A stretch of DNA of 32,111 bases, from positions 1-32,111 of IMG/VR virus record IMGVR_UViG_3300030012_004008, one strand, 5' to 3'. Position 1 is the stretch's first letter. Every line of letters starts with the position of its first letter. A program made the position numbers and the translations under genes. Under the pieces are notes generated by a model, which was not told where the DNA came from, made no database searches, and saw only the letters and a list, made by a program, of their open reading frames with translations. This stretch comes from a virus. Positions 1 through 32,111 of this stretch are shown one piece after another.

Positions 1-114
1 GGAGGTCTAGATAGCGAGAGAACGTTCGTAAAGCAGATCGTTCAGAAGTATATCCCTACGGATGCTAATACCGATGATCTATTTAATGTAGAAAGCGAAG
101 ATCCCGCGGAATAA
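1..114 (+). CDS. C-terminal fragment of an unidentified protein (truncated by window start)
   Basis: Reading frame 1 is open from the first base to a TAA at 112-114 and gives 37 residues ending in an acidic tail (DDLFNVESEDPAE). The start lies outside the window, so only the C terminus is visible and I do not recognise the family. Codon use is less AT-rich than the genes further right (ATC, CCC, GCG, GAA occur). A stable hairpin 20 nt downstream (135-162) suggests this is the last gene of its transcript. The frame is supported by the acidic C terminus and by the position of the hairpin after the stop, but no function can be given. Confidence 0.55.
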   Translation, partial: GGLDSERTFVKQIVQKYIPTDANTDDLFNVESEDPAE

Positions 115-134
115 ATAGGATCACATAGTGTGAA

Positions 135-162
135 GGAGAGCTCATCGAAAGATGGGCTTTCC
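135..162 (+). terminator. 12-bp GAAA-tetraloop hairpin, probable transcript end
   Basis: Positions 135-146 pair with 151-162 over 12 bp (two G.U pairs) around a GAAA tetraloop at 147-150. It lies just after the stop of the first gene. No U-run follows, so it is not a perfect Rho-independent terminator; it could instead be an mRNA 3'-end stabiliser or processing site. The rest of 163-300 shows only AT-rich sequence and a possible weak promoter. Confidence 0.6.
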
Positions 163-318
163 GTGTATTCACAATAATTTACGGTAAATCATAAAAATTT
201 TTTTTGGATTGAGTGGGGGTATGTGGTGTCTCTGTCGAGGCAAGATTTTTCAGCTATAGCCCCGTTGTTTTGATAGATACATTATATGTATATATATAAT
301 CACACTAGGAGACTTCAA

Positions 319-678
319 GTGCACACTATAACACCTTTCCGTACTCATGCCCAAGGATTAGAGGGTTGGCTGGCTATCGTAGATGGCCTTACCGTAGGTC
401 ATATATTCATGCAACTGGAACCTGATCGAAGAATAAAATTTCTAGACGCTTGGGTTCATCCCGAACATAGACGTCAGGGTATATTCAGATCGTTATGGGA
501 GACTCGTTGGGGTTATGTTCGTACTACTTATCCAGATCATACAGTGTATGCTTGGTGTTTACCCGGATCATTACCGTTACTACTAGAGAAAGGTTTTCAA
601 GCAGGAGAGGTATGTACATATGTAGAACGACCAGTAACTCTACCTGATACCTCACAGTACACGCTTCCACTTGTTTAA
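319..678 (+). CDS. GNAT-family N-acetyltransferase-like protein
   Basis: A 119-residue protein whose centre has the GNAT acetyl-CoA binding pattern: a beta strand (LDAWVHPEHR) followed by the R-R-Q-G-I turn and a helix, then a later strand and the -LLLEKGF- element typical of the C-terminal GNAT half. I place the start at GTG 319 rather than ATG 286: AGGAG at 307-311 sits 7 nt before the GTG, whereas nothing resembling a ribosome binding site precedes 286. It would transfer an acetyl group from acetyl-CoA to an unknown amine substrate. It stands alone between the hairpin at 135-162 and the next promoter. Length is short for GNAT (usually about 140-160), so the N-terminal strand may be reduced. 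The fold is likely; the substrate is unknown. Confidence 0.6.
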   Translation: MHTITPFRTHAQGLEGWLAIVDGLTVGHIFMQLEPDRRIKFLDAWVHPEHRRQGIFRSLWETRWGYVRTTYPDHTVYAWCLPGSLPLLLEKGFQAGEVCTYVERPVTLPDTSQYTLPLV

Positions 679-728
679 CATTATTTAATATAGAATTAAT
701 ATTGGCTTAATATAGTCTGGACTTACTT

Positions 729-738
729 GTTATATTTA
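729..738 (+). promoter_or_regulatory. TATATTTATA box upstream of the 25-residue peptide
   Basis: TATATTTA at 731-738 (TATTTATA at 733-740) lies 5 nt before ATG 744. There is no TTG 20 nt upstream (708-710 is TAA), so it belongs with the one-box class seen before virion genes. A transcript starting about 6-8 nt after the box would be essentially leaderless. Confidence 0.4.
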
Positions 739-743
739 TATAC

Positions 744-821
744 ATGAAAGACAAGATAGACGTAACTCCTGTAATATATATAACTTTAATGATAGTTGTA
801 TTTTTGATCGCACTAGCGTAA
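744..821 (+). CDS. 25-residue single-span membrane peptide
   Basis: A short ORF starting MKDKIDVTPVIY and continuing as an almost unbroken hydrophobic stretch to -VVFLIALA before TAA at 819-821. The layout is a charged N terminus of about six residues and then one transmembrane segment of about 18 residues. It begins 5 nt after a TATATTTA promoter box, the same geometry as the start at 25109 and the one at 2179, which supports translation of a leaderless message. The stop codon is buried in a GC-rich hairpin (815-840). Function unknown; single-span phage peptides can be lysis or superinfection factors, but nothing here decides. An AT-rich stretch can make such an ORF by chance. Confidence 0.45.
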   Translation: MKDKIDVTPVIYITLMIVVFLIALA

Positions 822-840
822 GCGCAACGTTCGCTTCGCT
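815..840 (+). terminator. GC-rich hairpin over the stop codon of the small peptide
   Basis: Positions 815-818 and 820-824 pair with 832-840 as a 9-bp stem with T819 bulged and a 7-nt loop. It stands out in AT-rich DNA and is followed by a GC-rich, C-rich tract to about 870 rather than a U-run. Likely a transcript end or insulating structure before the promoter at 878. Confidence 0.5.
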
Positions 841-870
841 CACCCGCATCTCCCTCGCAAAATAACCCCC

Positions 871-910
871 TAAACAGTTGGAAACCCGAGAAATAGTTCT
901 TATATTTATA
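871..910 (+). repeat. 40-nt promoter-bearing direct repeat, copy 1
   Basis: Matches 1511-1550 at 37 of 40 positions; the three differences are all transitions between the TTG and the TATATTTA boxes. The copies are exactly 640 nt apart. The block carries the whole promoter 878-908, and both copies start with TAA, which at 1511 is a real stop codon. This suggests a segmental duplication of a gene end plus the next promoter. Confidence 0.85.
878..908 (+). promoter_or_regulatory. TTG-N20-TATATTTA promoter for the gene at 936
   Basis: TTG at 878-880, exactly 20 nt, then TATATTTA at 901-908. This matches the Bacteroidota sigma-A promoter pattern (TTG, about 20 nt, TAnnTTTG). The predicted start is near 914, giving a leader of about 22 nt to ATG 936. 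Confidence 0.75.
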
Positions 911-935
911 GTATATAAATCAATAATAATACACT

Positions 936-1301
936 ATGACTTTAATTAAAATTAAATTACCTACCGTTAAACTTTCTAAAAATACTAATGATGATGATTT
1001 CTTAAATGCTTTTCTTTATCATAATACTGACTACTTTGGTAAATGTATTGAGAATGGTATCAATAAAATCTACATGATGGGTCAAGATCCTAAAGCTCCT
1101 ATCTGTAAAGGTAATGATCAAAACGTTGGTATCCATTATGAGACTGGTAAATGGAAGTGGGGTTCTGTTGGTATGATGAATAAAATGATCCGAAGAGGAT
1201 ATGTTACTATCGCTAAAGATCATAATAATGACTGTTACTGTTTGAATGCTACCGCTAAACTTGTAAATAAGATATTAACTGAAATAAATAAATCTTTATA
1301 A
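936..1301 (+). CDS. Hypothetical protein, possible winged-helix fold
   Basis: A 121-residue protein I do not recognise. The C-terminal half (GSVGMMNKMIRRGYVTIAKD, then YCLNATAKLV) reads like the recognition helix and wing of a small winged-helix DNA-binding domain, a helix ending in RRGYV followed by a beta hairpin; this is inference from pattern only. Cysteines at scattered positions (C37, C57, C101, C103) do not form an obvious zinc site. It is transcribed from the promoter at 878-908, has no Shine-Dalgarno sequence, and is followed after 2 nt by the SWIM zinc-finger gene, so the two are almost certainly co-transcribed and translationally coupled. Confidence 0.7.
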   Translation: MTLIKIKLPTVKLSKNTNDDDFLNAFLYHNTDYFGKCIENGINKIYMMGQDPKAPICKGNDQNVGIHYETGKWKWGSVGMMNKMIRRGYVTIAKDHNNDCYCLNATAKLVNKILTEINKSL

Positions 1302-1303
1302 TA

Positions 1304-1513
1304 ATGGATTGGATTGATAGAATGCGACAAGAGAACCCATGGGCTAAATATTCAGAGATGGGTTCTATCGATAAGAAAACTGGTAAACGTAAATACTATA
1401 CCGTAACTAGAAACGTACTGAGAGAAACGTTCTCTTGTACTTGTCCTGCTAGTCAGTTTAGAAGAGGACAATGTAAGCATATAACTAGACTTCGTGAAAA
1501 ACTTTCTGTGTAA
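1304..1513 (+). CDS. SWIM zinc-finger protein
   Basis: A 69-residue protein with the SWIM signature C-x-C-x9-C-x-H: C45-T-C47 and C57-K-H59, in the context YTVTRNVLRETFSCTCPA and GQCKH. SWIM domains bind one zinc and act in nucleic-acid or protein binding. Here the domain fills nearly the whole protein, after a basic linker (KKTGKRK, 24-30). The gene begins 2 nt after the stop of the 936 gene and ends where the second 40-nt promoter repeat begins. Stand-alone mini-SWIM proteins are recurrent in phages; their partner is unknown. The zinc-binding motif is clear; the role is not. Confidence 0.75.
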   Translation: MDWIDRMRQENPWAKYSEMGSIDKKTGKRKYYTVTRNVLRETFSCTCPASQFRRGQCKHITRLREKLSV

Positions 1514-1550
1514 ACAGTTGGAAGTCTGAGAAATAGTTCTTATATTTATA
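1511..1550 (+). repeat. 40-nt promoter-bearing direct repeat, copy 2
   Basis: Second copy of the block at 871-910 (37 of 40 identical). Its first three bases are the TAA stop of the SWIM gene, so gene end and promoter overlap. Confidence 0.85.
1518..1548 (+). promoter_or_regulatory. TTG-N20-TATATTTA promoter for the gene at 1575
   Basis: TTG 1518-1520, 20-nt spacer, TATATTTA 1541-1548. Same spacing and nearly the same spacer sequence as 878-908, so the two genes are probably co-regulated. Leader about 20 nt. Confidence 0.75.
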
Positions 1551-1574
1551 TTATAATTTTAAAAAATAAACACT

Positions 1575-2144
1575 ATGGCGAAAGCGAAAAAACCTGCCGA
1601 GGTAAAATACGGAATCGAAATTACTAAACCTCACTCTCAAGAAATGTACGATCATAACGATATGGTTGCTGCTGAAATGAAAGCTAATATTCTTAATAAG
1701 TGGAAAGAACTACTTACTATCCTAGAAGAAGCTGATAGATTTATTATGCATAGAGAATGGACTGAAGAGCATATAAAAAATGATTATGGTCTTCCTGAAA
1801 TAGTTAAACTTCAGAGATTAGTTTGCTTTTCTGGTTATGGCGATGGATATACTTTTGAAGATGTAGATAAAGAATTTAGAAATGAATTAGATATGATGCA
1901 AAATTATGCTATTCATCAAGAGTACTCTTATGGATGCTTCGAAGGACTTCTTCCTAGAACTAGTTTTATGATGTTAGGTCATTCGAACGAGAAGTTTGAT
2001 TATCATGTTAAGGATGCTGAAGGTAAAACTTCTCCTGCGTGTTATGAGTCTATTCCTTGCTCTAAAGAGTTAGATGAGGAGTGGCATAGAGAATCTGAAG
2101 GTGGTATATGGTCTGAATTTGCTGAAGAAGGCTTGACTAAATAG
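1575..2144 (+). CDS. Hypothetical acidic protein
   Basis: A 189-residue protein rich in Glu/Asp, Tyr and Met, with a lysine-rich start (MAKAKKPAEVKYG). It contains an aromatic stretch (VCFSGYGDGYTFEDVDKEF, about 79-97) and ends with several Glu-rich and Trp-bearing turns (ELDEEWHRESEGGIW). I see no catalytic motif, signal peptide or membrane segment; it should be cytoplasmic and mostly helical. Its acidity and expression from a duplicated strong-looking promoter would fit a host-takeover or DNA-mimic role, but that is speculation. It is monocistronic: its own promoter lies upstream and another begins at its stop codon. Confidence 0.75.
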   Translation: MAKAKKPAEVKYGIEITKPHSQEMYDHNDMVAAEMKANILNKWKELLTILEEADRFIMHREWTEEHIKNDYGLPEIVKLQRLVCFSGYGDGYTFEDVDKEFRNELDMMQNYAIHQEYSYGCFEGLLPRTSFMMLGHSNEKFDYHVKDAEGKTSPACYESIPCSKELDEEWHRESEGGIWSEFAEEGLTK

Positions 2145-2175
2145 TTGTTTTTATTAATTAATTTTCTTATATTTA
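2145..2175 (+). promoter_or_regulatory. TTG-N20-TATATTTA promoter for the gene at 2179
   Basis: TTG 2145-2147 begins directly after the stop codon of the 1575 gene; 20-nt spacer; TATATTTA 2168-2175. Only 3 nt separate the box from ATG 2179, so the expected transcript start is at or next to the start codon (leaderless). Confidence 0.75.
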
Positions 2176-2178
2176 AAT

Positions 2179-2421
2179 ATGAATTGTTGTAAATGTTTTA
2201 AAGAGATAAATCCGCTAAGGTTGAAAGCTTTACCGGGTACTCGAACTTGTGTTAATTGTAGTACTACTGCGCCTATATATGCTAGGCCTATTATTAGTGG
2301 TAAGACTACTTATTCGGAATTAGAAATTATTAAAGATCCTGTTGCTGCTGAAGAGATGCGTAGATGGGATCGTAAAGGTAGAACCGGTTATGGTTCTTCG
2401 CTTTATAGAGTTAGAAGTTAA
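2179..2421 (+). CDS. DksA/TraR-type C4 zinc-finger protein
   Basis: An 80-residue protein opening with the DksA/TraR zinc finger: C3-x2-C6, then I-N-P-x-R-L-x-A-x-P-G-T-R, then C24-V-N-C27. The family binds RNA polymerase through the secondary channel, usually with a long coiled coil before the finger; here the coiled coil is absent and the finger is at the very N terminus, followed by about 50 residues including RRWDRKGRTGYG. It may therefore be a finger-only relative, acting on polymerase or another partner. The start is fixed by the motif itself and by a promoter only 3 nt upstream. The next gene starts immediately after its stop (2421/2422), so they form one operon. Confidence 0.75.
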   Translation: MNCCKCFKEINPLRLKALPGTRTCVNCSTTAPIYARPIISGKTTYSELEIIKDPVAAEEMRRWDRKGRTGYGSSLYRVRS

Positions 2422-2649
2422 ATGAGTGATGCTATGGGATTTTTTAAACGTTGGATAAATATAGAGAGTATAACATCGATTTATAATCGTGAAGGTGTAG
2501 AAGGGGTAAAAAATTATCTTAATTCTCCTGATGCGATTATTATAACCGATGATGAATCAGAATCTATATATAATGTTTATAGAAAAGGTCACTCAGATAG
2601 TAAACTAATTAAAGAGATAGAGAAATGTATATCAACGGAAAAAGAATAA
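2422..2649 (+). CDS. Hypothetical protein
   Basis: A 75-residue protein with no motif I recognise. It shows a short helical N terminus (GFFKRWINIESITSIYNREG), a mixed central part and an acidic patch (DDESES). It starts directly on the base after the stop of the DksA-like gene and its 3' end overlaps the next gene by 25 nt, so it is the middle member of a tightly packed three-gene operon expressed from 2145-2175. Another ATG five codons in (MGFFKRW) is an alternative start. Confidence 0.6.
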   Translation: MSDAMGFFKRWINIESITSIYNREGVEGVKNYLNSPDAIIITDDESESIYNVYRKGHSDSKLIKEIEKCISTEKE

Positions 2650-2870
2650 CCTTAGATGAATTAGAAAGTTTAGCTAATAAGCTAATAGGTTCTATTATCG
2701 ATGACTTATATAATGATATCGATAAAAATGGTCTAGGTCAAGCTGTACCTGGTGATAAAGATAAACAACTATCTGTTTTAAAAAAGATGATGAAATACTA
2801 TATCGAAAGAGAGGAATATGAGAAGTGCGCTTCCCTCCGAGATTTAATTAATATACATGCACTTCGTTAA
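2625..2870 (+). CDS. UVR-motif protein
   Basis: An 81-residue protein whose C terminus (about 50-76: LKKMMKYYIEREEYEKCASLRDLI) fits the UVR motif, the short helical hairpin found in UvrB, UvrC, ClpC and McsA that mediates protein-protein contact (pattern: helix, a central acid/aromatic-E-K-A/C, then L-R-D-x-I). The N-terminal half (MYINGKRITLDELESLANKL) is a short helical domain. The start is inside the preceding gene (25-nt overlap), with a purine-rich stretch before the ATG. A free-standing UVR module could bind host UvrA/UvrB or a Clp-type unfoldase; which one cannot be told from the sequence. The motif assignment is fairly good; the partner is inference. Confidence 0.65.
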   Translation: MYINGKRITLDELESLANKLIGSIIDDLYNDIDKNGLGQAVPGDKDKQLSVLKKMMKYYIEREEYEKCASLRDLINIHALR

Positions 2871-2902
2871 GACCGGCTTGCAGCCCAACTGCTAAAATTA
2901 AA

Positions 2903-3229
2903 ATGGCTTACAAAAGAAAGCAAAAGCACTCTTGGCAAAGAGGAGCTAGAAAAACGATCCATAATCAAGGTAAAAAATTCAACCCGGGTCGTTATGGAGA
3001 AGTTTGGGGTTCTATTAGATTCGAACAAGATTGGGATAGAGTACCTCAAGGTGATGCTCAAGGACCTGTTATTGGTAAATTATTTATCGGTGATAAATCT
3101 CATGAATTAACTTTCTCAGAAACTAATCGTATTATAGAAACTTTAAAAGATGCTCAACATGCTCATAATGTAGGAGTACGATTAGGGAGAACTAACTCTC
3201 ATGCAGGAATTAAAAATGGAATTTATTAA
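2903..3229 (+). CDS. Hypothetical basic protein
   Basis: A 108-residue protein with a strongly basic N terminus (MAYKRKQKHSWQRGARKTIH), a central part rich in aromatic residues (YGEVWGSIRFEQDWDRV) and a C-terminal helix (TFSETNRIIETLKDAQHAH). The pattern LFIGDKSHELTFSETNRIIETL resembles a small beta-hairpin followed by a helix. I know no family. It follows the UVR gene by 32 nt with no promoter or Shine-Dalgarno in the gap and is probably co-transcribed. The basic N terminus suggests nucleic-acid contact, as inference only. Confidence 0.65.
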   Translation: MAYKRKQKHSWQRGARKTIHNQGKKFNPGRYGEVWGSIRFEQDWDRVPQGDAQGPVIGKLFIGDKSHELTFSETNRIIETLKDAQHAHNVGVRLGRTNSHAGIKNGIY

Positions 3230-3345
3230 TGAAAAAGTTGCCTTTCTGCAAAAAAAGTATTATATTAAATATATTATATACTATTAGTAATATAGTAATA
3301 TATATAATGATAATATTATTCTGGTTATTAATAGTTATAATATAA
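3229..3345 (+). CDS. Possible 38-residue membrane peptide overlapping a promoter
   Basis: The stop TAA of the preceding gene (3227-3229) overlaps an ATG at 3229, opening a 38-codon frame that begins MKKLPFCKKS and continues as a long hydrophobic, Ile-rich segment ending LLIVII before TAA 3343-3345. The arrangement (basic N terminus, one long transmembrane segment, coupled start) is what a small membrane protein would show. Against it, the region is extremely AT-rich, where Ile/Leu codons arise by chance, and the promoter at 3238-3268 lies wholly inside the frame. Confidence 0.35.
   Translation: MKKLPFCKKSIILNILYTISNIVIYIMIILFWLLIVII
3238..3268 (+). promoter_or_regulatory. TTG-N20-TATATTAA promoter for the gene at 3365
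   Basis: TTG 3238-3240, 20-nt spacer, TATATTAA 3261-3268. Predicted start near 3274 gives an unusually long, AT-rich leader of about 90 nt before ATG 3365, which has AGGG at -11. Confidence 0.7.
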
Positions 3346-3364
3346 TAGATTATTTAGGGATACT

Positions 3365-3748
3365 ATGGACGTTAAGAAAAAACTGAAATATTTAGCTGAT
3401 GAACTTTTACGAATGAAAGATCATGAAGAAGCATTAAGAGATTTAGGTAGAAGAAATCCTGAACAAGCTAGTGCTATAGAGAATATTTTTGCTGCGTTCG
3501 AGAATTTAGATAAAGCTAAAGAGATAGATAAATTAATGTCTGTAGTATCGTTAATAAAAGATAATATCTTGAAGAGTAAAGGTTATAATAATTTTTCTGA
3601 AGAAGAATATCAGGAAGATAAAAATAAGATCTTTAGTATAAAAACTAAACTAGTTTCTACGAATACAATAACTAAATCAAGTATGAATATAGTTAATAAA
3701 ATTTATAAGAAACATTTAGGTATTCAAAAGATTTTAAACTCTAGATAG
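3365..3748 (+). CDS. Hypothetical helical protein
   Basis: A 127-residue, almost all-helical, Lys/Glu-rich protein (MDVKKKLKYLADELLRMKDHEEALRDL...). Heptad-like spacing of Leu/Ile through residues 1-75 suggests a coiled coil or helical bundle. No catalytic or metal motif is visible. An AGGG before the ATG could serve as ribosome binding site. It lies directly upstream of the tmRNA gene, whose predicted promoter box begins at its stop codon. Function unknown. Confidence 0.65.
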   Translation: MDVKKKLKYLADELLRMKDHEEALRDLGRRNPEQASAIENIFAAFENLDKAKEIDKLMSVVSLIKDNILKSKGYNNFSEEEYQEDKNKIFSIKTKLVSTNTITKSSMNIVNKIYKKHLGIQKILNSR

Positions 3749-3757
3749 ATATTTATA
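3748..3757 (+). promoter_or_regulatory. TATTTATA box upstream of the tmRNA gene
   Basis: GATATTTATA at 3748-3757 overlaps the stop of the preceding gene. A start 6-8 nt downstream would fall at about 3761-3764, exactly where the tmRNA P2 strand (GACC) begins. No TTG 20 nt upstream. The same GATATTTATAT core precedes the gene at 29231. Confidence 0.45.
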
Positions 3758-3760
3758 TGT

Positions 3761-3990
3761 GACCGCTAGTACTTGTATTAGCTGCTAATCTGGACCCGGG
3801 TTCGATTCCCGGCATCTCCACTAATTAATTTTAACGATATGGGGATGAATGGTATTGACAGGTAGTAAGGGTATAAGGAAGGTCAAACGCAATTAACTGG
3901 CGAACAAGTTGAAATGGCGATGGCTGCCTAGATAGGTACCCATACCAAACGGCAAACGGAGACCATGTCGTAAAAGTCTCGGAGGTAAGA
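3761..3990 (+). ncRNA. ssrA: Circularly permuted (two-piece type) tmRNA
   Basis: Transfer-messenger RNA, which with SmpB frees stalled ribosomes and tags the nascent peptide. The gene is permuted: the 3' tRNA-like half (3761-3820) precedes the 5' half (from 3841). The T arm is CCGGG/CCCGG around TTCGATT (3796-3812). The acceptor strand 3813-3819 with discriminator A3820 pairs with GGGGATG 3841-3847 over 7 bp, including the G3.U70 alanine identity pair (G3843.T3817). CCA is not encoded (A-CTA). The D-loop part reads TATTGACAGG, as in tmRNA 5' ends. A P2 helix joins the pieces: 3863-3867/3783-3787, 3870-3877/3772-3779 and 3881-3884/3761-3764. The 20-nt intervening loop is 3821-3840. Downstream lie the tag frame and a GAGAC/GTCTC hairpin (3959-3980). 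The 3' border (about 3990) is uncertain. No tRNA 5' half exists upstream of 3761 and no second T arm exists downstream, so a tRNA or one-piece tmRNA does not fit. Confidence 0.9.
3899..3931 (+). other. tmRNA tag reading frame, GEQVEMAMAA
   Basis: Ten codons from the probable resume codon GGC (3899-3901) to TAG (3929-3931) encode GEQVEMAMAA. The hydrophobic ...AMAA end is the kind of C terminus recognised by ClpXP-type proteases, and the initial G-E is typical of Bacteroidota tags such as GENNYALAA. The flanking TTAACT-GGC-GAA also looks like that group. TTAACT (3893-3898) can pair with AGTTGA (3907-3912), a small helix around the resume point. The resume codon is inferred, not proven. Confidence 0.75.
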
Positions 3991-4012
3991 GGGTAAGTAA
4001 AATGAGTATTAA

Positions 4013-4642
4013 ATGAATGTAATGGATAAATATTTTTCAACTGAAGACATACTTGATGGTAATGTCAATAACTTCTTTGAGTATACTCAAGAAGAGGTTG
4101 ATGATTTTATACAAGGTTTTGATCCTCTGTATATTAAGAGTATGCATGAAAGTGTATCTAGAGCTCTTAAATTTCAAACTAAAGATACTTCTAAAATAAA
4201 TAATATTATTAGTATCTTAAAAACGTTAACTTCTAAAGATCTAGATAAGTTAGATAAACTAGTTTATGAATTTACAGAATCTAATCCTAATATGCTTTGG
4301 AATATGCTCCATAAAGCTGATAAAGAATATTATAAAGATCCAGATAAATTTTACCAATGGTTATCTAATTTAAATAACGAGGAATTAGATAAAACTATTT
4401 ATACTGTTGCAGACGGTAAAAAAATACATTCAGATGATATTTATATTAGTAAGAGTGGTCCTACTAAAGTTGAGATACTAGATGGCTATATAGCTATAAG
4501 TTCTTCAAATTTAGACGCTTTAAATAGATTCAAAGAGAGAGTTTTACGTTCTAATGATGTTAAATTCGAACATAGAATAAAAAAGCATGATGGAATAACC
4601 ATTCATAGTTATGTGTTTAATTTAAACAAAACTAATGATTAA
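4013..4642 (+). CDS. Hypothetical protein
   Basis: A 209-residue protein I do not recognise. The N-terminal two thirds is helical and acidic (EDILDGNVNNFFEYTQEEVDDF ... LTSKDLDKLDKLVYEFTES), and the last 60 residues form a beta-rich segment (KVEILDGYIAISSSNLDALNRF ... IRSYVF-like end). No signal peptide, membrane segment or catalytic motif is evident. ATG 4022 (MDKYF) is an alternative start; neither ATG has a Shine-Dalgarno sequence. It begins just after the tmRNA 3' region and its stop codon overlaps the left inverted repeat that flanks hsp20. Confidence 0.65.
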   Translation: MNVMDKYFSTEDILDGNVNNFFEYTQEEVDDFIQGFDPLYIKSMHESVSRALKFQTKDTSKINNIISILKTLTSKDLDKLDKLVYEFTESNPNMLWNMLHKADKEYYKDPDKFYQWLSNLNNEELDKTIYTVADGKKIHSDDIYISKSGPTKVEILDGYIAISSSNLDALNRFKERVLRSNDVKFEHRIKKHDGITIHSYVFNLNKTND

Positions 4643-4654
4643 TACAGGCAGGTT
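4641..4654 (+). repeat. Left 14-bp inverted repeat flanking hsp20
   Basis: AATACAGGCAGGTT at 4641-4654 is the exact reverse complement of 5154-5167. It overlaps the last two bases of the preceding stop codon. Confidence 0.8.
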
Positions 4655-4709
4655 AGTTATTAGAATTATTTTAGGAAATGTTAATTAAAATTATCTTAGG
4701 AGATTAATT

Positions 4710-5147
4710 ATGACAAGAATCAATTTACAAGAGCGTTCGTTCTTTCCAACGGACTTATTATTTAGAAATTTCTTCGACACAAACTCAATGTTTCAATCTT
4801 ATGTTGATACTAAACCGAATTATCCGGTTGATGTATATACTAAAGATAATGAACTTTGTTTCGATATCGCTTGTGTCGGATTAGATAAAGAAGATATCGA
4901 CATACAAACTGAAGGCAATACATTAAAAGTTTCATACCAGAAACCTAGTATTGAATCTAATTCATCTGATGAAGAAGCTCCTGACTATATACACAAAGGT
5001 ATTACTAGAAAGAGTTTTGATATGGGATGGAAAATAAGTGCTAAATATAATTTAGATAATATTAGTGCTTCAATGAAAAATGGGTTATTAACTGTTACTA
5101 TTCCAGTAGCTAAAGAGTCACTACCAAAAATGGTTACAATAAAATAA
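4710..5147 (+). CDS. Small heat-shock protein (Hsp20 / alpha-crystallin family)
   Basis: A 145-residue ATP-independent chaperone of the Hsp20 family, which holds unfolding proteins for refolding. The N-terminal arm (SFFPTDLLFRNFFD, 10-23) is hydrophobic as in IbpA/Hsp20. The alpha-crystallin domain runs about 38-145: PVDVYTKDNELCFDIACVGLDKEDIDI, the conserved YIHKGITRKSF strand (93-103), and the family's NGLLTVTIP motif (124-132). A usual C-terminal I-x-I/V tail is represented by MVTIK. AGGAG sits 7-8 nt before ATG, one of the few good ribosome binding sites in this half. The gene is bounded by a perfect 14-bp inverted repeat. Hsp20 genes recur in marine T4-like phages, where they may protect or assist folding of capsid and tail proteins. 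Confidence 0.92.
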   Translation: MTRINLQERSFFPTDLLFRNFFDTNSMFQSYVDTKPNYPVDVYTKDNELCFDIACVGLDKEDIDIQTEGNTLKVSYQKPSIESNSSDEEAPDYIHKGITRKSFDMGWKISAKYNLDNISASMKNGLLTVTIPVAKESLPKMVTIK

Positions 5148-5153
5148 ATTAAA

Positions 5154-5167
5154 AACCTGCCTGTATT
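5154..5167 (+). repeat. Right 14-bp inverted repeat flanking hsp20
   Basis: AACCTGCCTGTATT at 5154-5167, the exact reverse complement of 4641-4654, begins 7 nt after the hsp20 gene. Confidence 0.8.
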
Positions 5168-5194
5168 TTAGTTTTAACTATATATATATAATAT

Positions 5195-5671
5195 ATGAAA
5201 GCAAAAAAACAAGTAATAAAATATCATACTGAAATAATAAATGGTGTATTACATATGGAATGTAGACGTTGTGGTCAGATGACTCCTTGCAGTCCTAATG
5301 CAACATCAGTATTATGCAGTGAATGTGTACGTGAGTTATATGAAAAAGACTTTCCTTTTAAACCTAGCTTAGGTTATGTACCTACTGGTAGACCTAGAGG
5401 TTGGGCATTTATGAAAGAATATATTGATAAAGATGGTAACGTTTATCATAGAGGTATCGAACAACCGAAATTAAAAGGAACTCTTAAACCAACTGTTATT
5501 AAAGCTAAACCACCTAAAAAAAGATTATCTAAAAAAGAAAAAGAACGTATACGGGTAGATGCTTTAGCTAAAATACATAAGCTAAAAAAAGATCTTAGTA
5601 AAGCTAAATTTAAAAAAGATATTAAAAAAATTAATTCTGAAATTAGAAAATTAAATAAATTAATTAAGTAG
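5195..5671 (+). CDS. CxxC zinc-ribbon protein with basic helical tail
   Basis: A 158-residue protein. Residues 23-44 hold two CxxC knuckles, C23-R-R-C26-G and C41-S-E-C44, a probable C4 zinc ribbon. A central part with aromatic residues and Gly/Pro follows (GYVPTGRPRGWAFMKEYIDKDG). From about 95 to the end it is very lysine-rich with heptad-like spacing, a basic coiled-coil tail suited to binding nucleic acid. It starts within an AT-only leader with no Shine-Dalgarno, after the right inverted repeat. Its stop codon abuts the TTG of the next promoter. A nucleic-acid-binding role is inference; no named family. Confidence 0.7.
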   Translation: MKAKKQVIKYHTEIINGVLHMECRRCGQMTPCSPNATSVLCSECVRELYEKDFPFKPSLGYVPTGRPRGWAFMKEYIDKDGNVYHRGIEQPKLKGTLKPTVIKAKPPKKRLSKKEKERIRVDALAKIHKLKKDLSKAKFKKDIKKINSEIRKLNKLIK

Positions 5672-5702
5672 TTGGTTATATTAATTATTTTTCTTATATT
5701 AA
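5672..5702 (+). promoter_or_regulatory. TTG-N20-TATATTAA promoter for the operon from 5730
   Basis: TTG 5672-5674 starts at the base after the upstream stop codon; 20-nt spacer; TATATTAA 5695-5702. Drives the operon that ends with the late sigma factor. Leader about 20 nt, with GGAG before ATG 5730. Confidence 0.75.
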
Positions 5703-5729
5703 GTAATAATTAACTAATGGAGAAAGAAT

Positions 5730-5975
5730 ATGACTCATAAAGAACGATTATATAACGCTTTAAAAAGCGAATGCGAATCAGATATTAATGAAGCTTTATT
5801 AACTTTAGATATGTGCTTCAATAACCCTACTGCAATAGGTGAACATACATCTGAGCATTTTCTTAAAGAAGCATCTAAAGCTTTAGATAAATTAACTGAA
5901 GCTAGAGATAGAATCGATGTACTTAATACATATCTTGAAGGTTCAATTGGTAATAAAAAACTTTTAAACGAATAA
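5730..5975 (+). CDS. Hypothetical small helical protein
   Basis: An 81-residue acidic, fully helical-looking protein (MTHKERLYNALKSECESDINEALLTLD...), with a GGAG ribosome binding site 8 nt upstream. No motif recognised. It is the first gene of the operon transcribed from 5672-5702; the transglycosylase gene follows after 2 nt, so their translation is coupled. Confidence 0.7.
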   Translation: MTHKERLYNALKSECESDINEALLTLDMCFNNPTAIGEHTSEHFLKEASKALDKLTEARDRIDVLNTYLEGSIGNKKLLNE

Positions 5976-5977
5976 AT

Positions 5978-6556
5978 ATGAAAGATAAAGTAGCAGTGTT
6001 TTTAACTATAGCACTTGTATTTATAGCATCTACGTATGTTATTATGATGAGTGTTGGTTATAAAAACGATATTAATAATTTAGAAAAAACTAATCAAAAA
6101 ATTATATTAGCTAATGATAGCTTAAAATGTGTTATTGATTCCCTTAATACTGAACTTAAAAAATTTGATATTAAATATCAATATGATGAAATAAAGAAAG
6201 ATATTAAGGATATTATAGATGCTATAATATTTGTTGAGAGTTCTGATAATGATTCTGCTTATAGAGAATCTGAAGACGCTGTAGGTTGCTTACAAATAAG
6301 ACAGACTATGGTAAACGATATTAATAGAATATTAAAAAGAAAAGGTTCTAATCTACGTTATACATATAATTGTAGATGGGATAGAACTAAATCTATAGAA
6401 ATGTTTAATATATTTATCGATCATTATAATCTAACAACTGCTGAAGAAATGGCAAGATGTTGGAATGGTGGTCCTAGAGGAATAAATAATCCATATACAT
6501 TAGGTTATTGGAATAAAGTAGAAAACGAATTAGAGGAAAGTTATGCATCTAGATGA
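5978..6556 (+). CDS. Membrane-anchored lytic transglycosylase-like protein
   Basis: A 192-residue protein with one N-terminal membrane segment (about 5-26), a coiled-coil stalk (30-65) and a C-terminal lysozyme-like SLT domain (about 78-180). The domain shows the catalytic glutamate in IIFVESS (E87), the G-C-L-Q-I motif (103-107) that matches G-x-x-Q-I of lytic transglycosylases, and WNGGP (162-166) in place of the usual YNGG. It would cleave the MurNAc-GlcNAc bond of peptidoglycan. The uncleaved-looking anchor suggests the domain faces the periplasm while tethered to the inner membrane, as in signal-anchor-release endolysins; this is inference. It overlaps the next gene by 14 nt. No holin lies beside it; the small membrane protein at 8451 is a candidate. 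Confidence 0.75.
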   Translation: MKDKVAVFLTIALVFIASTYVIMMSVGYKNDINNLEKTNQKIILANDSLKCVIDSLNTELKKFDIKYQYDEIKKDIKDIIDAIIFVESSDNDSAYRESEDAVGCLQIRQTMVNDINRILKRKGSNLRYTYNCRWDRTKSIEMFNIFIDHYNLTTAEEMARCWNGGPRGINNPYTLGYWNKVENELEESYASR

Positions 6557-7307
6557 AAATAAAATAGCAGAAAATTGGGGTATATTAATAGATAAAATAA
6601 ATCTTAACTTCAAAGGCGAGCGTAAAGATAAACTTATTGAAATGTATACATTCTTTCAGGATAGAATGATGTTAATGCCTGCATCAAGTTTCGAACATTT
6701 TCATAATTGTTTTGCTGGAGGTTATGTTGATCATATTATTAGAGTAATGGATTGTGCTGATAAAGTTTATACGTCATGGAAAGATATGGGATCTGATTGT
6801 TCTGGTTATACTTATGAAGAGTTAATGTTTGCTGCTCTTAATCATGATCTTGGTAAAGTAGGTACGCAAGAGCTAGAAATGTATAAACCTAACCCTTCAG
6901 AATGGCATAGAAAAAATCAAGGTAAGATATACGAAATTAATCCTGAAATACCTTTCATGTCTGTACCTGATAGATCTTTACTACTACTTAACGAGTTTGG
7001 TATTACGTTCAATCAAAATGAAATGATGGGTATTAAGTTGCATGATGGTCTATATGATGATTCTAATAAACCTTATTTTGTAGCATTTAGACCTGAATCG
7101 AGAATGAGAATTAACTTGCCTATTATATTACATCATGCTGATCATATGGCAAGTCAAATAGAATATGAGATGTGGAAATCTGATTCTTCAACGATAGTTA
7201 AAGAAACTAAAAAAGTAGCTCGTAAAGCTAATAACTCTAAAAATATATCAGGTGCGAGCGATTCAGCTAAAGATTTATTTAAAGATTTATTTGGAGATAC
7301 TAAATGA
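6543..7307 (+). CDS. HD-domain phosphohydrolase
   Basis: A 254-residue protein with a full HD metal site: H64 (GGYVDH), H101-D102 (ALNHDLGKVG), H167-D168 (IKLHDG) and D200 (ILHHADHMA). HD enzymes hydrolyse phosphate esters such as dNMPs, nucleotide triphosphates, cyclic nucleotides or (p)ppGpp using divalent metals. There is no RelA synthetase-like part and no dNTPase-specific motif I can name, so the substrate stays open; nucleotide recycling in the infected cell is the simplest idea. The last 40 residues are Lys/Ser-rich and probably flexible. AGAGGAAAG precedes the ATG, inside the transglycosylase gene; the stop overlaps the next start as ATGA. Confidence 0.85.
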   Translation: MHLDENKIAENWGILIDKINLNFKGERKDKLIEMYTFFQDRMMLMPASSFEHFHNCFAGGYVDHIIRVMDCADKVYTSWKDMGSDCSGYTYEELMFAALNHDLGKVGTQELEMYKPNPSEWHRKNQGKIYEINPEIPFMSVPDRSLLLLNEFGITFNQNEMMGIKLHDGLYDDSNKPYFVAFRPESRMRINLPIILHHADHMASQIEYEMWKSDSSTIVKETKKVARKANNSKNISGASDSAKDLFKDLFGDTK

Positions 7308-7591
7308 TAACTACTATAGTTATATTATCAGTATTGTTAATTATAAGTATATTTTGTATAATTAATTTGTTGTTAAAGCTTGAAAAGATAGATGATCAAT
7401 TAAGTGATTCAATATCAACATTAGATAATATATATGCTGATATTACTAATGCAATTAATACAATGAGAAAGATAGATAGTAAAGGAGCTTTTGAAGCTGA
7501 TGATGAAACCGGTACAGTATTTACTGCTCTTAAAGGTGTAATAGATGAGCTTAACGTAAAATATAATATTAAAGAGAATATAGATGAGTAA
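7304..7591 (+). CDS. Small membrane-anchored coiled-coil protein
   Basis: A 95-residue protein with one N-terminal transmembrane segment (about 4-24: TIVILSVLLIISIFCIINLL) and a short helical, acidic remainder (25-95) with coiled-coil spacing. The topology is probably N-in with a cytoplasmic helical domain, or the reverse. It starts inside the stop codon of the HD gene (ATGA) with GGAG at -10 and overlaps the sigma gene by 8 nt, so it belongs to the same operon. Function unknown; membrane-protein links to lysis or to inhibition of superinfection are only guesses. Confidence 0.7.
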   Translation: MITTIVILSVLLIISIFCIINLLLKLEKIDDQLSDSISTLDNIYADITNAINTMRKIDSKGAFEADDETGTVFTALKGVIDELNVKYNIKENIDE

Positions 7592-8351
7592 AACACCAGT
7601 TGAATTATTTTATATCAATTTACAAAAAAAGCTTATAGAAGCTAATAAAATAGATAACACTCCTAAGCGTGGTAGACCTAGAAAAAATAAATTATATTTT
7701 ACTCAAGATACTGAAGATGCTATTATAGCATACAATCAAGAAGAAAGAAACGATTTACGCAATAAAGTTTTTAACGATCATATTTATAAACCGTTAAAAA
7801 AGATGGCAGAAAATTTAATTCATAGATATAAATTTTATCACTTTGATGCTGCTTCAAGAGATGTTGAGCATGAAGTTATAGCTTTCTTACTAGAGAAGTT
7901 ACCTAAATATACTCAAGATAAAGGTAAAGCATTTTCTTATTTTTCAATAGTTGCTAAAAATTATTTGATACAAAATAATTATAAACATTATAATAGAAAG
8001 AAAGGTAAAGCACCTATTATGGATATAGATAGGCAGCGTAATATAACTAATGAATTAATTAGAGATGAATATAGAAATGAAGTGCAAGATTTCTATCATC
8101 TATTTATTGAACACGCAGAAAAAAATATAGAAAAAATAATAAGATATAAGAGAGATATTCCTATAGCTTATGCAGTCTTACAAATATTTAAAAATTGTGA
8201 GAATATTGAAACGTATAACAAAAAAGCCTTATACATTATGGTACGTGAAATGGTGAATGTAAAAACACAATATATTACACGTGTTGTAAATATACTAAAG
8301 AAAGAGTACAAAAGACTTTTTGAAATTTATAAGGTTAGTAACCTTCGTTGA
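7584..8351 (+). CDS. Late-transcription sigma factor, T4 gp55-like
   Basis: A 255-residue sigma-like protein. Residues about 62-140 look like sigma region 2: a helix that packs on the core polymerase (NDHIYKPLKKMAENLIHRY), then DVEHEVIAFLLEKLPKYT and GKAFSYFSIVAKNYLIQ, the pattern seen in T4-like gp55 proteins (E/D-V-x-E-x-I-x-x-L-L-E-K-L-P-K-Y and K-A-F-S-Y-F). It would direct host RNA polymerase to phage late promoters. It is longer than T4 gp55 (185 residues). The N terminus carries KRGRPRK (28-34), a canonical AT-hook core that T4 gp55 lacks. It is the last gene of the 5730 operon, fitting middle expression before the virion genes. The overlap of 8 nt with the membrane-protein gene implies coupling. 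Confidence 0.8.
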   Translation: MSKTPVELFYINLQKKLIEANKIDNTPKRGRPRKNKLYFTQDTEDAIIAYNQEERNDLRNKVFNDHIYKPLKKMAENLIHRYKFYHFDAASRDVEHEVIAFLLEKLPKYTQDKGKAFSYFSIVAKNYLIQNNYKHYNRKKGKAPIMDIDRQRNITNELIRDEYRNEVQDFYHLFIEHAEKNIEKIIRYKRDIPIAYAVLQIFKNCENIETYNKKALYIMVREMVNVKTQYITRVVNILKKEYKRLFEIYKVSNLR

Positions 8352-8352
8352 T

Positions 8353-8463
8353 ATGTATATTATGAAAAATGGTTATAACAATCAAGGTAAAGGTTATAAA
8401 AATCGCGATGGCAATAATGCCGCAAAATCAAATAATTTAAGGAGAATACTATGGATTCAGTAA
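8353..8463 (+). CDS. Possible 36-residue Asn/Lys/Gly-rich peptide
   Basis: A frame opens at ATG 8353 directly after the sigma gene (MYIMKNGYNNQGKGYKN...) and closes 10 nt inside the next gene. Its composition, rich in Asn, Gly, Lys and Tyr, is not that of random AT-rich sequence, and the overlapping end would couple it to the gene at 8451. No ribosome binding site and no known family. It may be noncoding leader. Confidence 0.25.
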   Translation: MYIMKNGYNNQGKGYKNRDGNNAAKSNNLRRILWIQ

Positions 8464-8675
8464 TGAAATATGTAACAGGATTTTTCGGTGGTCTTATGAC
8501 TATCATGATGGCAGTTTTGCCTGTAACAATCCTATGGCAAGTTCTTACAGGAACAAAAGTTTTCGGAATGGATGTGATTGCTAATTTAACTGGTTTAATT
8601 AATCAGTTAGGAGAAGCCGGATTCGTTGGACTAGTTGTATTAGTCATCGTTGCATCTTTTTTCACGAAAAAGTAA
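8451..8675 (+). CDS. Small two-span membrane protein, holin candidate
   Basis: A 74-residue protein with two hydrophobic segments (about 9-32 and 55-70), a short polar loop with Gly/Asn between them (TGLINQLGEAG) and a Lys-rich C terminus (FFTKK). Size and topology fit small class II-type holins, which make inner-membrane holes for lysis, and a peptidoglycan-cleaving enzyme is encoded 2 kb upstream. Many small phage membrane proteins look alike, however, so this is only a candidate. AGGAG stands 8 nt before the ATG. A strong terminator follows at 8709-8739, making this the last gene before the virion cluster. Confidence 0.6.
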   Translation: MDSVMKYVTGFFGGLMTIMMAVLPVTILWQVLTGTKVFGMDVIANLTGLINQLGEAGFVGLVVLVIVASFFTKK

Positions 8676-8708
8676 TGTGAGATAGTTACTTATGAAATAC
8701 TAGTATAG

Positions 8709-8739
8709 AAAAGCGTCTATAGAAATATAGGCGCTTTTT
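8709..8739 (+). terminator. Rho-independent terminator
   Basis: Thirteen base pairs, 8709-8721 with 8726-8738 (one G.U pair), closed by a GAAA tetraloop (8722-8725) and running into a T-run. It separates the early/middle operon from the virion cluster, whose promoter box begins 10 nt later. Confidence 0.88.
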
Positions 8740-8748
8740 AATTTTCAA

Positions 8749-8758
8749 TATATTTATA
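8749..8758 (+). promoter_or_regulatory. TATTTATA (late-type) box before the virion cluster
   Basis: TATTTATA at 8751-8758 within AATATATTTATATATAC, 15 nt before ATG 8774 and just after the terminator. No TTG element at the right distance. One-box architecture fits a gp55-dependent late promoter. Confidence 0.5.
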
Positions 8759-8773
8759 TATACGGAGTAATAT

Positions 8774-9115
8774 ATGGATAACAAAGAAGAAATATTTGAA
8801 GGTAAAACTTTTGATAGCTTATTAAAAGATATTTACGATAATTCAAAACGTAAAGAAACTCAAATACAAATATTAATTACTGAACTTAAACCTATGATTA
8901 AAAATATAGGTGATGCAGTAATTATAGTTCCTTTAATAAAAGACTATATGGAGATAGCAGTAAAGAACGATGAAGCACTTATTAAGATGGCAGCTATAGT
9001 CCAGAAAGCTCAAAATAGATCTGGTGGTTCAGATGATAACTTAATGTTAACTGAAGCTGAAAAAGAACAGTTAATAGCACAAGTAGAAAGAGTAGGAGTA
9101 ACTAAAAATGTCTAA
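8774..9115 (+). CDS. Hypothetical helical protein, first gene of virion cluster
   Basis: A 113-residue, mainly helical protein (NKEEIFEGKTFDSLLKDIYDNSKRKETQIQILITELKPMI). The phrase KRKETQIQILITELKPMIKN and the mid-helix IKDYMEIAVKNDEALIKMAAIVQ resemble small proteins in T4-like marine phages that precede tail genes, but I cannot name it. GGAG precedes the ATG, and the last 8 nt overlap the next gene. Because it is co-transcribed with structural genes it may be a tail-assembly or baseplate accessory factor. Confidence 0.6.
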   Translation: MDNKEEIFEGKTFDSLLKDIYDNSKRKETQIQILITELKPMIKNIGDAVIIVPLIKDYMEIAVKNDEALIKMAAIVQKAQNRSGGSDDNLMLTEAEKEQLIAQVERVGVTKNV

Positions 9116-10169
9116 ATATGCTGATTCTGGTGAATTAATTGAATCTAGTTTTTCTAGAGGAGCACCTCCTCGTAAAAGTTCGATATCAGGTATGGAGCAT
9201 GCAATGGGTACAGTAGTGCAGGTTCTAGCAGGTAATGAGGAGGATTATAGAGGTATTGGAGATATTTTAGTACAAATAAAAAATACAAATGCTGTACTCG
9301 AAGAACATACCGTTTCTCCATTGAATCCATTTCAATTTACTGTACCTATACCTAATGAATTAGTTCATTGTATTAAAGATGGTATAACAGGGGAATGGTA
9401 TTATACTGGTATAGCTCCTGATAGAGGTCTTATAAACTTTCTAATGAATGGACATCAAACTATTGAACTACCTGATGAAGGTGATGGTACTGAATCACAA
9501 GCATTATATACAGGTGATTATTTTGTAGCTATGCCTAATCTTGCTAGGACAATAGATGTGTTTGAAGGGACTACATTACTTCAAGGAAGATATGGTCAAA
9601 GTTTAAGATTCGATGGTTCAAATCCTAAAGTAGATGTACCTTGGAAAAGCTCTCAAGGGGGTGCAAGTCCTATTACTATTTTACGTAACGGATATGTACC
9701 TATCGAACAATTAAATGCAGATGCTTCTTCTATTTATTTAACATCTGATCAAGAAATTGATTTACCATTACTAGCAACATTACCTACAGACTTAGAAAAT
9801 AATAAAGATAATTTTGGTCAAGCTCAAATTATATTATATAGCGATAGATTAGTTCTAGGAACATCTTCTGATTCAATTATTTTATCATCAGCTGATACTA
9901 TAGCATTATGTACACAAAACTGGCAACATGATGTTGATTCAGTTTTAGATTTAATGGAAGCTCTTTTAGGTGAAGTTGAAAAATTAAATACTGAAGTAAG
10001 AGCTATAGCTCAAGCAAGTGCTACACAAACTTTTCCTGTACCTATAGTTGGTTCTACTTTATTAAGTGTACAATCACCTACATTTTCAGCATCTACTAAT
10101 AAGGTAATAACTATTGGTCAGCAACTAAAACAATTAAAAAACAATTTGGATTCATTAAAGCAAAAATAA
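9108..10169 (+). CDS. Virion structural protein, possible gp5-like baseplate hub/spike
   Basis: A 353-residue protein. The N-terminal half has an OB-fold-like beta-rich region (GTVVQVLAGNEEDYRGIGDILVQIKNTNA). Residues about 160-180 contain E-G-x-x-L-L-Q-G-R-Y-G-Q-S-L-R-F-D-G, and 240-270 contain YSDRLVLGTSSDSIILSSADTIAL, phrases I associate with gp5-type hub/central-spike proteins of T4-like phages, where the gp5 N terminus is an OB domain. No lysozyme domain is present, unlike T4 gp5. A coiled coil closes the protein (LDLMEALLGEVEKLNTEVRAI, then IGQQLKQLKNNLDSLKQK). AGGAG precedes the ATG. It sits before the gp25-gp6 wedge genes. Structural: likely; exact role: uncertain. Confidence 0.55.
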   Translation: MSKYADSGELIESSFSRGAPPRKSSISGMEHAMGTVVQVLAGNEEDYRGIGDILVQIKNTNAVLEEHTVSPLNPFQFTVPIPNELVHCIKDGITGEWYYTGIAPDRGLINFLMNGHQTIELPDEGDGTESQALYTGDYFVAMPNLARTIDVFEGTTLLQGRYGQSLRFDGSNPKVDVPWKSSQGGASPITILRNGYVPIEQLNADASSIYLTSDQEIDLPLLATLPTDLENNKDNFGQAQIILYSDRLVLGTSSDSIILSSADTIALCTQNWQHDVDSVLDLMEALLGEVEKLNTEVRAIAQASATQTFPVPIVGSTLLSVQSPTFSASTNKVITIGQQLKQLKNNLDSLKQK

Positions 10170-10177
10170 ACTTGCAT

Positions 10178-10187
10178 TATATTTATA
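10178..10187 (+). promoter_or_regulatory. TATTTATA (late-type) box before 10216
   Basis: TTATATTTATAATATATACC, with TATTTATA at 10180-10187, begins 10 nt after the preceding stop codon; TTA rather than TTG lies 20 nt upstream of TATATTTA. Leader about 20 nt with GGAG. Confidence 0.5.
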
Positions 10188-10215
10188 ATATATACCATAC
10201 ATATGGAGAGAAATA

Positions 10216-10557
10216 ATGAGTAAAATAAATAAATTAGCAACAGTTATAAGAAAAATAGTACGAGAAGAAGTACAAAGAGAAGTTAAAAAAGTTATAAGTG
10301 AAAATAGAGAAGTAAAAGAAAAATTAACATTAACGGAAGCTATAGCTCAAACAGAGCAAGAAGATTATCCGACAATGAATACATTTAATGCAGCAGATGC
10401 AAGAGCAGGTTTTGCTGCTATGCAAAATAACAATATGCAACCAACAGCGTTTGAAGGTCATAATGGTAGAGTGATTCCTGAGTCTAGTATAGACCCATCA
10501 GTTACTAAAGCTATGACACGAGATTATTCTGAATTAGTAAAAAGGTTTAAAAAATAA
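10216..10557 (+). CDS. Hypothetical virion-associated protein
   Basis: A 113-residue protein. Residues 1-50 form a strongly basic amphipathic helix (KLATVIRKIVREEVQREVKKVISE), followed by a polar, Met/Asn/Gln-rich middle (MNTFNAADARAGFAAMQNNNMQ) and a basic end (YSELVKRFKK). I know no named family. It shares its final base with the start codon of gp25 (10557), so the two are translationally coupled, and a late-type promoter box lies upstream. Basic-helix proteins in this place may be assembly chaperones or minor virion proteins. Confidence 0.6.
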   Translation: MSKINKLATVIRKIVREEVQREVKKVISENREVKEKLTLTEAIAQTEQEDYPTMNTFNAADARAGFAAMQNNNMQPTAFEGHNGRVIPESSIDPSVTKAMTRDYSELVKRFKK

Positions 10558-10973
10558 TGGCAAAAATAGTACGAGGTGTAACAGCAGAAGGATTATCAGC
10601 TACAGGAGATGCAGCTGTAGGAATGAAGTTTCCTATAAAACCTTTTTCTCCTGATTTGAATTATACTACTGCTAAACAAATCGATACTAATTTAAGAAAT
10701 CTTATTTTAACTATTAAAGGTGAACGTGTTATGCAACCTAATTTTGGTAGCGATGTTTATTTTTTACTTTTCGAACAGCTTGACGAAGCAACTTTATCTG
10801 CAGCTGCAGTAGAAGCTATCCGAGATGCTACCGAAAGATGGATGCCGTATATTGATGTAGTTTTAGTTGATGTAGAAATGAGACAATCAGAACATATATG
10901 TAACATTAATATTAACTATCGAGTTGCTGAACTTAATATTGAAAATACTTTAAATCTTGCGGTGAGAATATAA
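10557..10973 (+). CDS. Baseplate wedge protein, gp25-like
   Basis: A 138-residue protein of the T4 gp25 / W-like sheath-initiator family (T4 gp25 has 132). The hallmark is GERVMQPNFGSDVYFLLFE (about 55-73), with the conserved R-x-x-x-P-x-F-G-x-x-x-x-x-x-L-F-E pattern, preceded by a helix (TNLRNLILTI) and followed by a helix (AAAVEAIRDATERW) and a final beta hairpin. It belongs to the inner baseplate and initiates sheath polymerisation in contractile tails. ATG shares one base with the previous stop and its own stop abuts gp6 (10973), the conserved gp25-gp6 pair, both expressed from the late-type promoter at 10178. Confidence 0.9.
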   Translation: MAKIVRGVTAEGLSATGDAAVGMKFPIKPFSPDLNYTTAKQIDTNLRNLILTIKGERVMQPNFGSDVYFLLFEQLDEATLSAAAVEAIRDATERWMPYIDVVLVDVEMRQSEHICNININYRVAELNIENTLNLAVRI

Positions 10974-12853
10974 TGGCTTATAATAATCAAGAAAATTCAG
11001 TTAAAGAGGTAAGATATACGAATAGATCATTTCCTGGTCTTAAACAGAATCTTATCGATTTCGCTAAAACTTATTTTCCTAAAACTGTAAAAGATTTTAC
11101 AGCTGCTTCTCCATCTACTATGTTTATTGAAATGGCATCTTATGTTGGAGATATTTTATCATATTATACTGACTATGCTATGAAAGAAACTATGCTTCAT
11201 AGAGCATCTGAAAAGAAAAATATATATGCAATATCACAAGCATTCGGTTATAAACCTAAATTAGTTTCACCGAGTACTTGTAAAGTAAATATGATGATAT
11301 TAGTACCATCTACTGGTACAGGTAATAATATTAGACCTGATTTTGATTATGCACCTAGAATCGAAAAAGGAGCTATTTTATCAACTGGTGGTAATATAAA
11401 ATTTGAAACTATAAAAGAAGTTGATTTTAATTTTTCTTCTTCAGTAGATCCAACTAGTATATCAGTATATTCAACGGATGCTTCAACAGGTAGACCAGAA
11501 TATTATATATTTTCTAAAGAAGTTAGTGCAATAAGTGGTGAAACTAAAACACAACTTATAACCGCAGGAGCTCCAATTGAATACCCATCTTATGTAGTTA
11601 ATGATACTAATATTCAAAGTATAGAATCGGTTGTAGATTCTGATGGACAATCTTGGACTGAAGTACCTTTTCTAGCTCAATCAACAGTATTTGATGAAAC
11701 AGTAAATGATATAGCTAATGATCCAACTTTAAGTGCTTCTAGAAAAGATACACCTTATTTATTGAGATTACGAACTACCAGTAGAAGATTTGTAACGAGA
11801 GTTACACCTGGGGATAAAGTTGAGTTGCGTTTCGGTTCGGGAATATCTTCAGATCAAGATGAAACTATTATTCCAAATCCTCAAAATGTTGGCTCTAACT
11901 TACCTGGAGGTATTTCTAATTTAGATAAATCATTTGATCCATCTAACTTTCTTTATACAGATGTTTATGGTCAAGCTCCAGCTAATACTACATTAACTGT
12001 AAGATATAAAAAAGGGTACGGACTTTCTTCAAATATTCAAGCAGGCTCACTTACTCAAATAATTTCAAAGACTGTTACTTTTGATAGTACAAAAAATTTA
12101 ATTAGCGGTACTAGAACAACAGTTGAAGATTCTATTACATGTATTAATACTGAAGCTGCTACAGGTGGTGCTGGTTTAGAATCAGTTGAAAATGTAAGGC
12201 AAAATGCTCTAGGATATTTTTCAACTCAAAATCGAATGGTAACTCGTGAAGATTATGTTATACGAGCATTAAGTATGCCAGCTAAATTTGGTACTGTAGC
12301 AAAAGCATTTATAGCATCAGATACTCAAATGTTACCTGAAGAAACTTCTGCTAATAATCCTTTGGCAGTAAATCTATACGTACTTACATATGATGCAAAT
12401 AAAAAATTAACAACCTTACCTAGAGCAGCTAAAGAAAATTTAAGAACATATTTATCTCAATATAGAATGCTTACTGATGCTATTAATATTAAAGATGGTT
12501 ATATAGTTAATATAGGTATTGAATTTGAGATTACTGTTTTACCAGGTCATAATTCGAACGAAGTTTTATTAAGAGTAATAACTGCGTTATCAGATAAATA
12601 TAAAATAGATAATTTAAGCTTTAGTAGTGCTATTTATATATCCGATATTTATTTATGTATCGCAAATGTTAAAGGAGTTCAATCAGTACCTGATGTAAAA
12701 GTAAAAAATTTATTTAATGGAAATTATTCAGATCATAGATATAATATAGAAGAAGCAACTTATCAAAATGTAATTTATCCTTCTTTAGATCCTTCTTGTT
12801 TTGAGATTAAATTTCCTGATACCGATATTAGCGGTAAAGTAGTGACGTACTAG
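10973..12853 (+). CDS. Baseplate wedge protein, gp6-like (baseplate J family)
   Basis: A 626-residue homologue of T4 gp6 (660 residues), the wedge subunit that forms the iris ring around the hub. The N-terminal helical domain has the family's look: NLIDFAKTYFPKTVKDF then SPSTMFIEMASYVGDILSYYTDYAMKETML and the A-F-G-Y-K-P motif (about 88-97). The central part is beta-rich; the C-terminal third has the baseplate-J-like repeat (ENVRQNALGYFSTQNRMVTREDYVIRAL, about 405-432), then a ferredoxin-like end. It begins on the last base of the gp25 stop. This gene and gp25 together establish the contractile-tail assignment. Confidence 0.9.
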   Translation: MAYNNQENSVKEVRYTNRSFPGLKQNLIDFAKTYFPKTVKDFTAASPSTMFIEMASYVGDILSYYTDYAMKETMLHRASEKKNIYAISQAFGYKPKLVSPSTCKVNMMILVPSTGTGNNIRPDFDYAPRIEKGAILSTGGNIKFETIKEVDFNFSSSVDPTSISVYSTDASTGRPEYYIFSKEVSAISGETKTQLITAGAPIEYPSYVVNDTNIQSIESVVDSDGQSWTEVPFLAQSTVFDETVNDIANDPTLSASRKDTPYLLRLRTTSRRFVTRVTPGDKVELRFGSGISSDQDETIIPNPQNVGSNLPGGISNLDKSFDPSNFLYTDVYGQAPANTTLTVRYKKGYGLSSNIQAGSLTQIISKTVTFDSTKNLISGTRTTVEDSITCINTEAATGGAGLESVENVRQNALGYFSTQNRMVTREDYVIRALSMPAKFGTVAKAFIASDTQMLPEETSANNPLAVNLYVLTYDANKKLTTLPRAAKENLRTYLSQYRMLTDAINIKDGYIVNIGIEFEITVLPGHNSNEVLLRVITALSDKYKIDNLSFSSAIYISDIYLCIANVKGVQSVPDVKVKNLFNGNYSDHRYNIEEATYQNVIYPSLDPSCFEIKFPDTDISGKVVTY

Positions 12854-12861
12854 GGATAATT

Positions 12862-13941
12862 ATGATAAAAACTATATTTCCATCTAAAGATGCAACATTA
12901 TACGAACATACAGCTAGTATGAATACAGGTCTAGATCCTATACTTGAAATACGAAAAGATATTTCAGGTTCAGGTGGTGATCTTATGCGTTCAAGAGCTG
13001 TTATTCAATTTGATACAACTACCATTTCTGCATCGCTTGCAGCTCAAGGTATTAATACTAGTTCTGATTCAGGAAATTTAAAATATTTTCTTAAAATGTT
13101 TATATCAAAAGAAGAAGATGTTCCAGCGAGTTATGTATTGCAAAGTTCGGTAGTATTACAAGATTGGGATATGGGTACAGGTAAATTTACTAATGATCCT
13201 ATTGTTACAAACGGGTGTTCATGGACAAATAGAAAAGCGGGTGTTGCATGGGGAGCTCCAGGCGGTGTTGCGTTAGGAGCTGTCGGTGAAGTTTACCAAT
13301 CGTTTAATAATGTATCAGGTGATATAGAAATGGATGTTACTAACTTAATTGAAGATTATTGGCACAATGATCCAGCTTATTCTAATTTTGGATTTTTAAT
13401 ACGACGTAGCGGTTCTCAAGAAACTGACTCAACTGAATATGGTAGTTTAGCATATTATTCTAGAGAAACTAATACTATTTATTCACCAAGGTTAGAAGCA
13501 AGATATAAAGATGCGACTAACTCCTTTTCAACAGTAACAGGCTCTATAGTTAATGTTAATGATACTATAACTATACGACCAAGATTGCAACCTGAATATA
13601 AACAGGGTGATATAACTAGAATATTCGTTGATGTTGATAAACAATATAGTGCACGTTCTCAAGTAGGAGCAGCAGGTACTGTATTTAGATATTTTCTTCC
13701 TCAATCAAGTTCATATGCTATTAAAGATGTATCAACAGGAGAGTATGTTTATAATCATGATGAAAATTATACTCAAATTGGAAGAACAGGTAATACATTA
13801 CATTATTTTGATCTAGATACTAATGGATTGTTTCCTGAAAGGTATTACTGTGTAGAATTTAAAGTGAATTATTATTTAGGTACTAATGTAGTTGGTACTA
13901 AACATTATAAACCAAATTTATATTTTAAGGTGAGAAGATAA
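12862..13941 (+). CDS. Virion structural protein with DNRLRE-like beta-sandwich
   Basis: A 359-residue protein. The first 230 residues match the DNRLRE-type domain: start IFPSKDATLYEHTASMNTG, then R-A-V-I-Q-F-D strand, W-x-x-R-K-A-G-V-A-W, D-V-T-N-L-I-E-D-Y-W and N-F-G-F-L-I-R-R, and finally the Y-S-P-R-L-E-A-R-Y end. The family is a carbohydrate-binding-like beta sandwich, in phages part of tail or fibre proteins. The C-terminal 130 residues are another beta-rich domain. AGGG precedes the ATG 8 nt after gp6, so it is a baseplate or fibre-attachment protein by position. The exact T4 counterpart is unclear. Confidence 0.65.
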   Translation: MIKTIFPSKDATLYEHTASMNTGLDPILEIRKDISGSGGDLMRSRAVIQFDTTTISASLAAQGINTSSDSGNLKYFLKMFISKEEDVPASYVLQSSVVLQDWDMGTGKFTNDPIVTNGCSWTNRKAGVAWGAPGGVALGAVGEVYQSFNNVSGDIEMDVTNLIEDYWHNDPAYSNFGFLIRRSGSQETDSTEYGSLAYYSRETNTIYSPRLEARYKDATNSFSTVTGSIVNVNDTITIRPRLQPEYKQGDITRIFVDVDKQYSARSQVGAAGTVFRYFLPQSSSYAIKDVSTGEYVYNHDENYTQIGRTGNTLHYFDLDTNGLFPERYYCVEFKVNYYLGTNVVGTKHYKPNLYFKVRR

Positions 13942-13942
13942 T

Positions 13943-15562
13943 ATGGCTTACGGTTCAGGTGGTTCAAGCGGTGGTTCAAGTGGCGGTAGGTCAATGGCTG
14001 GCGGTGGTTCAAGTACTGGCGGCTCAAGTGCACCTGCAGCTGCTAGACAATCTAGAGTAGCTGCTCCAGGTGGTTCCTCTCTCTATGAGTCTTCGTTTAC
14101 AGTTACTCCACCTCCAAGCTCTCAATCAGCTGACGAGCCCGTAGTTATAGGTCAATCAGGAGAAGTTGAAGTTGATGCTAGCTTTTTTATTGATCATGAC
14201 AATCCTGAAACAGGTATTTTATCTAGAGAATTGCCGAATCCATTATTTGATTTAGAAGATGTAAATGATTTAGATGATTCAAAAATTTTCGAGTTACTAC
14301 CTAAAGAACCTAAACTACCTAATTTACCACCTATCAGTTTAGAACTTTTTTCTGCTAACTGGTCACGTGTTATTAATTTTGGAGGTGTTACTGATTTAAA
14401 TAAAGATCCTAGAATAGAATCGATAGGTGATTGGGCCGAAACTGATAACAATGGTGAGATAATAGGTCCCGGTGAATGGAGTACACGACATAAATGGCCC
14501 GCTACTTCAACACTTGATCCTACATACATGTTTTTTACTGCAGACCCTGCTCTATTTTATGCAAACAATATTATAAGTCATTATCAAGAAGATGAAAATG
14601 GAGTAGAGCAACCAGTACTAGTACCCGATGAAGATATTAGATGGGAGTTAGATGGTAAAGTAGTATCAACTGGATGGTTTCTTAATTTAAGTGCATTAGA
14701 TAGAACGGTAGAAAGTTTTAATGATCAAGCTGTAGTAGTACCAAGAACATTAGCTTGTATAGCTACGAATGAAGCTGGAGAGCTTCGTAAAGACTTAAAG
14801 TTTGCAGCTATAAATTCAGATGATGCAGGTAATATTTCTAATGTTTCAGGTTTAGGTGATAGTGAAGTAGATAATTTCTCTAGTCAGTTAGAAGGTTCAT
14901 TTGTACCTGATAATGATGTAAATAGTGAAACATATAGAGGTGCTGTTTTTGTACCAGATCCTAGATATGAACCAAGAGATATTTATATACGATTTGAATA
15001 TGATCCATTTGATAAAGATCGTTTTTCAAGACGACGTAAATTAAAAAAAGCAACTGCTGAAGTAAGAGTTGATGGTGAAAGAGTATTTAGAGGTAGAGGT
15101 ACAACTATACAGGATAAATGGAAAAGAAGAGATAGAAGAGATAAAAGGCATCAAGATGCTTTAGATTTTGGGTTCAACGAGCTTTTTAATAATAATGGTA
15201 GAATTAAAAAAGCTTTACGTAATGAGAGAGGTGATAAATTAGAGCAGTTTGGTATTTTTGATTTAACTCAAGGTCGTAGATCAGCTTTATTATATGATGA
15301 AGTTGATAAAAATAAAAGTAGATTAATTAAATTTCAAAAACCACCTGGACCCTTTAGCATTACATTTTATACTAAAATAAGAACAAGGCGTGGTGGTTGG
15401 TTCAGTAAAAAAATAAATGTAGTTTATGAAAAAGAAATTAATTTTCAATCAGAACTTGCATTAGATACAGCATTTAATGCATCAACGCAAGCAGTTCAAC
15501 CGATCGATCTCGGAGTATTCAAAGTTAGTGGAACAAGAAAAGAAGATAATGAGTTACCATAA
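13943..15562 (+). CDS. Virion structural protein with Gly/Ser-rich N terminus and Ig-like domain
   Basis: A 539-residue protein. Residues 1-45 are a low-complexity Gly/Ser stretch (AYGSGGSSGGSSGGRSMAGG). After a polar linker, residues about 225-285 look like an Ig-type domain: the strand-C tryptophan in IRWELDG, and the strand-F cysteine in LACIATNEAGE. The C-terminal part (about 335-480) is basic (FSRRRKLKKATAEV; KWKRRDRRDKRHQDALDFGF) and ends with a beta-rich segment. Ig domains on phage virions are thought to aid weak adhesion to cells or polysaccharide. The stop overlaps the start of the next gene by one base. Placement among baseplate genes suggests a peripheral baseplate protein. Confidence 0.65.
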   Translation: MAYGSGGSSGGSSGGRSMAGGGSSTGGSSAPAAARQSRVAAPGGSSLYESSFTVTPPPSSQSADEPVVIGQSGEVEVDASFFIDHDNPETGILSRELPNPLFDLEDVNDLDDSKIFELLPKEPKLPNLPPISLELFSANWSRVINFGGVTDLNKDPRIESIGDWAETDNNGEIIGPGEWSTRHKWPATSTLDPTYMFFTADPALFYANNIISHYQEDENGVEQPVLVPDEDIRWELDGKVVSTGWFLNLSALDRTVESFNDQAVVVPRTLACIATNEAGELRKDLKFAAINSDDAGNISNVSGLGDSEVDNFSSQLEGSFVPDNDVNSETYRGAVFVPDPRYEPRDIYIRFEYDPFDKDRFSRRRKLKKATAEVRVDGERVFRGRGTTIQDKWKRRDRRDKRHQDALDFGFNELFNNNGRIKKALRNERGDKLEQFGIFDLTQGRRSALLYDEVDKNKSRLIKFQKPPGPFSITFYTKIRTRRGGWFSKKINVVYEKEINFQSELALDTAFNASTQAVQPIDLGVFKVSGTRKEDNELP

Positions 15563-18500
15563 TGGCTATAGATAGAAATGATTTAATAATAGATGAGTTT
15601 GCGCAACCGATTTTTGATAAAAGTTTAACGCAAAGTATTAAAATATCTGGCGGGGAAAATTTTCTAGTTAATCCTCAACCAAACGATATTTTAGTGTTCG
15701 AATTATTAGATCAATTTAATAATTTGATCGAAACTCGTGAAGGTCATCTTTCTAGTATACAAGGGTTAACTTATGAGAATGGTTATCTTAATATCGATAC
15801 ATTTGAGATTATAGCTAATTTCTTTAAAAAAGTACGTGGTCAATATATTTTAAAAATATCAGGTTATAGAAAATATATTTATGAAGATTTGTATGATGAA
15901 AATAATAATCCTATCGATATATTAGATGAAAGTCCTAATAATATAATATACAGTACTGTAAATGTAGTTGAAAGATCAAAGTCAGGTAGAGAGATAAGAG
16001 TAAGATGTAGAAATACTGATGTAACTTCATTCAATAATTTTATAACAGATACTAATCCAAGAGCTATTCCAGTAGATGGATTCTATTGGAAGTATATGAA
16101 CTTTACTGATGATCCATCTCAGTTTACTACAGTATATTTTGCTAAAAATGAAGATGGGTATGACACAAATGTAAATCTAGCTTTTTCTTCAGAACAACAA
16201 TATGCTGAACACAGAGAAGCGAGAGGTTTACCAGGTATAACTCCTGATGGTAAATATATTTATTCAGGTGTTAGAGAAATAAACCCTGATGGTTCAAATC
16301 AAATAATACAGTATATAGACGATCAAAATTTATTACTATCAGAGACTGATATTTGGCCTTTATATTTAAGAGTACCACAACCTAACTCTGGTTATGTTAA
16401 TTTAGTTGCTACTAACTGGATGTTTCATGAATATTATGTTAAAGATCCAAAAAATATTAACGATAACGAGCAACCTGAACCTATTGATACGGTAATATTT
16501 AAACTAGCAGTACCTGCAGATAACTCTATTGGTGCAGATACTCCAATGGAGCTCTTACGACCTTTATTTATGCCTTTCGAAGTAAGGCTAGAAATCGATA
16601 TACCAGTTATAATCGATGAAGCGTTTACACAATTAAGAGGTCCTAATCTTAAATTGGATGTAAATAAAAATGCTGGTAAAGGAACATTAGTAAAAAATAA
16701 AACTGACCTTGTTGGTAGTAATCCTGATATAGCTAGTAGATTAGAAGGATCTATAATTAGTGGATCACAAGCAGTTGAATTAAATGTTGATTTTAGAGAG
16801 TTTAAAAATTTCGTTAATTTTTCTTCTGCCGAAGAACGAGTTAAAAATGTATTTTATAAAATAGGAAGAATAGAACATTTTGCATCTAAATCAGCAGCTC
16901 TATCAACAGGGTTTGCAGGAAGTGATTCAGATGTTACAGGTTCTTCTACACATCTATCAGAAAAATTACGTTTCGATAATTTAAAACATGGGATGTTAAA
17001 TAGCTTTACACCTTATGAAAAATATGTTTATTATGAAGATAAACCTGTATTTACTATATACGACGATGATGGTGAAAGAGTAACAAATGCTCCTACTTAC
17101 CCTAAACAAGATAATGAAAGAACAGGTCTTGGATATAATTTATTTTCTGTTACTTCATCTGAAGCTGTTGCATGGTATCAAGCTACTTTAGCAACTGCGT
17201 CTGCTTATGATACTGAAAATGTATCACTATTAAGAAATACCGTTCCAACTCATATCAAAGCAGATCCTGATAATGATTCATATACATTATTTTTAGATAT
17301 GATAGGTGAACATTTTGATGATTTATATTTCAGAATACAATCATTTGAAAATTCTTATCGTGGTGAAGAAAATATCGATATCGGTTTATCAAAAGATTTA
17401 ATTTTAGAAACGGCTAAATCTTTCGGTATAAATCTTTATCCCGGTTTTAGTTCGAATGACTTATGGGATTATGCTCTAGGTACTGATAGTTCAGGAACTT
17501 ACCAAGCTTCCGGCTCAGGTGAAACTAGAACTTTTGTGAAAAAAGATTCTCATTCTTCGAACGATATAGAAAAGCAACAATGGAAACGTATATTAAATAA
17601 TTTACCATTGTTAATGAAAACTAAAGGTACTGCTCGAGGTATAAGAGCTTTACTTGCTACTTATGGTATACCGTTAACTATTTTAAATATAGATGAGTAC
17701 GGTGGTGCACCTGCAGAACGTACTGAAGATAAGCGTGAGATACAAAGATTTAATTACGCTATGGATTTTTCAGGGTCTAGTAGAGTTACTTTTGGACATC
17801 AAAATATAAATCCTGCTACTACTGTAGATTTACCTTTGTCAGTACAAAGTCCGATAGATAGATTTCCAAGTATGTACGAATTTAGAATCGATACTCAAAC
17901 TACCCAAAGTATGCTTTTATTTAGTATAGGAGGTGACACACCTGAAAATGTTCTTTTATATCTTGAAGTATCTTCTTCAGCAACTGGAAGTGATTCACCT
18001 AGCGCTATAGCAGCTGGATCTGCTTCTGCTTTTTGTAAATACGGTAGACTTACAGCTATAATATCAGGTGCTGGTTCAGATGTACCGAAATCAGGTTCTA
18101 CTTCTTATGCACCTTTTTATAATAATGATTGGTGGAATATTTCTATTGGTACAACAGAACATCCTTCCGGTTCGAATCAAACCGGTAATAGTTTAGAAGT
18201 AAGGTATGCTACATCAGGCGAAAATTCAAACGGTAGAATAACTCATTCAGGCTCAGTTAATATACCATTAACAGCAGCACATTCAGCTAATTGGAGCTCA
18301 CTTGAATTTACTTCTTTAGGTGGTGGACAATTATTAGAACATGCTAATAGTTTTAATACTACTGCTAATCTTGGCATACAACCATTTTCAGGCTCAATAC
18401 AAGAGTTTCGCGGATGGTTTGAATATTTAAGTGAAGATGCATTTCATCAACATACTTTAGCTCCAACTTCAATTGTAGGTGATACAGTTGATATGGCGTA

Positions 18501-20592
18501 CAATGATTTATGGATGAGATTACCGATGGGTACTGACGGACATCGTCTAACAGTAAACAGTAGTGGGCAAATTTCCCTTGGCACACAGACACATAACTAT
18601 TCAGGATCTGTACCATTTGCTGACTGGGATGGTAATGATGTATGGAACGGATTAGTAGGAGTAAATTTCCTAGGCTTTCCTGCAGATTCTACACCGTTTT
18701 CACCTAAGTCAGAAACTTATTATGTTAAAGTACCTCATACTGCAGGTCCTTCTAAACATTCAAATAAAATTAGAATTGAAGACAATATATTACGTAACAA
18801 CCAATTAGGAAGCGAAACATCATTCGAACAATCTTCCTTCGATTCTAATCCTTTAGATTCAGAAGATGTTTCCGTTGTATTATCACCTTCGGATGATATC
18901 GATACTGATATTGCTATGCAGTTCGGTGGTTTCGATTTAGATGACTTTATAGGAGACCCGAGAGATAGATTTAAATTAGAATATTCTACTTTAAGAAGTA
19001 TCAAACAAAAATATTTTAAAAAATATACCGGTGGTACTAATGTAATGGCATTCGTACAATTCCTAAGATCCTTCAATAAAGGATTATTTAAACTTATAGA
19101 AGATTTTATACCTGCAAGAGCTGATGCAGTTGTTGGTATTGAAATTAGACCTACTTTGCTAGAGAGATATAAACTTAATCAACCTATGTCAGCTTCTCAA
19201 GAAACACTATTTCATACTCAAAGTATTTCTATAAGAAATAGTCATGATTTACCTAATAGTGATATACCTAGCACTCAAACATTTGAATCAAGCGATTTTG
19301 GAACATTAACTGAAACAATAGGTATAGGAGCAGCTCCTTCAAGACAAAGAAGTGGTTCAGGTGAACATAATTATTTTAATTTATATGAAGGTTCAACATA
19401 TCTAAAAGATGTATTTGGAGAAACAACTGAATCAGCTATACAACATCATATATCTGAATCTAGATTAGCTCCTTTTGGCAGAAAAGACAGAAGAATAAAA
19501 ATACCTACTTACAACTTATATAATAAACCGGAATACAATAAAACTATAACAGGTTCAGGATGGACTACAGTAGTAGATCTCGACTTTACTAATTCTAATC
19601 TTGCATCATCTACAATTGATGATGGTGATAGTGAAGCTTACTATAATATAAATAATTTTTTTGATCCTATATTAGGTAATTCATGGTTTCAGAGAGATTC
19701 CGCTGCTGGAGAAATGTCTATAGCTAATGGAGCTCTTACAGTTGGAAATAATAGTGGTAATGATCAAAGGTGGCTTCAACTTCGTAACGCATTTAAACTA
19801 GAAAAGAATGCATTATATAGAATGACTATAACAGTATCACAATCAGCGAACGCAACAGATGAAGATGATAAAGTTTATTCAGGATTTTCATTATATAGCA
19901 ACAAACATTTAGTAAATGATTCAACACATCCTGCTGGTGAAGGATGGATACAAATGATATCTCCTTCAACAGGTGAATATGGAAATAGTTCAGCAGCATA
20001 TTTTGCAGCTTCAAGTTTAACATTAAAAAACTTACCAGGACTAGGTAAAGATATTACAGTACGAGGCACACTAGCTAACCATCATAATAACTTGGTATTC
20101 GGTGCAGTAAATGATTTTGAACTAGGAGGCTCTAATATGAGATATATATCTGATATTGGTGCTGGTTCAACTAAAGGAACTTTCGCTGCAAATCGTTTCA
20201 CTCACTTTTCACCCATGATACTTTTTAATTTTAACGCTGATGATGGTATAATAAGACTAACACAGTTTAAAGTGGAAGTATTACCTGATGCATTCGTTAA
20301 CGTAAATCCTAACTATGAATATAGTCCCGCTCAAAGAAGATTAATTATTGATGGTACTAGAATGACATCAGATGATTTTAATGTAGGAAGTCAAGAAACT
20401 ATTGATGGTGGGCCAGTAGTTGAATATGTATTAGTTAATCCAAATATTATTACAGTTGACGGGCCTGCGACTCAAGGAGGACCTTTAGGTAAACCTGGAC
20501 TCGGTGGAGGTAATTTATATACAGGAAGACCTGTTTCAAATCGACCTCAAGTATCTGCATTACCTGCTCAACGAAATATAACGGTCAGATAA
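15562..20592 (+). CDS. Giant baseplate/tail structural protein, in gp7-like position
   Basis: At 1676 residues, the largest gene here. Residues 1-330 are beta-rich (NDILVFELLDQFNNLIETREG; KTGYRKYIYED). Residues about 679-714 carry NNLPLLMKTKGTARGIRALL with YGIPLTILNIDEYG, a helical motif common in large tail proteins of T4-like and other marine myophages. Roughly 730-1000 look like a concanavalin A/LamG-type beta sandwich (FSGSSRVTFGHQNI; MYEFRIDTQTTQSMLLF). About 1150-1200 (KYTGGTNVMAFVQFLRSFNK, FIPARADAVVGIEIRPTLLER) is another family-like core. T4 gp7 (1032 residues) also follows gp6, so it may be the equivalent wedge protein with added sugar-binding domains, but homology to gp7 cannot be shown here. 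Confidence 0.6.
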   Translation: MAIDRNDLIIDEFAQPIFDKSLTQSIKISGGENFLVNPQPNDILVFELLDQFNNLIETREGHLSSIQGLTYENGYLNIDTFEIIANFFKKVRGQYILKISGYRKYIYEDLYDENNNPIDILDESPNNIIYSTVNVVERSKSGREIRVRCRNTDVTSFNNFITDTNPRAIPVDGFYWKYMNFTDDPSQFTTVYFAKNEDGYDTNVNLAFSSEQQYAEHREARGLPGITPDGKYIYSGVREINPDGSNQIIQYIDDQNLLLSETDIWPLYLRVPQPNSGYVNLVATNWMFHEYYVKDPKNINDNEQPEPIDTVIFKLAVPADNSIGADTPMELLRPLFMPFEVRLEIDIPVIIDEAFTQLRGPNLKLDVNKNAGKGTLVKNKTDLVGSNPDIASRLEGSIISGSQAVELNVDFREFKNFVNFSSAEERVKNVFYKIGRIEHFASKSAALSTGFAGSDSDVTGSSTHLSEKLRFDNLKHGMLNSFTPYEKYVYYEDKPVFTIYDDDGERVTNAPTYPKQDNERTGLGYNLFSVTSSEAVAWYQATLATASAYDTENVSLLRNTVPTHIKADPDNDSYTLFLDMIGEHFDDLYFRIQSFENSYRGEENIDIGLSKDLILETAKSFGINLYPGFSSNDLWDYALGTDSSGTYQASGSGETRTFVKKDSHSSNDIEKQQWKRILNNLPLLMKTKGTARGIRALLATYGIPLTILNIDEYGGAPAERTEDKREIQRFNYAMDFSGSSRVTFGHQNINPATTVDLPLSVQSPIDRFPSMYEFRIDTQTTQSMLLFSIGGDTPENVLLYLEVSSSATGSDSPSAIAAGSASAFCKYGRLTAIISGAGSDVPKSGSTSYAPFYNNDWWNISIGTTEHPSGSNQTGNSLEVRYATSGENSNGRITHSGSVNIPLTAAHSANWSSLEFTSLGGGQLLEHANSFNTTANLGIQPFSGSIQEFRGWFEYLSEDAFHQHTLAPTSIVGDTVDMAYNDLWMRLPMGTDGHRLTVNSSGQISLGTQTHNYSGSVPFADWDGNDVWNGLVGVNFLGFPADSTPFSPKSETYYVKVPHTAGPSKHSNKIRIEDNILRNNQLGSETSFEQSSFDSNPLDSEDVSVVLSPSDDIDTDIAMQFGGFDLDDFIGDPRDRFKLEYSTLRSIKQKYFKKYTGGTNVMAFVQFLRSFNKGLFKLIEDFIPARADAVVGIEIRPTLLERYKLNQPMSASQETLFHTQSISIRNSHDLPNSDIPSTQTFESSDFGTLTETIGIGAAPSRQRSGSGEHNYFNLYEGSTYLKDVFGETTESAIQHHISESRLAPFGRKDRRIKIPTYNLYNKPEYNKTITGSGWTTVVDLDFTNSNLASSTIDDGDSEAYYNINNFFDPILGNSWFQRDSAAGEMSIANGALTVGNNSGNDQRWLQLRNAFKLEKNALYRMTITVSQSANATDEDDKVYSGFSLYSNKHLVNDSTHPAGEGWIQMISPSTGEYGNSSAAYFAASSLTLKNLPGLGKDITVRGTLANHHNNLVFGAVNDFELGGSNMRYISDIGAGSTKGTFAANRFTHFSPMILFNFNADDGIIRLTQFKVEVLPDAFVNVNPNYEYSPAQRRLIIDGTRMTSDDFNVGSQETIDGGPVVEYVLVNPNIITVDGPATQGGPLGKPGLGGGNLYTGRPVSNRPQVSALPAQRNITVR

Positions 20593-20613
20593 ACGTGGAA
20601 AATATTTTTAACT

Positions 20614-20623
20614 TATATTTATT
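20614..20623 (+). promoter_or_regulatory. TATTTATT (late-type) box before 20651
   Basis: TTATATTTATTATATATACG around 20613-20632, in the 58-nt gap after the giant gene. No TTG 20 nt upstream. AGGAG follows 8-9 nt before ATG 20651. Confidence 0.5.
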
Positions 20624-20650
20624 ATATATACGATAACTAGGAGATTAAAT

Positions 20651-21310
20651 ATGGGATATTTAGATAATTCATCGGTAACAGTAGACGCTGTTCTTACTAA
20701 ACTTGGTAGACAAAGATTAGCAGAAGGAGCTCTTAATATTACGAAGTTTGCTTTATCAGATGATGAAATTAATTATGCAATGTATGATACATCGCACAAT
20801 TTAGGAACAGCTTTCTATGGAGAAGCAATTGAAAGAATGCCTCTTTTAGAAGCATTTACAAATGATGCACAAGCATTGAGCAACAAGTTAGTTACTTTAC
20901 CAAAAAATACACAAATTTTACCGGTAGTATCATTAGCTCAATCTTCTATATCGCTAACCAATCCAGGTCAATTTGTAGTACTTACACCACAAACATTAAA
21001 TGTAACCGGAGCTAATTCAGGATATACATTTACAATTGGCAATACGGATATTGTTTCAATGCAAATACAAGGTACTTCAGTTGATGCATCAGGTACGGCT
21101 GTAGTAGCGGCAGTAGCTGCAAGGGGTGCTAATTATATACCACCTCAAACAGGTAACAAGCTTGCAGGTACTGTTACAGGATTATCTGTTAAATTAACTG
21201 CATATTCTATTTCACAAACAACATCAACTACATTAACCATATCAGGTAATGATACAGGTGGAACTGTTACTATACCAGTTACTGTATCACGAGATAGTTC
21301 GTTAGATTAG
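20651..21310 (+). CDS. Virion structural protein
   Basis: A 219-residue protein that opens MGYLDNSSVTVDAVLTKLGR and continues IKFALSDDEINYAMYDTSH-like, with the phrase YGEAIERMPLLEAFTN. I recognise this opening (residues 1-75) as that of a recurrent structural protein of T4-like marine phages. The remaining 140 residues are beta-rich and Thr/Ser/Gly-rich with two Ig-like stretches (FVVLTPQTLNVTGANSGYTF; LTISGNDTGGTVTIPVTV). Host-recognition or baseplate-peripheral role by analogy. AGGAG precedes the ATG and the next two genes have the same site. Confidence 0.65.
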   Translation: MGYLDNSSVTVDAVLTKLGRQRLAEGALNITKFALSDDEINYAMYDTSHNLGTAFYGEAIERMPLLEAFTNDAQALSNKLVTLPKNTQILPVVSLAQSSISLTNPGQFVVLTPQTLNVTGANSGYTFTIGNTDIVSMQIQGTSVDASGTAVVAAVAARGANYIPPQTGNKLAGTVTGLSVKLTAYSISQTTSTTLTISGNDTGGTVTIPVTVSRDSSLD

Positions 21311-21320
21311 GAGATAAATA

Positions 21321-22388
21321 ATGGCGTATACAAGATTTGAATCAGAAGATATAATTTTAGGTAATGTAGTTAACGGTGTTACATCAACTCTTTTTTCTGA
21401 AAATGCATCAAGCTTAACTGCATTTCATACATCATCAACTCAAACAGCTTCTGTTAGTGGACCTTATCAATTTGAGATTTATAATTCTAACCCGCAAAGT
21501 GATACTAATGCACAAGTTCAATTTAGTATTGCATACGGTCATTTCAAAGGGTCAGGGTCAGTAAGACAAACAGGTGCAACCGCTGGTAATTCACCTACTA
21601 AAGCAGTTTTCTCTCAATTTAGAAACTTACTTCTTGACGATCCTACTGATACTACCGCATTTGTAGATGCAGATGGTTCAGGTCATGGTGCAGCGTTTTT
21701 TGTAACTATGAATCGTGCTAGATTCAAGCAAGGTGTTAATCCAGGTAACTGGGAGTTACATTTATCAGCTTCAGCTGGTCATTACACAAAAAGTGTAGTA
21801 AAAGTAATTGACGATAGTACTGTATCTGACGGTAGCACGGTTAATGGTCACTTAGTATATAATATAGTTAGCGGTTCAGAAACTGATGGAGTATATTCTG
21901 ATGGTTCAAGTAATACCCATTACTGGGGTAAATTTTATCCTGAATTAGGAATATTACAATTTTCAGCTAATAAATTTAGAGAAGGTAATACGCTTGGACC
22001 ACAATCATCACCAGGTTTAGGTATGACAATTGCTAATAGCGCAAATACTAATGATGATATGAATGGCAAGTTTTATGATATGATTAATAGAGGAAAGTTT
22101 TTTGCTATACGTTCTCAAGAAGATGTAGCATCTACTCACTACTTTATAAGAGTAAAAAATTCTCAATATAATTATTCAACTAATCATACTTATCAAAGAA
22201 CAGGTTCAACCGGTAATATAAATGGACAACTTTTACATAATTCATTTATACAAAACCCTCAAACATTTATTACTACAGTAGGATTATATAATGATTTTAA
22301 TGAATTACTAGCAGTAGCAAAATTAAGTAAACCTTTACTAAAAAACTTTGAGAGAGAAACTACTATTCGAATTAAGCTTGATCATTAG
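21321..22388 (+). CDS. Virion structural protein, sister of the gene at 22399
   Basis: A 355-residue protein of Ser/Thr/Gly/Asn-rich, mostly beta composition, as in fibre-like virion proteins. Its C-terminal segment (FITTVGLYNDFNELLAVAKL) matches that of the next gene (YITTIGLYNEFNELLAIGKL) almost residue for residue, so the two share a C-terminal domain, probably the part that docks to the baseplate. Near the N terminus it has a 'RFESEDIILGN' and 'SLTAFHTSSTQ' region that looks like a beta-strand start. AGGAG at -10. The TAG stop is followed by 10 nt before the next gene. Confidence 0.6.
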   Translation: MAYTRFESEDIILGNVVNGVTSTLFSENASSLTAFHTSSTQTASVSGPYQFEIYNSNPQSDTNAQVQFSIAYGHFKGSGSVRQTGATAGNSPTKAVFSQFRNLLLDDPTDTTAFVDADGSGHGAAFFVTMNRARFKQGVNPGNWELHLSASAGHYTKSVVKVIDDSTVSDGSTVNGHLVYNIVSGSETDGVYSDGSSNTHYWGKFYPELGILQFSANKFREGNTLGPQSSPGLGMTIANSANTNDDMNGKFYDMINRGKFFAIRSQEDVASTHYFIRVKNSQYNYSTNHTYQRTGSTGNINGQLLHNSFIQNPQTFITTVGLYNDFNELLAVAKLSKPLLKNFERETTIRIKLDH

Positions 22389-22398
22389 GAGATAGTTT

Positions 22399-24639
22399 AT
22401 GTCAAGTACATTTGTTTATAAAGATGTAAAAACAACTCCTCTTAATAAAAAGCATATTGCTCATAAAGAATGGACTATAACTGATGAAACTGCTACCAAC
22501 TTTGGAATAGTAAGTTATAGCGGTCAGTATTCTAATGGTGAATTTTATATAAGTGATCCTTCATCATCTAATGTAGCTCTCGAACCTTTAACATCTAATA
22601 ACTATTATAAAAGAACTATATTTAATTCTATTCATAGTAATTATTATACTGATATTGAAAGTTTTGCTAAATCGAAAGATAATGAATATCTTGGACAACA
22701 AATAAGAACTTTAAATCAAAAATTTATTAACTTATCTATACCATCAGGTATATTTGGTCAACGAATAAAAGAAAATTCATTTTCTATGAGCCATGCATCC
22801 TATGCTACATTACGAGATGATGGTACTGGTAATATAATAGATCAAAACGTAACTAATCTTTCAAATTTCAAAAGATTAAATAAATCCGATTATATAATTA
22901 AAGTCGATTTCAACGATGGGTGGAAATTTTTAAAAGGTAATCCAGCAACCGATACTACTTTTAGAACAGGTACTTTAAATTTAAGCGATATATCAGATGG
23001 GCCTTTTGAACCGATAGGTGAAAATATAACTTTCGGTATTCATAAACTAACACCTGATGGATTAGCTACAACACAGATAGTTTTTAAAAGTGGAGCTGGA
23101 GCGTCAGGTGCTACTGTTACTGTAACTATAACTGATGCAGCCGGTGTTTCAAAAACTTATATTTCTGATGGTACTAGTGAAGGAGCACTTAACGGTTCGG
23201 CACAGGTTGGGTTTAATGGAAGTGCTGGAGGAGCTGCTATTAAAGCAGCTAGTTTAAAAGCAGCTATCGATAGTGCAAACGGTCATAATGGTAGTATAAC
23301 TACTGAAATTATAACTGCGGGTGGAACAACCGGCGATACAGTTAAACTTACACAAACTATTGCAGGAGTATCTGGTAATACTAATTTAACTGCTGGAAGT
23401 TCTACATTTACTAATCTTCTTGATGTTGATGTTACTACAACTCCATTTACAGGAGGAGGATTCCTTCCAATAATATTATCTGGTTCGTTTGGTGTTGAAG
23501 ATAGTACATTTTTAAAAATGCATGGTTCACATAGTATCAATTCTGAATCAAACAGTTTTGTACGAATAGATCGAACTGCTATTTTAAATAATGAAAGACG
23601 ATGGAATGATTCATATTCAGTTTCATTTTGGTTAAATGCACCTCCATCACAATCAGTTACTTCAAGTTTTACAGGACCTTTTGAACCTACTAATACTAAT
23701 GTTGGTGAATACAGCTTTAGAACTCTTGAAACCTCAGATAATAATGTTATTGCAACATCAAGGGGTAATAGTAATGATATACCTTGGGAGATACAATTAT
23801 TTAATAGATCGTCTAGTGATAAAGGTAAAATAAAATTTATAAGAGGTAAAAAAGAAAATTATACTGAGATAACTTCTTCTGCTGCTTTAAATGATGGTGA
23901 ATGGCATCATATAGTAGCTCAAGTCGACGCTTCAGATAGTACAATGCAGTTATATGTAGATGGTGCATTACAAGTAGCTTCTAAAACTGATCCCATGGCG
24001 AACGAGCTTATACCTGGTCGTGGCGATATACATATTGGTGCTAGACAATCAGGATTTAAGTCAAGACAATTCTTTGGTTTAGTAAATGAGCCAATAACTT
24101 CTAATACTGGTGCTATTCTTACCGGTCAAAGACAACGAAGAGTTTATAACAATAGAGCAAAAAATTATATTAATCCTTACTCCGGTTCACTCGATAAGTT
24201 TAAAATAGTGAATAGAGCATTAACTAGTGCTGAAATAAGTTCACTTTATAATTATTATAGAGATACTGATATTGTTGGTAATGTATTTTATAATCATGGT
24301 ATGGCAGTTATTACTGATCCAAGTGGTTCATATACCTCTTTAATAAACGATTATACATTAAAGTTTAAAGCAACAACTGAACATACTATACATAACTATC
24401 AATGTATTATAGAAGATGAAGAATATAATTTTACTTTTAATCCATCAGTTAGAAAAAATCAAGATAAAAATAACGATAGATTACAAGGATTTGCTACAGC
24501 ATCTACATTTGCACCTTATATTACAACAATAGGACTTTATAATGAGTTTAATGAGTTATTAGCGATAGGTAAACTTGCTAATCCTGTAAAGAGTCCTCAA
24601 GAATTAGATCTAGTTATTAACGTTCAATTTGATACATAA
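22399..24639 (+). CDS. Virion structural protein with LamG domain
   Basis: A 746-residue protein. Residues about 1-225 resemble the neighbour at 21321 in overall style. About 228-352 is a Gly/Ala/Thr-rich inserted domain (GASGATVTVTITDAAGVSKT; LKAAIDSANGHNGSITTEI; VKLTQTIAGVSGNTNL), a repeat unit seen in marine phage virion proteins. About 395-620 is a LamG/concanavalin-like domain with SYSVSFWLNAPP, DGEWHHIVAQVDASDSTMQL, YVDGAL and IGARQSG. The C-terminal 100 residues include YNFTFNPSVRKNQD and the shared GLYNEFNELLAIGKL. LamG domains bind glycans, so this is a likely receptor-contact protein. AGGAG at -11. It ends the virion block before the nuclease and primase genes. Confidence 0.7.
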   Translation: MSSTFVYKDVKTTPLNKKHIAHKEWTITDETATNFGIVSYSGQYSNGEFYISDPSSSNVALEPLTSNNYYKRTIFNSIHSNYYTDIESFAKSKDNEYLGQQIRTLNQKFINLSIPSGIFGQRIKENSFSMSHASYATLRDDGTGNIIDQNVTNLSNFKRLNKSDYIIKVDFNDGWKFLKGNPATDTTFRTGTLNLSDISDGPFEPIGENITFGIHKLTPDGLATTQIVFKSGAGASGATVTVTITDAAGVSKTYISDGTSEGALNGSAQVGFNGSAGGAAIKAASLKAAIDSANGHNGSITTEIITAGGTTGDTVKLTQTIAGVSGNTNLTAGSSTFTNLLDVDVTTTPFTGGGFLPIILSGSFGVEDSTFLKMHGSHSINSESNSFVRIDRTAILNNERRWNDSYSVSFWLNAPPSQSVTSSFTGPFEPTNTNVGEYSFRTLETSDNNVIATSRGNSNDIPWEIQLFNRSSSDKGKIKFIRGKKENYTEITSSAALNDGEWHHIVAQVDASDSTMQLYVDGALQVASKTDPMANELIPGRGDIHIGARQSGFKSRQFFGLVNEPITSNTGAILTGQRQRRVYNNRAKNYINPYSGSLDKFKIVNRALTSAEISSLYNYYRDTDIVGNVFYNHGMAVITDPSGSYTSLINDYTLKFKATTEHTIHNYQCIIEDEEYNFTFNPSVRKNQDKNNDRLQGFATASTFAPYITTIGLYNEFNELLAIGKLANPVKSPQELDLVINVQFDT

Positions 24640-24640
24640 T

Positions 24641-25081
24641 ATGAGTCATTGGTTATATAAAAATAAAATACTAGAAGAAGCACCTGAAGGATATTTTGGT
24701 TTTGTGTATTTAATTACAAATCTAAAATCAGGTAGAAAATATATTGGAAGAAAATATTTCGGTACAACTCGTCGAGTAAAAGTAGCTGGTAAAAAAAGAC
24801 GTAAAGTAATTAGAAAAGATTCCAATTGGAAAGATTATACTGGATCATCTAAAGAATTAAATGAAGATATAAAAACATTAGGAATGTTGCAGTTTCGATT
24901 TGAAATTCTTATATTAGGTAAAACTAAAGGTCAAGTAAACTATCTAGAAGAAAATATACATCACAGATTTCATGTTTCTTCTAGTTACGAGTTTTATAAT
25001 GATTGTATAGGCCCACGAAGATTTGCTAACGTAAAACTAGAAGAAGGCGTATATGATATTATTAAAAATATTGTTGTTTAA
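24641..25081 (+). CDS. GIY-YIG family endonuclease
   Basis: A 146-residue protein with the GIY-YIG core: GFVYLITN (20-27) for the first strand, Y34-I35-G36-R37-K38 for the second, and a helix carrying YLEENIHHRF (101-110) with the metal-binding glutamate. Basic residues between them (RRVKVAGKKRRKVIRK) suit DNA binding. It is short, with no extra specificity domain, like the small GIY-YIG ORFs found free-standing in T4-like phages. I use ATG 24641 rather than TTG 24629, which lies inside the upstream gene. It is 1 nt from the preceding stop and lies between virion and replication genes, a site where homing endonucleases insert; a DNA-degrading or host-targeting role is the alternative. Confidence 0.8.
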   Translation: MSHWLYKNKILEEAPEGYFGFVYLITNLKSGRKYIGRKYFGTTRRVKVAGKKRRKVIRKDSNWKDYTGSSKELNEDIKTLGMLQFRFEILILGKTKGQVNYLEENIHHRFHVSSSYEFYNDCIGPRRFANVKLEEGVYDIIKNIVV

Positions 25082-25104
25082 TTAAATTATTTTTCTTATA
25101 TTTA
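25074..25104 (+). promoter_or_regulatory. TTG-N20-TATATTTA promoter for the primase gene
   Basis: TTG 25074-25076 overlaps the end of the GIY-YIG gene; 20-nt spacer; TATATTTA 25097-25104. Only 4 nt separate the box from GTG 25109, so the message should be leaderless. Confidence 0.75.
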
Positions 25105-25108
25105 TACT

Positions 25109-26017
25109 GTGAGTTTATTGAGTTTACTAGAGTCGGTTATAGGTAGGTCTAAAAAGACCTCAGGCAATAATGTTTCATTTAAATGTCCTTTATGCAATCA
25201 TTACAAGCATAAATTAGAGGTAGATTTAAATACACAATATTGGCATTGTTGGGTATGCAATTCTAAAGGTAGAAAATTATATAATCTTTTCAAGAAGATA
25301 AATGCTACTATTACCCAGATAAAAGATTTAAATAAATATGTTGATTCATATGTTCCTGTTAAAGAAGAAAAGGTAACGCACGTTTCTTTGCCATCTGAAT
25401 TTAAATTAATTTTAAATGGTAATAAAAATAATCCTGAGTTTAGGAATGCTTTAATGTATTTAAAAAATAGAGGTATAACAAGGCATGATATAGTTCGTTA
25501 TGGTATCGGTTACTGCGAAACAGGTCCTTATGAAAAAATGATTATTATTCCTAGTTATGATCATAACGGAAATCTTAACTTCTTTACAGGTAGAAGTTAT
25601 TATAAAGATGCTACGTTTAAACATAAAAATCCTAAAGTTAGTAAAGATATTATAGGGTTCGATCTTTTTATAAATTGGAACCAACCTATTACTATTGTTG
25701 AAGGGGCATTCGATGCAATAGCTGTAAAACGAAATGCAATACCTTTATTCGGTAAAATTATACTTGATAATTTAAAAAAGAAAATAATTGAGAAAAAAGT
25801 TGAAGATATATATATTGCTCTTGATAGTGACGCTAGAAATAAAGCTTTAGATATATGTCAATATTTTATTGATAATGGTATTCGAGTATACTTGATTGAT
25901 TTGAAAGATAAAGATCCTTCGGAACTTGGTTATAAAAATATTATTAGTAAAAAACAAATGACTTCAAATATAACTGGTAGTGGATTAATGATGCAAAAAT
26001 TAGGGAGCATGTTTTAA
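25109..26017 (+). CDS. DnaG-type DNA primase (zinc finger plus TOPRIM)
   Basis: A 302-residue primase in the size range of T4 gp61 (342). The N-terminal zinc finger is C26-P-L-C29 ... C47-W-V-C50, followed by a helical linker and the catalytic core. The TOPRIM part has V-E198-G-A-F-D-A-I and D239-S-D241, with the later D-L-K-D-K-D-P-S-E-L-G (264-274) as the third acidic site. It would synthesise RNA primers for lagging-strand replication, acting with a gp41-type helicase not seen in this window. The start is GTG, read from a probable leaderless mRNA. Its stop shares one base with the next gene's start. Confidence 0.88.
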   Translation: MSLLSLLESVIGRSKKTSGNNVSFKCPLCNHYKHKLEVDLNTQYWHCWVCNSKGRKLYNLFKKINATITQIKDLNKYVDSYVPVKEEKVTHVSLPSEFKLILNGNKNNPEFRNALMYLKNRGITRHDIVRYGIGYCETGPYEKMIIIPSYDHNGNLNFFTGRSYYKDATFKHKNPKVSKDIIGFDLFINWNQPITIVEGAFDAIAVKRNAIPLFGKIILDNLKKKIIEKKVEDIYIALDSDARNKALDICQYFIDNGIRVYLIDLKDKDPSELGYKNIISKKQMTSNITGSGLMMQKLGSMF

Positions 26018-29000
26018 TGGTAAAAGATTATAATTTAAGTTTCGATAAAGTAGAAAAAATACTTCATGTAGCAGATGTTCATATAAGAAATTATCAACGA
26101 CATAGGGAATATAAAGAAGTATTTAAACAACTATATAAAGCGTGTAAAGAATTACCTGAAAATAGTTTAATTTATCTAGCAGGAGATATAGTTCATAATA
26201 AAACTGATATTTCACCTGAATTAATTGATATTACTTCAGATTTTTTAAATAATTTGGCTAATATTCGACCTACCCTATTAATAACAGGGAATCACGATAC
26301 TAATCTTAATAATACTAGCAGACTAGATGCATTAACTCCTATAATTAAAAATCTTAATAACCCTAATTTATATTACTTAAAAGATTCAGGAGTATATAAA
26401 TTTGGTAATGTACACTTTACAGTATTTAGTATATTCGACCATCCTTCTGAATATATAAAAGCTAACTCATTTAATGCTAATACTAAAATAGCTTTATTTC
26501 ATGGACCTGTAAAATCTTCTAAAACTGATATAGGTTATGAAGTAACAGGAGATGAGTATACTGCTGATTTATTTGATGGTTATGATTTATCATTACTTGG
26601 TGATATTCATAAACGTCAATATGTAGATAAAGATAAAAAAATATGCTACCCAGGATCTCTTATACAACAAAATTTTGGTGAAGCATTTAAACATCATGGT
26701 TATGCGATATGGGATGTTAAAACTCGTAAACCTAAATTTTTTGATATACCTAATAATTTTGGTTTTTATACTATAGATATAAAAGATGGCATACTTCCTA
26801 ATATAGATGATATACCAAAGTATCCTAGATTACGATTAAGAACTAAGAATACTACTGAAGCTGAAGTTAAAACTATTCTTAAAGAGATAAAGAAAAAAAG
26901 TCGTATAAATGACGTAGTTATAATAAAGCAAGATAAAATAAAAGGACAAGCTTCAACATCAAGATCACTAACAAGAGACGTTAGAGATGTTAATTATCAA
27001 AATAAACTATTGCAAGAATATATAGAAAAAAATCATGATATAGATTCTACAATGATGAGGCAAATTAGGAGTATAAATAAATCGTTAAATAATTTGATAC
27101 CTAATTCTGAAGTATCTCGTTCAGTAACATGGAAATTAAAAAAGTTTGAATTCTCTAATATGTTTAGTTACGGTGACAATAATATTGTAAACTTTGAAAA
27201 AGCTAAAGATGTTATTGGAATATTCGCTCCTAATCATGCTGGTAAATCTGCTATTTTAGATTCTGTTTCTTTCTGTATTTTTGATAGATGTAGTAGAGGG
27301 AAATTAGCTACTGATATTATGAATAATAAAAAGAATAATTTTCATTGTAAGTTAAATTTTGAGATCGATGGTACTGATTATTTTATTGAACGAAAAGCTA
27401 AACGTATACTAAAAGGTTGGATGAAAGGTAAAGTTAGAGTTGATGTAGATTTTTGGTATATCGATGAAGAGGGTAATAATATATCTTTGAATGGTGAGCA
27501 ACGTAGAGAAACCGATAAAAATATTCAAAGTTATTTAGGTCAATATGAAGATTTTATACTTACCGCGTTATCAGTACAAAATAATAATACTGGCTTTATA
27601 GATATGTCTCAGCATGAGAAAAAAGACCTTCTTTCTCAATTTTTAGATATTACAGTATTTGATTCTTTATATAGATTAGCTAATGAAGAAATAAGAGATG
27701 TTCAAGCGTTATTAAAAGATTTCGGTAGTACAGATTATGCTCAACAATTATTAGACGCTGAGGATAAATTGGAAAAAGATCAAGAACGTCATGGAGAATA
27801 TGAAGGTCAAAAAGCTACAATTGAAGAAGAAATAAAAAATATACAGAAGCAAGTTCTTATAAAAACTAAATCTTTACATAAACGAGTACCGCTAGATGAT
27901 ATTGATAATTTAGAATTAGAACTTATAGGTTTAAATAATCAAATAGAAACTATAAATACTAGATTGGAATCTGATGAAAAAATAGCTGATGGTAATAAGC
28001 TTAAAATAAAAAAAGCTAACGAAGTATTATCAAATTATGATATTGATAAAGTAAATGCGAATTATATTAAATATAATGAAACAATAACTAAAGTTACACA
28101 ATTAGAGCAAGTACGAGATCGTTTAAGATTAGAAGTTAAGCATAAACTTGAAAAATTAGAAAATAAAAGTGAGTTTGATCCTAATTGTAAGTTTTGTAAA
28201 AAAAGAGAAAGTAAATATATCGAGATGTCTAAAACTGTTAAGTTAGATTTAGAACAAGATAAAATTAAAGCTAAAGAAACTTTAGAAGAGCTTTCTATAC
28301 TTAATTTATTTATTGAAAATAATTCTACTGTAATTGATGACTATAATAAAATTGAAAAATTAAATTCGTTATTAATACAGATCGAAAGAGAAAGAAATGC
28401 AGGTAGAATAGCTTATTATCAAGCTAAAGAAAAACGTGATGGGTTTCAAAATAGAGTAAACGAAATAAATAAAAAAATTAAAAAATATCATGCTAATATT
28501 AAAGCTATAGAAGAAAATAAAATTATTAATTTAGAGATCAGTAAACTTAATAATACTGAAAGTGAATTACAGATTGAATTAAATAAGGTTTCTTCAAAAT
28601 GTCAATTATGTTATAGTGATATTAAAGTATTAAAATCTCAAATAAAAAATATAAATGCTCAAATAAAAAAAGCTCATAATTTAGAAACTAAGTTAAAAGC
28701 ATATGAGTATTATTTAGACGCTATTCAACGAGATGGAATTCCTTACGAAATAATTTCTGATACTCTTCCTTATATAGAAGAAGAAATAAATAATATTTTA
28801 TCTCAAATAGTAGATTTTAAATTAGAGTTTGACGTAGATGGTAAAAATATTCTTACTTATATAAAATACGGTGAAGATAATAAATGGCCATTAGAAATGA
28901 CTTCAGGAATGGAAAAGTTTATTTCTTCTTTAGCAGTTAGAGTAGCATTAATTAATATTTCAAGTCTACCGAGACCTACGTTTTTAGCTATAGATGAAGG

Positions 29001-29172
29001 GTTTGGTAATTTAGATACTAATAATATTAATTCTATAGCTATGTTATTCGATTATTTAAAATTACAATTCGATTTTATAATGATTATATCTCATATCGAT
29101 ATAATGAGAGATATGGTTGACGGTACTATTGAAATTAGTAGAAAAAACGACTTAAGTAACGTTATTTATTAA
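26017..29172 (+). CDS. Fused Mre11-Rad50 (SbcD-SbcC; T4 gp47-gp46) recombination nuclease
   Basis: One 1051-residue polypeptide carries both subunits. Residues 1 to about 300 are the metallophosphoesterase: D20-V-H22, G56-D57-I-V-H60, G91-N92-H93-D94, then FHGP and GDIHKRQ. A linker spans about 300-375. The Rad50 ATPase starts near 378: Walker A is A404-P-N-H-A-G-K410-S411 (the first Gly of the usual motif is Ala). A coiled coil runs about 580-925, with C724-K-F-C727 as probable zinc hook and a second C862-Q-L-C865. The signature is SGMEKF instead of SGGE; Walker B is FLAIDEGFGNLD and the H-loop is IISH. The enzyme processes DNA ends for recombination-dependent replication. In T4 the two are separate genes. 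The frame is unbroken. GGGAG precedes the ATG. Confidence 0.9.
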   Translation: MVKDYNLSFDKVEKILHVADVHIRNYQRHREYKEVFKQLYKACKELPENSLIYLAGDIVHNKTDISPELIDITSDFLNNLANIRPTLLITGNHDTNLNNTSRLDALTPIIKNLNNPNLYYLKDSGVYKFGNVHFTVFSIFDHPSEYIKANSFNANTKIALFHGPVKSSKTDIGYEVTGDEYTADLFDGYDLSLLGDIHKRQYVDKDKKICYPGSLIQQNFGEAFKHHGYAIWDVKTRKPKFFDIPNNFGFYTIDIKDGILPNIDDIPKYPRLRLRTKNTTEAEVKTILKEIKKKSRINDVVIIKQDKIKGQASTSRSLTRDVRDVNYQNKLLQEYIEKNHDIDSTMMRQIRSINKSLNNLIPNSEVSRSVTWKLKKFEFSNMFSYGDNNIVNFEKAKDVIGIFAPNHAGKSAILDSVSFCIFDRCSRGKLATDIMNNKKNNFHCKLNFEIDGTDYFIERKAKRILKGWMKGKVRVDVDFWYIDEEGNNISLNGEQRRETDKNIQSYLGQYEDFILTALSVQNNNTGFIDMSQHEKKDLLSQFLDITVFDSLYRLANEEIRDVQALLKDFGSTDYAQQLLDAEDKLEKDQERHGEYEGQKATIEEEIKNIQKQVLIKTKSLHKRVPLDDIDNLELELIGLNNQIETINTRLESDEKIADGNKLKIKKANEVLSNYDIDKVNANYIKYNETITKVTQLEQVRDRLRLEVKHKLEKLENKSEFDPNCKFCKKRESKYIEMSKTVKLDLEQDKIKAKETLEELSILNLFIENNSTVIDDYNKIEKLNSLLIQIERERNAGRIAYYQAKEKRDGFQNRVNEINKKIKKYHANIKAIEENKIINLEISKLNNTESELQIELNKVSSKCQLCYSDIKVLKSQIKNINAQIKKAHNLETKLKAYEYYLDAIQRDGIPYEIISDTLPYIEEEINNILSQIVDFKLEFDVDGKNILTYIKYGEDNKWPLEMTSGMEKFISSLAVRVALINISSLPRPTFLAIDEGFGNLDTNNINSIAMLFDYLKLQFDFIMIISHIDIMRDMVDGTIEISRKNDLSNVIY

Positions 29173-29178
29173 TTTATC

Positions 29179-29188
29179 GATATTTATA
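29179..29188 (+). promoter_or_regulatory. TATTTATA (late-type) box before 29231
   Basis: GATATTTATA at 29179-29188, identical in its core to the box before the tmRNA (3748-3757). The mRNA would start near 29192, right before the hairpin at 29195-29211. Confidence 0.5.
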
Positions 29189-29194
29189 TATGAT

Positions 29195-29211
29195 ACCTGC
29201 GTAAAGTAGGT
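29195..29211 (+). promoter_or_regulatory. Hairpin in the 5' leader of the 29231 gene
   Basis: ACCTGC (29195-29200) pairs with GTAGGT (29206-29211) over 6 bp with one G.U pair and a GTAAA loop. At the predicted 5' end of the late mRNA it may stabilise the transcript; no further structure is seen before the GGAG site. Confidence 0.4.
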
Positions 29212-29230
29212 GGATATACTGGAGATAATA

Positions 29231-31273
29231 ATGCTACAAAGAAGAGTCGGTAAATTAAGACCCGAGTTTAATGAAACTATGCTTATCAATCAAACTACGT
29301 TTGATTCAGAGTATTTTAGACTTGATAGTGTTCCTGAAACTTTAACCTCCGGTAAAAATATGTTCAAGATCTATGGTAACAATAGTTTATTAGAAGGAAA
29401 ATCTGAAATATTAGTTCAAGTTACAGACGTAAATGGATCTCCAATTTATCATCATGTTAATAATTTTGTAGATGCTTCAGGTAGAATAGTTGTTGGTATA
29501 TGGGTATATCCTGAAACACCTCCTGGATTAGGTAAAATTGAAATAATAGGTATCGCTAAAAGAAGGCCAGATGGTAGATCTATACCTGTTGGATTTCGTA
29601 ATAAATATAATATAAAGTGGTCAAAAGAATTAGTAGTACAACCTGATGCAGTTAATAAAACTCCTGTTATATTCCAACAAATACCTGGTGTAAAAATATT
29701 TGAAAATGAACGAGAGTATTTAACTCAAACTTATGTAGTTGGGTCATCTATAGCTGTTCAAACTCAAGGTACAGTATCTTATACTTATAGTGGCTATGGT
29801 GAAGCAACCATAACTATACAAAATGCTAATTTTTCAGCTTCAATGGCTGGAGGATTACTAACTGTAGAAGAACCTGCATTTACATTACCTGGTAATTTAA
29901 GTTTAGCTACACCACCTGATGCAGGTAATTTACCAACTTATCAGTCTTACATATCACAAGTAATTAATAGTACAACAGTTAAAGCTGATCCATATGTACT
30001 AGCAGTTAATAGTAACGTTAGTCCAGCTGGATTAGGTAGTGCACTAGTAAATGGTAGAACAGCTGTATCAACGGTTCAGACAGCATATCCAGTTACTTCT
30101 TTTGGTTCAAGTAATTATAGTATCGAATTTCAACAGGATGCACTATTAGAAAGTGGATCAGCTAACTCTCAATCGTTTGCTAGCGTTACTTTAAAAAATA
30201 TAGCTCCTATAGCAGGAGCAGTTCATAAAATAAAAACTTATATGAAAAGTGCAGGGTTTGCAGATTTTGATTTAGTAAGTACACAATTACTTCAAGAAAG
30301 AGATTTATTAATTGATGTAAATTCTGATCTTGCATTTGATCGTATAGGTGATTATAAGAGTCAAGAAATAATAGATAATTTTTGGGAAGGTGAAACTATA
30401 AATCAATCAGTATTAACTCCACATCTTAAACATGATGATTCAATTATGGTTTCATCATTATTTATTACTGGTAGTGATCAACTTAATAATCAAACGGGAT
30501 ATCCAAATGATCCGTTACCTAGCGATCCTTATTTTAAAGTTTACAGTAAACCTGATATTGAGATATATAAAGATAATGAGTATCAATTAAAATTTAGAGT
30601 AGCATGCGAAGCTCACCCGGGTCAAGTATCTTCATCATTAATGGATGTTTATGTATCAGGAAGTACATTAGGAAATACTGATGAACGTAATATAGGTAGA
30701 AAATTAGTATCGTTAGAAACTGAAAATTTAGCTCCAACTTTTGTAAATAGTGTTGGACAATTTTTAAATATAGCTCAATTAGCTGCTGGACCTGCAGCAC
30801 CTATAGCAGCACCTTCAATAAATAGACCTATAGCACAACCTGCACTTATTCCAGCTAATTTTAACCCTAATACTATAAGTGAAGTTAATCCTAATTCGCT
30901 TCCTTTTCCTGATGAAAGATTATTAGAATTAAGTTTTACACCTACATTCGATAGTGATGTTCATGTTGTTTTCGCAGTATCTAGAGGTAAATGGTATATA
31001 TCTGATGTTTCAATTGAAGGTGCTAGCGATTTTGGTTTTACACCTAACCATACTTTCTTTGAAATACCTATTCAAACACCTCAAGCAGATGATGTTTTAG
31101 ATTTTAAATTTGAATTTTATAATAGTGCTGATGAAATAGCTAATGTTGCATTAACTACTCAATCGTTAGATTTTGTAGGTAGTAATCTATTTATAAGCGG
31201 TAATAATAATGTATTATCAGGTTCTGTAACTATAGGTGGAGGTATTGTAATGCAAGGGTTTAGAGCGAGTTAA
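29231..31273 (+). CDS. Large virion structural protein
   Basis: A 680-residue, beta-rich protein beginning MLQRRVGKLRPEFNETMLIN. The ATG at 29231 has GGAG 8 nt upstream; an ATG at 29210 in the same frame would start inside the leader hairpin and has no such site, so I prefer 29231. Residues about 20-140 form an Ig/fibronectin-like domain (SGKNMFKIYGNNSLLEGKSEI; VQVTDVNGSPIYH). The middle is Gly/Ser/Thr/Pro-rich and the C-terminal 100 residues have a jelly-roll-like feel (DVHVVFAVSRGKWYISDVSI). It resembles marine T4-like structural proteins rather than any T4 gene I can name. It is 3 nt from the next gene. Confidence 0.6.
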   Translation: MLQRRVGKLRPEFNETMLINQTTFDSEYFRLDSVPETLTSGKNMFKIYGNNSLLEGKSEILVQVTDVNGSPIYHHVNNFVDASGRIVVGIWVYPETPPGLGKIEIIGIAKRRPDGRSIPVGFRNKYNIKWSKELVVQPDAVNKTPVIFQQIPGVKIFENEREYLTQTYVVGSSIAVQTQGTVSYTYSGYGEATITIQNANFSASMAGGLLTVEEPAFTLPGNLSLATPPDAGNLPTYQSYISQVINSTTVKADPYVLAVNSNVSPAGLGSALVNGRTAVSTVQTAYPVTSFGSSNYSIEFQQDALLESGSANSQSFASVTLKNIAPIAGAVHKIKTYMKSAGFADFDLVSTQLLQERDLLIDVNSDLAFDRIGDYKSQEIIDNFWEGETINQSVLTPHLKHDDSIMVSSLFITGSDQLNNQTGYPNDPLPSDPYFKVYSKPDIEIYKDNEYQLKFRVACEAHPGQVSSSLMDVYVSGSTLGNTDERNIGRKLVSLETENLAPTFVNSVGQFLNIAQLAAGPAAPIAAPSINRPIAQPALIPANFNPNTISEVNPNSLPFPDERLLELSFTPTFDSDVHVVFAVSRGKWYISDVSIEGASDFGFTPNHTFFEIPIQTPQADDVLDFKFEFYNSADEIANVALTTQSLDFVGSNLFISGNNNVLSGSVTIGGGIVMQGFRAS

Positions 31274-31275
31274 AT

Positions 31276-32111
31276 ATGGCTGAAATTAGAACAATAGATT
31301 ATAAAGGGTTTAATTTTGCAACCGGAAGTAATGGTACATCTGGATTTTTAATTTATTCAGGCTCATTAGAATTAGGAGAAGATATAGGTAGTGTAACATC
31401 TTATTCAGGTATAGGTATTGAAGCTATAGGTAATAGTGAATCGTTTTTAAGGTTTAGATCTAAAACTGGCTCAAGTGCTGGTGCGGGTAGTGAATTAGAT
31501 ATAAGAGCATCTAAATTTTTTGTTGGTACTACGGCAGCTCAATTTGTATCAGGGTCAGGTGGTAATATAGAAATATCTTCTTCAAACTTTCACTTGAAGC
31601 CAGATGGTGGTTTAATTATTGGAGGTGATACAGTTATAAATGCTTCTTTATCTACTAATGAATTATTTACACCTGCAGGTACTGATGCCAGTGACGCCCG
31701 TGCTTTTATTAGTAGTACAGGTGTTGCTAAATTTGCAGGTGATGGAGCTGGTAATTATAAAGTATCATTAGATGGAACAGGTACTTCAACTATAGGTGGT
31801 TGGACTATCGGAGACGATAAACTTCAAGGCAATAATATAATTATAAGTTCTTCAGGTGCTATTCAAACTTCAAATTTTGTTTCTTCAGTAGTTGGTGGTC
31901 AAGCAGGATCAGGCTATCGAATAGGAGCTGATGGTATTGCTGAATTCGAACAAGCAAGAGTTAGAGGAACTTTATCAACTGCAGTATTTGAAAAAGAAAC
32001 AGTATCAGCTGTAGGTGGTGCATTGATAGTAGCTAATGCAACAGCAGTAAAATCTGGTTCGTTAATTCGAAGTAATTTAGTAGATCTTACTAATATTGCA
32101 TCCTTTACATC
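31276..32111 (+). CDS. Tail-fibre-like virion protein, N-terminal part (cut by window end)
   Basis: The frame runs from ATG 31276 to the end of the window (278 whole codons, no stop). It starts MAEIRTIDYKGFNFATGSNG and carries repeated short phrases of the kind found in trimeric fibre proteins: EISSSNFHLKPDGGLIIGGD, STIGGWTIGDDKLQ, IIISSSGAIQTSNF, RIGADGIAEFEQARV. The alternation of Ser/Gly turns and Ile/Val strands suggests a beta-helical shaft. No Shine-Dalgarno is present and the start is 3 nt after the previous stop, so it is translationally coupled. Probably a host-binding fibre or fibre-support protein; the C-terminal tip is outside the window. Confidence 0.65.
   Translation, partial: MAEIRTIDYKGFNFATGSNGTSGFLIYSGSLELGEDIGSVTSYSGIGIEAIGNSESFLRFRSKTGSSAGAGSELDIRASKFFVGTTAAQFVSGSGGNIEISSSNFHLKPDGGLIIGGDTVINASLSTNELFTPAGTDASDARAFISSTGVAKFAGDGAGNYKVSLDGTGTSTIGGWTIGDDKLQGNNIIISSSGAIQTSNFVSSVVGGQAGSGYRIGADGIAEFEQARVRGTLSTAVFEKETVSAVGGALIVANATAVKSGSLIRSNLVDLTNIASFT

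Follow-up and report, generated by a model that had tools for sequence, protein, structure and literature searches.

Two-piece tmRNAs account for 53 of 133 unique phage tmRNAs, mostly aquatic, and they also occur in the pelagiphage Mosig's group (PMC9004378). In the OM43 myophage Melnitz and its relatives, which are T4-like aquatic phages, a permuted ssrA gene with a tag frame is present, and the Melnitz tmRNA is reported to be of the alphaproteobacterial type and to have a glutamine riboswitch, a description that would set the gene reported here apart (PMC9004378). The chromosomal permuted tmRNAs (RF01849, RF01850, and RF01851) share with the present gene the gene order, the G3.U70 acceptor stem, and the P2 helix joining the two pieces, but they differ in their tags and in having the pseudoknot PK1. 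The one-piece tmRNA of Bacteroidota (RF00023) likewise has a Gly resume codon in the context TAACTGGC, tags of the form GE..YAMAA, and TTTTGACAG and TTTGGAC in the tRNA-like domain, whereas it is unpermuted and approximately 370-400 nt long. Six permuted tmRNAs located in phage tRNA arrays also have a short linker between P2 and the tag and score 55-64 bits with the model of the present family; they differ in their ANDNFALAA-like tags and array setting, and no type IX domain was found in the two contigs tested. ARAGORN misses these compact tRNA-array tmRNAs or mis-calls their tags, and RF04321 finds those tested. A one-piece tmRNA was also observed, unannotated in its record, in Cellulophaga phage phi38:1 (L215, 26803-27164), with an odd putative ARAGORN tag, AQIEANMEAVNAILNLEVAVGV, that lacks an AA end.

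The window, that is, the whole stretch of DNA analysed, comprises 32,111 bases and is a viral contig from IMG/VR. ARAGORN called a permuted tmRNA in it at 3729-4022 with the tag GEQVEMAMAA, and positions 3771-3931 matched the Rfam model RF04321 (tmRNA_permuted; 69.7 bits, E 1.2e-11, gathering cut-off 47 bits) end to end, over model positions 1-213 and in permuted order; this model originates from PMC11915505. The two results agree with a preliminary description of the locus as a phage-encoded circularly permuted tmRNA. The covariance-model check proposed there was positive for RF04321 and negative for the clade models RF01849-51 (alpha_tmRNA, beta_tmRNA, and cyano_tmRNA), none of which exceeded its cut-off. 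Neither ARAGORN nor Rfam found a second tmRNA in the window, and thus no one-piece gene was found there that would make this one a remnant. A blastn search against isolate phages gave matches of T-arm length only. Folding of the coding piece alone was not significant (z -0.67), as expected for an RNA that is two-piece and pseudoknotted. Since the window encodes baseplate wedge proteins and a 138-kb relative encodes capsid, portal, terminase, and sheath proteins, the phage can be regarded as a T4-like myophage. The suggestion that a permuted tmRNA might be new in such a phage fails because phage two-piece tmRNAs, including that of Melnitz, were reported in 2022 (PMC9004378); the gene is a stripped-down variant among already known phage two-piece tmRNAs and not a first. 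We consider it likely that 3749-3982 is an intact two-piece (circularly permuted) tmRNA gene of a T4-like phage, most likely one on Bacteroidota, which has its own phage-type promoter and whose product is cut, joined, charged with alanine, and, with host SmpB, rescues ribosomes and tags their products. The parts of the gene are as follows.

About 3749 (promoter-like motif) to about 3980-3982 (3' pseudoknot), + strand: whole unit, refined extent.
3749-3757, + strand: promoter-like motif ATATTTATA, immediately 5' of the gene and retained by almost all relatives.
3761-3820, + strand: acceptor RNA piece with the P2 3' strand, T arm, acceptor 3' strand, and discriminator A3820, from the RF04321 alignment and covariation; exact ends predicted.
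3761-3764, + strand: P2d 3' strand GACC, pairing with 3881-3884; both-side changes in 3 of 4 pairs.
3772-3778, + strand: P2c 3' strand CTTGTAT, pairing with 3871-3877; 98.3% of cells paired, both-side changes in 2 pairs.
3785-3792, + strand: P2a/b 3' strand, pairing with 3859-3865; both-side changes in 3 pairs, a single mismatch in the window row (columns 30/106).
3796-3812, + strand: T arm; 100% paired, one C-G to G-C swap.
3813-3819, + strand: acceptor 3' strand CATCTCC, pairing with 3841-3847; 100% paired, one A-U to G-C change.
3821-3840, + strand: intervening sequence of 20 nt, predicted to be removed from the mature RNA; conserved in length and position, variable in sequence.
3841-3982, + strand: coding RNA piece, starting GGGGATG (3841-3847) and then TATTGACAGG, from ARAGORN and RF04321; 3' end approximate.
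3899-3931, + strand: frame encoding the tag GEQVEMAMAA, from the resume codon GGC to the stop, as called by ARAGORN; frame and AMAA end kept in relatives.
3926-3937, + strand: possible helix-5-like hairpin over the stop codon (GCCU/AGGU), by inspection, in most relatives.
3949-3980, + strand: H-type pseudoknot (S1 3949-3953/3967-3971, S2 3959-3963/3976-3980), formable in 20 of 20 members.

Using the adjacent Hsp20 gene and RNA patterns as queries, we found approximately 20 distinct members of the family in other viral contigs. The RNA is missing from several contigs that do have a related Hsp20 gene, and it is therefore not essential to this phage group. When 17 distinct rows were aligned, pairing was seen in 98.4% of the stem cells, and both-side changes occurred in 10 pairs. 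Such changes were observed in 35 cells, compared to a shuffled mean of 10.1, and 0 of 500 shuffles were as high; nor did any of the 500 equal the observed pairing or covariation score. When the 3' partners were displaced by 1-3 columns, pairing fell from 98.4% to 37-48%. One column block of the first alignment was shifted by hand before counting, and an independent realignment without the shift gave the identical register. The stem covariation is thus far above chance level.

The preliminary description had placed a T arm and acceptor 3' strand at 3796-3820, a 20-nt loop, and GGGGATG at 3841, and all of these were found there. The 7-bp acceptor stem that it proposed is fully paired, with its G3.U70 pair (3843.3817) invariant in 17 of 17 distinct relatives. 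Across the acceptor stem and T arm, whose halves are separated in the gene, 12 of 12 pairs are formed in 100% of cells, with one compensatory pair in each. The main source of covariation is P2, the block-wise helix predicted between the regions of 3761-3787 and 3863-3884: its 18 pairs are 95.8-98.5% paired, 8 of them with both-side changes. The compensatory changes anticipated in related phages are therefore present in both stems. The intervening sequence of the relatives is 17-22 nt long and variable; CCA is not encoded in the window gene and is encoded in some relatives. The downstream pseudoknot is formed by eight different S2 pairings across the 20 members. Because an H-type pseudoknot arises in ~9% of cases in a single shuffled tail, its support lies in the fixed place and the compensatory changes. 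For one relative the script chose an alternative pairing first, and the common pairing is present there too.

The 138-kb relative contains 31 copies of ATATTTATA, and 28 of them lie between genes, mostly within 60 nt of a gene start; shuffling leads one to expect about 2 copies of the core motif TATTTATA. In the window, TATTTATA (as ATATTTATA) is located at 733, 903, 1543, 3750, 8751, 10180, 25099, and 29181; it is strongly enriched between genes and also occurs in the contigs L048-L054. It is similar to the T4 late promoter TATAAATA, with the middle bases changed, and is likely a late-type promoter. Transcription would proceed from the gene's own ATATTTATA promoter and, by analogy with T4 late promoters, start near the first P2 base, so that the precursor would begin at P2. 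In the long-tag relatives described below, a terminator-like hairpin and T run lie 3' of the pseudoknot. Host tRNA-processing enzymes could excise the 20 nt that separate the two acceptor strands, leaving the acceptor RNA and the coding RNA joined via the acceptor stem and P2. G3.U70 would direct charging with alanine, and host SmpB and EF-Tu would bind the RNA; SmpB would have to come from the host because a search of seven phage contigs revealed none. The charged RNA may then enter ribosomes stalled on mRNAs broken during infection, where translation would resume at the Gly codon GGC and append GEQVEMAMAA. Since this tag resembles the host tag GENNYAMAA, the tagged product would be delivered to ClpXP-type host proteases. 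Gene order, structure, covariation, tag frame, likeness to the host tags, and the lack of PK1 are directly visible in the sequences. Rescue of ribosomes and tagging for proteolysis are plausible inferences from them, as are promoter activity, cleavage, charging, and any benefit to the phage.

A distinctive structural feature is the missing PK1, a usual feature of tmRNAs that lies outside the definition of RF04321. In 20 members, the distance from P2 to the resume codon is only 10-16 nt, which is too short for PK1. Most tmRNAs possess PK1 (PMC1168896), and tagging in E. coli requires it unless a hairpin substitutes (PMC3968760). The A at position -4 of the resume codon, equivalent to E. coli A86 (PMC2481249), is invariant among the relatives. 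At 3895-3910 of the window, a short possible hairpin, AACU...AGUU, holds the resume codon in its loop, and three members show a U-A to C-G switch; this hairpin might stand in for PK1, and codon constraint accounts for it equally well. The missing PK1 would also fit an RNA acting as a decoy or inhibitor, which binds SmpB or ribosomes, tags poorly, and blunts host trans-translation, comparable to the CDS-less form of phage DS6A; a phage form without a tag frame does inhibit host tmRNA in E. coli (PMC11915505). However, the tag frame is intact in all members and its end is host-like and of the protease type, and we regard the decoy as unlikely.

The preferred reading, a functional rescue RNA, includes a Bacteroidota host. 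No host marker was found in the window itself. The type IX secretion sorting domain PF18962 is encoded in seven family contigs, including both of those >130 kb. Flavobacterium phage immuto, which has a related baseplate wedge protein, encodes the domain too; it is absent from Microcystis phage Mel-JY01, the nearest isolate by baseplate wedge protein. Type IX secretion is found in Bacteroidota and close relatives. Because the relatives carry these domains, the host of the phage family is probably a member of the Bacteroidota, with which leaders ending in AQ or GQ are also consistent. AGGAG-type ribosome-binding sites precede many genes of the window, and these fit such a host less well because they are rare before Bacteroidota genes. 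The sorting domains lie in large phage proteins (L050, 3791-7039, and six other family contigs), which suggests that these proteins are displayed or secreted by infected Bacteroidota cells. The 138-kb relative also encodes a GroEL-like protein (L049, 95-1567) that is ~51-57% identical to those of several phyla; a GroEL tree was rejected as a host indicator, its very long branch being uninformative.

A one-piece tmRNA was found in 6 of 6 and 31 of 36 sampled Bacteroidota genomes, with GENNYAMAA, GEDNYAMAA, and GENNYALAA among the tags. Since the phage and Bacteroidota RNAs share the resume site TAACTGGC and have similar tags, the phage RNA matches its likely host while its gene order does not. 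An above-threshold permuted match occurred in only 1 of 393 Bacteroidota genomes. A separate contig of that genome bears a native one-piece tmRNA, so the permuted copy is an extra one; it lies on a 1.6-Mb contig in a phage-like region, in the neighbourhood of tRNAs and of genes for a DNA polymerase and a helicase, and its ARAGORN tag is GKVIQMNNAPVRLAA.

An ordinary permuted tmRNA acquired from an alpha-, beta-, or cyanobacterial host would have a natural source, as these groups are known to carry permuted forms and alpha-type tmRNAs occur in T4-like marine phages of SAR11 and OM43 (PMC9004378). Against such an origin, alpha_tmRNA and cyano_tmRNA gave no match among the matches listed, in which weaker overlapping clan matches are hidden, and the best clade model, beta_tmRNA, matched partially at 47.3 bits versus a cut-off of 84. 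The exact tRNA-like core had no match in the genomes of 84,980 species, PK1 is absent, and the tag, resume site, and type IX domains are Bacteroidota-like, making this origin improbable. The mean identity of the tRNA-like domain (0.75 to Bacteroidota, 0.73 to other one-piece, and 0.77 to other viral permuted tmRNAs, with nearly all of the alphaproteobacterial set left out) was rejected as an origin test, as it does not separate Bacteroidota from other origins.

The tag frame noted earlier after P2 is conserved, most members encoding G[ETAK]QVE[MY]AMAA or close variants; the plain 10-residue tag of the window is the commonest length. Two sister groups, comprising eight relatives (one of them cut), contain 26-27 extra in-frame codons, giving tags of 36-37 codons, GKQVNTTIASIFASLSAIRSLSQETIVAKEQVFAMAA and GKQVELAKVNVEDILSYITDLAMDAEYVEEPALMAA, that keep a GKQV start and an AMAA or LMAA end like the 10-codon form. 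The tag frame is open in all long-tag members, and the other frames are mostly closed. Synonymous changes are not dominant in these frames, which therefore give no support for selection on the tag peptide. ARAGORN mis-calls or shortens these tags; its call VKARW... for four of the relatives was rejected in favour of the frame from the conserved GGC to LMAA. The extra codons could mean that the tmRNA mainly attaches a special peptide instead of a degradation tag and that the long tags reveal its real use, but the window and most members have the plain 10-residue tag with an AMAA end as in the host, and this use is very improbable. A passive remnant or attachment-site copy of host ssrA is scarcely credible: ssrA is a frequent integration site of phages, and pieces of the gene are often carried by them (PMC9004378), but the whole gene is retained with its intact covarying stems, conserved pseudoknot, promoter-like motif, and tag frame, and it is not a copy of a host gene end because the likely hosts have the one-piece form.

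With the family model, other viral permuted tmRNAs scored 46-72 bits versus 25-36 bits for chromosomal ones, a comparison confounded by base composition; the chromosomal range is that of sampled alphaproteobacterial tmRNAs, matched mostly over the tRNA-like part. These scores hint at a phage-borne lineage. In the open-access literature, supplements aside, we found no description of a permuted tmRNA family that lacks PK1, has host-like and long tags, and probably belongs to phages of Bacteroidota; an earlier listing is possible. Tentatively, the family may represent a distinct PK1-less permuted lineage of phages, not chromosomes, in which the tag is adapted to each host: GEQVEMAMAA where this is a member of the Bacteroidota and an ANDNFALAA-like tag in other phages. 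Such a lineage could have come from a fresh circular permutation of Bacteroidota ssrA or from the spread of an old phage-borne form, and in some members a different role of the tag would account for its extension to 36-37 residues. The gene suggests that phages bring a permuted tmRNA into a one-piece phylum while copying the host tag. It makes testable the idea that phage rescue RNAs replace or retune host trans-translation, as well as the dispensability of PK1 in nature and the spread of ssrA circular permutation.
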